64,000 nucleotides of DNA, taken from positions 50,589,469 to 50,653,468 of the forward strand of contig OZ020485.1 in assembly GCA_963971405.1 (NCBI GenBank), written 5' to 3'. Positions within the stretch are counted from its first letter, which is position 1, and the number at the start of each line of letters is the position of its first letter. Shown in pieces: positions 1-64,000 of the stretch. Both the position numbers and the translations under genes were made by a program. The stretch is from Psococerastis gibbosa. Taxonomy: Eukaryota > Arthropoda > Insecta > Psocodea > Psocidae. Under the pieces are notes generated by a model. The model had not been told where the DNA came from. It did no database searches and worked only from the letters and a program-made list of their open reading frames with translations.

Positions 1-417
1 TTTATACACCATAGGTACTATTTTAGAAATACTTTGTTTTGAAACCTTAAAAAGATACATCAACGATGTATAGGAATAACCCGTTGCCAAAAATCTTAAT
101 GTCACTGCCAAACAATCATTTGCACTTATAGCATTGCGATAGTTTGTGTCTTGTTTTGAAATGCTTGGTCCAATTTACGACATGAGAAGCTCAAAATCTT
201 CATTACAAACCCTTGTGAAATTTGTGAACAAACAACTAGCTGCCAAATCTACACGAAACTGCTCACTTTGTTCATCTCTCGCCCTAAATAGTTGTCTCTG
301 CCACCAGCGTGGAGATCGACGCACGGACATGAAGACATAATTAGCTGCTGCCATACACGCTAATAACAAACGACGACGTCGACGAGACTGCTGCGATGCA
401 CTCATCTCACTGTTCAC
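1..417 (-). pseudogene. PIF/Harbinger (HARBI1-like) transposase, partial
   Basis: Reading leftward, an ATG at 415-417 opens about 80 codons: a basic N-terminus with five consecutive arginines, then RRSPRWWQRQ, resembling the RRWW box near the start of many HARBI1/Harbinger transposases. A TAA at 175-177 interrupts it, but the same frame continues open to base 1 and encodes LAVTLRFLATGYSY, matching the helix-turn-helix region ahead of the DDE core. The catalytic core would lie beyond the left edge, so it cannot be judged. The in-frame stop argues for an inactive copy. Harbinger proteins cut and paste DNA with 3-bp target duplications, as seen for the short palindromic elements near 41-55 kb, but no direct link to those is shown. 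Confidence 0.72.
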
Positions 418-952
418 CGTACACTACAGCTCAAAACTAGTGCACTACAAAACGTCAAACCCCGAACACTGATTTGTTGGTCCGAAATTGTTCAACGAAC
501 TTTTATTTAATGTTTGTCCGTTTATCGTGTTCGCAAACACTGTTTGGCAGACTTGTTCGGTTGGTGGAGACGCGGCTTTAGGAGCAGAACTGTCGAACAG
601 TAAACAATACACAAGTACGGGATTTAAATATAAGTGGATTATTAATTACTCGGACATTACTTCATGGCGACTGTGACATATCGGGTCTTTTATTTGATTT
701 TCAGATCGTACGACATTTGTAAACAAAAATGCTACCTATATAAAAACCCTACAGGAAGTAAAGATCCATTAATTAAAATTATCATGATTCTTTAATTCAA
801 AAATTATGAAACAATCATATTTTATTTACAGAAAATTAATGCAACTAGATTTTACAGACTACGTCAAAGTTTTAATTAAAGCCATAATAATATTGGGCAG
901 CTCCCGACAAGAAATTAGCATAATGGAAAGTGGCAAATACTTCTGCAGCCTG
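418..952. other. No recognisable gene
   Basis: AT-rich sequence upstream of the Harbinger relic. It probably holds the 5' non-coding part of that element. Short open frames have no recognisable domain. Confidence 0.4.
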
Positions 953-974
953 ATCGAGGCGATTATAATACCGG
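953..974 (+). repeat. 22-bp inverted repeat, left partner
   Basis: ATCGAGGCGATTATAATACC plus GG is an exact reverse complement of 5673-5694. The pair brackets the transposon at 1729-5346. It may be the TIRs of an older element into which that transposon inserted, but no target duplication could be resolved because the flanking AT is palindromic. Confidence 0.6.
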
Positions 975-1728
975 TATTTATTTAATCCCCTGGTATTAAA
1001 AATGTAAACAAGATAATTTTATAATGGAAAGTGCTATTCAAAATTTGTTTGCTTACAGTTATAATCCTAGGGTATTTATTTAACCTGTAACGAATTAAAA
1101 AATTCGTCTTTTCTGTAATTATTGCGTAAGCAATAATTTGACAATAACTTTCTCAGAACCACTGCAGAAATCACCAAAAAATTATTTTGTTGTTTTGTTT
1201 ATAATTTTGTGTTTGTTTATTTTCAAAGTGGCTCTCCTCACTTTCACAGACTCACGATTTTGTAAGTAAAAGAAATTAATAAAAATACTAATAGCAAAGT
1301 CTCTTATAAATTAATTATTTAAAAATCAAATTAACAAAAGAAACTTTTTATTTTATTTTAATTTAGAAAGCAATAGAAGTTTTACTGAAGTTTTTAAAAA
1401 TTTTGTAGTAAACTCTAAAGACACGAAGGTTGGACATTTTGGATCTTGATTTTGCCAAAACCTGGAATTTATTCTGAGAAAATCTTTTATTCAAAACTTT
1501 TTATCGTAGAAATTAATAATCAATCCAAACCACTGAAACTGTTACCATGCTACCAGTCAATGACACCAGTATGTCAAACTTAAGTTTAGATGTCTCAGTA
1601 GTGATTCTTTAAGATGAGCGGCTAATTTAATCGGGGCTCTGCCCCCTTGGTGCATTAGAAATGGATATCACGTAAACAGACAATGATGGAGGAGTGAGCC
1701 TTCCCCTATGGCAATTCAAAATGAAGCT
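975..1728. other. AT-rich sequence, no gene seen
   Basis: Low-complexity A/T-rich DNA between the outer inverted repeat and the left TIR of the 3.6-kb transposon. No coding potential was recognised. Confidence 0.4.
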
Positions 1729-1767
1729 ATATCGCTCCTTCATATGAACAGTGGAGCTTCTGCAAAA
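1729..1767 (+). repeat. Left TIR of the 3.6-kb transposon
   Basis: 39 bp, perfect inverted match to 5308-5346. Confidence 0.93.
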
Positions 1768-1851
1768 ATCGATTTTTTTTTTTTACATGAAAAAAATTCA
1801 TTTTTTTTTGTTTTCTATCGAGGTAACATCGGTACTTCTATAGTTTGTGAA

Positions 1852-1981
1852 ATGGCCGCTAGAGAGCAGAAGTTTCGTTATTGCCTAACGCTGAATTTGG
1901 CGCGTTTGGAGTGTAAACAACGAAGTAACGCCATAGCGTCAGTCGCTGAGAAGAGGTCACGAGGTAAAGACGTTGACTCAG
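1852..1981 (+). other. Possible 5' exon of the transposase gene
   Basis: Open from ATG 1852 to a good donor (TCAG|GTAAGT at 1981/1982). Joining it to the acceptor at 2303/2304 (TTCTAG|GAGCG) puts a stop after about ten codons, so it is more likely a non-coding leader exon, with translation starting at ATG 2316. Splicing is inferred from consensus sites only. Confidence 0.4.
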
Positions 1982-2036
1982 GTAAGTTATAATGGAACAA
2001 CAGCCGATTGTACTGCCTTTGTCTGTTATGTATCAA

Positions 2037-2230
2037 AATTAAACCGGTGCTTTGGTTAATTGCATCGTTATACTCTTCAATATGGGCACAATGTGGTCAC
2101 AATCCTTCTAAATTAAACGGGTGCTTCGGCTGAAGTACCGTTTTATTCTTGAATTCGTTGACTAGTTGATGACATGTTTTTAAATGTAACCGGTGCTATG
2201 GCCGAGGTTTCGATTTAATTTTGAATTGTA
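2037..2230 (+). repeat. Three degenerate direct repeats in the transposase leader intron
   Basis: Around 2040, 2116 and 2189 the motif TTAAACCGGTGCTTTGG recurs in degenerate form (aaCgGGTGCTtcGGctga; aacCGGTGCTatGGccga) about 75 bp apart. Such subterminal arrays can be transposase-binding sites, but that role is inference. Confidence 0.55.
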
Positions 2231-2315
2231 GATTAATTTTTTCTTACTCAATATAGGATTACTGCTCCATCTTCCAAATAAAAAATGTTTTATTGTGTTC
2301 TAGGAGCGTTGCACC

Positions 2316-4894
2316 ATGAAGAGACGGACTAAACTGATTGTTCAGCTTAGTAAAAGACATGCTTTTATGAATGACGCAGGACCAGGGTCCTCTCAAGGCG
2401 AAGTATGGCGAGTATTACAGCAAGATGACACAAGACTTGTCGAAGCCTTCCCAGATAATGTGCCTTGCGATGGAGAAAATGCTGCTGGGCAGATGGAACC
2501 CGTATCTTACGGTAAGTCCAAAAATTAGTCCGACGAAGATCTTACAAAAAATTTGGCTTCACAACTTGACTGGAATAGATAATTATTAACACAGAGAAAA
2601 GGCTTCTGTGTGACCTTTGCTTATTTTATAGTCCGACCGAAAGATGTTTTTATGTTTTTAGAAATTTGGATACACAATGTTCGTGTTGTCTACATATTAC
2701 TTGATTGATTAAAAATTAATTTTTTTATCAGCTTACGAAGAGGAGCAACTTGTTGTAATGGATTCTACTGAAACTACCTTTCAAGATTTAAATAATGATT
2801 TCATCGAACTGCGACCGGTTGCCTTGCCCGAATTTAACACCAGTGTGACCGAATTTAATAATACTGAAGTTGTTGAACCTGATAAGACTGATTTTGCCGA
2901 AAAAAATGGAACAAACAGTCCGAACGATACGTATGTTACCATAGCTAATGAGGAAGAAGTTACCAAAAAAAAATTGTACTAATGCTGTGAAAACCAGTGA
3001 GACTGAAGTTGCCAAAAATAATGATGATTTTGAAATGTGGACCAGTCAAGCTCATAGTTCGACTGTTTTATTGCTTGATGAACCAAAAGATCCGTTTCAC
3101 GAATCAGATGATGAAGAAGCTGACCCGTCCTACAATCCTGAACCAAAAGAACCACAAGATGAAATTACCTCTCTGACTTTTACAAAACTGCAGCTAAAGC
3201 AAAAAAAGCCAAAGAAAGAAAATCAGCGAATTCTTGCCAAGAAACTGAAAGTCGCGGGTAAAGAATATCTCACAAAGAAAAAGAAAGTTGTCACAGCAAA
3301 AAATGCACAGCCGCCTTGCCAAAATTGCAAACTAAAATGCCCTGAAAAAATTGAACAGGCCGAAAGACAAGTACTTTTTGATACATTTTGGGCTCTTAGT
3401 GATCTGCAGCGGCAACGTCAATTTATTAAAGATAGTATGGAGACAGTTGCACCAAAGACTTAAAGAGTCACAGTAAATGCGAAATACGAAAGGAGCCAGA
3501 ATCAAGCATTCTATTTAACTGTTAGTGGCGTCAAATGTAGAGTGTGGAAGAACTTTTTTAAAGGAACCTTCAACATAACAAACAGGTTCATAAAGACTGT
3601 ACTAGAAAAAATTGACAAAGAAACACAAATTTTGGACGTTGACCACAGGGGAAAACATGACCGACACAAAAAATTAGAAGAACGTTTAGTGCAAAGTGTT
3701 CTCGACCACATTCAAAAAATACCGAAAATACCAAGCCACTATTGCCGGCAAAAGACTAGTCGTGTTTACATTGAAGGAGGAAGAACCATCTCAGAATTAC
3801 ATCGGGACTACGAAAAAGAAATGCAAGAAAATGGAAAAACAGCTGCTTCTTACAAGCAATGCATAAAAAATTTTAATACCTACAACATAAGTTTCTTTCA
3901 ACCTAAGAAAGATTTGTGTGAATTGTGTGTAGCGTTTGAAAATTCATCGGCTGAAGAACAAGCTAAACTTCAGGCAACCTACGAAGAGCATATTATAAAC
4001 AAAGACCTTGCAAGAATGGCGAAAGAAAATGACAAACTTAACACATCGACATCAACAGTTGTAGCAGTTTACGATCTGCAAGCGGTTTTACCATGCCCTA
4101 TGGGAAAAGCATCTCCCTTTTACTACGTGTCAAAGGTAGCCGTTTACAACTTAACAATTACAAACATCAAAACTTCGAAAACAATTTGCTATACATGGCA
4201 CGAGGGGGAAGGTCAGAGGGGTGCTAACGAGATAGCAACCTGCGTGTATCGTTACCTGCAAGGAATAAACGACAAACTAGAAGAAGAAATCGACGTGATA
4301 TTTTATTCGGACAATTGCACAGGACAAAACAAAAACCAGTTTATGAAAACCATGTATAGTTACGCTGTTCAAAAATTGACTTTTATAAAAAGTATAACGC
4401 ATAAATATTTAACAGTAGGGCATACACAAAATGAAGGGGACACGGTGCACTTCCTTATTGAAGACAAGGTAAAGAAGTTCCTGTTGAATGGCCCAATTTA
4501 TGTCCCATCCCAATATTTTGCCTTAATGAAACAAGTCAAACAAGGAAAACAGAAAAATGAATGTAACTTAGAAGTACAAGAATTAGGATACCAGGATTTT
4601 TTGAATTGGAAAGGATTGCCGGTGTCTGATGAATTGAAACTAACTCAATGCTGTGCTTTTCAAATCGCCAAAAATGAAGGCTTGGTCTACTTTAAAAAGT
4701 GTTTTGAGGATGATTGGAGCAAAATGAAGGTGCTTCATGGCAGGAATAAGGCAAAAGAAAAGACCTTAAATGAACCTGAAGCGGCGTACTCTGGAAGGTT
4801 ACGAATGAAAGAAAAGAAGAAGAAGCCTCTTCTTGAACTTTTGAGGAAGAGAATCATTCCATCAGCTTACTCTGATTTTTACGAAAACTTATGA
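2316..4894 (+). pseudogene. DNCxGQNKN-family transposase, spliced, one frameshift and one stop
   Basis: Translation likely starts at ATG 2316 (context CACCATGAAG). Exon 2316-2511 ends at CG|GTAAGT and joins in frame to an exon from 2732 (TTATCAG|CTTACG). The frame shifts at an A9 run near 2967, and a TAA lies at 3461-3463; upstream and downstream of the TAA the same frame is open, so it is a point lesion. Visible parts: acidic N-terminal linker; lysine-rich stretch; CxNCKLKC zinc-knuckle-like pair; the motif LQRQRQFI; RGKHDRH; PSHYCR; CELC; then three blocks that look like an RNase H-fold active site: VYDLQAVLPCP, YSDNCTGQNKN and VGHTQNEGD. The C-terminus is lysine-rich. Similar proteins are common uncharacterised entries (I believe DUF7869-like) in arthropod genomes. 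A cut-and-paste role is inferred from the flanking perfect TIRs. Confidence 0.8.
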
Positions 4895-4914
4895 GCAAAA
4901 CAGTAAAAAAGGAC

Positions 4915-5004
4915 AATGAACCTAAAGCGGTGTTCTCCGGAAGGTTGTCTGTTGAAGAAAGGAAGAAGAAGCTATTTCAAGAACTTTTGAAGAATTTTTT
5001 TTAA
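4915..5004 (+). repeat. Duplicated copy of the transposase C-terminal coding segment
   Basis: Just after the stop at 4894 a different frame encodes NEPKAVFSGRL then KKKLFQELLK and a stop. This parallels NEPEAAYSGRL...KKKPLLELLR at the end of the main frame, so the last ~30 codons are tandemly duplicated with divergence. A frame change and stop separate it from the main protein. Confidence 0.75.
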
Positions 5005-5307
5005 TAATTCCTTTAATTTGTACGAAAAGTATGAAAATAAATAAATTTTGCTATTGTTTCTAATGTGGTTTTCTATTCAAATAATGGAACATCTCCTTAT
5101 CTGAATTAAAAAGTCTACGTTAAAATGGAACATCTGCAGATTAATCGAAATCCAGCCATTGTTATGACAATGTAAAGTCGTAAGTTAATTACTAGAAAAA
5201 AATAAAAAATTTTAACGTCAACTAATTCTAAATAAGTTTTACGGCTATTGAAAAAACAATTATTTTGTTCACGCGAAAACTTTAAACCGCTCTCCTGAAA
5301 AGTAGCG

Positions 5308-5346
5308 TTTTGCAGAAGCTCCACTGTTCATATGAAGGAGCGATAT
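5308..5346 (-). repeat. Right TIR of the 3.6-kb transposon
   Basis: 39 bp, perfect inverted match to 1729-1767. Confidence 0.93.
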
Positions 5347-5672
5347 GTGTATTATGTAGGGCAATCTATCATCGTATTAGGTATTTATTGTAATTTTATA
5401 TGTTCTCACTTTTCTGAACTTTAGCAATCTACTTTGAGCTAAACCTTTCCTTCTATCGTCTTTCCTTTTTGGTTAAAGAAATGGTCAATATACTGTAAAT
5501 ATGTTTAATTTTCAATCTGCCGTATTTTCCATAGATAGTCTATATTAATGTAGGATAGAGGAGGCCTTACTCGCGACATCTCTAGAGCTAGACGGATTTT
5601 AACACATAGGTAGACTTTCTCTGTGGGGACGCCGTCAGACAGTTAATTACCTAGCAAAGGAAGTTACAAACG

Positions 5673-5694
5673 CCGGTATTATAATCGCCTCGAT
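5673..5694 (-). repeat. 22-bp inverted repeat, right partner
   Basis: Exact reverse complement of 953-974; see that entry. Confidence 0.6.
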
Positions 5695-7265
5695 TTCCAT
5701 ACAAAACATTTTTTCTACAATTTTCGGTTTCGAACTAACTGTATTACTGGCAAACCAATCGATAAAGGCTAAGGCTGGCTGATAATAAAATTAGACTTAA
5801 GTTAAATTGAATTGTACACATACAATACAAAGTTTCATTGTAATACTCAAAATTTGATGGACCACTCATGGCTGATTTCCGTACCAAACAGACTAAACAT
5901 GGCAAACATAATTTTGCGACGCTAATTAATCTTACAATGAAAGACAAAAAGTTAAAAATAAATTTATGGGTTAATCATGAAAACATTTAACTTTCCAGAT
6001 ATAGTCGAGGCTAAGTCAAACAACTCTATTGAATACCACTCTATAGAAGCAAATAAATTGAAATTAAGGAAACCCAGCATATACTTAGTGTTTATGTATC
6101 GCTGCAGCTTATTTACTAAGGTATTTATTTCATTAATCTCAAAAACAAACATAAATTTTGAGATTAAAAAAAATTGTATTTCACCCCAATCCTTTTAATG
6201 TTCGTAGAATCACCTAATGCAGTATTTATTTCAGATACAAATTTGGAGTGTATAGTGTGGACTTCAAAGACCCCGCGCGGCCTCGGACGCCTAAAAAGTC
6301 CGCCCAGTTCTTCAAGGATATTCTAGCATCGAGAGCGATACCATTAATCACAGATTAAACAACAATTAAACATGAGTGTCTTTGTTCTGAATACTGGAAG
6401 TGGAGTTATTTCTTTGTTGTTCAAATATTACATTCGGAAGTTATAGATAAAATCAATTACAGATAAATAAATTCGTACCAAGGTTTTTATTATATAAATT
6501 TCTACTGCAGTATGACGTAGTTATAGAGTCAATATATTGCAGGAACAGGCTTAATATGAGACAGTCATAGGACCGGAACCATTTGCCATTGATAAACTAG
6601 ATCAAAACTAAGTTTAAAAATCGATCACTTGGGGAGATTTTTCACATACAGCATTGCCAAATGCCAACGCTTGAAGGAATTTTTGAATGCTAGCAGCAGG
6701 GTGCACGTAGAATCAATGCTAGTTTTAAAACTTCGTCAAGTAGAAAAAGTCACTCTACGGATCTTTGGAGTTGAAGGATGGATATGGAAGGAATAGGCTC
6801 CACTCAGTGAATGATCGGCTAATCTCTCCCTTCTGGGGACGAGTACCGATTCTTAACGAAATTACTTCCGAGACTCTAAAATTTTATTAATTTCACGATA
6901 GAAATCTTCATGTATAACTTAGTAGCTTATAAACATTTAACAATAATTTTACGACAGTAGTTTTCATAAACCATACATAGCCTTGCGAATAATTTTCGCA
7001 AATTAGTTTTCTTTGTAACCATTTATAAACATTTTTACGAAGGTTTGTCATTTGAGTAAATTGTAAAGCGCCAATAGCCTACCTGTAATGACTTCATTTA
7101 TCAACTTGATTACTGAACTTTTAACTTAATTTAGTAGTCGCAAATAGTTGTTTTAGTTAGTTGGAACGTTGGCTAGGCTCTCCAGGGTTAGCTCAGACAC
7201 CTTAGTGCCCTTTTTAAATAGGGTGGGTTTGTTGAGGCCTTAGGTGGGGCTCCCACTTAAGAAAA
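5695..7265. other. No gene recognised
   Basis: AT-rich sequence. No frame over about 70 codons has recognisable content, and there are no convincing repeat ends. Confidence 0.4.
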
Positions 7266-7373
7266 AAATAACCCGAGTAAAGAGGGGAACTCTGGATATT
7301 CTTGTGACTGAAATGAATGGAAGGTTCACTCGTCTTCAAGAAACTGATGCCAAATTTGGGTTTCTCTTAGATG
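7266..7373 (+). pseudogene. hAT/ZMYM1-like transposase scrap
   Basis: A short open stretch encodes LDILVTEMNGRFTRLQ then AKFGFLLDA. It resembles the middle of hAT-derived 'zinc finger MYM-type 1-like' proteins common in arthropods. It ends abruptly where CAGTGCCGGATTAACC begins, as expected if a second element inserted there. The match is short, so confidence is low. Confidence 0.35.
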
Positions 7374-7490
7374 CAGTGCCGGATTAACCTATGGGCACTT
7401 GGGGCACGTGCCCCCGGCCCCCCCAGAAGTGCCTAAAATTCCGCCCCCCCCCCCCCAGAAATGTCTGAAATTCAGGCCCTCACAAACGAG
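7374..7490 (+). mobile_element. One end of a CAGTGCCGGATTAACC element (hAT-type), other end not found
   Basis: CAGTGCCGGATTAACC followed by G/C-rich text and a C13 run is typical of non-autonomous hAT termini. No reverse-complement end and no 8-bp duplication were found downstream, so the element is truncated or decayed. Confidence 0.4.
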
Positions 7491-8438
7491 ATTTAAAAAA
7501 AAAATTGAAAGTTGAAAACAATTTCTAGACAGTTTTGTGGTAGACAGATTAAAAAGTTGCTGGTAATAATGTTTATTTTTAATTTAAGCTCTGAGCACTG
7601 CCGGAGGTCAGTTCGCTCTGACGACACTCACGACAGCAGCGCCACGCTGCGGAAATTTTATAACGTCCACTTAGCAGAGGACGGTCCTTAGTGGAAGAAA
7701 GGCATAATCTCAATTTATACAACGATATGTTGGGTCTATTCATATATTGTCGATGGGTTTTCGTAAGGCGGGGTTTCCACATAAGTCAATCGTCAATGAG
7801 AAATATGGTTTTGACGTTTGACTAACCTAAACAAACTCTACTAAAAACACTATGTTCATATTTTATATTTTATCTCGTTATTAATTATACTCATTATAAG
7901 TGGGTTTTAATGGCCGAAAGGTACCTTTCCCACAAATAAATTTAACAAGTGCTAATTACTACAACACATCATACCTAATATGATTCATCGCGCTAAGATT
8001 GAGTAAAAGTGCCGCCCTTGTGCGGCAGCGCTCTTTCCAACCACTTATTTCGTTTTCGAGAGGTGACACGTGGTACTCAAAACCAGGTCGGTCATCATCT
8101 TTTCCACTGGCGCGGCTGGGGCCGGTACACAAAAAAAAAAAAAAAAAAAAAAAAAACGCACTCATCATTGCATGGGACAGAGCCAACCAGGCAGGCGCCG
8201 TATGCCGTTGTTGGAGCCACGATGGCTCCAACAAACTGGCCCCCATGGAAAATTTCGATTTTCCATTTCAAAGTTGCAGGCAAGGAGTCAATACAATTCA
8301 CTTTAAACAATTGAGATTGAGCATGGTTTATCCCATTTAAATGGTTAACAAAGGCTTCGCTAACACCAAGACTATTTTAGCATAAGAGTAAGGAGAAAAG
8401 TATAGAAAACAAGTGTAGACTATAAACTGTAAGGCCAA
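7491..8438. other. No gene; contains A26 tract and small hairpin
   Basis: Contains a 26-A homopolymer (8131-8156) and an 11-bp perfect stem, TTGTTGGAGCC / GGCTCCAACAA, with a 5-base loop (8208-8234). No protein similarity was recognised. Confidence 0.4.
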
Positions 8439-8545
8439 GGAGCCAGGATCGTGTCCCGAGTCCCTAAGGCCTCGGAACATCGATGCAGCTCCGGTACACC
8501 TTCCAACATTGACAGACACCGAAACGACCGATCTGGCGACGGGAG
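8439..8545 (+). pseudogene. Ty3/gypsy gag relic, left part, split by a hAT insertion
   Basis: The reading that joins this segment to 11398 onward (one copy of the 8-bp duplication GACGGGAG removed) is open across the junction. It leads into the zinc-knuckle coding region described at 11390-11745. It carries an in-frame stop upstream, so it is a decayed copy. Assignment depends on the right-hand part. Confidence 0.4.
8538..8545 (+). repeat. 8-bp TSD (left) GACGGGAG
   Basis: Exact copy at 11390-11397; defines the hAT insertion 8546-11389. Confidence 0.93.
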
Positions 8546-8762
8546 CAGTGTTGCCAAACTGGAATGTTTAGTTTCCATGAGATCATAGCATGAGATTCGT
8601 AAAAAAACATGAGAAATTTCCCAACGCAGTTAGCGTTAAAATAATAATAATTGGTGACCCTTAACTGAAAAACTAGATTGTTAGGCCTACTTATGCGCTC
8701 TCAAAATTACGGATTAAGGTTTTAGTTGCTCAATTCAAATACCTAAGAATTATAACGTTTTG

Positions 8763-9194
8763 TTAAGGCCAGACCGTACCCCTATGAATCATCGGGCACA
8801 CATTGTACACTTCAAAAATTAATATCAGCTAAACTGCTAAAGTATTAATTTCGAAGTGATTATTTTTGTGCTATTACATAGTAAAGTAAATGTGTAGGCC
8901 TATCTTTATTCAGAGTTTTCAAGTATGGCTGTATTGTGATTCCTTACTGATTTGATGATGAAGACGCGAATTTTTCACCATAATTCGTTCAATTTTTTAC
9001 GCCTTCGTCATCAATTCGGATACAAATCACAATACAGCAGTAAATAGAAATGCTGAATAAATATACATAGGCCTACATATCTACTTTAGTGTGTAACACA
9101 AAAATTATCACTTCCAAATTGATATTTTTGTTGATAGGCTATTAATTTTTAAAGAGTGCGATTTGTCCCTAATAGGGGTCCGGCCTGGCCTTAA
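8763..9194. mobile_element. Palindromic MITE flanked by TTAA
   Basis: TTAAGGCCAGACCGTACCCC at the left is mirrored by ...GGGGTCCGGCCTGGCCTTAA at the right. The arms of about 200 bp are imperfect reverse complements (for example GCTGTATTGTGATT near 8932 and its inverse near 9025). TTAA at both borders suggests piggyBac-type target duplications, though TTAA is itself palindromic. It lies inside the hAT at 8546-11389. Confidence 0.75.
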
Positions 9195-9335
9195 AACATT
9201 TCAACATTATTTTAACGTTTAAACAAGCTTATCACGTAGGCTATGTAAAAAATGGTGTCCAACCAATTAAAAACAACAAATTCATGTTCACAATAGCCTA
9301 TATAATTACACAAGTAACGTAAAATTGTGAATTAA

Positions 9336-10915
9336 CTAATCGTACATTTTACTATTACATTTATCAAGCATATTTGGTGCAATTTTTAGTTTGTAACAGG
9401 GATTTTCTCCAATGTATGACTTTGCAAGAAGAAGTCCTTTTATAGTTGATAGGTCCAACCTATTTCTGGTTTTCAATTTTATCAGGTTGACACTGGAAAA
9501 TACTCTCTCACAAGCCGCGCTTGAGTGTGGCAGACTAAAAATATTTTCCACAAAAGATTCTAGACTTTTAAATGGATAGCTGCTATCAGCTCTTTGAATC
9601 TTCCCAACTTCTTTCCAGAATTCTGTGCAGGTTAATTAAAAGGTGGAATATATTTCCGGTCTAAAAAATTATGTAGGACAACTCGCAAACCATCAGTTAT
9701 AGTTTTTTTTAAGTGGTGGATTTGCGGCCGTTCCGCTTGAAATTGTCTATTCAGCTTATTAACAATTGGAAGAATGTAGTCAAGAAACATTATGTATGCT
9801 TTGGTTGTAGAATTCAAGGAATTAAATATAAATTCGGCTTGCAAGTCTTTTTCACTGTCGAAAACAACATCCGTAAAAAACAATTTAAGGGCATCCCATT
9901 GCTCCAGAAGCCTTGATACCACAGCCTCTAATGATAACCAGCGAGTAGCACTTGGGTGCAGTATCTTCTGTGGCTTTACATTTACAAAGTTTTGAAATTC
10001 TTTCAATGCAGCCGTTCTTTTCGGACTGCAACTAAAATAGTTATAAACACATCTGGTAAACTGTTCAACATATGGTGGTAATTTTTTACACGCATACGAT
10101 GCACACAAATGAAATGAGTGGCAGATACATTTCATCACGAACAATTTCGGGAGTTGTTGTGTAAATTTTTGTTGAACTGAATTATTACCTCCCATCATGA
10201 CACTTGCACCATCAGCGGCGAAACCAATCATATTTTGGCGCCATGGAATGTTCTTACTTTCCAAAGCCTGGACAACTGTGTCAAACAGCGTCTGGGAATC
10301 AGCATTATGAATTTTTATTAAGTCAAAAAATATATCTTCAACTTCATGATTGTTGACAGTTGTACGTATGACTATGCACATGCTCTTTTCGTTTGACAAG
10401 TCGGTCGACTCATCAATCATCAGTGAAAACTTACGTGTTTTCAATATTTCAATTAATATCTCTTCTTGCGTTAAACCAATTACATTGGTCACCAACTTCG
10501 TGCACTTGGTTCTACCACACGTTAATTTTTGGGCGACTTTTGACTCAGGACAGATCTCCTTAATTAAATTTGGAATGTGTTCTGCTGCCAAAAATGATAA
10601 ATTGTGTTCAGCTACATAGGCAGCAATTTTTAACTCTGCAGCCTTAACATCTTTATCTGAACTCCCTGATGTGGAGGCCAATGCGCTTCTAATGTCTTTA
10701 ACTCCAACAATTGACTTGGCCTTTAAGATGTGAGTATTTGATTCACTGTGCCTTTCTAGGCTTGTTTTACCAGCGAGTATGCTAATTTCTGTATCACAAG
10801 CCTTACAGTGTGCAAAATGCACTCCCTTTCTGCTGGAAGTTAACCAGTGTTTAAACAGTGCATTGTCTTCCCAGTCTTTTTTATAGCACTGTCCATGCCT
10901 TGCTTTAGGGGGCAT
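9336..10915 (-). pseudogene. hAT transposase (BED-type zinc finger), internal deletion
   Basis: The main frame runs from ATG 10913-10915 to 9632 (427 codons). The N-terminus has a BED-like finger (HCKACDTEI...LERHSESNTH). Then come LMIDESTD, GFAADGASVMMGG and CHSFHLCASYA, the usual hAT catalytic-region landmarks, and RWLSLEAVV. After FLDRKYIPPFN there is a stop, and a shifted frame resumes with TEFWKEVGK and the C-terminal dimerisation motif LPHSSAACERVFSSVNLIK, ending at 9336. Compared with full-length relatives roughly 100-150 residues between these parts are missing, so this is a deletion derivative with a frame change. Function when intact: cut-and-paste transposase in the nucleus. Confidence 0.88.
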
Positions 10916-11389
10916 CTTAACTTAATAGAGCAGAACAACACTACACTATTAAAAAAACTAATACTTATGAAAAATGAATACGCTACACAGAACAAAATCT
11001 GAATAATAATAATAAACAAGGAATAAAATCAAAATGGCGTTCGATTCGAGATTTCGACTTTCGAGAATCGCCAGAAATCAGAAGTGGGAAATTTAAGAAG
11101 AATGGGGTCACCAATTGTAATGTGAAAGTTTTACAACTCATTTAAGAAATCTTTGGCACAACAGAAGTTTGAGTTGCGCAAACATCTTATATATTGAATG
11201 TAGAGGGGAAAATGTTGAAATATAAATCTAGATGGTAACTTTGAAAGATACAAAGGTTATTTTTTTCGTACTTCCAAAAAAATTGAAAATGCATGAGAAT
11301 TCGGAGTTTTTGTACAATCCATCATGAGATCATGAGCTGCTCAGAAAATCATGAGATCTCATGTAATTGCATGAGGTCTGGTAACACTG

Positions 11390-11745
11390 GACGGGAGTGG
11401 TCACCGCGACAACGCCGTTCACCAAATCCCTCAACCTCAAACTGCTGGTACCACGAAACATTCGGAAACAAGGCAGGCAAATGCACACCACAATGCGAGT
11501 TCAAGTCAACAAACTAATTGCGTCACTTGACTCGGTGGCGGATAGTGACGCCCCCAATTTGGCCGCCAGCAACCGCTCCAGTCATTGCCTCATGCTTCAT
11601 GATCGCTGCACCCACTCAAGTTCCTTGATCGACACTGTGGCCGCAATCAGCAATCATACGGCAACAGACGACCCCATACTTACATACGGTTCAAAGTCGC
11701 TATCCATAGACTTGGGTCTACGTAGAGAATTTCTTAGCCTAGATG
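11390..11745 (+). pseudogene. Ty3/gypsy gag-protease relic, right part
   Basis: After the hAT end the sequence encodes CWYHETFGNKAGKCTPQC, a gag zinc-knuckle closely paralleling [19 protein letters not shown] of the intact gypsy element at 48-52 kb. Further on, in another frame, LTYGSKSLSIDLGLRREF parallels the segment after that element's protease active site. Frames are broken. This is an old relative of the 47.8-kb element, split by the hAT at 8546-11389. Confidence 0.7.
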
Positions 11746-12037
11746 TTCCAGCTTCAAAATTTTACTTAAAACGGAAATTCTAAAAACTATAACTTACGAC
11801 AAAATGGGTCACATAAAAAATAGCTTGAAATATGAAATTGAATTATAGGCCATTTCTCTTATCCTACTTCTACTGTAAATTATTTACATAAGACGATTGA
11901 CAGTATTTCACTGCGGCTACTGGCAGGAACAGAATTTAGGCTTTAACCTTACTTTATTTTCAAAACATTTGACTAAACACACACTGTATAGGTAGGCATT
12001 AGGCAATGCCTGTAACCACCCGCTTACTCGATTTATT

Positions 12038-13690
12038 ATGTTTGTAAACACGGTTTACAAGTTAGAACTAGTGACAGAACGTGGAATACTGACAAAATAT
12101 GGCACTTCTCACTGCGACCGCCTCGATCAGGCTGCAGCTCCTCAAACGCCCAATCCACCGTCTTCTCATCAACTTGCGCCCTCGGCGTCCACATCATCTC
12201 TATCCAGCAGCAGTAGGCCTACACCATGTGAAATACAAATTTTGCCTGATGATGGTTGCGATGGTGACAGTAATCGTTCTGGGCAACGCAAACGGATATT
12301 GTCACATATATACAAAAAAACCGTTAACTGCAAGCAGTTCGAAAAAAAATTGCAGAATTGATTTTTAATATGGTTATCTCAGGCTCAGGCCTTTTCTTTG
12401 TCGAGGACAAGGGTTTCATTGCTCTGTTAGAATATCTTGAGCCAAATTACGACATGCCGAGTAGGCAAGTTTTATCAAAAACAATCCTGGACCCCCAGTA
12501 TAATGCCGCCATTTCAAAGGTTAGAACCATTTTGGACCATGCTACTCATGTTACTATAACATCCGACGGATGGACTTCGAGGACCACGACGTCCTACATA
12601 GCTGTAACAGCTCATTTCATCAACGCTGATTTCCAGCTTCAATCAGCCCTGATAGGCTGCTTTGAATGCGCTGGAAGGCATACCATGGAGAACTTAAAAG
12701 AACATCATGTAGCCGTGACTGAGACGTGGGGTTTGTTTAGAAAAGGAGTGACTTGTGTGACCGACAGCGCTGCAAACATAAAAGTGGCTGTGACACTAAT
12801 ACCAATAATAATTGCATAGCGCATACAATAAATTTGATCGTGAGAAAAGGGTTAGCCCTCGATGAAGTTGAGGTTAAAAAAAATTGTGGAGTATTTTCAT
12901 CGGGATCAATAGGGACAAAAACACTCAACGATACTCAGAGCTCTTTCCAACCCGGAAAACCAGTGCTGAAGCTCATGATGGACGTCACAACCAGGTGGAA
13001 CAGCACACTGGACATGTGTCGGCGGTTGACAAAGGAGGAATGTGAAATCCTCCCAGGACTAGTTCAGGTCTTTGAGTCCTTGAAGAGATAACAGTGGAGT
13101 TTTCGTCACAGCAAAAAGTCACTATTTCAAACATTTTGGCGGCAAGGCAACTCAGAGAGTTCCTGCAGAACGTAAAGGCTGAGTCAACAGCCCCACTTCA
13201 AAAGCAATTTGTGGATGTCATAATGGCCGAGGTCAATTCCAGATTTAAGAGCTGTGAAAGCAATCCGATTCTAACGAAGGCAGCATTATTGGATCCTGAT
13301 TCAAGAGACTCGCTTTCCATGACCCTACTTCTTACGCGAATGCTAAGGCGATGTTGGGCAAGGCCGCAATGCTGAGCCTCAGACGCAGCAGGAAGCTTCA
13401 CAACCTGCACCCACTTCTTCAAATCACAAGACCCCAACCTCCAGTATTTGGACAAAATTTGATAATCTGCGGGATGCAGATGCACCTACACCTGTTACAG
13501 CTAGTGCCACAATAATTTTGAGGCAGTATTTGGAAGAGCCGCTGCTAGCATGCTGCATGGTTAACTCACTAGCCAGCCTAGCAAGTGATGTTGTCGAAAA
13601 GTGCATCAGCAAGCACCATGCACGATTAAAAACTTATGGATTAGAAATTATTTCATTTAAAAATACGACCACAGAAGGTGGCATGTCACG
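12038..13690 (+). pseudogene. hAT (ZBED1-like) transposase relic 1
   Basis: A serine/proline-rich N-terminal segment (12038-12361) is followed by SGLFFVEDKGF, ITSDGWTSRTTTSYIAVTAHF, CVTDSAANIK and, in another frame, NNNCIAHTINLIVRKGL and VTTRWNSTLDMCRRL. This is the standard order of ZBED1-like hAT proteins: DGW block, D-AAN block, H-x-NL block, RWNS block. At least three frame changes (about 12360, 12800, 13090) and stops make it inactive. The C-terminal ERxFS dimerisation motif was not found. The same family as 14556-16253, but not a simple duplicate. Confidence 0.8.
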
Positions 13691-13753
13691 TCCGTGGACA
13701 GTCTCCCCTTAAAGAAACAGAAAAGGCTATTGTGATACAACGATACGTGATAC

Positions 13754-14460
13754 GTGCCTTATTCAAAATTTTACAAATTCAAGCCCTATTGGGTTCTGGC
13801 TTCGAACCATCGGGATAGGGAGACATGTCTGTGTATGATTCATGGTAATGCTGAGCTAATGATAAAAAAGGCTCACGTTCTGGGAATCTTGCATTCAAGA
13901 GGAATAAAAAGTACCGTCAAGCTATTAATCTGTGTCACCGAAGGTGAAAGGGAAGTGCACTACTTTCCAAAAGAACGAATTATTAACATCCGCTGATCCC
14001 ACCGAAATCAAAATTAGCCAATGGATAAATAAAAAAGTAGAGATACTGACTAGAGACAAGAATAAGAAAATTGTCCGTAAATGTGTGAAAGAAGAAGTTA
14101 CATTCAAAAATACGAATGAATTTATAACTCAATTGAAGAAATATGTAAAATTAACGTTGATGCCTCATATGGCTAATCAGAATCACCAATTTGAGGCAGT
14201 TACTAGAATTAAAGAAAACTTAGGGGAATCAGACGTCGTGATACAGTGTGATTTCTCGGAGAACTATAAGTGCAAATATTCCGAGGAAGTACAATCAGTC
14301 CATTTTGGAGGTTCCAGATCCCGAATTTCATTACATACTGCTGTAGTCTACACAAAGGATAGTTGCCTATCTTTTTGCAAATTATAGGATGGCATGCGTC
14401 ACAATCCTGCCGCGATTTCTTCAAGTAAAATACAAAGAATATTATGCAGTTTGTGTACAA
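13754..14460 (+). pseudogene. 'DFSENY' transposase-like protein, N-terminal and middle part
   Basis: Two overlapping frames encode KPYWVLASNHRDRETCLC (Cys-rich entry), then QWINKKVEI, a basic linker and the landmark VVIQCDFSENYKCKYSEEVQ followed by VHFGG and SFCKL (stop) DGMRHNPAAI. I recognise this block order from uncharacterised proteins repeated in arthropod genomes. The next block expected after RHNPAAI is WSDGPSS, and that block is present at 26140-26600 as a separate fragment. The acidic residue in DFSENY may be the first active-site residue of an RNase H-type fold (inference). Broken by a frame change near 13990 and a stop at about 14386. Confidence 0.6.
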
Positions 14461-14555
14461 GTATATTTTAATTAATTTCCTCCCAAAACAAGAGGTTATG
14501 GAACCAGCATACTACAAAAACAATGTTAAAATGTTTTTTTTGTTATTTTAGGCCT

Positions 14556-16253
14556 CGTCTGATGATCCCCAGCCTTCAACTACCTCCGGCATGTCATCAA
14601 GCGTAGCCCAGCCCTTGCCTATATCCAGCTCCTGTGTGCCGACTATTCTGGCAGCCAACATGGCAGCATCAGGAAAAATCACTGACTTTGTAAGGAGGCG
14701 AATGGGTGTAACGGAGAGAAAGAAGATAATGGCCAGCTTTCTCAAGCTCTTTTATTTAGACTTGCAGCCATTCTCCATTATTGAGGATCGTGGGTTTCGC
14801 GAGTTTGTTTGCGATCTGAATCCTTTGACATCCCCACCCGCAAAACTGTGTCCCAGTCACTGATGCCAGCTCTGTACGCTACATGCGTACAGAATACAAA
14901 AGAAGCCCTAGCAAAGGTAAACAATATTTGCCTCACGACTGATGCTTGGACATCAATAAATAATGACAGTTTCATTGCCGTCACAGGGCACTTTATTGAC
15001 GAATATTTTATGTTCAGGAAGGTACTCCTTCAATGTTCTATGACGACTGAGAGGCATACAGCTGAAAATTTAGCTAGTGATCTTAAAGGAGTTCTGGATG
15101 AGTGGGACCTTAATAATAAAGTGTCTTTGGTGGTGACGGATAATGCTGCCAACATAACGAGCGCCATTAGAGACAAATTAGGGCTCAGGCATTGGGGTAG
15201 TTATGGCCACACTATTAATTTAATTGTTAACGATGCATTAGAGAACAGTGTGGTGTCTTGTCTAATAATTCGAGTGAAAGGTTTAGTCAGCCTATTTAAA
15301 AGGAGTACTGTGGCAAAGAATAGGTTGACTGAGTGTCAAAAAAATTTGGGTATGGAGCCCAAAAAAGTTCTCCAGGACGTTGCAACCTGATGGAACTCGA
15401 CGTTTTATATGCTTGAAAGGTTTTTACACCTTGAACAAGCTATACGCTCGGTTGTAGGGTAGTTGGACGCCGACGTGGAGGCTTTGACCTCAACCGACTG
15501 GACTATCTTAAAAGATCTTATAAAGGTGCTATCACCATTTGAGGCAGCCACTAAATGCACAAGTGGCGATAAGAACATGACTGCCTCAATGGTTATACTG
15601 GTCACAGATAGCCTTACTGACGTGTGCTCTGCTCTCTCAAAAGAGACACTAGTGGAACCTGTACTCGTGGTACTCAACGATTTGCAGGTAGGCCAGCAAA
15701 CAAGACTAGGCCTTATAGAAAAGAGCCAAACTCTAAGCTGCGCGACTTTTCTTGATCCTCGGCTAAAATGGTAGGCCTTTAAATCTACAACGGCCGCAGA
15801 TGCTGTAAAAGCCCTTATTATTTCGATGGTCGCAGCAGAGGTTACCAAAACACTCAGGCCTAGAGAAAGGGAAGGGTCAAACTCCGAAGTTAGCAAGCCC
15901 CCACAAACTGAAAAAGAGAAGGAAAAAGGACTGTCACTTTTTCATTTTTTTCATCATATAGTTCCCATGGAGGTTAATACCAACAAAGGTACCTCCAGAT
16001 CAAGGGCCATTGTGGAGGTCAATAGGTACTTGATGAGGACGAGTATTTACCCTTGACAAGTGACCCCAGCGCGTGGTGGCGCGATAATTGGCGGAATTAC
16101 CCCAACCTGAGCAAAATTGTGCGCTCAAAATTTTGTTGTGTGGCGACGTCTGTCCCTTGCGAACGGCTATTTTCCAAAGCCAGTAACATTTTGAGTGAGC
16201 GGAGGACACGTCTGAAGAGCAATAAAGTGTCGCAATTGTTTTTTTTTTTTTAG
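14556..16253 (+). pseudogene. hAT (ZBED1-like) transposase relic 2
   Basis: It begins after a plausible acceptor (TTATTTTAG|GCCTCG) with a serine-rich leader and KITDFVRRRM. Then come LTTDAWTSINNDSFIAVTGHF, VVTDNAANITSAI, YGHTINLIVNDAL, VAT(stop)WNSTFYMLERF, a helical domain, TFLDPRLKW, and at the end, after a one-base shift near 16030, YLDEDEYLPL, WWRDNW and the dimerisation motif CERLFSKASNIL. All hAT domains are present in order, but stops at about 15388, 15460 and 15772 and at least one frameshift disable it. A T12 run then terminates the last frame. Confidence 0.85.
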
Positions 16254-16946
16254 CGAAAACCACATGTTTATGTAGGTTAAGTAGGCTTACAATTTTGTTA
16301 TTTTAAGATTTTCTTGATGCATATAGCCTATAGCTGTCTTTACCATTGTCAAGGGGTTTCTAAATGAATCAGCAGCCCTGGTGAAAAAATTCACCTGGAT
16401 GCCTTATACAATTGCAAGTCTTGGTCCATAAATACTAAAATTTACTGCTGTCAACTAATATAATGTGGGAATACCCCCCGCCCCCCCCCCCCTTCCACCA
16501 CATTGTATTTTTTAATTATTTTTTGTAATTAAATTAAGAATGCATTTTCGTATATAAACGTGGTATTTTCGATTGCAACCATCAGAGCAGCCGTATGTAG
16601 TTCTATAGCCGACCGTAGGTCATCAGGGTACAGTATAATATTATAGACCAGGGTGCCTCATGGTCAGATGTACAGAATACGGTATATTATTAAAATTGAG
16701 TTAGAAAAGTACAGAAAATTCAATAAAACTTAAATGCCATGTGCAAGGTTCTTTTCCAAAGCGATGAATAAGATTAATATTTTAGGGAGCGAAGAACGCG
16801 ACTCGAACACAAAATTTTTAAGTGAAAATTATGAATTAATGTAATGGTTTTCCGGTTTTGATCCTCGATCCACATTATTTTTGCATCTGTAATTTTTATC
16901 AAATTCTAAAAGATAGGTGGCAAAGCAAAGCTGCCGTTTAAAATAG
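16254..16946. other. Intergenic; C-rich tract
   Basis: No gene seen. Contains a near-continuous C tract at about 16478-16493, a common feature of TE junctions in this window. Confidence 0.4.
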
Positions 16947-17620
16947 GTGTTATTACTGATTCATACGAAGGGGGCATCATATCACTTAGGTTATTTTCCA
17001 GTCGATGGTAATAATATTTATGTAATTTTTGACGCTCCTCATTTACTTAAAGCCACACGAAATACCTTAATAGAGTATGACTTTACATATGACGGGAAGA
17101 AAACAGCTTCGTGGTCCCATGCCATAGATTTTTACGCTGCTGATCAGGGTTTACCTAGACTTGCACGGAAATTGACTGATAGATGTGTCATTCCGAATCG
17201 AATCCCTAGAATGAAGGTACTGCCTGCCACTCGTTTGTTCAGCTATTCTGGTTACGCTGGTATGCGTTGTAAGGCTGAAAAATTGTTAATAACTTCAAAC
17301 GCGAGGGATACAGCAGAATGTCTTTTATTTATGAAAAACTTATTCGATACTGTTAATGCTAAGTCAAACAGACCTGAAAGGGGCTGTCCATATAAAATCG
17401 CTTACAGTGCGAAAAGTTCCCACAATATGGAATGGCTAAAGGCAATTCGGATTTTTAGTTCACTGAAGGGAATGAACAGTAGTAGGTTGTTGGTTTATTT
17501 CAAAAAGATTAGAACTTTCTATCACATGGACTCTTCAGGGAAAACTAATGAAAATGCGGCTTACCAAACAGCTGAAAATTTCAAAGCTGTCCCAGAAGTC
17601 CTTGTGTTAATTTTTTTATG
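16947..17620 (+). pseudogene. P-element/THAP9-like transposase fragment
   Basis: An open frame of about 225 codons encodes GYFPVDGNNIYVIFDAPHLL and KATRNTL, the hallmark FDxPHLLKxxRN block of P-element and THAP9 transposases. Then follow FYAADQGLPRLARKLTDR, the MKVLPATRLFS block and GKTNENAAYQTAENF. The THAP DNA-binding domain and the N-terminal catalytic Asp are absent, as is the C-terminal part, so this is a middle fragment. It passes without a stop into the region overlapped by the Ulp1-like fragment at 17621. Confidence 0.82.
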
Positions 17621-17779
17621 TGCCCTGTCCCCCAGCAGAGGAACGGCAATGATTGCGGCCTTTTCAAGCTATATTTCATGGATTTAGTGTCTAAAAGGGT
17701 CCAAGACTCGTACTCCAAAAATCTTTCCGATTCCATTACAAGACATACATTGCCGAATGAGAAAACAGATAAAACATAG
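17621..17779 (+). pseudogene. Ulp1/SENP-like cysteine protease C-terminal fragment
   Basis: In the second frame, CPVPQQRNGNDCGLF is followed by about 35 residues (KLYFMDLVSKRV...) and a stop at 17777. VPQQxNGxDCGxF is the catalytic-Cys signature of Ulp1/SENP (C48) SUMO proteases, also carried by several large DNA transposons. His and Asp of the triad are not visible upstream, where the P-element frame lies, so only the last ~50 residues survive. It is probably a TE-borne protease scrap rather than a host gene. Confidence 0.6.
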
Positions 17780-17879
17780 AGAATTCGACAACAGTTCTTG
17801 ATTACTTATACCTTCATTAATGTTAAGTATAAACCCCAAAATGCTCCCACTTACTTAACAGTTTACATCCCATAGGAAA

Positions 17880-18950
17880 TTGGCATGTGTAAATGACGTC
17901 CTGTGGCACCTTACGGTTCAGGGAAATGCCCAACTACAAAGCGAAAGGCTTACGAGGGAAGTCGTGGACCTGCAACGCGCTTTTGCAGAAGTTAAGAAAG
18001 GCGCATCCGTAAGAGCTGCCGCTAAAGCTCATTCCATTCCGGAGAAGACTTTGCGGAATAGAATTAAAGATAATAAGTCTACGAAGGGAGCGTTGGGCCA
18101 ACCTCCTGTATTAAGTTGGGAAGAAGAAAGTAATCTAGTGCTTCATTTAAAGCGCCGTCAGAAGGTTGGACTCTCCCCAACAAGACTTTCACTGCGGCAA
18201 ACTGCATACAATTTGGCTGAAGAAATGGATATTCCGCTATCGACTACTCATTTTCGGGAAGAGAGTCGCACAGCAGGCATAGGATGGCTGCGTGCATTCA
18301 TTGGACGTCATCCGGATCTCTCAGTTCGAAAAGTACAGGGCGTCTCGAACGCTCGTGCTGAAGGACTGAACAGAGAGGAAGTGCCCGATTATTTTGCTCT
18401 CTTGCAAAAAACCCTAGCCAAGCATAAGCTGTTCGATAAGCCTTTCCAACATATATAACGGAGACGAAAGCGGCCTACAGTTAAACAATGCACCGCAATT
18501 CGTCATTGCCTAAAAAGGGAGTAGATCTGTCCAAGCTACGCAATCAGTAGAGCGTGGAGAGACCATTACTGTGGTTGCCTGCTGTAATGCTGAGGGAACA
18601 TTACTGCCACCATACATCATTTTCAAGGGCAAAAACAAACAGCAAATATGAGAAGAGAACATGCCCAAAAGCCCAATGGGACACACATATCTATGAATAA
18701 AAAATCAGCGTATATTAATAACAATTCGTGTATTTCTCACATGATTTACATAACAAATTATTTTGTATTAATGAGGTCCTCTTTCTAGATAGGCTAGAAA
18801 ACCATTTTATTCCGCGGAAATCATCGGGAGCTTGTCTCCTTGTTCTAGATAGCCATGGGTCCCACACTCAGTCCCCTGTTGTTCTTGAAAAGGCATTAGA
18901 AAATGATGTCCACTTTCTTGCAGAAGTCTTATGGGTAATGGACTGCGTTA
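17880..18950 (+). pseudogene. pogo/jerky-type (CENP-B HTH + DDE_1) transposase
   Basis: The first frame (to 18458) has a pipsqueak/HTH segment (VKKGASVRAAAKAHSIPEKT), then a CENP-B-type second HTH (GIGWLRAFIGRHPDLSVRK). A frameshift at about 18456 leads to YNGDESGLQLNNAP (first catalytic Asp, GDES), ETITVVACCNAEGTLLPPY and IFKGKN. After a further break come FIPRKSSGACLLVLDSHGSH (second Asp, LDSHGSH) and NDVHFLA. The block that normally follows (HxLQPLD) is missing here. A related C-terminal block is at 26890-27905. Several frame breaks make this copy inactive. Confidence 0.85.
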
Positions 18951-18991
18951 TCCAAAATCAATCGGCGGCTTCTTGAGAAATTAAAGGTGAA

Positions 18992-19330
18992 TTGTTTATG
19001 CGCATGTTTGGGGAAGCTGCAGGAGACTTCGGAGTTAGCAAAACGAGGTTTCGTTACCTTCTGACCAATGCACTTGGCCTATTTCTTCGAGACCAACTCT
19101 TAACTGACATGTCAGAAACGTACTTAACTTTAAGTTTCGATGAAACCACAAATAGCGCAAGTGCCAAAGAACTGCAGTATGTACTTACATTTTTCTCAGA
19201 AAAACAGCAGTACGTGAACACAAATGATCAGAAAGCGGATATTGTTACCAAAGATTTGCAGAAGACAAAGTTTTCTCAGTTGAGTATACATTTAAATGTA
19301 AACGTTAGATTGTTATTTTTTTAGCGCATA
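18992..19330 (+). pseudogene. hAT-like fragment with FDETTN motif
   Basis: An open frame of 110 codons encodes FGVSKTRFRYLLTNALGLF and LTLSFDETTNSASAKELQYV. The spacing of the SKTK/YL block and an SFDE block matches the segment ahead of the catalytic region in a hAT-derived protein group that lacks a BED finger. No other domain is seen, and the frame ends at 19322. Family assignment is tentative. Confidence 0.4.
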
Positions 19331-19456
19331 CTCGGGGGTGTGTTGAAGTTTTAATTAATTACCTTTTTCCAATAGTTCAAATATGCCGCGTCTTACTTTT
19401 ATGTTGGCTATAAGCCTATACTGTGTTTATGTTGCAAACTTGTGTCTTTGTGCTCT

Positions 19457-19464
19457 CTTGCAAG
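19457..19464 (+). repeat. 8-bp TSD (left) CTTGCAAG
   Basis: Exact copy at 21334-21341, flanking the element 19465-21333. The target is itself palindromic. Confidence 0.88.
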
Positions 19465-20269
19465 CAGGGCTGCCACATTCCGTGGTTTACCTCGGAATTC
19501 CGTGGGAAATAATTTTATTCCGAAAAATTTCCGGGGTCAACAATTTTTGAGGTTTTTCTGTGGGATTTTAGGGAAATTTGTTTTTATTTTATTTTTTAAG
19601 AATTTTGTCGAAGGACCATTGATTCTCTCGCAGTTTCATAAAATTTTCGCAAAAATTCAAAAAATATAAACACTATTTCCACCCCGAGCCCTACACCTCC
19701 ATATGATTTGCATGCTGAAGCAGGGGACCAATCGAAAGTCCACCATATTTTGGCCTAAAATTTTCGCGCCAAATGAAACTCAATAGTTATCTTATGGCAG
19801 TTATGACAGTTAATTGTTATTCTAGATTTCTGCATGTTTTTAAAAATTTACTAGCTTGAGTAGCTTCAGCTTTGTATAATGAATAAAACTTAGATGAACC
19901 TGAAATAAGATGCCGGGAATTTCATATCAGCCTATAAAAGTGTGAGGGTGAGAAAAAAGTCAAATCAAATGATTAAATCATGGGAGCCAATTGCATTATT
20001 TCCATCACAAACCTATTTCAAGAAAGGTTTGTAAGTTTATACATACATGCATTGGCGTAAATAGGGGGGTCCTGGGGGGGGAGGCTAAGCCCGCAGGCCC
20101 CCCCAGGATTTCTGGTGACAAAGACGTTATGGAGGCGAAAGGCATAGTATCCACAATAACGAAAGGGAAATTAATTCTTGATACTGGTATGCTTATTTTA
20201 CATGAAAGACATCATGAAAAAATCAACACATTGACTTATTTTCACAAACATATATTACTCAAAATGCTT

Positions 20270-20680
20270 AAGATCCCAATAGGCCTATTTCAGACCTATT
20301 TTTTCAAGCTTTTTCTTCGGGGGAGACCCCCGGGCCCCCTCAGTGGTAGGTTTATTTGTCGGTACAATCTGAACTGTACTGCTTGCAAAATTCGTAAAAC
20401 CTCACTAATTTGGACCTATATACATCAATTTTCCTTCTCCGGGGGAAACCCCCGGCCCCCCATTCTCCAGGGTTTAATATGCGTAAAACCTCACTAATTT
20501 GGGCCTATTTATCAATTTTTTCTACGGGGGAGACCCCCGGGCCCACCTATCACCAGGGTATAAAATGCGAAAAACCTCATTAATTTGGGCCCATTTATCA
20601 TTGTTTTTCTGCAGGGGAGACTGCTGCGCCCCCTTCTCCAGGGGATAAAATGTGTAAAACCTCACTAATTCAGGTTTACC
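20270..20680 (+). repeat. Tandem array, ~87-bp unit, about four copies
   Basis: The anchor GTAAAACCTCACTAATTTGG recurs (with changes) at about 20393, 20482, 20568 and 20653, spacing 89, 86 and 85 bp. Each unit contains a short GC-rich palindrome of the type GGGGGAGACCCCCGGGCCCC. Confidence 0.85.
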
Positions 20681-21113
20681 ACAACATTAATGGCTTGGAT
20701 TCACGGAGAACAGCTTAGATCTGATAATGACAACCCAAACAACCTAGCCCCCCCCCCCCCTCCAGTCTCCAGAAGGTTACGCAGCCCCCTATAATGCTTT
20801 TCTCAGCGCTCCAAGTATTTTTAATTGTCAACTGCCAATTTTGAATTTGCCACAATTAAAGGTACCTACTTATGGTATACGTGGGTGTAGCTTAGGAGCC
20901 TTAGACTATACTGCTCTAGCTTCGGAAAATTAGCAAGATTAAAAGATGAAAACTGGTGAAGTAGGCATGGTGACGTACAGCAGTCGATACTCTCAAAAAT
21001 AATAAAAATCCGCCTATGCTTAGCATACTACATGAAAACAAACTTTATATCCAGTTTAATTTGTAACATCCTTGGTGAATGAAAAAAAATCATATATAAG
21101 GCGCTTATTCGAC

Positions 21114-21224
21114 CAACGTCAATAGTGATAGTAAATGTGGTATTGACGTGGTAGCAGACATTAAGACAGTCTAAAAATGTCTGCTACCACGTCAATACTA
21201 CATTTACTATCACTATTGACGTTG
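21114..21224. repeat. Near-perfect hairpin, 49-bp arms, 13-base loop
   Basis: Arm 21114-21162 and arm 21176-21224 are reverse complements at 48 of 49 positions. The inner part is GACGTGGTAGCAGACATT, the same 18-mer that sits in the palindromic MITE family at 40942, 44824, 46745 and 54858. Confidence 0.9.
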
Positions 21225-21517
21225 ATGGAATATGCATCTAAAGGGGACCAACATTTAAAAAAAATTCCGGGGTATTCTGAGGAACTATTTAACAATTTCC
21301 GAGGAATACGGCAGAAGTCATTTGGCAGCCCTGCTTGCAAGATGGTTGAATAATACCACAATATATTTTAATTTAATTTACTCTGCTCGAGGATATTTTA
21401 TTTTTAACACAGGCAGTGACAGTAACAGAGACGGTACGTATCGCACATTGTAACATAACTTGCGAAGCATTGACAAACTGCCCGGATGCAATGCAATACA
21501 TACAATAGCAAGTGGCA

Positions 21518-22550
21518 CAGGGCTGCCGTTCGGAAAATTAAAATTATACGCAATGGTCGCAATGGAAGCGAAAAAGATACGCAAAGATACGCAAGTTGCA
21601 AAAATAAAAAAAATAATGCATTATTTTTTATTTCTTGTTTTTTTTTTTATGTTTTCGTGCCCTAGTCGGTTTTATTTACTTAAAATTTTAATTTTTTACC
21701 TTCAAATTTCACACTTCCTTCTTGTTGGCAAAACTTTTTTCCCGCCAATTTTTGAAATCATTGAAATTTTCGCATGTAAACTTTTTAAACTTAAAAATTT
21801 AAATGCATGCATATGCCCAAGCTTAGCCAATTAGTGGGATCTTATACTTTGTTCCCAGTTCAATATTGGTTCCGGGCTGAGTAAAACATACTTATTTCGG
21901 ATGTGGTAAAATGTGTAGAAGAAATATATAGGTATCCTAAAACCAGAAACTATGACGCTCAGTCCGCTGATTCTTCGGATTGGCTATACCGAAACCACAA
22001 GCGAAACATGGTATGATTAGGTCTAGCCACAGAGTTTTTAGTCTTTTTTATACTTTTTTTAGACTTTTTACCATCGCGTGGCTGTAGACCGTTACCAATA
22101 TGGCGGCTAGTGTAGCCTGCCCATGATAAATACGCAATTTCGCTGGGAAAATAGTCCACATAGGCTAAGTACAGAGATTTGACCGGGTCCAGGTATCCGT
22201 TCTGCTATGCTGAAATGTGTAAGACTTCGAAATTTTTACGTTGGTACTTATCTCTGATAGTTGGCTTATGGTTAACGATTGTCCCGTTGGGGAGGGATAT
22301 TATGGGTACCGCCGTCCCAGTGTATATATTTCTATGGTTTATACCAACAAATAACTCCCGCTAATTTTCAAATGCTAAAAAAATGGATTTTTTGTTATTG
22401 AATATTTAAGATTGCTTTTTCGCATTTTCTTTTTTCAAACTATATGAAATTATACGCAAATTATACGCATTTAACATTATACGCACGACGATACGCAAGC
22501 CTTCAAATTATACGCAAAATCGTATAATTATACGGCAAACGGCAGCCCTG
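21518..22550. mobile_element. Non-autonomous hAT-type element, TSD AAGTGGCA
   Basis: Left end CAGGGCTGCCGTTCGG; right end, reverse-complemented, CAGGGCTGCCGTTTGCCG. Exact 8-bp duplications AAGTGGCA lie at 21510-21517 and 22551-22558. The heptamer ATACGCA is repeated three times near the left end (about 21547-21597) and five times near the right end (22451-22517), all in the same direction. Internal frames are not recognisable proteins. Confidence 0.92.
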
Positions 22551-22969
22551 AAGTGGCATGTTAAGGCTGAGTTTTCAATAAAAAAAATTTCAGGCATGGG
22601 CATAGAGACAAAAGCACAAGAAATATTAACACTTATAAAAGTGAAATTATAGTTAAAAATATAACGTAATTAAAATTATAAAATACATTAGCGTATAAAT
22701 TTATATAATACTGTTCAAAAATATGCTGTTTTAAATTATTTTTAAATTATGAATGTGGGTACATTTGTTATGTTGGATGTTGATGTTGGCCTGGCCGCTG
22801 GCCAAATGAATGACCTTCACGTTGGAAGGCTCGGTGCAGGTGCACCGCACCCCTTATGCCTCAAGTGACTGACCCTGACACAGGCACTAGGCAGGAGCCC
22901 CGCTATTATTTTTATTTATCATACCTTGCGTTTCAACATACAGGCCAGATTTGGCAATTTCAATTGATT

Positions 22970-23575
22970 GCTTTCCTATTTATACGTAGAATAAGGAAAG
23001 CTTTGCGATGGCCGAAATTTTAGATTCAGAGATTTCAACAGATTTACACGTTTTGAGGTTTCCAGCAGTGGCGTAACCAGGGGGGGGGGGTCAGCTGGGT
23101 CCGGACCCCTCCCCCCCAAAATTTAGCCAAACAGCAAATTTTTCACATATTTATTTTAAACGATTCCCCGGGGAGACCCCGGTCCCCTTGTTTCCAGTTC
23201 TGTTAATAAAGTTATCGTCTGCAAAATCAAAAAGTTTTTGCCCACAAACTTTTTCAGGCCTAGAGTTTAAAACATTTCCCGGGTTAGTCCCCCTTTGGCC
23301 TCCCGACCCCTCGCGGTGAGGAAATTAAGATCATGGCCATGCACTGGGGGGGGGGGGGGGGAGGAGGCGCCACATGAAACACCACCCCATTCGAAAACCT
23401 ATCGTAAACTTTATGTATTGATGTTAAATGAAAACTGGACCCCCAAAAAAAATTTCCGACGACGCCGCTGGTTCCCAGGAACCAAAGAAAAGTGGTTAGT
23501 AGAAAATGTCTGTCGGTGTGTCTGTTCATCAATTTGCGGTGAGTGATCTCGAACCGGTTCTCTTTGTCCACAGCT
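22970..23575 (+). repeat. Dispersed repeat copy, interrupted by a hAT element
   Basis: The text from TTGCTTTCCTATTTATACGT through TTACACGTTTTGAGG, then ATGTCTGTCGGTGTGTCTGT and the end ACCGGTTCTCTTT, parallels the copy at 45778-46640. The hAT at 23066-23470 splits it at the point corresponding to GAGGTCCCAGGAACC in the other copy. The family is unnamed here. Confidence 0.8.
23066..23470. mobile_element. Short hAT-type element with G-runs
   Basis: Ends CAGTGGCGTAACC (left) and, reverse-complemented, CAGCGGCGTCG (right). Flanks GTTTCCAG (23058-23065) and GTTCCCAG (23471-23478) are an 8-bp duplication with one change. The corresponding uninterrupted sequence exists near 45875. Contains G10 and G17 runs. 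Confidence 0.85.
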
Positions 23576-23797
23576 CACCAAGATGCCTTAGAGCTCCCCC
23601 GGTGGTTTTTTTTTAATATACAGGGGGCAAATTGGGGGGGGGGGTGTAAACAGGTGGCGATATAATTAATGCATAGTGCATATTATTCAGAGGCACCCCC
23701 CCCCCCCCATCAAAAGACGCAAATGGCGCCACTTTGTCTAACGAAGATTTAGACATTGGAGACTGCTGCGCCGAATAGAGAAGTTGTGATCTTCTTG

Positions 23798-23945
23798 CAA
23801 GGGTGGATCCAGCGGAAAATTTAGGGGGAGGGGTCACAAGTTTTTTTGTTGAAAAGTTGAGTTTTGTTAATTTTTTTTAATAGGTATCTTATGAATTTAC
23901 TAATTTAGGGGGTCATGACCCCCCCTCCCCGTGGATCCGCCATTG
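23798..23945. mobile_element. 148-bp hAT-type MITE
   Basis: Ends CAAGGGTGGATCC and, reverse-complemented, CAATGGCGGATCC. Flanks TCTTCTTG (23790-23797) and ACTTCTTG (23946-23953) match at 7 of 8. Confidence 0.75.
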
Positions 23946-23953
23946 ACTTCTTG

Positions 23954-25259
23954 CAGAACCACTGCCTCAGATGTCATTATTGTTGTGGAGAGTCATTGAG
24001 TCGCAATCCCGAGCAATTTTTTCAATTCCGGGATTGTGCCCGCCCGGACTCCGGAGTCGCATGACCTTGGGGAAAAGTTTATTGTACTCGTAGCCCAGGC
24101 AACGAAAAGGTATAGAGGGAGTTAATTGGAACACAATTTTTGACTTCGTAACTTAGTTAAGTAACGAGGTGAACATATCAAAAGTCCTCACTCGTAGCCC
24201 TTGGTTTTTCGCTTATATATATATATATCGCCTTGGGGATATTTCCGCTCTATACCAAATTAACGTTGATTAGATTTGCTACAAGTTATATTAAGTAAAG
24301 TTTTTCGATATCTTGCATAATTTTCGAGTTATCTGCTCGGGAAAATCAGTAATTTCGGGAAAATCCATTTCTTCCTAACCTTTTTTGAATTGTTCAACGA
24401 TGCAATCAATGTAGAACATTAAAATCCATTATATAACTTTACTGTTTGATATACTTTCGTTTCAAAGTTAAACCAATTCTAGTGTTGAGAGGGCCCAAAT
24501 ATACACCATTATGTACACATAATGAGTATTGGACGGACGTCTAGATATGACTATATCAATGATCGCCTCTTTTTTCTTGGTAATGACTTGTTACCCATTT
24601 CTTATAACACGTCTAATTTCACAATTAAAAGATATTCAATAAAAAAATGATTTATGTTATGTTTAGTAATCAGTTTTTGTTTATTTCTTTACATTTGAGA
24701 ACGCCAACATGAAAAAAACAATTAATACAAAAACGTGGGGTGAACTCAACTGGCGAAAGCGCCAAGTAACAACATCAACCAACTGACAACAAACATGGTT
24801 CCATTTTTTCAGTGCTTTGTAATTTTTAATTCCATTTCTCATTGATATGCTTAATATTTTAGTAATTAAAGGTCCGCCCACAGACAGCTCAGATATGTAA
24901 AAAAAAATTTGTCCGCTTAGTTTTTCGCGTTAATCGGTAGTTTATGGATTGTTCCCATTACAAATGTGCCGTGTCGAGCTCAATGTTGCCGGTCTCTAAG
25001 TTTTTCCGTCGGTTTACAAAATATATCTTGCACAGGTCAGTAATAATTATAAATATTATGCAACTTTGTTTATTTAGGAATATTTTCGTTTGTTCCGTTT
25101 TCTGAAGTTTATTTGAAGCGAGAAAAAAATTAATTATGACAGTCACAGTCATTATGGCAGTCACAACCAGTCACAACTCTCAACTGGGGCCCTGGGCCCA
25201 AACTGGCCTAACCGCCTAGACACAAGCGTCTATTACATATTATATTTTAACACTACTTA
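23954..25259. other. No gene recognised
   Basis: AT-rich, with a (TA)n stretch near 24214. No coding or repeat structure identified. Confidence 0.4.
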
Positions 25260-26075
25260 TTTAATTGTAAAGGAGGAAAGGAGGGGAGATTATGATGGTA
25301 ACAGGTCAATTCTGATAAATAGCTCCAGTAACCAGTGCAAAAAAGCATGGCAAATTATAAATAATGAACTCAGAAAGCCTCTGACCAAACCCAAGTCGAA
25401 GGTCGTAGAGCTTAGTTTACATGATAAAAAAAAAAATCACAGAGCCAATTGATACTGCAAATAGCTTCAACTCATTTTTTGTGAACATAGCAGAGGATCT
25501 AACCAAAGGTCTCAATAGTGACTCGTTGCCGAATTTGGGGGCTTTGCACCCCCATCACAACTTTCCATTTAATTCCTAACTCTGCTGAAGAACTTCAAAA
25601 TATAATTAATAATAAAAAGCTAAGTTTTCCTCTAGACATGATGGCATCCCCGACTTTGTAATTAAGAAAGTGTTTCCATACATTGCCAACATTACTTGCA
25701 AATTAATTAATATGTCGCTTTCCAAATTAATCTTCCCCTCTATATTGAAGGTGGCGAAGGTTACACACCTATTCAAAAAGGGTGACTCAATCAATATTGG
25801 TCATTATAGACCAATAAGTCAATTGTCAATTTTTTCTAAACTAATCGAAACTGTAGTGTTAACAGTCTACTGGCTTACCTGAGACAATATGACATTTTAA
25901 ACGAAAAGCAGCATGGCTTACTTAAGGGGAAGTGCACGGCCACAGAAATTTCACACATCCTAGATAAAATTTATAATGGTCTCGATCAAGATGAATTCGT
26001 TTCTGGTTTATTCTTAGATTTATCGAAAGCTTTTGACTGCATTGACCACTCCATGCTTCAAACTCCAAATTGATG
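25260..26075 (+). pseudogene. LINE reverse transcriptase relic
   Basis: Broken frames encode NSFNSFFVNIAEDL, then VTHLFKKGDSINIGHYRPIS (RT domain entry), LNEKQHGLLKGKCTATEI and LFLDLSKAFDCIDH (first catalytic-Asp block). The rest of the RT (PQGS, FADD) and the endonuclease are missing. The order matches jockey/CR1-type non-LTR retrotransposons. The end at about 26075 abuts an unrelated transposase fragment. Confidence 0.85.
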
Positions 26076-26139
26076 TAACGTAGGCTATTACCCTTTTGCT
26101 TATAGAACTCATTACCGGTATAGAATCAGACAAAAAGTA

Positions 26140-26600
26140 ATGGCATCGGTTGGTGAAGGAATTGAAGAAGAGGTCATTTGGAGTGATGGCCCTTCTTCAG
26201 AGATCAAAAACAAATATATGGTCAAAAATCTTCAATTGCTGTGCCAAAAATTTAAAAAGAAATTTAATTGGAAATATTTTGCAACTTCTCACGGCAAAGG
26301 TGTGGTGGGGGGAAATGCAAAGCGCTTAGTGCGCATGAAAATGATGTCGCAAGGTACTGCTATACAGTCGGCAAAAAACTTCGCCCAGATAGCGGTGCAA
26401 GTATGCCAAAGCACACATATAGTTTATGTTGCGAGCGATCACATTGAAAAAGTGATCAAGGAAGACAACCCTTGGGAAAATGTGAAAGCAATACCAGGGA
26501 TCCAGAATCTACATATTATTAATTGCAGTGAGGACAGCATTATTACAGGAAAGCGTCATGCATACCATCTAGAAGAACTTCAGTTGGTCGGACTGTGACG
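26140..26600 (+). pseudogene. 'WSDGPSS' transposase-like protein, C-terminal part
   Basis: A 152-codon open frame encodes EEVIWSDGPSSEIKNKY, WKYFATSHGKGVVGG and KRLVRMKMMS, then ends with RHAYHLEELQLVGL. These blocks follow the DFSENY block in a recurrent uncharacterised arthropod protein group, so this is the downstream half of the same protein type as 13754-14460. WSDGPSS and TSHGKG could be the second and third active-site segments of an RNase H-like fold (inference). The usual CDG after SHGKG reads VGG here, so the third acidic residue may be lost. Confidence 0.58.
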
Positions 26601-26889
26601 GGTTTTTTTTTTCCGTCCCAGTTGCTAAAATATCTGAGGAGCTCCGAATTTTAGGGTTGGAAGTTTAAATTGTTCGTCAGGTATCGTATGGTACTTAGGA
26701 GGTTAGGAGGGGAGAGTGGTGTCCAACGGAAGTCAGTTTCTTCAGTTGTAAGTTAATGTAAGGCCGATAAAGTACTGCATACATACTCTCCATATGGGAA
26801 GCTCTTTCCCAACACAGTTCACTATAGAATTATTGTTGAAATTAATTAAATACTTTTTAAAGTAATTTACTACATTTTGGTTACAGTCG

Positions 26890-27905
26890 AACCTATATCA
26901 GCACCCCAAAGGAATTCTCAAAATATTATGACAAGACAAACTTTTTGGAGTATATTGAAAATCATTTTTATCCCACATTGCAGAAAGAAGGGGTTAAATT
27001 CCCTATAATTCTTTTTATCCACGGTCAACGCTTGCCCTTGGCAATTACAAGCGAGTGAATTATGCCATGGCCTGAAAATAATTATGGTAAGTTTGTACCC
27101 AAATTCGACACATAATTTGCAGCCTGCAGATGTGAGCGTGTTTAAACCTCTTAAAGCAGGATGGACAAGAGAGGTAAAGGAATGGACATGCAACAACTTC
27201 CCACAGGAAGTTAGAAGACATACATTTCCCCAACTTCTTTCCACAGTGTTAGACAAGCTATCGAGCAAACCCATTACCAACAGTTTTAAAATATGCCGGA
27301 TCCATCCGTTCGATGCACACGCATTTGATTATTCCAAATGCATTGAAAAGAGGATTCGAAGACAAGAGTTGGTGGCACAACGGCATAAGAACGCATTTTT
27401 GAGATTCCTTGAGGATAGCATGGACTCACAATTACTGGTAGCTTTAAAAAAAAAAATGTTATCCTCGAATATGAGAGGGCGCCCCTCAAGCTGCCATGTT
27501 ATACGATCTCTGGCGCAAAAAGACTTCAGAGGGTGAAAGTAGTAGCACTACAACTGAAGAAGAGCAGCAGCAAATCGTCGCTGAAGAAACAGAAGTCACT
27601 GAAGAGCAGCAGCAAACCCGCATTGAAGATACAGTAGTAAATGAAGAGCAAAAACATCGGTACCATTACTGAAGGAAAAGCAGAAATGGAGATACATGAA
27701 GATTTCCTCAAAGAGAGTAGCATAACAGAAAGCCTGCTGAACACAAATTAAAGTGAAAAGTTTCAAACCATTCTACGCCTCCTATGGAAAATAAAAAGGC
27801 AAAAATGAAGACCAAGAGGAGGAAAAAGCAATCCCCAATCAGGTCACGAAGGTCTCAGCAGAATTCAAAAATGGCTACCCTAGAACGATTCTTAATCGAT
27901 TGAAA
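26890..27905 (+). pseudogene. pogo/jerky-type DDE transposase, C-terminal half
   Basis: FLEYIENHFYPTLQKEGVKF and PIILFIHGQRL (the catalytic D of the usual FxDGH reads H) are followed, after a frame change, by LCHGLKIIMVSLYPNSTHNL, QPADVSVFKPLKAGW and a helical segment, then a glutamine/glutamate-rich tail with more breaks and a final block ending ATLERFLID. This is the DDE_1 C-terminal region of jerky-like transposases. It is separated by 8 kb from the N-terminal copy at 17880 and need not derive from the same insertion. Confidence 0.82.
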
Positions 27906-28114
27906 TATTGCATGCTGCATGCTTTTACACGTTTTTGTTAACTTTTGTACAGTTAAATAAAATGGCGGATTGTGGTTCTCCGCAAAAAACGTAATTATAG
28001 ACATTTTATTATTATTTTATTACATATATAGATTTACCTAGTACGGCATTATGGCGAATATGCTTCTAATTGTGTAATGTGATATTTTGGGTTCATTATT
28101 TCATTTCTTTTGCA

Positions 28115-28800
28115 GGTTATCAACGGCGATTTAACATGGACAATGACAGGACAATGACAATGACAAGAGTATTAGACATCTTAGAAAACTCAGACTATGA
28201 AGGTTCAGACGACGAAAATGAACCTGAAATCGAAATGCCCGAAGTCGAAATATATAGTGATGATGATGTTGACCCAGATCAATCACAAATTGAAATTCCG
28301 GAATACGAACCTTTCATTCCTAATATGAAAAAAGATATAACATGAAATAAAGGTAAACTTATGTCTTACAATCAGAATTTTTTTCCTCAACCTCCACGCC
28401 AGAGGAAAATTTTCTACTTCTAATTGACTACTTCAATACATACAACTTAACCAGAGTTCAGGAACTTATGGCCGAAAAACGTAACATGTATGCCATCAAA
28501 AGGACGTCAAGTCATTCAAGCCAACGAACGTGGATGAAATAGAAGGACTTGATATTATCTGACATGGAGCGCTTACGAACGCATTAGGATCCTGTCCTAG
28601 GAATAGATTTATTCCGTAATACAATGCCGGTAAATCGACTGATTCAACTGAGAAACAAGCTGTATTCGGTGGATAATATGGCCAAGGAACCGGAAAGTAC
28701 GTCCAATATTTGATGCAGTAAGAAAAAGGTGCAAGGTGTTAAATGTAGTGGAAATGGTTGCCGATATGCACTTAGTGGGAAAAACGTTGCTAATAAATCA
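28115..28800 (+). pseudogene. piggyBac-type transposase relic, N-terminal half
   Basis: An acidic N-terminus (VLDILENSDYEGSDDENEPE) is typical of piggyBac-derived proteins. After several breaks come LGIDLFRNTMPVNRLIQLRN, KLYSVDN and, in another frame, RPIFDAVRKRCK, which correspond to the MSxxRF and KVRPLxD blocks. No catalytic Asp block beyond this is clear. A possible acceptor (TTTTGCAG) sits just before the methionine-containing frame. Confidence 0.6.
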
Positions 28801-30639
28801 ATAAATCCAGCCCCTTCTGTACCTCTTCCAACGTAGGCACTTTTGTAAAATTTCCCCATCCAAACACTTCCAGTTCCAAGGTTGAATCGATTGTAATAAA
28901 ATATGCGTCTAACATTTGTTCTTTAATAAAAGCGGAACAAACAGCCGAAAGTGGGACACAAAGATGTGGCGTCTAAAAAGAATGAATTTCATCTCATTAC
29001 CAATGTTAGGGACATTTCATGGCCCCCTGAACCCAAAACCACTCAACAACAGCAGTCGTTGACGGCTTTATCCTTTGCGAGATCCGAGCATACCAATATT
29101 TTCCTTGCAATCTCATCTTTATAAGCTAAACATGAGCATACAAGTAAACTCTGCATGGCAGTTATGCATGGCCGTTGCGGCACTTAAGTAAACAAGTGAT
29201 GGCGGAGAAAGGTGGCAGCCAATGTGCTAGAGAAACACGATGAAGCCTGCGTTTCCACTAATACACTATCTGACGGATTGCCAGCACTTTTGGCCAGGCG
29301 TTAGTACTGCCACTATATAAAATATAAATTTATGCTGTGTGTTAAAACTTACTGTGCATACTGTATACCGTACGTACAGTAGGTAATACAATGAGGCATG
29401 AGGCATAAATGACCAATCCAGGGGAACAAACAAACGTCCGACCGCTTCCTTGCCCATTCTAAAAAGGTCACAATTACCAATTGCAACAATTTATTGTAAA
29501 AAATTTATGAGAACAGAATTTTATCGTCAGAATGGTAGCACAAGAACCATCTCAACAAGGGACTGGACAAAAGGCGGAACAAAAGATTGACGTTAGCACT
29601 TTAAAGGCTTGTACCTCCTAAAAAAAGTGATTATATCTTATAATTTGATGTCATAGCATGATCCAAATCGGTTAAAACCAAGCTCGGTGACGACTTTTCC
29701 GTGTTTAGTTGGGAGGTAAGAAGTGCCAGAAGTGCTTCCTTACATTATAGGATTTGTGAGGAGGAAGATTATACGCAAAAGATCCGATGGATTGCAATAT
29801 ATATATATATCTTATATAACATTGCGAATGATGTAAGAATAAACATTTCTATTGTATGGTAAATAATTCATTTGAGTTTTCCTTTAACAGCGGTTATCTA
29901 GACTCATGGATTTGGTTCAAGGAGATATGGTATTACGAGCTAGCCGGAGAAATGTGAGTTTAGTTACTTCTCCTGTAAAATTGTTAGGTGAGACAAGAGA
30001 GGATAGCGAACCTCACAACAGGGAAATGGCACACTAGCGTGGTGTTAATCTCTCTGGGGAGACCAACCGGCAGGTTCGTTCCAGACATCATGTTTCCCTT
30101 AGCATTGGACATCAGGGTCAACTTCTCGAACCTAAAAATTCGAATTTATCGGGTCTGAATTTATAAAGACAGCTAATTTCGTAAATTGGTTCCCCTTGGA
30201 TGGTAATTGAACTTGAATGACAAGTTGTTAATATTATGTATATTATATTTGTACAGGTACAGTTTACACCAGTCATACATATACCAAAAAATATATATAT
30301 ATATCAAATAATGCGGTTATATACTGATATGCTCTTCCATTGCAAACGTCCGAAAATGAACAATGAAAAATGCAACATACGATAACCTATTTTAAACCTA
30401 TAAAGACTGACTCATTTTTAAAACTCAGAATTCACCATCTGCTTAGTATAGTATTTTAAAAGTTTCGATTTGATTAATTTAATGGACTTTCGAGATCAAT
30501 TTTAATGCATGGACATCTTAAAAATATATTTTGTCTTTTCGATTTTTTTTGAAATAGCAATTCTCCTTGGATCCCGAACAATGCTGCTATATTCCAATTT
30601 TGGTCTTACAAATGCCTTTTAATTGTTTATTCGCTTCTA
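28801..30639. other. No gene recognised
   Basis: Scattered stops in all frames, short (TA)n stretches near 29802 and 30290. Parts may be further decayed piggyBac or other TE sequence, but I cannot support that. Confidence 0.4.
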
Positions 30640-31500
30640 AAATATTTACAGCATCTCTTTATAAAGCCAAACATAGCATAGCACCATTCGAGATATTTGT
30701 TTCATGTTAGTGAAATTTCAGATTAGCATAAAAAAACACCTAAATCACACATTTCACTTTTTTGTCTAGCATAGTGCCGTACAACGTGTAGTCATAAAAA
30801 TTTACAATTCGCTTAGATGAGTACGACATGACATTTTTTAATATTGAACTCAAGTTTATTTCCATTAGTCCATTGATGTAAAACATCCAGATCCAACTGC
30901 AGAAGATCAGCAGTATCTATTGCGCTTTTAATTATTTTGATTAATTATAAATCATCTGCAAATAACCCTAATTTCGAATTTTTCACTTTTATAACAATGT
31001 CATTTATTACTAAGAGAAATAATAGGGGTGCCAATTGAGACCCTTGTTGAATTCCAGAATTAACAACAAAAGGCTCTGAGTTATCATAATCATAATTTAC
31101 CTATTGTCGTCTTTTGCTAATATAAGAAAACAAGTGGATCATTTTCGGTCTAAACCCAGCATGTGTTAATTTTCTGAGCAGTACATTAAAATCCCCCACA
31201 TCAAAAGCTTTTCTGAAATCTGTACAGATTACGTCCACTTGCGCAGTTTCCTTACCACTATCATACGGTTAACAAATTTATAAGGTTAGAGTTAGTTAAC
31301 TGGCAAAAACCCATACTGACATTCCGATAACGATACTTTGACGTATTCATAAATTCGTTTGAAAAGGACACCCTCAAACACGTTTCCCAAAGCACAACCC
31401 ACAGCAACAGATTTATACTCTTCCAACTGAATGGGGGTTGGATACCTTTGGAATTGGTATATCAAAGCTCATCTTCCATCTACATGGATAGGTTCCAGTA
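30640..31500 (-). pseudogene. LINE reverse transcriptase relic, minus strand
   Basis: Reading leftward: WKMSFDIPIPKVSNPHSV, a broken linker, CTDFRKAFDVGDFNVLLRKL (catalytic block, first Asp), VNSGIQQGSQLAPLLFLLVI (PQGS block with Q for P), KLGLFADDL (FADD) and LDVLHQWTNGNKLEFNIKKC (thumb). All RT blocks are in order but with several frame changes and stops. No endonuclease or ORF1 is visible. Non-LTR (jockey/CR1-type) by block style; old copy. Confidence 0.85.
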
Positions 31501-32946
31501 CCGTTAACTTACCATCAAGTTCGACGATTCTTAAATTACTCGGCTAAATTGCAAGTAAAGCAAAATAAAATAAAAATAGTGGCGCAGTCATGGCCATCGT
31601 CCGCTAAGTATACATAAAACTACAGCCGCTGAATTGATGTTCATGCAGTGGAACATAACTTATCCTATAACAGCATGTCCGAACTGTTCCATTAAAATTA
31701 ACAAAGCACTGTTTGCTGACGTACGAGGCATTACTGAGATCCAATGTGATGTTTTAGGACCAGGAAATAAGTAGATAGGATGGAAATTTGCAGTCAAATT
31801 TCAATTATGTTTTTAATTATTCCATTTTCCACACAGGCTAGGAGTCCACAAAAAAACCTAGTTTAGTTAGGGGTCCGCAGTAAAGTTTGAAAACCTCCAA
31901 TATTATTCCGTGTTTGGTTAGATGGTTCACTATGTGCAGATACGGACAGTAATAGCTGTCATTTAAGTATAACTAAATTTAATTCACTTTCGATTCAATG
32001 GGGGCCACTATCATGAATTGATCCAGCAACACGGATGAAATAGGGATTGCAAGCAATTAGTCGTTTATAGTACAGAATGCAATCTATCGATGAAACCCAT
32101 TTCTATTGAAGTGAAGGTCTCAAAGAACGGTTCACTAGCTTCCAGTTCATGGAACGCTATCTGGCCTTAGGAATGAACAAATGGGAATTTACAGGCTAAA
32201 AGAATTCTAACTTTTCTTGGAAAGCTATGCTTCAATGTAAAACAACCAATGGTTCGAAGAATCAGCTCACTTGCAATCCCCACACTACGCCTGTGAATTG
32301 TGATAATGCATGCAAAACAGCCATGAGGTTCCATCCAACAAATTACAAAGAAAACAAAACTTACAACTAAAAGACTTACAGATACAGGTAGCCAATGATG
32401 ATGCAGTTCCACGAAGCGCGTAGTCTCGGCGCGTGCTCCAACAGAAGACAGCATACAGGTAACGTAGTATACAGTCCAGAAACATTTCTGGAAAAGATAA
32501 AACAGTTAACTCTTAACAAGACTCAAAACGGTGATACGGAAGAGATAACACAGAAACATTTCCTTCTCGAAGCACGGCTTCATAACGAGCATAGAGATAT
32601 TAATGTGATGTCGTCCCAGAAATGCTTCATTGTATATATAGCATTATGTGGCTACCACTAATAACGCTGGGTTACAGCTTTTGAAGGCGTGAATACAAGG
32701 TTAGGGTTAGGTTCCAAAACTGGCCAACGGTGTTAGTGAATGCCAAATACTACACATCAACATCAACAGAAACATTCCTTCCAATTAACGCATACGCCCT
32801 TGGCATTTCAGCCACTAGGCGCCGCGCTGACCGGCAATAGCAAATAAGTAAACGTGTATTCGAACATAAAACAATTAACTAAACTTACACATTATTAACA
32901 TAGTCTAAGTCTAATATAATAACGAAGGCTTTCACGGCCGAAGTCC
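31501..32946. other. No gene recognised
   Basis: No recognisable protein, although a minus-strand frame of 95 codons (32167-32454) is open. Contains the short text GAAGGCTTTCACGGCCGAAG just before the next inverted repeat. Confidence 0.4.
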
Positions 32947-33117
32947 AATAAGGGGACAGAAGAATCCGGGCTAATAGGCCGTGGTCGATTTGAAAGTAAC
33001 CTTTCAAACGTTTCGTCAACAACTGCGGTCGACATCTTCAGTGGCACTACGTACACATACACTTGTAAGGTTGTATCGACCACGGCCTCTTAACCCGGAT
33101 TCTTCTGTCCCCTTATT
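32947..33117. mobile_element. Short palindromic element (MITE-like), 42-bp arms
   Basis: Arm AATAAGGGGACAGAAGAATC... (32947-32988) is mirrored at 33076-33117 with a few changes. The middle is also roughly palindromic around CGTTTCGTCAACAACTG. No clear target duplication was found. Confidence 0.75.
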
Positions 33118-33336
33118 AGTCTTGTCCGCTATTTCAAATAAGGATTCCACCTCTTCCCGTCTCATCAGCCATTTCCGGATATATCATGACATATCACACA
33201 TACTTTACGTATGATTGACATTTCATGGGAAATTTGGCTTTCTAGGAAAAAAATGTCTGGAAGGGTGTCCGGTCGTATCTTATCTTTTTACTCACCGAAA
33301 GGGTTGTCACATTCAATGAACAGATTGCGCTCCCTC

Positions 33337-33645
33337 CTACTCAGTCTTCATCCGTTTGCTCATCACGAGCTCGCTCTCTTGCGAATTTGAATCCTCGGAG
33401 AACGGAAGCGTCGCCGAAAACTCAGTGGGTCCCTGCGAGTCACTCATCACGGAGAAACACGTATTCGAGTCCTCTAGTCCGAAATTCGAGCTGGACGAGT
33501 CTAGTGCGGGCTTGCGGGTGTGAACATTTTCCTTGTTGACATCACGCAACACCGGCTTCTTCTTGTGGTCCGAAATTGGTACCCATTTGAAGATTTTCAT
33601 GGTCGTCTCGCCGACTGTCACCCATTTCTTCTCCCATCGTCGCAC
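33337..33645 (-). CDS. BCL7: BCL7 family protein, exon 2 (last coding exon)
   Basis: BCL7 proteins are small accessory subunits of SWI/SNF (BAF) chromatin remodellers in the nucleus. This exon starts after a 3' splice site (TAAAG|GTGCG; AG at 33646-33647) and reads [20 protein letters not shown], the diagnostic BCL7 signature, followed by [10 protein letters not shown], then a serine/acidic low-complexity tail ending SKRMKTE and a TAG at 33337-33339. It joins in phase 0 to exon 1 at 39585-39662, giving 26 + 103 - 1 = 128 residues, in the range of invertebrate BCL7 proteins. The signature-plus-disordered-tail architecture is typical. The intron between the exons carries a nearly intact CR1-type LINE in the opposite orientation. 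Confidence 0.92.
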
Positions 33646-33651
33646 CTTTAA

Positions 33652-34352
33652 GGAACATAATAAATAAGCTATTAAACAGGCACCAGTACATTAATTGCTC
33701 TGGGCGTCTGGCTCAACACAGCTATGGTGTGATAAATAGCCGTAAAGCACTAGGCCGTTCTCCTACAATTCAATAACAGGAGATTAATTAAATGCTGGAA
33801 ATGATACACCAACATACTAAACCGAACATCCATGAATCGATTTACATGTTTATAATTTTAAGGGAAACTATGAAATGTCTGATGATTTGATATTTTTATG
33901 ATATATTAGTCCATCGTTCCTCTAATTATTTCAGTATTATGCAAGATGGCCGCCAAGTGAATTTGTGTTTCGGGGAACAAAAACATTTTTCGACTTTATC
34001 ATAAGGTTAAGTGCTTTTTAAAGAGTGGAAAAGAGACTAGTGTTGTTTAGCACGGAAATAGACAAAGTTTTGTGCGTTTCATCCACAGATATGGCCAGAA
34101 ATAGTGCAGTTTAACCCAAAATTACAGTTGGATAAGCCTAACGTAAGCCTACTAACTTTGATTCCGTGCTGTGATTTGTCATTCTGTAATCTGTCAAGTT
34201 CCCGCAGGACTCACGTGCTTCGAGATCTGTTTGTTATTGTCGCAATTTTGGATACTTCTGTAACTTGCGACATAGCGCGAAATTCGAATTACGGCTGCAT
34301 TGATTTAAAGTTTAATTACTAAAAAGTTTTCTAGTTATTTCTTTATGTTGAA
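33652..34352. other. BCL7 intron, 5' flank/UTR of the LINE
   Basis: No gene of its own. The text from about 33945 (CAAGATGGCCGCCAAG) may be the 5' untranslated region of the LINE that follows. The exact LINE start and any target duplication could not be identified. Confidence 0.4.
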
Positions 34353-35018
34353 ATGGCTATGTGCGAGGTTTGTACTACGCACTTCATGAACTTAACAAAT
34401 GGACCTCAGATAAAAGGGGAAGTGGAATGCGATCTCTGCCACACCTGGTTTGCAAAAGCCTGTGCTGCTGAGCACAATAGTGATCTGAAGAAGGGTTGGA
34501 CAACAGCAGCCGCTGCAAACAAAAGGTATGTGGTCCCATTCTGGATGTGCCACTACTGCAAGAACACTTGGAACGATCTCAGAAATATTAAACAGATAAT
34601 AGAAACTGAGGTTCAGGCTAAGGTGTCTAGTTTTCGCAATGAACTAACTGATTTGAAGGTGGAAATGGAACTGATCCGAAAGGAATGGGTTACTGAGCGA
34701 AAAACTAACCACGATAACATCGATGAGAAAATGTGTGACATAAATGCCAGAATAAATCAAGACTTAAGCTTGGAAAGAGATCGTACAACCTCCTTAGACG
34801 CATTGCTTAGAGATTTCAAATGTGAAATTTTTAAAACATTAGCCGAATTTTCAGATTTCCAACATGATGCTATGGCCTCAAGAGACGAACTGAAAGAGCA
34901 AAACGAAATTCTCCGTACAGTAATACGGAAGAAGGAGGAGGAAGTAAACAATCTCCAGGACCTGATAGATAAATTCCAGCATCTCAAAGATGAAAAAAAA
35001 AAAAAGAAAAAAAAAAGA

Positions 35019-35050
<32 letters not shown>

Positions 35051-35770
35051 AAAAAAAAAAAAAATCCACCGAGTACGATGGTTGAACAAATCCCATTACC
35101 GGCATCACCGTCAACGGAGAAAGAGCAGGTCTGTGTTTCAGCCAAACCGAAGAAAAGGAAACGTACATCTGAGCAAAGAGAGGGGCCTCGTCAGTCCAAT
35201 CAAAAGTCCACGGGGGATGGTGCATCAATGGAACCCCAAAATTCGACGCAGTTCAGGGGAATAGGAAAAGCTACGTGTCTCATTTTGGGCTCCTCAATAC
35301 TACAAGGTGTCAAACAGCATATTGAGAAAAAGAAAGCCTACGTTGCATGTCGTCCTGGAGCCACTGCGGGGTCACTCCTACAAGAAGTGGAGAAACTGGG
35401 AGTAAATAAAGTAGTACAGCTTATTTCCTTGTATGTAGGTGGGAACGATCTCTCTCAAACAGGCTGTCCGGACACAGTAGTAGGCGATATACTTAATTTA
35501 GTGCACTCTCTAAAAGTTAAATTCCCAAATGCCTATATCTTATTGAATGGCCTTCTTTACCGTAAAGACTGTAAAGCCAAAGCTATAGATGCTACGAACA
35601 ATAACTTCATATGGTTAAGTAAGACATTTAAAGTAGGCTATGCGGCTCCAGCTAAGATCCATGCAACAAGCTTTGTCCGGGATGGGATACATCTAAGCAA
35701 ACCGGGAAGCAGAGACCTTGCTAGTCACTTAAAAAACTACTTGAGCGCCATATCTCCTCTAATAACCTAA
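34353..35770 (+). CDS. CR1-type LINE ORF1 protein (PHD finger, coiled coil, esterase), frameshifted
   Basis: ATG 34353 opens a PHD-like finger (CEVCTTHFMN, CDLCHTWFAKAC, then FWMCHYCKN), followed by about 130 residues of charged coiled coil. A purine tract (about 34991-35064, A-runs separated by G) encodes only lysines/glutamates and holds a frame change. The next frame continues through SAKPKKRKR into an SGNH-type esterase domain: LILGSSILQGV (nucleophile GSS), VGGNDLS, and DGIHLSKPGS (Asp-x-x-His block), ending at TAA 35768-35770. PHD plus esterase in ORF1 is a known arrangement in CR1-clade LINEs. The only lesion is in the homopolymer, which may be a true frameshift or an assembly error. 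Confidence 0.85.
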
Positions 35771-38550
35771 AAATTAATGAAAGCCAGGACAATTTGGGTA
35801 TTGCACACTTAAATATTTGCTCACTAAGAAATAAGGTTAATGAACTGGAGGTTTTTATACAGGCAATTAAAAAGAAACTCGATGTAATTGTTCTTTCAGA
35901 GCACTGGCTGTCAACAGATACCGTGCAGTACTTTATCCCCGAGGGCTACCAACTTAAATCCGCTTTTTGTAGGGACTCTGCCCAACCTCACGGGGGTGTA
36001 CTCATCTGCTGTAAAGTGGGCATGGAGTGTACAGAGATAAGGGAAATTGCAGACCTGTCGATTGAAAAGCACTGCGAACTGTCCGCAGTCAAAGTTGAAA
36101 ATTCAGTAGTCATTGGCGCATATCGTACCCCTGATGGCTCCATGCCCGTTTTCCTTCAGATTATGGGCAGGGCACTTGAGCTCGCCCATAAACAAAGGCG
36201 TGCGTACGTGTTAGGGGATTTTAATGTATGTTGCCTAAAGAAAGAAAGGGACTTCACAACATTGGCAGAATTGTTTGCAGAGTTTGGCTACAAACATATT
36301 ATAAACAGCCCAACTAGGGGCGAGAGTTGTATCGACAACATTTTTGTAAAAGTATCGAGTGAAATCCCAAAAGGGGAAGTACTAAAGCATTCAATATCTG
36401 ACCATTACGGTGTATACTGCCAGGAAAAAGGCCTTTTTGCGAGGGAGAAATCGGAACCTTTTTTCTTTTCTCGCTGCCCCAATAATATAACACTCAAGAA
36501 ATTTTCTGAAAGTCTCTTACAGCTGGACTTATCCTTCTTAATTTCGAATGAACTGCACATTGACACAAAATGGGAAACTTTTCTAGCACTGGTAATAAGT
36601 TGTTATAATACCACATTGCCAGTAAAAAAGATTAAGAAAAAACCCCATGTCAATAAAAAATGGTTCAGCGAAGAATTAAAATTAATGAGGGATTCGTTGA
36701 GAGATATGTATTGCTATTATAATAGCTTTCCGACTGTAGTAAATAGGAAAAGGTATAATAAAGTGAAGTTTCAATACAGAAAAGCCATTAATGATGCAAA
36801 AATAAAATTAAATGACAACGAAATAAAAAAATCTGGGAACCCAACCAAAAAAATGTGGAGCATTATAAACTTAAAAAGAGGAGTTGTTAAAGTGCCAAAT
36901 GACAGTTCTAGCCGGCCGAAACCAAGTCATCTCAATGAGTTTTTTATAAATATACCACGAAATCTGAAACAAAACTTAACTGACCCAGTAAATATGAATG
37001 ATGCACTAGACTTCTCAGTGATTCATTGTCAGCGATTCCATTTTGAACCTATCACTGAGAAACACCTCACTGAATTGGTGAAGGAAATAAAAAATAGCTC
37101 CGCGACGGACATAGATGGAATAAATACTCAGATAGGGAAGATAATAGCTGAAACCCTTCATACCCATCTACACTATCTTATAAACAGCTGCATAGTGAGC
37201 TCAAGATTTCCAAAATGTTTAAAAATCGCCAAAATAGTGCCTATCTTTAAAAAAGGGGATAAATCAGACCCAAATAATTATAGGCCCATATCAATACTGC
37301 CATTTTTCTCCAAAATCCTCGAAAAGATAATGAAGGAACAAATTAGTGGTCATTTCGAAACATTTAACCTTTTCAATGCCCACCAATACGGTTTCCGGAA
37401 GAAACGCTCGTCTAACGACGCCATTATGGCATTCAGTAAGCGGACATTGAAGGCATTTTTTGATCAAATGTATTCTGTAAGTTCCTTCTACGACCTCTCG
37501 AAAGCTTTCGATTGCGTTCCCCACGAGCTCCTCCTAATGAAACTTAAAAAGTACCACTTCCGACAGTCTGCTTTGGATTTCGTGAGGTCTTTTCTCAGTG
37601 ACAGATATCAGACTGTAGTTGACGGCTCAATCCAATCAGAGCTCTTAAAAGTAGAGATAGGTGTACCACAGGGCTCAGTTCTTGGACCAGTCCTGTTTAT
37701 AATACAAACAAATGATTTTCCACAAATATGTACAAATGCAGACTACTTTATTTTCGCCGACGATAAAACCACCAGTGTTGTCGAGGCGGACTTGAATGTG
37801 GCTAAGCAGAGAAATGAAGTTATTAGAGGAAAAGTAAAGAGCTGGATGAATGCAAACGGTCTCACATTGAATGAAGCCAAAACTGTAGATCTAGTTTTTA
37901 CAATGCGTGAAATGCCTCCGAACATTGTGGAGAGCGTTAAGTTTCTAGGCGTTCATCTTGACCCAGGCATGTCCTGGCAGACACACTGTGACCTATTGTG
38001 CAAAAAACTAAGTTCCCTATCTTTCTTACTACGTAGCCTGTCGTCCAGTGTCTCGGTCAGCGTTTTACGTTCATGCTATTTTGCATGCTTTCATAGCCAT
38101 ATAGAGTATGCTCTCTCGGTATGGGGCCACTCAGTGCATGCAACACGAGTGTTCGGCTTGCAAAGGAGAAGCATACGAGTGCTGGCCTCCAGAGGCTACA
38201 TGGAAGACTGCAGAGAGGACTTCATCTCACTTGAAATTTTGACACTACCCAGTGCCTACATACTAAAATGCCTGGTGTATGTGTTCGATGAACGAAGCTC
38301 TTATATAACAAACTCAGCCGTGCATAACTATAACACCAGAAATGCTGGAAATCTTCAGGTGCAGTTCACTAGAATAAATAGAGTCAAAGATTGCGGAAAT
38401 TATTGGGGCATAAAGTTTTTTAATTACCTTTCAGAAGGCACAAAGACACTGAGCAGGAGCAATTTCAAGGTTCGGGTGAAGAAGGCTCTTATACGGAGGG
38501 CATACTATTCCCTGGCCGAGGCATTGGAGGATAGGCTGGGAGAGTTATAA
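35771..38550 (+). CDS. CR1-type LINE ORF2: endonuclease-reverse transcriptase
   Basis: One open frame of 918 codons from the TTG at 35794; the frame stays open further upstream into the end of ORF1 and contains no ATG before the first domain, so initiation may involve reinitiation or a frameshift. Domains: APE-type endonuclease (AHLNICSLRNK, VLSEHWL, LGDFNVC, SDHYGVY), then RT with PIFKKGDKSDPNNYRPIS, YGFRKKRSSNDAI, FYDLSKAFDCVPHELLL, GVPQGSVLGPVLF and FIFADD, followed by a thumb and a C-terminal region with HSHIEYALSVWG and LASRGYMEDCREDF. All catalytic blocks are present and uninterrupted, so the enzyme could be functional. It nicks target DNA and copies LINE RNA by target-primed reverse transcription. 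Confidence 0.92.
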
Positions 38551-38691
38551 TTATAATTGTGTATTGTAATATTTGACAAGGATCCTCATCGGCTACTTAT
38601 ACTAGGCTATATTATATTATATTTAACTTATGACATAATTTATAAAAAAATGACGTAATGTATGCCATATATGGTTCTAACATTTAAATAC

Positions 38692-38692
<1 letters not shown>

Positions 38693-38727
<35 letters not shown>
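38693..38727 (+). repeat. (TGAT)n 3' tail of the LINE
   Basis: About eight copies of TGAT directly after the 3' UTR. Confidence 0.9.
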
Positions 38728-39584
38728 GTATAAAAACATAAAAACTTGGTAAAATATAGGCAGTTTTTAGAAAAAGAAAAAAAAAATCGAAACATGGTTA
38801 GGCATCGAAATTCGACTCACAGCTTAAGCCGAACGCTTCCCTTTTTTACACACATTAATTAATGATGCTTTATCTTCCATATGTGCGAATTTTGGGCATT
38901 TCGGCCCACTATAACAACTAACCCATAATTGATGGAGAAGAATTAATCTACTTAAAATGTAAGTTTCGCTCTTTGTCGAGCATGTCGAGCCGGGTTCTCG
39001 GGATATTTTTCTTGACTTGATTTTTGAGATCATTTCTAGAGACAGTGGAACTGCTATCACGACATGAGAGTCCTTTCTAGTGGATTCAAGATGCAAACGA
39101 ACACTCATTCAGTGTTTGGCTCTGCGAAGATCCATCCCAGACCCAGTGCTGTGGTAATCAATATTTGAGCCTGAATTTCGTCTCGCAAGGTTCACGTATA
39201 CCCATTTCTACATTTTAGGCTAATTAGGCCGGAAAACTCGAGCTCGGGTTGCTGCGAGACCTGCAGCGGAGAAATTGGGGCAACTTGTACACAATAGATA
39301 CCTCAGCCAGTACACAACATAAATAGGAAAGCAATAAAATTGTGAGAAAAAGCGGCAACGGAACAATAGAGAACTGGACTATCCCGAGCTATAGTAAAAA
39401 CTAATTTGCTGGTACCTGTTGAGTTTAGTTTGTCCATGGCATATTTAGTCATAAACATAACATAAACCACTTTCAAATTTTAAGACATCATTTTCCATTG
39501 CTACTTAATAGAATAAATAAGGTTTCTAACTGCTTGTCCAAAAGCTTGATGTGTGTTGTATACAAACGGACAATGCTAGCATAC
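38728..39584. other. BCL7 intron, no further gene
   Basis: Remaining intron sequence between the LINE tail and the 5' splice site of BCL7 exon 1. No TE end was identified. Confidence 0.45.
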
Positions 39585-39662
39585 CTTGTCCACGACTTGC
39601 ATAATCCGTTTGATGTCATCTTTGGTGCGGCTACGGGTCTCAGCGCGGAATGATCGGTTCAT
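39585..39662 (-). CDS. BCL7: BCL7 family protein, exon 1 (start)
   Basis: ATG at 39660-39662 reads MNRSFRAETRSRTKDDIKRI then MQVVDK, 26 residues, the conserved BCL7 N-terminus (RAETRSRxKDDIKR). The 5' splice site follows immediately (GACAAG|GTATGC; GT at 39583-39584) in phase 0, joining to VRRWEKKW in exon 2 across an intron of about 5.9 kb. Upstream of the ATG the sequence TATTTACAG (about 39690-39698) looks like a 3' splice site, suggesting a further untranslated 5' exon to the right. No promoter element was identified. Confidence 0.93.
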
Positions 39663-39828
39663 TTTTGCAACAGCGAGACTGAAGAAATCTGTAAATAAGC
39701 AATAATTCAATTACATTGGACTGAAACGGTTTAGACTTCAATATCTTTTTTCAATAAAAGATTAATCGCATACAAACAATTTAATGAATGTATCCGATTA
39801 ACCTCTTCAGTCGCCTCTATAGGTTAGT

Positions 39829-41415
39829 ACCCGTGTTGAGGTACGACACGTCTCCGATCGCATGGCGTGTAGAGACTCGCACAAGTACAAGCACGCTACC
39901 ACCTGGCCATCGAAGTCGATTAAATATAATAAGGTAATTAAGGGAAATTTTGAAATTGTTCGTGGTCGTGATTTTTTTTATGAAATGAATTTATTTATCG
40001 TTCCACAGTAGAAAGATATACAAATGTCCAGTTGATAAATGCATTAAAAAAATATAAAAGCTTCCACAGGAAATTAAAATACTTTAAAAACCTTAAGTGT
40101 ATTAACCAGATTTTGTGGAACAGTAGTAAATCAACAAATACTACAGAACAGGGAAATATTTATTAGTCAAATAAAAAATTTCAGACATCTTAAAACCGAA
40201 AAAATTCTTATAAACAATTGAACATTCAATTAAAGTACGTTCAACATAGATAGTTAATTAGTATACTTAGGGTTGTTTTCTTACTTGTTGTATTTTTCAA
40301 CCTTTTCCGAGCTCGGTATGGAAGATCACCTTTCTTGATATAGATTCTTGCATCTAAATTAGCTATGCAGAAGCAGTTGAGGATTAAATAATATGAGAAA
40401 GGTAAAAGATTTTATAAAGATTATAAAGTGCTGGTAACGTTTGGTTGCAGATGTATAGAGACAGATTTGTGTGGACTTGAAAGTAGATGATAGTTTTTCA
40501 TAGGTGGCGCACAAGTCGCCAGTCACAGGTTAGGCGCCAATATTTAAATTGTGACTACAACACATTATGTAGCAATATTTGTAGTACTACCCGACCACGA
40601 TCGGATGATATTGGGTGTTTGGAACACTTCGTTTATCCGAAGCTCAAGTTCAATTCAGGTTAGCCATTTGTTAACTGAGATATTCGCCGTGGCGAATAGT
40701 CCCAGTTTTAGGGTTCGTCAAAACTAGCATAAGCGGAACAATAAGTCTATTTTTTCAGGTTTTAAAAAAAATTAATTTCCGTGAAAAAGTTACGGTAAAG
40801 GTGTAGTTTAGCTAACCCACTGTATCAAAAGTCGAATGAAAATGCTTTTAATATGGAAGGAAAACATCCCATTAGCAAGGGAATTCATATTTTAAGCAAG
40901 GGTTGTATTATTTACATGCCTCTGACAATGTTCCTTCCATAGGCGGCGATTCCACCGACCGGCAAGGGCTAAATACAAAAACGGTGACGTGGTAGCAGAC
41001 ATTCAAGACTTAGGCGAGGTTTCCACCGACTTCGCATTGCAGAATGCCCTAGCCGGTCGGTGGAATCCCCGCCATAACAAATTTTAAGAGCAATTTGTCC
41101 CTATACCTGCTTATGTAAAAATTCGAACTAAGTTGGGATGTAACTGAAAACTATACTTTTCTGACTTTTAATTCTTTCGGAAATGGGTTTCTTTAAAGCT
41201 AAATCAACGATATACAACCAAATTTTGTGATTTCATGAGGGTGGGTTAACTACACCTTTACCAAAGATACATAGAAACTGAAAAATAGTGAAAGCTCTGA
41301 TAATCACTGCCTTCATAGCCCATAGGCAAGGCATATTTTTTAGTTTGTTCGTACTTGTGCAAGTCTCCACTCTCTACTTACCGTGGGATCGGAGACTTAT
41401 CGCAACTCAACACGG
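39829..41415. repeat. Nested inverted-repeat block
   Basis: 39829-39891 (CGTGTTGAGG...GTCTCCGATC...CACAAGTAC) is an imperfect reverse complement of about 41351-41415, and the inner stretch 40794-40820 (GGTAAAGGTGTAGTTTAGCT...) mirrors 41241-41262. A 132-bp MITE (40942-41073) sits in the middle. It may be a decayed foldback element. Its limits are uncertain. Confidence 0.6.
40942..41073. mobile_element. Short palindromic MITE, 3-bp TSD ATA
   Basis: TIR GGCGGCGATTCCACCGACCG is mirrored by ...GGTCGGTGGAATCCCCGCC. ATA flanks both ends (40939-40941; 41074-41076). A shorter relative of the ~380-bp family at 44824, 46745 and 54858, with the same internal core GACGTGGTAGCAGACATT. Confidence 0.85.
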
Positions 41416-41883
41416 ATTCGAGTATAACCTTTACGTCGCCCCGACTGAACCGGTAATATTAATTGGTTGCATGCATTTGCCTTATACATTTAAAAAATGG
41501 CAAACACCTACTCTGTGGTACTATACAATTCAAATCGCACTTTCAGTCGCTGTATTCCTGAGAACGGAAGTAACAAAAAGTTCTAGTGATATCATTGAAG
41601 TTGAGAGAGGCTTGAAAATAGTCAATTTAAAATCAAACAAGACATCGAAAAATAACAAACACATGTTATATGGCGCTCGCATCCAATTTTAGAAATGGCC
41701 AATGGGCAATGGCCGGTTCTATGGCGATTTTCCAAGCAATCGCCGGTTAAATCATTCAATAATCTACAAAAATCAGTAAATACTTACATTGCTTGTCAAA
41801 TTTCTATATTATTCTTAAAATTAATAAAATGGTTAAAATTCGAATAATAAGAATACACTCACTAGTCACTAATGCGAGTAATG
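41416..41883. other. No gene recognised
   Basis: A plus-strand frame of 134 codons (41288-41692) spans the edge of the inverted-repeat block and shows no recognisable domain. It is probably fortuitous. Confidence 0.4.
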
Positions 41884-42019
41884 TCAAATACTCAAATAGA
41901 CAAATACGAAATACACAGGGATCTAGAGCTCTACAGATGCCGACCAATCACAAGCAAGCATGGACACATTGTGTGTTAAGCCCTTTTTCTACTCAACACT
42001 AGAGGTGGGTCGTTCTTAC
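41884..42019 (+). repeat. Dispersed repeat, left part, split by composite element A
   Basis: CAAATACTCAAAT...GCCGACCAATCACAAGCAAG...GTGTGTTAAGCCCTTTTTCT is the inverse of 45214-45340. The hAT-type element 42020-43063 interrupts it at GTTCTTAC; the repeat resumes at 43064. Confidence 0.88.
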
Positions 42020-43063
42020 ACGAGTCGGTCAGCGTAACACCTGTGTTTGCACCATTCGTTTGCACTACGCATGCTCATGGACTCCAACCACAGAACATCG
42101 TATAATTATATATTTGGGCTGCCACATTCCGTGGTTTAACTCAGAATTCCGTAGGAAATAATTCTATTCCGGGATCAACAATTTTTGAGTACCTAAGAAC
42201 AGTGGGTACTGTAGGTACGTAGGCTAGGCCTACAGTTCAATGTGAAGGGTTGAAATACTGTAATTTACTTTTGGCCTACGCGGTACTGCATGCTATTTTG
42301 GTGTTCTGTGCTGCTGACTATTCTGTAAAGTGCAGTGAAGTTTTCAATTGCAAACACAATATAAGTCTAATTAATTTTTAATTGTGGAATTTTAATTTTT
42401 CCGTTAATTATTTAGTAATATCAAAACACAAGCTTCTTTAATCCTATTTACATAATTTGAAATTTAGGTGTCACTGCTTCATCATTTAGGCCTAGCTTAT
42501 TAGGTGCAGTAGTAGGAAAAAAACTAAATGCACTAAATACTAATGATGGTAGGCTACGATGAGTACCAGGCTGGGCAGCCAAGCGACTTCAGCCGTATTC
42601 CTAACAATTTTTAAATAATTCACGGAATACGGAATACTCCGGAATTTTTTTAAATGTTATTGGTCCCCTTTATATGATATGATTTTTTTAACTCTCATCT
42701 GTCCATGGCCCTGGTTCCTAACCTTATCTGGTTATTTTAAATTTTAATTGTAACTTTAAATTGCAGCCGATAAAAAATACCCATCAGCTTCAGATTCAAC
42801 CATCACAAATTGACATGATTCCATAAATTGACATACAAATATTGGTATGCATAGGTATTTCCCCAAAAATCCACAGAAAAACCTCAAAAATTGTTAATCC
42901 CGGAAATTTCTCGGAATAGAATTATTTCCCACGGAATTCTGAGTTAAACCACGGAATGTGGCAGCCCTAATATATAATTATACGATGTTCTGTGGTTTGA
43001 GTCCATGAGCATGCGCAGTGCAAACGAATGGTGCAAACACAGGTGTTACGCTAACCGACTCGT
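42020..43063. mobile_element. Composite palindromic hAT-type element, copy A, TSD GTTCTTAC
   Basis: Long inverted arms start ACGAGTCGGTCAGCGTAACA at the left and end ...GTTACGCTAACCGACTCGT at the right. The 8-bp duplication GTTCTTAC lies at 42012-42019 and 43064-43071, and the uninterrupted target exists at 45214-45240 (reverse strand). Inside, both arms contain GGGCTGCCACATTCC, and 42569-42972 resembles a deletion derivative of the 19465-21333 family. Length 1044 bp. Copy B at 54035-55470 is the same length once its own insertion is removed. No coding capacity. Confidence 0.93.
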
Positions 43064-43071
43064 GTTCTTAC

Positions 43072-44411
43072 TGGAGCCGTTCCATGAGCTAGGAGCCAGT
43101 TGCAACGGATACAAAAATATTAGGTTCTTGAGGAACGCAATGCAAAATGGTGGTATCCGGAATACACGTGGATAGGTGGATTAGGGGCCACTGGTGAACC
43201 TTTCTATTTCTATATCTTTAGTGATATTTTAGAAAGTTTCAGAGTTATATTTTATAGACTAGGCCTGGCAATTGCAGTAAAACTTATTTAATGTAGCCTC
43301 ACTGCAACATCAGGTTATACTTATACCATAAGATACCTAGTGGCTACTGAAGGTGCGGTAGTCTACGAAAGACAACCTTTGTCCTGTAATTAGGTTTGCC
43401 TACTTAATTCTTATAGGTACTGCTTTCCAAGCTGCGTAAAGTCGACCCTTAGCTGATGCTTAAGGATGATCCAAGTAGGATACATAATAGGTATAACGAG
43501 GAATATTTAGTCCTGTGGTACGTACAAGTAGTCAAATAGGGCTTACTTATATAATATAGCCTTTTATAGAGGGTTCATTGCAATCGCAATATATAAGTAC
43601 CTAACTTAATTGAAGCTTCAAGATAGGGTAAAAGGAAGGTACCGGTAAAGAAATTTTGCTAAGGGGGATATGGTAGGCCTACATGCGTAGCCCGTAGGTC
43701 TACGTTTTAATGAGTTTTAAAAACCAATCAATATTTCAATAACTTACAATATAATCAAGAACAAAATTGTAAAATCAACTGTAATTCTGTAAAATGTGTA
43801 GCCTAGGCCTACGTGTTTTTTTATGCATCAAACCAACTCCCTGTTTCATAGTTTATTTATATATTATGTTGTTCTGTGGTTTAACTGTTCCAGACCAGAC
43901 TCAGACAGGCTATGTGGGTTTTCCGACTCAATGCCAAGGCGCCCGGTGGTAAAATCTGAAAAGAAGGAATTAATTTAAAAAATGTCTATTGTGTTAAAAT
44001 TCCATATTAAATAAGCAATAGGCCCTACATTCAATAAATGTTCACAGCCTTTTTTAGCATTTTAGGTTTAAATATTTCAGTCCGGCGAGTCTGAACATAC
44101 AAAATTCAGTTTAACCTACACCGTTTAGTAGCCTTCCTAGCTGATCTCCAAGTTGACCCAAATCACTGACTACATTATGAAGTGTTTAAAACAAATTATC
44201 TAGCCAACCTGACCCGGAAAGCACATTTGCTTTCCTAATTGTAATGTATTTTCTTTTAAAACGTAATGTAGAAGTTGAACAGTAAGAGGCAAAAGAACAG
44301 CCATCAGCATTGAGGATCGAAAATTCAACTCATATACTGGCTATAGCCCATAACCGTTATATAGCCTAATCAGAATGTATTTGACCAAATGAAAAAGAAA
44401 TTCCCCTTAAC
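43072..44411. other. No gene recognised
   Basis: AT-rich sequence up to the assembly gap, with several AGGCCTAC motifs. The first dozen bases are the continuation of the interrupted repeat 41884-42019. Confidence 0.4.
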
Positions 44412-44611
44412 NNNNNNNNNNNNNNNNNNNNNNNNNNNNNNNNNNNNNNNNNNNNNNNNNNNNNNNNNNNNNNNNNNNNNNNNNNNNNNNNNNNNNNNNN
44501 NNNNNNNNNNNNNNNNNNNNNNNNNNNNNNNNNNNNNNNNNNNNNNNNNNNNNNNNNNNNNNNNNNNNNNNNNNNNNNNNNNNNNNNNNNNNNNNNNNNN
44601 NNNNNNNNNNN
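44412..44611. other. Assembly gap, 200 N
   Basis: Exactly 200 undetermined bases; a round number suggests an arbitrary gap size. It lies between inverted copies of one repeat and beside a palindromic element, a likely cause of assembly failure. Confidence 0.99.
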
Positions 44612-44780
44612 TATAAAAAAAACGTTCTACCAATCAGGGAAGTGTTTCATAAAAAAATACTAAACTTGTTTTCGTTTTTTTCAATCTTTTACTTTTCTTA
44701 AACATAATTACAATACTTAGCATATATGAAATATGGGATAAAAAATGGCGGATGACAATACCCGGGTATATAGTGCCTTA
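44612..44780 (+). mobile_element. Right part of the element seen whole at 61955-62243
   Basis: GGGAAGTGTTTCATAA, then ATGGCGGATGACAATACCCG and GGTATATAGTGCCTTA match 62094-62243 closely. The left part is lost in the gap. Confidence 0.8.
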
Positions 44781-44823
44781 CGTGGTATAAAACAGTTTAA
44801 AGTAAAAGTAAAAGGTGCCTAAA

Positions 44824-45199
44824 GGTGTCCATTCCATTGACCGGCTAGGGCTATTTCCAACAACGGTGACGTGGTAGCAGACAATCAAGGCTTAGGTTGC
44901 GTTTCCACCGACCTCGCATTGCAGAATTGACGGAAATGTTTATTTTCCAAAAGTTAAAATTGATCAATGATCATACAGTAAAATCACAAACAAAAAAATT
45001 AAAATTAAAAAATGGCGTCATGGGATATGTTAAGTACAAACATTTTAATAGATTTCTATAAAAAGAAAATTCTAATTTCCGTCAATGTCATTTGCATTCT
45101 GCAATGCGAGATCGGTGGAAACGCCACCTAAGTCTTGAATGTCTGCTACCACGTCACCGTTGTTGGAAATAGCCCTAGCCGGTCAATGGAATGGGCGCC
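44824..45199. mobile_element. Palindromic MITE, 376 bp, 3-bp TSD AAA
   Basis: Left end GGTGTCCATTCCATTGACCG; right end mirrors it as ...CGGTCAATGGAATGGGCGCC. AAA flanks both sides (44821-44823; 45200-45202). The arms are nearly complementary over most of the length, so the single strand could fold into one long hairpin. Confidence 0.88.
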
Positions 45200-45213
45200 A
45201 AAGGAACGATCAT

Positions 45214-45340
45214 AGGAACGGCTCCAGTAAGAACGACCCGCCTCTATTGTTGAGTAGAAAAAGGGCTTAACACACAATGCTTGCTTGTGATTGGTCGGCA
45301 TCTGTACAGCTCTAGATCCCTGTTGCAAATACTCAAATGT
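45214..45340 (-). repeat. Inverted copy of 41884-42019, uninterrupted
   Basis: Reverse complement contains GTTCTTACTGGAGCCGTTCC, identical to 43064-43083, with no element inserted. It acts as an empty site for copy A. Confidence 0.9.
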
Positions 45341-45777
45341 GAGTTGTGACTAATTGTAGGAGTGGACTCAGGCTTTCAAGATTATAAAAGTAACTGTAAC
45401 TAGATGGTCCACAACGGCCTTAATACTTTAATGGTAGTATTTGTTTATTTACAAATGGCGGAAATATTATATAAGTTCTTTGAAAATTCCCAAAAAAACA
45501 GAAAACTTGCCGACCGGGACTTGAGACTGCGCTAGTATCGTGTTTCCGCCCTAACTCCAAACAAACAAACTTTCATTTATATTTGATTTTATATTGTTTA
45601 TTTAATGTACATTTAACTAATTAATAAATGCAAATTTAAATTTACACAATTTACTAAGTATTAAATTTGTTCAAATAAACAATTCAGTTGTTAATATTAA
45701 AATAGTGCTGTTGAACAACGTAGTGAAATAAAAACAACGATGGCTGATGAACTCAAAGGTCGAAGGATGAACTGGGT
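45341..45777. other. No gene recognised
   Basis: AT-rich spacer without recognisable features. Confidence 0.4.
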
Positions 45778-46640
45778 TTATTGCTTTCCAATTTATACGT
45801 AGTATAAGGAAAGCTTTGTGATGGTCGAAATTTTCGATTCCGAGATTTCAACGGATTTACACGTTTTGAGGTCCCAGGAACCCAAAAAAGTGGTTTTTAC
45901 AAAATGTCTGTCTGTCGGTCGGTCTGTCTGTTCGTCGATTTCCGGAAAACTACTCAGTGGATTTGAGTGAAATTTGGCATGTAGGTTCACAAAAATCATA
46001 CCTCGGGACCATTTTTTTTTTTTTTTGGCTAACTCAATTTGGGGGGGTTTTATTTTCAAAAAACTCCAAAAAAACGTCTAAAAAAATTATTTCTCAAAAA
46101 CGGCTCCAACAATTTCTTTTAAATTCTCGTAGATTGTAGTCGTTATTAATGTTGACAAAATGCGGGGGGTCGCTTGCCCCTTGATAGTTTGCTTCTGGGG
46201 GTAAAAAAATAAAAATAACTAAATTTTAATGAAAAAATGCGAAACCTTTCTATCGATGATTTCTACCTTCAAGCATGTTTTAGGTGTTAAATTGAGTAAC
46301 GAAACCGGATAGGTTGCTTTCCCAAAAAAATATTGGTTTTGCCCAAAAAATTATTTTTTGAAAAAAATGATAGAAAATTCGCGCTCAAATGCATTGCATG
46401 CCCTGCCATTACTGCTGTGTGGTAATTAATGTGTTTGTTTGACCAATCGAGAATTTACCTCACTTCCAGTGACGTCAGGTGGACAACTGCCCCCCCCCCC
46501 CCCCCCCCCCCGAGATATCGGAAATTTAACCATAGGAAAAATATTTGCCATAAAATTACTAATTTTCTCTATCTAATAATTTTGATAAATTGGAAAGCAT
46601 GTTCGAGTGAACTCGGACCGGTTCTTTTATTATTTTCAGA
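45778..46640 (+). repeat. Dispersed repeat, fuller copy
   Basis: Begins TTATTGCTTTCCAATTTATA, contains the tandem GTCTGTCTGTCGGTCGGTCT stretch, ATTTGAGTGAAATTTGGCAT and ends near CGGACCGGTTCTTTT. Parallel to the interrupted copy at 22970-23575. Contains a C-run of more than 20 bases at about 46491-46511. No coding capacity was recognised; family unknown to me. Confidence 0.75.
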
Positions 46641-46744
46641 TAAAATATAGCCTGAAGTTTGGAAAAATGGTCATAAATATATTTAAATTGATAAAGAAAT
46701 ATTAAAGTCGCTTAGATAACCAATTTAATTGTAATTAATGGTTA

Positions 46745-47117
46745 GGCACCCATTCCATTGACCGGCTAGGGCTATTTCCAAAAACAGTGACGTGGTAGCA
46801 GACATTCTAGACTTAGGTTGCGTTTCCAACGATCTCGCATTGCAGAATGCAAATGACATCGACGGAAATTAGAATTTTTCTTTTTATAGAAATCCATTAA
46901 AATGTTTGTACTTAACATATCCCATGACGCCATTTTTAATTTTAGTTTGTTTGTTTGTGATTTTACTGTATGATCATTGATCAATTTTAACTACGGCATA
47001 GAGGAAAATCAACATTTCCGTCAATTCTGCAATGCGAGGTCGGTGGACACGCCACCTAAGTCTTGAATGTCTGCTACCACTTCACCGTTTTGGAAATAGC
47101 CCTAGCAGGTCAATTGA
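46745..47117. mobile_element. Palindromic MITE, right end decayed
   Basis: GGCACCCATTCCATTGACCG at the left; the right arm reaches CCTAGCAGGTCAATTGA and then diverges. Internal core and arm text match 44824-45199 and 54858-55248. Confidence 0.85.
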
Positions 47118-47777
47118 TATACCTCACCTCATTGATATACATAGATTGCTACCACGGCACCTAGCCCACGCTGAACAAATGTCTTCACTTTTGGTCACGT
47201 GACAAAGGGGGTATTATGGCAAGAAGTGGTTGACTCCATTGCGTTCAATGCGATTTAGACGTATTTCATTGCCTGTTATTTAATTTGAGTTTTTCTTTGG
47301 TTTGACATAATGGTCATATCTTCCTCTGCATCTAAATGCACTAATAGGTTCAAGATATGTCGAGAAACGGGGGAAAATATTACTTTTCACAAGTAAGTGT
47401 TCGCATGGTTTGGTCATTAGTTGATGCAACATTTATGGGTTTATTTCAGTTTTATTAATCATTATGTTAACAAATCGCACACTTTCAATTGTCCTCAAGG
47501 CCGTAGCCAAGGGGAGATCCTTGGGCGGTCGCCCCCCCCCCCCCCCCCCCCGAGAGAAATAGCATTATTCTAGTTAGAATGGACTTTTGAAGGAAATTAA
47601 GAGAAATTATTACTCAAGTAAGGGAAACGCGATATTTTTGGGCCACCGCCCCCCCCCCCCCCGAAAACTTTTTCTGAAACCGTTACTGCCCCGAAATGAT
47701 TTTTGAAAATTATGAAATTATTAGGCTTATTGATATTGACATCCCTAAATCAACACTGCAATATTTTTTCATTGATG
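47118..47777. other. No gene; poly-C tracts
   Basis: Contains C runs at about 47532-47551 and 47649-47662, beside GGCCGTAGCCAAGGGG, a typical terminal text of hAT-type MITEs. No opposite end was found. Confidence 0.4.
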
Positions 47778-48164
47778 TGTGGGGACCACTTAGTCCCACA
47801 TGTGTAATAACCAGTCTGCTTCCAGCTTCACCTTTTTCCCGGTAGATGGCGCTGTTCACATTCAGATAATTCAATATTCCTCAATCTTCCTTTTACGTAT
47901 TTATTTCTCTTATTCAATAGTATCTTTAATCTACCCTCTGTGTCTCATCAGCTCCTTTAGCTGTGGACACAGAGTTGGTTTTTCTATATGGAAGCAGGCT
48001 GGATCAAATTCAATATTAATTGTAAGCATGTATCGTTCTCGTCTCACAGCTCATATTGTAACCACTGTGTGTTAAATTACTCTAACTTGAGTCGAAGCAC
48101 TGCAATACAAACCAATTCAAGTCTACACTGCCTATTCAATTGCATCGTCCTTCGACTAGCTACA
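47778..48164 (+). repeat. 5' LTR of the gypsy element
   Basis: 387 bp, begins TGTGGGGACC and ends GACTAGCTACA (TG...CA). Matches the 3' LTR (52543-52929) with a single difference noticed (48018: ATTAATTG versus ATTAATAG). GATG precedes it (47774-47777). Confidence 0.96.
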
Positions 48165-48185
48165 TTGGTGACCCTCGACAACGGA
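48165..48185 (+). promoter_or_regulatory. Candidate primer-binding site
   Basis: TTGGTGACCCTCGACAACGG starts right after the 5' LTR. TTGGTGACC is commonly the start of tRNA-complementary sites in gypsy elements. The priming tRNA was not determined. Confidence 0.65.
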
Positions 48186-48189
48186 ACAA

Positions 48190-48440
48190 GCAGCCTTCCA
48201 GCTTCCAGCCAGTTCCAGGTTCCAGCCAGTTCCAACTTCCAGCCAGTTCCAGTTCCAGCTCCAGTTCCAGCCAGTTCCAGTCCTAGTTCCAGCTTCCAGC
48301 CAGTTCCAGCTTCCAGCCAGTTCCAGTTCCAGTTCCAGCCAGTTCCAGTTCCAGTTCCAGCTTCCAGCCAGTTCCAGCTTCCAGCCAGTTCCAGCTTCCA
48401 GCCAGTTCCAGTTCCAGCCCGTTCCAGTTCCAGCCTCCAG
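48190..48440 (+). repeat. TTCCAG-rich tandem array in the gypsy leader
   Basis: More than thirty TTCCAG hexamers arranged as mixtures of CCAGTTCCAG and CTTCCAGCCAG, about 250 bp, between LTR and gag. A plus-strand frame stays open across it, but the usual gag begins after it at 48590. Confidence 0.92.
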
Positions 48441-48589
48441 AACGTCTCATCCGGCCATAGGCGGTGGAAACCACCCCGGAGCAGCTACATTCACCGCAGC
48501 AGCACAGCCACAACCATTGCAGCTACAACCGCTACAGCTACAACTGCTACAGCCACCGACACCCACCGACACCCACGGCTACAACCAAG

Positions 48590-51500
48590 ATGACAGGCCC
48601 TGCTAGTACGATGGCAGTCTCGGTCAAGCTTCCACCCTTCTGGACACAGTCGGCCAACCTGTCACCGGCACTGTGGTTCACTCAAGCGGAGGCTCAGTTC
48701 GCACTTGCTGGGGTCACAATGGAAACGACGAAATATTACCACGTCCTTTCAGCGCTCGACCAAAGTACCCTCAGCGAGATCTCAGATTTGTTAGCTGCCC
48801 CAGTACCAGTAAACTCATACACTGAGCTAAAAACGCAATTAATCCAACGAATGAGTCTTCCAGCAAGCAGTCGCATTCAGCTACTAATGTCGGAAAACAT
48901 AGGGGACAAAACTCCCAGCTCTTTTCTCCGGAGACTGCGGGCCCTCGCTGAGAAAGCCATATCAGACTCGGTTTTACGCACCATTTGGACGTCTCGCCTC
49001 CCGCACGCTATACAATTGGCAATCATCGGTCATGATCACCTGTCACTAGATGACGTCGCGAACCTCGCCGACAAGATGGCCACCATCAATTCAGCAACAC
49101 GTGACCGGATTCTTGAGTGCACAATGGCCCCTGTGGACCTATTGAAGACGTTAACAGAGAACGTCGCGGCTCTACAGGCACAGTTCGCCGACAGATACGG
49201 ACAACGTGCCACACAGCCACGGTTCCAGCGCCAGTTCCGTTCACCAGCGCCTAAACAAGACCCAACTTGGTGTTTTTACCACCAAACCTATGGGAGGAAG
49301 GCCAGAAAGTGCCAGCAGCCATGCAGATTTCCGAAAAAACGACGATCGCAGCCAGTAAAGGCAGGGCCTGCCTGCGCCACTACACACCTGCTTAAAACCT
49401 CACATCGCCTTCTTATCACGGACCCTAGCACCAAGATACGTTATCTCATTGACACAGGGTCCGACATCTGCGTTTTTCCACGTGCCCGTCTCAACCTACC
49501 GCTCCGTCGTACTCAACTCGAGCTGACTGCCGCCAATGGCACAATCATCAATACGTACGGAACAACAGCTCAACAACTGGACCTGGGATTACGACGCAGT
49601 TTCCGTTGGAATTTCATCATTGCCGATGTCACGCAACCCATCATCGGTGCAGACTTTCTCGCAGCCTCTAATTTGCTGGTGGATCTCCAGAACTCAAAGC
49701 TGATCGACGGGACAACGCATCGCAAGGCGAACCTGTGTCAAAGCCCCTCCAAGCAACCTAGCGTTTCTACCTTAACAATACCGCACAGTACCCCGGCCAG
49801 TCTAAAAGTAATAATTGAGGAGTTTAGCGACCTCACGCGGCCGAGACAACCCACAGACCAGGTCAAACACTCCACGGTCCACTACATTAGAACGACAGAC
49901 GGACCTCCCGTCTCCGCTCGCCCACGCCGGTTGGCCCCGGACAAGTTTATTATCGCCAAAAAGGAGTTCAACGACATGATCCAGACCGGCGTATGTCGTC
50001 CGTCCGACAGCCCATGGGCCTCACCATTACACCTAGTACCTAAAAGCGACCATTCATGGCGCCCATGCGGGGACTACAGACGGCTCAATGCTCGAACAAT
50101 TCCTGACGCGTACCCAGTCCGCCACATCGCAGATTTCAGTGCAGAATTGCGAGGAAAAACCGTATTCAGCAAAATAGACCTGGTCAAAGCATTCACCCAG
50201 ATACCAGTTTCCAATGGTGACATTCCAAAGACAGCAATAAATACTCCGTTCGGCCTTTTCGAATTCCCATTCATGACATTCGGTCTTCGCAATGCTGCTC
50301 AAACCTTCCAACGCTTCATGGATAACATCCTACGCGACCTCCCGTGGGCATATTCATACATCGACGACGTACTGGTTGCATCGAGTGATAAGTAGGAGCA
50401 CGAATCACACCTACGTCAACTCTTCCAACGATTCCGAGAATATGGCCTGGTCATTAATCCTAGCAAGTGTACCCTCGGCGTTGGGTCAATCAGCTTTCTT
50501 GGTTACCTCGTGTCAGCAGAAGGCACACAAGCCCTACCAGACAGGGTAAAGGCACTCACTGAATACCCTCTTCCAAAGACATTCAAAGATCTACGCCGTT
50601 TCCTTGGCATGATTAACTACTACCGCCGGTTCCTACCAAATGCAGCCAACGAACAAGCACCACTCAACACGTTGTTATCTGGAGACAAGGTAAAAGGGAA
50701 CGCAACGATACCATGGACAACAAAGCTTACCGAAGCTTTCAGCTCATGCAAACACAGTCTGGCACGCATCACGCTACTCGCGCATCCAGATCATACGGCT
50801 CCGATTGCACTAGTCACAGATGCATCAGACACCAGTATCGGAGCTACAGTCCAACAACGGATCAACGATCATTGGCAGCCATTGGCATTCTTCTCGCAGA
50901 AACTTAAAGAAAACCAACGAACATGGTCCGCCTACGATCGCGAATTGCTTGCGGTACACGACGCCATTCGTCATTTCCGATACTTGCTAGAAGCGCGCGC
51001 TTTTGTCGTATATACCGATCACAAACCGTTGACGCACGCTTTTCAGAATCCAAAAACAAGTTGCTCACCTCGCCAAATGCGGCAAATGGAATTCGTCTCT
51101 CAATTCACCACGGACATCCAATACATCGCTGGGCAGGACAACTTGGCCGCTGATGCATTCTCAAGAATCGAAGCAATCTCTACTCCCGTATCTCCTGAGC
51201 AACTTTCTTCTGCTCAGAAAGACGACAGAGAACTCAAAGAGCTTCGGTCCAGTAGAAAGACGTCCCTCATCCTCGTTGATGTTCCCATTCTGGGCTCTGA
51301 TTCAGTCCTTACGTGCGATTCTAGTCAAGACATACAACGCCCATTTGTGCCCAAACCATTACGTCGACAACTTTTCGAGCACCTACACAGCCTACATCCC
51401 CCAGGAATAGCAGCGTCTGCTAACCTGGTTGCCCAACGCTACATATGGCCTTCTATCCGTAAAGATTGCCGCGCCTGGGCTCGTCTGTGTGTCAACTGTC

Positions 51501-52531
51501 AATTGTCCAAGATACATCGACACACCCTCACTGCGATTGGAACCTTTACTCAGCCTGACCGACGGTTTCAGCACATACACCTCGACATTGTAGGCCCATT
51601 ACCACCGTCGGAAGGCTACACGTATTTGCTAACACTCGTTGACCGTTTCACGCGATGGCCGGAAGCCGCTCCTATGGTGAACATCACCGCCGAAAACGTC
51701 GCCAGAACCCTCATTTCCTGCTGGATCAGCCGGTTTGGGTGCCCGGAGACAATTACTACAGATCGCGGCCGACAGTTTGAGAGCCATTTGTTTGCTGACC
51801 TGGCCCGATTATGCGGATTTCACCATGCACGGACTACCAGTTACCACCCTGCATCCAACGGCATGGTAGAGCGTATGCACCGCTCACTCAAAGCCTCCAT
51901 TATGTGTCATGCCAATGACAAATGGACGGAAGCCCTTCCGCTAGTTTTACTGGGCATGCGCGCCACTCTTAAGAAAGATCTTCAAGCTTCTCCAGCAGAT
52001 CTGGTCTATGGTGAACCATTAAAACTACCAGGACAGATGCTGACAACTCCTCCTTCAAATCAGAGTCCGGCGGACACTCTCATCTCACTTCGACGGAAAT
52101 TCGACTCACTACGCCCCACTCGCGTCAAGAGACACGGGGCTCATCAAACATTCATCCCACAAGACCTTGCCAAGGCCACGCACGTTTTCGTGAGACAAGA
52201 CCACGTCCGTGCTTCCCTCGAACGTCCTTATGCGGGACCATTCCCTGTGTTAAGTCGCACCGACAAAACAGTTACGATTTCAAGCCGCGGTCGTGCGGTT
52301 ACTGTGTCAATGGACAGGGTCAAGCCGGCCTACATTAATGCCAGTACAGACGAACCGTCTCACCAGTCTACGATCAACCCCCCGCATCAGCATCCTGCTC
52401 AAGATAAACCTCAGGAGAAGGTCTCCTCACCACTTCCTGCCACTGACGTCGTGCCGACACCACCGACTCGCACCACTCGCTCAGGTCGTCACGTCCACGT
52501 TCCACGACATTTCTCCGACTTCCAGTCTTAG
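48590..52531 (+). CDS. gypsy gag-pol polyprotein, one in-frame amber codon in RT
   Basis: Counting from ATG 48590 (the frame is open further upstream, but this Met starts the gag-like part): gag with a [14 protein letters not shown] knuckle at about residue 228; aspartic protease LIDTGSD at about 286-292; RT with [10 protein letters not shown] and YSYIDDVL (Y of YIDD at about 590); RNase H with VTDAS (Asp at about 744); integrase zinc-binding H-H-C-C region, then catalytic Asp at about 999 (LDIVG), Asp at about 1058 (TTDRG) and Glu at about 1094 (MVERM), a D,D-35-E spacing. A TAG at 50393-50395 (codon about 602) falls 12 codons after YIDD; the same frame is open on both sides, so the lesion is a single nonsense codon. 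All other active sites are present. Confidence 0.94.
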
Positions 52532-52542
52532 GAGGGGGGTAA

Positions 52543-52929
52543 TGTGGGGACCACTTAGTCCCACATGTGTAATAACCAGTCTGCTTCCAGCTTCACCTTT
52601 TTCCCGGTAGATGGCGCTGTTCACATTCAGATAATTCAATATTCCTCAATCTTCCTTTTACGTATTTATTTCTCTTATTCAATAGTATCTTTAATCTACC
52701 CTCTGTGTCTCATCAGCTCCTTTAGCTGTGGACACAGAGTTGGTTTTTCTATATGGAAGCAGGCTGGATCAAATTCAATATTAATAGTAAGCATGTATCG
52801 TTCTCGTCTCACAGCTCATATTGTAACCACTGTGTGTTAAATTACTCTAACTTGAGTCGAAGCACTGCAATACAAACCAATTCAAGTCTACACTGCCTAT
52901 TCAATTGCATCGTCCTTCGACTAGCTACA
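52543..52929 (+). repeat. 3' LTR of the gypsy element
   Basis: 387 bp, preceded by the purine tract AGGAGGGGGGTAA and followed by GATG. Confidence 0.96.
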
Positions 52930-52933
52930 GATG

Positions 52934-54026
52934 ATAGCACACAGAATATTCACATCGTGTACGCATAATAAGTAGGCTATGAGATTTAAAAATTCGAATG
53001 CCGGTGTGGGTGGATCAGGGACGGATCCAGCTCATCATGGGGGGGGGGGAGCTGTGGGTCAAAATAGGAAAAACCTATGTAGTATCGATTAAATCAGAGC
53101 GTTATAAAAATTACCTTATAAAACAGATTCAGTGATTTTTTTTGGGGGGGGGGGATATCCGCCCCCCTGTCAGACAGCTGACAGCTGAAGGGGGGAGCTG
53201 CCCCCAAAATCTTATAAGCTAGCCTGTTGTAAGTTGCCTAACTTATTACGTTATAATGTAAAGGATACTACATATGTTTATTATATTGTGAGCCAAATTA
53301 CCCCCCCCCCCCCCCAATGGGCTGGATCTACTGGTATAGGTAGGAGCCTAAATTTAGCAAGTTGAACACTTCAAATTTAGTCCCAATGCAATTAAATAGA
53401 CGAACATGGTTAGATTGGACTAAATAGTTTGACCATATTTTGTTAAATTGCTGCTTGACACAATTTTTCTTAGTAACATATTCCTAGCTAAATATTAATA
53501 AATCTTCATAAATGCCGGTATGTGACCATAGAATATTGTTCTATAATAAATAAAAAAATATTACAAAAGCAGAAAATGTCAATAAATCGTATTAAAAAAA
53601 TTATTGAAAAACATCAAATTTACACGTAAGTGTATATGGCATGGAACGCTTCTGCCATAATATCCAAGATATCAGGTTTTGTCCGTTGCCGACGTCCCTA
53701 GCGCTCCTGGTGTGTTTCCAGTGTATATATATATAGTTCAATGGGGCACCTTAAAAACAGTGCTTTGAGTCTTTGACAAGGAAGGAGATGGCGGTTGTAG
53801 TCATTGATTGTCCACAGAGATAGCATATAAACTTAAATTTGAAAAACAAATTGGTCACTATTTAAAATAAATATATTTAAATCTATACAAAATTAAATTT
53901 GCGTAGATAAATAATTTTGTTTCAATTAATTATTAAAAACTGTGCTCTGCTTTCGTAGTCAGATGAAACTTGCCGACTGATCCTGCAGAAAGCGCTCTGG
54001 ACCGGATCAGCTGACAGCTCTGGGCT
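52934..54026. other. No gene; decayed hAT-type scraps
   Basis: CAGGGACGGATCCAGCTCAT at about 53016 and, inverted, near 53331 (ATGGGCTGGATCTACTG) resemble ends of a hAT-type element around G/C runs, but the flanking 8-mers do not match, so this is not asserted as a complete element. Confidence 0.4.
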
Positions 54027-54034
54027 CTGGGCAG

Positions 54035-55470
54035 ACGAGTCGGTCAGCGTAACATCTGTGTTTGCACCATTCGTTGCACTGCGCATGCTCATGGACCACA
54101 GAACATCGTATAATTATAATTAACCACATTCCGTGGTTTAACTCAGAATTCCGTGGGAAATAATTCTATTCCGAGAAATTTCCGGGATCAACAATTTTTG
54201 AGGTTTTTCTGTGGACTTTTGAGGAAATACCTATGCATACCAATATTTGTATGCCAATTTATGGAATCATGTCAATTTGTGATGGTTGAATCTGAAGCTG
54301 ATGGGTATTTTGTATCGGCTGCAATTTAAAATTACAATTAAAATTTAAAATAACCAGATAAGGTTAGGAACCAGGGCCATGGACAGATGAGAGTTCAAAA
54401 AAATCATATCATATAAAGGGGACCAACATTTTAAAAAATTCCGGAGTATTCCGTATTCCGTGAATTATTTAAAAATAGTTAGGAATACGGCTGAAGTCGT
54501 TTGGCTGCCCAGCCTAGTACTCATCGTAGCCTACCATCATTAGTATTTAGTGCATTTAGTTTTTTTTCTACTACTGCACCTAATAAGCTAAATGATGAAG
54601 CAGTGACACACCTAAATTTCAAATTATGTATATAGACTTAAAGAAGCTTGTGTTTTGATATTACTAAATAATTAACGGAAAAATTAAAATTCCACAATTA
54701 AAAATTAATTAGACTTACCGTATATAGTGTTTGCAATTGAAAACTTCACTGCACTTTACAGAATAGTCAGCAGCACAGAACACCAAAATAGCATGCAGTA
54801 CCGTAGGCCAAAAGTAAATTACAGTTTTACAACCCTTCACATTGAACTGTAGCCTAAGGCGCCCATTCCATTGACCGGCTAGGGCTATTTCCAAAAGCAG
54901 TGACGTGGTAGCAGACATTCAAGACTTAGATTGCGTTTCCACCGATCTCGCATTGCAGAATGCAAATGACATTGACGGAAATTAGAATTTTTCTTTTTAT
55001 AGACATCTATTAAAATGTTTGTAGGGCCTACTTAACATATCCCATGACGCCATATTTTAATTTTAGTTTGTTTGTTTGCGATTTTACTGTATGATCATTG
55101 ATCAATTTTAACTATGGCATTGAGGAAAATAAACATTTCCGTCAATTCTGCAATGCGAGGTCGGTGGAAACGCCACCTAAGTCTTGAATGTCTGCTACCA
55201 CGTCACCGTTTTTGGAAATAGCCCTAGCCGGTCAATGGAATGGGCACCTACGTACCTACAGTACCCACTGTTCTTGTGTTCTTAGCCCTTAGGTAGGCTA
55301 CTCAAAAATTGTTGATCCCGGAATAGAATTATTTCCCACGGAATTCTGAGGTATACCACGGAATGTGGCAGCCCTAATATATAATTATACGATGTTCTGT
55401 GTTTGGAGTCCACGAGCATGCGCAGTGCAAACGAATGGTGCAAACACAGGTGTTACGCTGACCGACTCGT
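54035..55470. mobile_element. Composite palindromic hAT-type element, copy B, TSD CTGGGCAG
   Basis: Starts ACGAGTCGGTCAGCGTAACA and ends ...GTTACGCTGACCGACTCGT. Exact 8-bp duplications CTGGGCAG lie at 54027-54034 and 55471-55478. It carries the MITE 54858-55248; without it the length is 1045 bp, essentially that of copy A (1044). The interior reads as the reverse of copy A for the asymmetric middle. Confidence 0.93.
54858..55248. mobile_element. Palindromic MITE inside copy B
   Basis: GGCGCCCATTCCATTGACCG at the left and ...CGGTCAATGGAATGGGCACC at the right. Flanks TAA and TAC. Copy A lacks it at the corresponding site (about 42222-42230), so it inserted after the copies separated. Confidence 0.9.
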
Positions 55471-55478
55471 CTGGGCAG

Positions 55479-56103
55479 TGGGCACCATGGAGCTAATAAA
55501 ACTATGGAGCCACCATGTCGTATTTCGGCTGTGCTGCAAGACTGAAGCCATGACCACGCCCCCTCATAGGTGCATTTTGGCGGGAAATTCAAATTTAATA
55601 GTTTCATTATATGTTTTCTTTATCGTTTTCTTTGTTGTTTCATATATAATTATGTTTATTATTTACATTTATTATATATATTGTTTAAAATTTAAATTAA
55701 AAGTACTGAAAGATCTGCATTAAAAATTTTTATTTTTAGCTAAAAGTAGGGAAAACTTTGCTTAAAATATTGTTTAAAATGTAAATTTAAATTTTCTGCA
55801 TAAAAATATTGCTGGTTAGCTGGCATGATTTTCCGTTCTAAATAATCTTTAAATAATCAAATAAAAAATAAAATGTTAACATGGTATCAAATGGCAAAAG
55901 GCTCAATCTGGTCCTATACTACGGAAATAGCCGAAGTCAAGCGGCTTCAACCCGAATGTTTACGATGAGTCTATAGTTTTACTATGTCTATGGTGGGCAC
56001 TGGCATCAGGCATACCACTATTACCACTAAAACAAAACAAAATTATTGTTTGAAATTTTGATGTATATATTTTTTTAAATTTTCGATTTATTAATTAATT
56101 ACA
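55479..56103. other. UBE2F upstream region
   Basis: AT-rich sequence between copy B and the UBE2F start codon. It presumably holds the promoter and 5' UTR, but no TATA or initiator motif could be assigned with confidence. Confidence 0.45.
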
Positions 56104-56373
56104 ATGATTACTTTAAAAGGAAAGCTAAAGAAAGACGGCCAACAATCACAGAACCAGTCTTCAGACGGTTCTAAGCGTGCTTCCGTTCGCGATCAGTTGC
56201 TGGTCAAAGAGGTGCAGGAAATGGAAAACAATCTTCCTCCAAGTTGTAAAGTACGGTTTGAAAATGCCAATGTCTTACATGATTTTATGCTGTCCATTGC
56301 ACCCGAAGAGGGGTTCTGGCTGGGAGGAGTGTTTCATTTCCACATCACGGTTACTGAAGAATATAACATGACG
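56104..56373 (+). CDS. UBE2F: UBE2F NEDD8-conjugating enzyme, exon 1
   Basis: Encodes residues 1-90. ATG 56104 starts MITLKGKLKKDG, the short basic N-terminal extension that in UBE2F docks to the NEDD8 E1, followed by RASVRDQLLVKEVQEMENNL (E2 first helix) and the first beta strands (CKVRFENANVLHDFMLSI, EEGFWLGGVFHFHI). It ends AACATGACG|GTAAGC at 56373 in phase 0. UBE2F transfers NEDD8, mainly to cullin-5 with RBX2. The complete protein from the three exons is 182 residues, close to the 185 of the human protein. Confidence 0.95.
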
Positions 56374-57284
56374 GTAAGCCAGATAAATTACTAAATGCAA
56401 CTATGTTAGGCTCTGGAATATTGTCCCACTAACTACAGTATGTTAATGATCTTGGAGTCACCGGGAGGACCCTTGTATTGGCCAAGTAGTCAGATATTTG
56501 GAAGTTGGACCTCGATAGGGTCAGTAATTCCGAGTAATTATCAAATTGCTTTTACATAATACCTAACTAAGCATTTAAATAGATCACATGAAGTAAAAAA
56601 AAAAAAAAAAAAAACATGAAGTACAAAGCCGCATACCTTATGCAGGTCTAGCATGACCCACCGTGTCAATCTAGCGTCAGAGCCTATTTAAGAGTTTGAC
56701 TGTATGAGAGATTCGGTAGTAATGCCTCGTTCATAATAGAACGTAGTACCAAACATACCTGCACGGTAGATGGCTCCTCAAACAAACATTTGGCTGAAAA
56801 GCTTAGTGTGAAAGGTTAAATGGGATGTTCGTTTGGGTAGAGTCACGCTACTAGGGTGACAAGTTGGCTTCGAGCTCGAATTATAATAGCTTGCCTTGTA
56901 ATACATATGTATGTATATATAGGCACCCCATATCGGTTTCGGAATGTGGCATATTTGACATTGATTCAGTATCCAGAATTTTAATTCGGGTGGGGGGTCG
57001 AACTTGCGTCCACAAACCCGGATCATTATTTTTGCCGCTCGTAAGCTTCCGCTAACCCCTTCCTGTCCCTCCTCTTCGGATTATTAAACTCTTTCTTTGC
57101 TTCTAGTCCAACTTGTCACCCTCAATTTGTTTTCTTTAATCTGTCCCTTCCAAGGGCTTCCTCTCCTTCGTGTTCCCTCAATTTCCTCTTCCAGTCACTT
57201 GGCCACTTTGTCATTCACCTTCTATACCCTTAATGTGTCCGATTCTACTTAACAGCGTACTTAACGTTGTTTTGTTATTTACAG

Positions 57285-57446
57285 CCACCATTAGTAAAGT
57301 GTGAGACGAAGATATGGCATCCAAATATAAGTGAAGAAGGGGATGTGTGTCTTAGCTTATTACGACAAAATTCCTTTGATGGCCTCGGGTGGGCGCCAAC
57401 TAGACGACTTAAGGATGTTGTATGGGGACTCAATTCATTATTTACG
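57285..57446 (+). CDS. UBE2F: UBE2F exon 2 (catalytic core)
   Basis: Residues 91-144, between ATTTACAG|CCACCA and TTTACG|GTAAGT, both phase 0. Encodes [20 protein letters not shown] then [10 protein letters not shown], containing the HPN motif and the catalytic cysteine (residue 112, in DVCLSLL), followed by [20 protein letters not shown], the UBE2F/UBE2M-type region after the active site. All key residues are intact. Confidence 0.96.
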
Positions 57447-57962
57447 GTAAGTGCACCATTGACCATTGTAGTTGATGAGATTAAGTTCATTTGTTCATCA
57501 GGGGACAAGAATAGATTGGATTAGAAATTAAAGTGATGAGAGAAGAGTTCGGGGTAGAGGAACCATTGGTGGAGAATATAGCAAGAAGGGGACTGTAATG
57601 TTAGAACATGTAAAGCGAATTGATAACAGCAGGCGCGAGGGAAGAAGTAGAGGGAACACGGAAAAGATGGATGGCCGAGGAAGAGATCCAGAAACCCGAG
57701 TGAGGATGATCCCAGAAGAGTTTACAGGTACCAGAGGAAGTGTTGACAGTCAGAAGTGCAGGGAGTTTCACACCCGGGCAACTCGACCTGATTATTGATG
57801 ACTATGACAACACTGCAGCACAATGTCTTCATGCTTTAGGCATTCAAATGCATCCGGGCACCATCAGCTAATGTCCAGTCCAATGTCTCATGTGAACCTA
57901 GAGTGGTCCAGACGCCAACGCGACAGCACGATGATGACGATGGATTTTTGTTGTTGTTGCAG

Positions 57963-58079
57963 GACTTGTTAAACTTTGAAGATCCCCTCAACATGGCGGC
58001 ATCCGAACTCTACTCCAAAGACCCTGCGGCCTTTCGTAACAAAGTGCGGCTCTATGTCAACGATTTTGCTAGGCGGTGA
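57963..58079 (+). CDS. UBE2F: UBE2F exon 3 (C-terminus)
   Basis: Residues 145-182 after GTTGCAG|GACTTG: DLLNFEDPLNMAASELYSKD then PAAFRNKVRLYVNDFARR and TGA at 58077-58079. This is the E2 C-terminal helical part (DLLNFxDPLN, FRNKV). Phase 0 join to exon 2. Confidence 0.95.
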   Translation, partial: DLLNFEDPLNMAASELYSKDPAAFRNKVRLYVNDFARR

Positions 58080-58109
58080 TCCCGATAGTCCAGTTGGAAT
58101 TATTTGGTT

Positions 58110-58115
58110 AATAAA
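58110..58115 (+). terminator. Candidate UBE2F polyadenylation signal
   Basis: AATAAA 31 bases after the stop codon. Position is very close to the stop but plausible. Not confirmed by a downstream element. Confidence 0.5.
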
Positions 58116-60538
58116 GAACAATAACGTGTTGCCAGGGATAGTGCATATTGTGATGCGAGTGAGTGTGATAAAAACTCCGTCTTCCCCACCCAGTGCAGTT
58201 GCCCATTCGATTTTTGATTGGTTGTTCGCCTGCTGTTTTGGTTACATTTTACGCTTGTCAGTTGTCACCTTTGCAGATACAGTGTACAGGTAGACATCAT
58301 TGCTTGTCAGGACCGAGTGGAAAAACTAGATACAATGAAGTAAGGGTAGGCCATTAGAAGTTTACCTATGAATTGAAGGAAATGCGACTCTGTGCGTCCT
58401 AATTTCGTATGTTATCATATAACAACAATTAGTCCTACAGGGTGCCTATTTCACTTTATATAAATCTGTTCAGGCAGAGGAATTAGAAAAAGGAAGATAT
58501 TGAGCAATGTAGGGAAACGGGATTGACAAACTACCACACGTCCTCAATATCCGGCTATAAGGCCTGGTGCATAAAGACAGACTCTACTTAGCAAGCAGAT
58601 CTGCTGACAGTGCAAGCTTATCTACATTCCATTTCTTCCAATGTATCTCGACAAATCTCCCAGCAGATCTGCTACGTAGAACCTGTGTTCGTGCACCCTG
58701 GCAATAGACATACCGAGGTTTGCTTACCACTGACACACTGCGTCAGGAGTAAGCTAGACAATCAAGAAGCTAAACAATCAAGAACTTCTACGAGTTTATC
58801 TGTTAGATGACGTTTTAACGGGTGTATTACGAAGGCACGCTGAAGCAGTAAACCAATCAAAATGTCGAATGTTGCGGGGAAGACCAGTCACAAACTTGTT
58901 TTTGTGTAGTTGTGCCGGACTCTACGGCCGAATGATCTCACTATGTTGCGAATAAAGTTCCCGGGTGGATGAGATCTACCCTAACCGATAGACCTAATGT
59001 GTCTACATGTTGAATTTGATATCATTAGAGTGTGTTGTTGCTATGAGAAGGTTACATGCGTGTATTTAGCCGGTGGGCGAACTGTCAATGGAGAACTTTT
59101 GTATAGGAACCTATATTGAAATGACGCCAAAACACAACGTTTTGATTGATTGGGCCCATGATTTGAATGAGTCATCAGGCAGTCAGCATCACTTGAGCTA
59201 GAAGCCATGTACTAAGAAGTAAGTGAGTATGACTTCATACATCTGATGGGCGCAGGCGTTTTCCTACACGAAATTTGTCCTCTACCGGTACTCCGAAATT
59301 TTTAGACATATTAAGTTGGTTAGTGGGCCCTATAAGGAAAGGTCATTGGCAGGTCAGAAATGCCCATTAAAAAACATAACATTTTTGGCGGTTGGTTGGT
59401 TGGTTAGGTGGCCCACTGGACTTTGGGGGCCCCTGTACCTACACCCACTGTTTTTTAATGGAATGCTATTTACAGGTGCTTTCTATGAATCCCTTACGAT
59501 CCTTTGGTTTTTGCATAAAGCTATGCACTGAACCTTGGACTAATATGGAGGAGGCCCTTCCTGATGGTTGTTATACTGTACACTAAATGTTGTTTTATTC
59601 GCTGTGCATCCCCAAGTAATTTTAATGCTTGCCGTGAAGTTAACATGGCTTGCGGTATTAATAAACTTCCGTCATTTTTGATGCAATACGGTATTATCAT
59701 TGTTTATTATACGACCTGCCCCATAAGTGGTGGTGGCCACTGCCCTGCCTTAAGTGAAATCAACCAAAAACACCGATGTACTGAGAGGCCCGGGGTCAAG
59801 GCCGCGCGTTGGCTGCAGTAAGAAGTAACTATTTTACAGTGCTAAGGGACAACCATTGGCTTTACATATGTGCAAAATATCTCTCGAAATTGATCATTGA
59901 GTTGTCAAAAAAAGAAGTTCAAAAGCTATAGCCCATCGGTTTTAGTGACGGTCATAATTCTATCAAATGTAGAGGGGTATTCCTTGTGAGGGTACGACAT
60001 TTGTAATAGCTCTTTAATGAATGTTTCCTGGGAAGAAAGTGCGCTCCTGATAGCATTAGTTATGCCGAATCAAACAGACCCACACCCAACAAGAATCCAA
60101 CACTTACATCTAGGCTACTCCGACCGCCGCAAATAGCCTACTAGAATTATTAAAAATAAAAATCGCGTTGTGACGATGAGCTTTCCATAAAATAACTATA
60201 TATTTTCTTTTAACAGTGTAAACAACAACAAAAAATCTCACTAACGGTATAAACATTAAAAAGTTGAAATACGTCTAGCGGCCTGCTAATAGGCACCGCA
60301 CCGCTAGTTTCATAATGTACTTGAAGGCAACTTATACATAAGTTTTAACCCATACAAACAGAATTCAATGGAATGCATTATATATTGCACATTGTACTTC
60401 GAAATTAGCTAGAAATAGACTACGAGATATAGGACCCGTATTCTACTATACGGTACCGGTTGTTCTGACGGGTAAAATAAAATAAAGTTCATTAAAAATT
60501 AGAATCGCTTATAGGATATTAAAAAAATTATAGAATCT
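58116..60538. other. Intergenic region between UBE2F and TYSND1
   Basis: No gene or clear TE was recognised. Short open frames have no domain content. Confidence 0.4.
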
Positions 60539-60554
60539 TTGCATCTGCGATGTC

Positions 60555-60726
60555 TTATCGATATTGCTAGCCTGCAGCAACATGCTACGTTGTCAATATA
60601 ATAAAAGAGTTTAGGTGTCTCATGAATTGAAAGTTTGGAGTGACACGCTAGACCGTGGGCTATAGTTTGCTGACCTGCAGTCTCCACACGGTCAGCAACG
60701 ACTACAGACATGCTAGGTCATCATCC
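60555..60726 (-). repeat. Decayed tandem copies of the TYSND1 last-exon end
   Basis: 60660-60726 (minus) reads DDDLACL(stop)SLLTVWRLQVSKL(stop), parallel to DDVACLQSLQ...MWRLQASKL in the true last exon; an amber replaces a CAG. A further partial copy reading DNVACCCRLA lies at about 60555-60600. They sit 3' of the real stop. Confidence 0.85.
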
Positions 60727-60767
60727 ATAAATCCAATGTTTAGCGTGACTCGCAGACTTGGCCCATC

Positions 60768-60964
60768 CTACAGTTTGCTAGCCTGGAGTCTCCACATGGT
60801 CTGCACACTGCCCTCGGTGACTTGCAGCGACTGCAGACATGCCACGTCATCCAGGTCCAGGTATTTCGTAATTTGCTCGCGGAACGCAGTCACAGGCACG
60901 GCAAAACTCACGTGGGGGAAAAGTGCACCGGTCGCGGAATCTTTGGCGTTGCATACAACTAAAC
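60768..60964 (-). CDS. TYSND1: TYSND1 last exon, ends in peroxisomal signal SKL
   Basis: Starts after TATTTCAG|GTTTAG (first base 60964) and completes a Gly codon from the previous exon. Encodes GLVVCNAKDSATGALFPHVS (the last strands of the trypsin-like fold), FAVPVTAFREQITKYLDLDD and MWRLQASKL followed by TAG at 60768-60770. SKL at the extreme C-terminus is the canonical peroxisomal targeting signal type 1, as expected for TYSND1, which trims PTS1/PTS2 peroxisomal enzymes and processes itself. Confidence 0.94.
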
Positions 60965-61213
60965 CTGAAATAAAATCCATCCATTAGGTTCAAATCATCA
61001 TCATCAATAATGAGCTGCAGTTGCTTGCCCGGTTGTGACACCCTCTTCACCAATGGCTCTTCCAGCCCGAACGCCGCTGAACTCCCTTGTATTTTACTCT
61101 TTGCCTCTTGTTATGTAACACATCCTATCCATGGACTCGTACCTTCTCTACCCTCACTGTACAGTTTTCAATATACCGTATAGTAGGTGCGCTAGGTATA
61201 GTACTATACTTAC

Positions 61214-61390
61214 CTAGTAATTTGTCATTGCGCACAATAGGTCCGCCACTCGCCCCAGACTGAATGCAGCAGGTAGTCTGCACCATTGTAGGACACACTC
61301 GGGCTACACAGCCGTGGACCAACGTAGGTAGAAGACCACGGTCTTCCCTCTCCGAAAAAAGCGGGAATCCAGCCGCGAGTACGGCTTCAC
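61214..61390 (-). CDS. TYSND1: TYSND1 exon with catalytic serine
   Basis: Bounded by GCATACAG|GTGAAG (first base 61390) and CTACTAG|GTAAGT (last base 61214). Encodes GEAVLAAGFPLFSEREDRGL then CVARVCPTMVQTTCCIQSGA and SGGPIVRNDKLLG. QSGASGGPIV holds the nucleophile serine (GxSGGP). Both phases join correctly to the flanking exons. Confidence 0.95.
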
Positions 61391-61944
61391 CTGTATGCAA
61401 TTAATACTTCATTTCATAATGTTTAAGGGGAGTTGGGGTGTTCAGGTAGATAAGAAGAACCAAGTAGTAAAGACTAAGTTACATTGTAAATACGCCGATT
61501 AAAGACGGTATTAGAAAAGACTAGTTGCTGTATTAGTAGGACTATAGCTGGTGGAGGAAGTGCTGAAGTTCAAAAGCGGAGGGATAGGAAATAGGCTCAT
61601 ACCAGGCGGGCTGGATGGGCATCCGGAGCTCAGTCACTTAACGATTCCGCGGTAGTTTCCTCGTGTAAGCGGCTGGTTCTCTAAGCGGAAGCGGGGAAGC
61701 CTAATACCTATAGTCAAAATTAATCTATTTAGATTGAGAGTCAATAATGCGCAGAAACCCTATAACGAGGAAACCCCTCTCCCATCGCGAGGTTGCCAGA
61801 TTTCCCCCCACGCTTCATAGACATCGGCAAGCCCGACTTAAAGAGTATCTGATTGAAGAGGGAATATATAACATTAGGGATCTGAGATGAGTGCATGGTA
61901 TATGACCTTTGTATTTGTTTTTGTTTTCGACCATATACTGTTGT
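61391..61944. other. TYSND1 intron
   Basis: Intron sequence ahead of the MITE at 61955; no other feature recognised. Confidence 0.5.
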
Positions 61945-61954
61945 ATATCTGTTA

Positions 61955-62243
61955 GGGCTCTATATTAGACAGGTATTGTCATCCGCCATGTTGTATGCAT
62001 TATAAGTCTGGTGTATAAGCCAAGCTTTGGGTGTTTACCTATTTATTTTTAGAAATTTATCGTTGTTTATTTATTATTATTTAAAAAACATGCTACCAAT
62101 TAGGGAAGTGTTTCATAAGAAAATACTAAAACGTGTATTCGTTTTTTTTTTTTTCAATCTTTTTCTTATCTTACAATACTTACCATATAGGAAATATGGG
62201 ATACAACATGGCGGATGACAATACCCGGGTATATAGTGCCTTA
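61955..62243. mobile_element. MULE-like MITE in TYSND1 intron, 10-bp TSD
   Basis: ATATCTGTTA at 61945-61954 and 62244-62253 flank a 289-bp segment. Inverted ends are GGGCTCTATATTAGACAGGT...GTATTGTCATCCGCC and the reverse at the right (GGCGGATGACAATACCCGGG...). A 9-10-bp duplication with long TIRs suggests Mutator-type, inferred only. A partial copy is at 44612-44780. Confidence 0.82.
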
Positions 62244-62253
62244 ATATCTGTTA

Positions 62254-62509
62254 GAGCCTAGCAGAGGGCAATCTTTCAGCCTATTTTCTAATAAGATTGC
62301 CAATGGATCTCCTAAATCTGGGCGGAAAACAGTGTTGGGAATATATTTTGCAAAATTCCAAAGATCGGGACGCAGTTGTTAGGGGGTGATAAATGCCGTT
62401 TTTAATATGTTTATATAAGTACCTATAATGTCCGGCTATTGTATATTATGATTACGCTATTGCCATGTGAATATCCTTTAAGATGTTCCGGGGTGTGCCT
62501 GTTGCTTAC
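62254..62509. other. TYSND1 intron
   Basis: No features of its own. Confidence 0.5.
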
Positions 62510-62606
62510 CTTTCTCGAGAGGTTCAACGTCCATTAGTTGAGTGAATGAGTGCCGGACCTTCAACGCAATATCGCATGCCGGGAGCCTTGCAGTATAGGC
62601 CTCATC
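62510..62606 (-). pseudogene. Decayed duplicate of the TYSND1 catalytic-Asp exon
   Basis: Minus-strand reading DEAYTARLPACDIALKVRHS then FTQLMDVEPLEK parallels GEAYFADVV...AYDIAVLKVRHP...LEQMELDTEPLEK of the real exon just upstream (62638-62803). The 5' splice site is retained (CGAGAAAG|GTAAG), as is the catalytic Asp. The 5' half is missing, and the best acceptor (ACACTTAG|ATGAGG) does not give the needed phase, so normal use is unlikely. Confidence 0.85.
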
Positions 62607-62637
62607 TAAGTGTACAAGTGCGAGGTGTGTGTCTTAC

Positions 62638-62803
62638 CTTTTTCGAGAGGTTCAGTATCTAGCTCCATTTGTTCTAAAAAAGGATGCGGGTGGCGGACCT
62701 TCAGTACAGCAATATCGTAGGCCAGGTTGTCATTGGTGCGGAACACAACATCTGCGAAGTAGGCCTCACCTCGGAAGAAGACGTGCACCTTCTCCATTTT
62801 CTC
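62638..62803 (-). CDS. TYSND1: TYSND1 exon with catalytic aspartate
   Basis: Between CATCTCAG|GAGAAAATG (first base 62803) and CGAAAAAG|GTAAGA (last base 62638). Encodes EKMEKVHVFFRGEAYFADVV and LAYDIAVLKVRHPHPF; YDIAVLKV contains the catalytic Asp of the trypsin-like triad. Phase 0 in, phase 1 out, fitting both neighbours. Confidence 0.95.
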
Positions 62804-63219
62804 CTGAGATGTAACGAACAGGAATGCATTTACTGTCGGACTAGACTAGGCATGGCTTAATGAGCCACGCCACCACTACCAATATACGGTAGCCATTAAA
62901 TATTAATAATAATAATAATATAATTGTATTGTTCTTCTACTGATCAATAATTTATTCTGATTCTGAATCTGCTGATAGGGCTACTGTCAGTACATCCCTG
63001 TTCAATTTGATTTCTTATTGTTCTCACAATATAGCCTATTTTTAAATTGCATAATATGAAAAGAATAGAGGATATTAATTCATATTTATGCGTCAATTGG
63101 TTGTACCTCTTTAGCCGAATTCATGATTTGGCGCCTTTTTGTAAAGCGTACTATTATGATCGGTGGGTATTGTACAGTATTGAGGTACAGTCATCAATGG
63201 AGTCTGGCGAATCCGATGC
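62804..63219. other. TYSND1 intron
   Basis: Contains an (AAT)n stretch near 62907. No other feature. Confidence 0.45.
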
Positions 63220-63530
63220 AACGCTGAAATCCATCGGCTCTACAATGCCCTTGGCGTCATTGACGATCTTAGAGCAAAAAGGCTACAATGGATAGGACAT
63301 GTGCACCGGATGCCGGACCACAGACCCCCAAAGGCCGTGTGGGAAGCAATCCCCCGTGGAAGAAGACCAAGGCGAAGATGGGCGGACCAGTTCCAGGAGA
63401 ACCTCCTTCGAGTTGGCGTCGAGGCAGCAGATTGGACAGCGGCTGCTGAGGATCGGCAAAGATGGAGGGAAATCGTCAGAGCGGCCAAAAGTCCCCCTGG
63501 GCTGATCGCGCCTAATTAAGTAAGCAAGTA
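63220..63530 (+). mobile_element. 5'-truncated LINE, C-terminal end
   Basis: In split frames: LGVIDDLRAKRLQWIGHVHR, MPDHRPPKAVWEAIPRGRRP and WADQFQENLLRVGVEAADWT then RQRWREIVRAA, a familiar LINE polyprotein C-terminal sequence (RLxWxGHVxRM...GRRPRxRW). It ends with a (TAAG)n-like tail, TAAGTAAGCAAGTAAGTAG. Inserted in a TYSND1 intron, antisense to the gene. Confidence 0.82.
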
Positions 63531-63564
63531 AGTAGGGTATTGTAAACCTATATAAGTAACTTAC

Positions 63565-63677
63565 ATGTTTCACAACATGTGAGCAAGTTAGGACAACGCC
63601 CATGCTTGCGTCCACTATAACTCCTGACCCCCATGAGCATCCACACCGGACCAGCACCACAGTATCGTCCACAACAC
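63565..63677 (-). CDS. TYSND1: TYSND1 exon with catalytic histidine (first exon in window)
   Basis: Starts after TGTGTTTAG|GTGTTG (first base 63677) and ends AAACAT|GTAAGT (last base 63565). Two bases complete an upstream codon, then VVDDTVVLVRCGCSWGSGVI and VDASMGVVLTCSHVVKH; LTCSHVV carries the catalytic His. The N-terminal region of TYSND1 (usually several hundred residues) must lie past the right edge. With the three downstream exons the whole trypsin-like triad (His, Asp, Ser) is intact. Confidence 0.94.
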
Positions 63678-64000
63678 CTAAACACAAACAAGATTTTTAA
63701 ATGAGATAGATCTACAGGATGTAAAACACGAATTACAATAAAATTAAAAACACATTTTATAGCCCTAACTCCGCTAGGTTGGCTTAGTAATAGAACAAAA
63801 AAAGTCATTATATTATTTTTCATTTCAAAGATGACGACATAGATATCTACATCTATTGACATATATATCTACTTATCATCGTAATTGGATTTTTAGCGAA
63901 GAGGTTGATTCTTTAAACAAGGAGCATTGGAAGTACAAAAGAAAAATTTGTGGAAACATTCTAAACCCAGTAGAAACTTTAAAATTGATTTATGTGGTTT
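63678..64000. other. TYSND1 intron to window edge
   Basis: AT-rich; no further TYSND1 exon recognised. Confidence 0.5.

Follow-up and report, generated by a model that had tools for sequence, protein, structure and literature searches.

A DUF7869 gene between terminal inverted repeats in Psococerastis gibbosa and its likely role as a transposase

The element and its interrupted gene

The window analysed here is a stretch of 64,000 nucleotides from the insect Psococerastis gibbosa (assembly GCA_963971405.1, contig OZ020485.1, positions 50,589,469 to 50,653,468). Near its start, two inverted arms at 1729-1767 and 5308-5346 lie about 3.5 kb apart and are identical at 39 of 39 nt. ATAT equals its own reverse complement, and these arms therefore include the target duplication: each comprises a 35-bp terminal inverted repeat (TIR), at 1733-1767 on the forward strand, where it starts with CG, and at 5308-5342 on the reverse strand, together with the adjoining ATAT (1729-1732 and 5343-5346). 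The element proper covers 1733-5342, or 3,610 bp, and its left subterminal region is AT-rich. A sequence-only reading of the locus had listed perfect 39-bp TIRs; the arms are indeed perfect, but the true TIR measures 35 bp and the other 4 bp belong to the duplication.

The coding features of the element all lie on the forward strand. Two putative introns (1982-2303 and 2512-2731) are proposed from their GT-AG sites, and a putative first coding exon (2316-2511) would start with the ATG at 2316, inside an open frame at 2304-2528. Excising 2512-2731 joins this exon to position 2732 in frame from that ATG, which makes the spliced gene of the earlier reading plausible. The N-terminal coding part (2732-3460), delimited by open reading frames and by alignment to the protein P0001, contains an acidic/basic linker followed by the Cys motif PPCQNCKLKC, and its reading frame shifts near an A run at 2965-2973. 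An in-frame TAA (3461-3463) then interrupts the gene directly before the catalytic frame of 476 aa (3464-4894), which matches the Pfam profile PF25273, DUF7869 (E 6.2e-9). P0001 (797 aa), the closest relative, shares 54% identity with the translation of 2978-4891 and aligns across the TAA. At 4769-4994, a repeat search found an imperfect repeat of the C-terminal coding end, composed of two 80-nt units of 78% identity; the second unit falls past the stop codon, and residues 752-781 of P0001 match weakly near it (E 0.010). With its in-frame stop and its frame change, both of which the sequence-only reading overlooked, the window copy is therefore probably inactive despite its perfect ends, and to call the transposon "complete" was too strong.

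Other mobile elements are present elsewhere in the window. A non-LTR retrotransposon frame at 35725-38550 encodes an endonuclease and a reverse transcriptase, and a Gypsy-like retrotransposon at 48461-52531 consists of two adjoining frames, the first with DUF7041 and reverse transcriptase, the second with RNase H and integrase. Pieces of other DNA transposons at 9632-18458 include DUF4371 and DUF659, both under the Pfam cut-off, as well as a TNP-like GTP-binding insertion domain and a Tc5-type HTH.

Copies, sister families and target duplications

Searching the genome with the element sequence, a procedure that may undercount copies consisting of ends only, recovered the whole element once and located a second pair of its ends on contig C15. 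The remaining matches were a stretch at 66% on C13 and three short ones, at 82-93%, that resemble the ends. In the C15 copy (G000 C15:7951015-7970911, L039-L041), the ends stand 19.9 kb apart between other flanks, with the same ATAT on either side; this copy has kept about 93 bp on the left and 1,051 bp on the right. Two further loci (L042, L043) contain a diverged left-end-like stretch, for which no partner was found within 8.0 and 6.5 kb, respectively. An exact family at such low copy, with two sets of ends, might suggest that the inverted repeats arose by chance or as a tandem-inversion artefact. The complete identity of the arms across their distance argues against this, and the recurrence of the same TIRs at a second site with different flanks, which the sequence-only reading had proposed to look for, refutes it, so that we give this explanation practically no weight.

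Of three frames scanned in the C15 interior, one had no match and the others yielded a piggyBac-type DDE_Tnp_1_7 domain (E 7.7e-70) and a YqaJ domain (E 9e-15); by eye, the interior presumably also holds mariner-like and hAT-like frames. A single large cargo-carrying element on C15 was rejected, as these interior genes belong to other mobile elements and read as nested insertions.

A protein search of the genome gave 66 matching stretches, some of them fragments of one copy. A gene of this kind is also found in three related families of the genome, and both ends were readable in all four families (the window family, L016-L021, L012/L013/L015 and L023), where every end that was read starts with CG. 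In the window family, the flanking 4-mers are ATAT/ATAT at both the window and C15; in the L016-L021 family they are ATAT/ATAT at L017 and at L018, ATAA/ATAA at L021 and the unequal pair CCTT/CTGG at L016; in the third family they are ATAT/ATAT at L013 and AATG/AATG at L015; and at L023 they are TATG/TATG. An exact 4-bp duplication thus flanks eight of the nine elements with both ends seen, L016 being the exception, while the chance that two random 4-mers agree is about 0.005 per element, as calculated from the window and four other stretches of the genome. The 4-bp ATAT duplication that had been put forward as possible is borne out by this constant length across four families.

As a palindrome, ATAT leaves the boundary ambiguous on its own; the non-palindromic duplications ATAA, AATG and TATG in the sister insertions fix the element boundary at CG and the duplication length at 4 bp. 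They thereby rule out a 39-bp TIR with no duplication as well as a TA or AT duplication. Several loci stand outside this count: L019, L020 and L022, which share their right flank, L019 and L020 being truncated at the left end; L012 (ATTT), L026 (CATT) and L029 (TTAT), with one end seen; L014/L033, a shared stretch lacking CG ends; and L031/L032, L024/L027/L030/L038 and the weaker matches of the protein search, none of which contributed a pair of ends.

The right ends of the four CG-ended families (window, L017, L013 and L023) have a 9-mer in common, TCTCCTGAA, which starts 52-54 bp from the terminus and occupies 5291-5299 of the forward strand in the window. At the left end of these families, it is missing from the outermost 145-150 bp. 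Mononucleotide shuffles produced 4 matches in 20,000, in a test that is not independent, the 9-mer having been spotted by eye beforehand. In a fifth family (L014/L033, no CG ends), TCTCCTGAA was not seen in the examined end, which contains TTCCTGAA, a similar sequence. At the left end, CATCTGGTGG occupies the same position in two of the four CG-ended families. TCTCCTGAA is possibly a binding site; common descent alone could explain why both it and CATCTGGTGG are shared.

The DUF7869 protein and its bacterial relatives

The 476-aa frame contains the three blocks highlighted by the sequence-only reading as resembling an RNase H-fold active site, namely VYDLQ, YSDNCTGQNKN and VGHTQNEGD, and the AlphaFold2 model of this frame (pLDDT 89.9) agrees with that reading by adopting an RNase H fold. 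The putative catalytic residues are Asp204 in VYDLQ (codon 4073-4075), predicted at the end of strand 1 (DSSP 198-205), Asp283 in YSDNCTGQNKN (4310-4312), at the end of strand 4 (276-283), and Asp326, the final residue of VGHTQNEGD (4439-4441), where the last core helix (324-342) begins. In this predicted structure, the carboxylates thus take the positions of the broad RNase H-fold DDE/D class, and the three residues are Asp in 121/121 aligned rows. All 50 entries in a list of structural alignments are integrases or DDE transposases. Sequence searches against the PDB gave best E values of 1.1 and 0.03, the latter for a match outside the catalytic core, and an NCBIfam search gave no match close to a cut-off. 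The likeness to the Mos1/SETMAR mariner transposases and to retroviral integrases is one of fold, with no sequence-family match. The window protein differs from both in its third acid, an Asp 43 residues past the second, and from Mos1/SETMAR in the window-type duplication, which is 4 bp of varied sequence rather than TA.

DUF7869 relatives occur in insects, a crustacean and molluscs, judged by the source names of the listed proteins; searches of viral contigs and, with the window protein, of phages found no relative. Bacterial DUF7869 proteins are homologous to it over 466 columns (hhalign E 1.6e-18), and the five that were scanned match the Pfam profile at E 4.8e-14 to 4.2e-25. One bacterial relative, P0138, is named "chaperonin" in database records, which its own relatives suggest is a misannotation. 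A tree built from 24 selected rows separates bacteria from eukaryotes at 100/100 and shows two eukaryotic clades, at 100/100 and 100/99, with the long-branched own_L014 outside both.

New here is that homologous bacterial DUF7869 proteins are encoded between TIRs. At six of nine bacterial loci (L059-L067), the gene lies between TIRs of 40-61 nt; these clear elements (L059, L060, L062, L063, L064 and L065) measure about 2.1 kb, except for L062 with 2.7 kb, and in L060 the gene is split over two frames. No terminal pair was seen at L061 and L066, and a second frame, in reverse orientation, also lies within the pair at L067 (64 nt, 75%). The genomes of L059, L060, L062, L063, L064 and L067 each yielded a single match (6/6), and a search of plasmids with a bacterial protein found no relative. 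Bacterial and window elements thus have the same gene family and the same spacing of 79 residues between the first and second Asp, and the spacing from the second to the third is 42 residues in L064 against 43 in the window. Their ends differ, being GGG in most bacterial elements and CG in the window-type animal elements.

Flanking 4-mers were read by eye at eight bacterial loci (L059, L060, L062-L065, L067 and L072; the ends of L074 are off-pattern, and it was left out). Exact 4-mers adjoin the ends in L059, L060 and L065, at end positions that are ambiguous because all eight pairs have A first and T last on both sides. The shared A and T may reflect a target preference or may belong to the ends themselves. 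A script allowing few offsets reported candidate duplications at L059, L063 (5 bp) and L065, subject to the same ambiguity.

The element at 1733-5342, with its TIRs, its ends at a second site, the constant 4-bp duplications, the conserved family and the homologous bacterial elements, is almost certainly a class II cut-and-paste DNA transposon that encodes one DUF7869-type transposase with an RNase H-like DDD core. The transposase role assigned by the earlier reading is supported by the copies, the duplications and the predicted fold. In the mechanism we propose, the N-terminal part with its Cys motif would bind the 35-bp TIRs and perhaps also the subterminal motif, and Asp204, Asp283 and Asp326 would, as the fold suggests, hold two metal ions. 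The enzyme would then cleave each end at its CG terminus and insert the element into an A/T-rich target by joins staggered by 4 bp, and repair of this stagger would leave the 4-bp duplication.

DUF7869 proteins appear as uncharacterised proteins in many insect genomes, and the protein might thus be a passenger or a domesticated host gene in an element moved by another enzyme. We consider this very improbable, since no other long frame is seen in the 3.6 kb, the gene goes together with CG ends and 4-bp duplications in four families, and the protein is predicted to fold like a DDE enzyme; moreover, the six clear bacterial elements contain no other frame of at least 130 aa between their TIRs, apart from ones overlapping the gene or an end.

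Superfamily placement and significance

Several known groups of DNA transposons were rejected. The TTAA duplication of piggyBac and of Kolobok, which it defines, was found in none of the nine elements, and the TA duplication of Tc1/mariner is at odds with the AATG and ATAA that were seen. The Gypsy-type integrase of Ginger (Pfam rve) is absent, DUF7869 being the sole match in the window frame at E values up to 10.

The little-studied Sola superfamily, reportedly the subject of Bao et al. (2009), is a candidate placement for DUF7869 elements. Sola elements are described as having a DDD transposase, a 4-bp target duplication, lengths mostly between 2 and 9 kb, TIRs spanning 11-1124 bp and hosts among bacteria and metazoans (PMC10741241), and they are reported from insects (PMC7728395, PMC9783078). 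Each of these features is present in the window element and its relatives: the invariant Asp triad with its RNase H placement, catalytic as we infer; the 4-bp duplication in all but L016; a 3,610-bp element with 35-bp TIRs; and hosts that comprise bacteria (L059-L067), insects, a crustacean and molluscs. In this comparison by description, no tested feature differs. We therefore think it probable that the element is a member of Sola, a placement that refines the main explanation and compares published features rather than sequences. Against it, no name shown among 360 listed proteins reads Sola, although names were partial and most rows nameless.

A less likely possibility is that DUF7869 marks a separate, unnamed superfamily of DDD cut-and-paste transposons, which would take in insertion sequences of bacteria together with two or more deep lineages of animals and whose animal members share TCTCCTGAA at the right end. 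The family is known here only under the name DUF7869, which occurred in no paper of the library searched, where the motif GQNKN appeared only in five papers on unrelated topics, judged by title; it is also large and divergent, with its full-support split between bacteria and eukaryotes. The feature-by-feature agreement with Sola speaks against such a superfamily, and a family so common would be unlikely to have been missed by Repbase. With Sola as the favoured placement, the earlier description of an uncharacterised family holds for the annotation, but the element type has probably been named already.

Pfam assigns no function to DUF7869; with the transposase proposed here, a common domain of unknown function gains a likely one. 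The entries that databases call "uncharacterized protein" (insects and molluscs) or "hypothetical protein" (bacteria) probably represent transposases, and should therefore be masked in gene sets. Our data furthermore link an animal transposon type to TIR-bounded bacterial elements by homology that extends across most of the protein, which makes its origin testable. The defined ends, with their CG TIRs and 4-bp A/T-rich target, and the putative catalytic Asp triad are ready for a first biochemical test.
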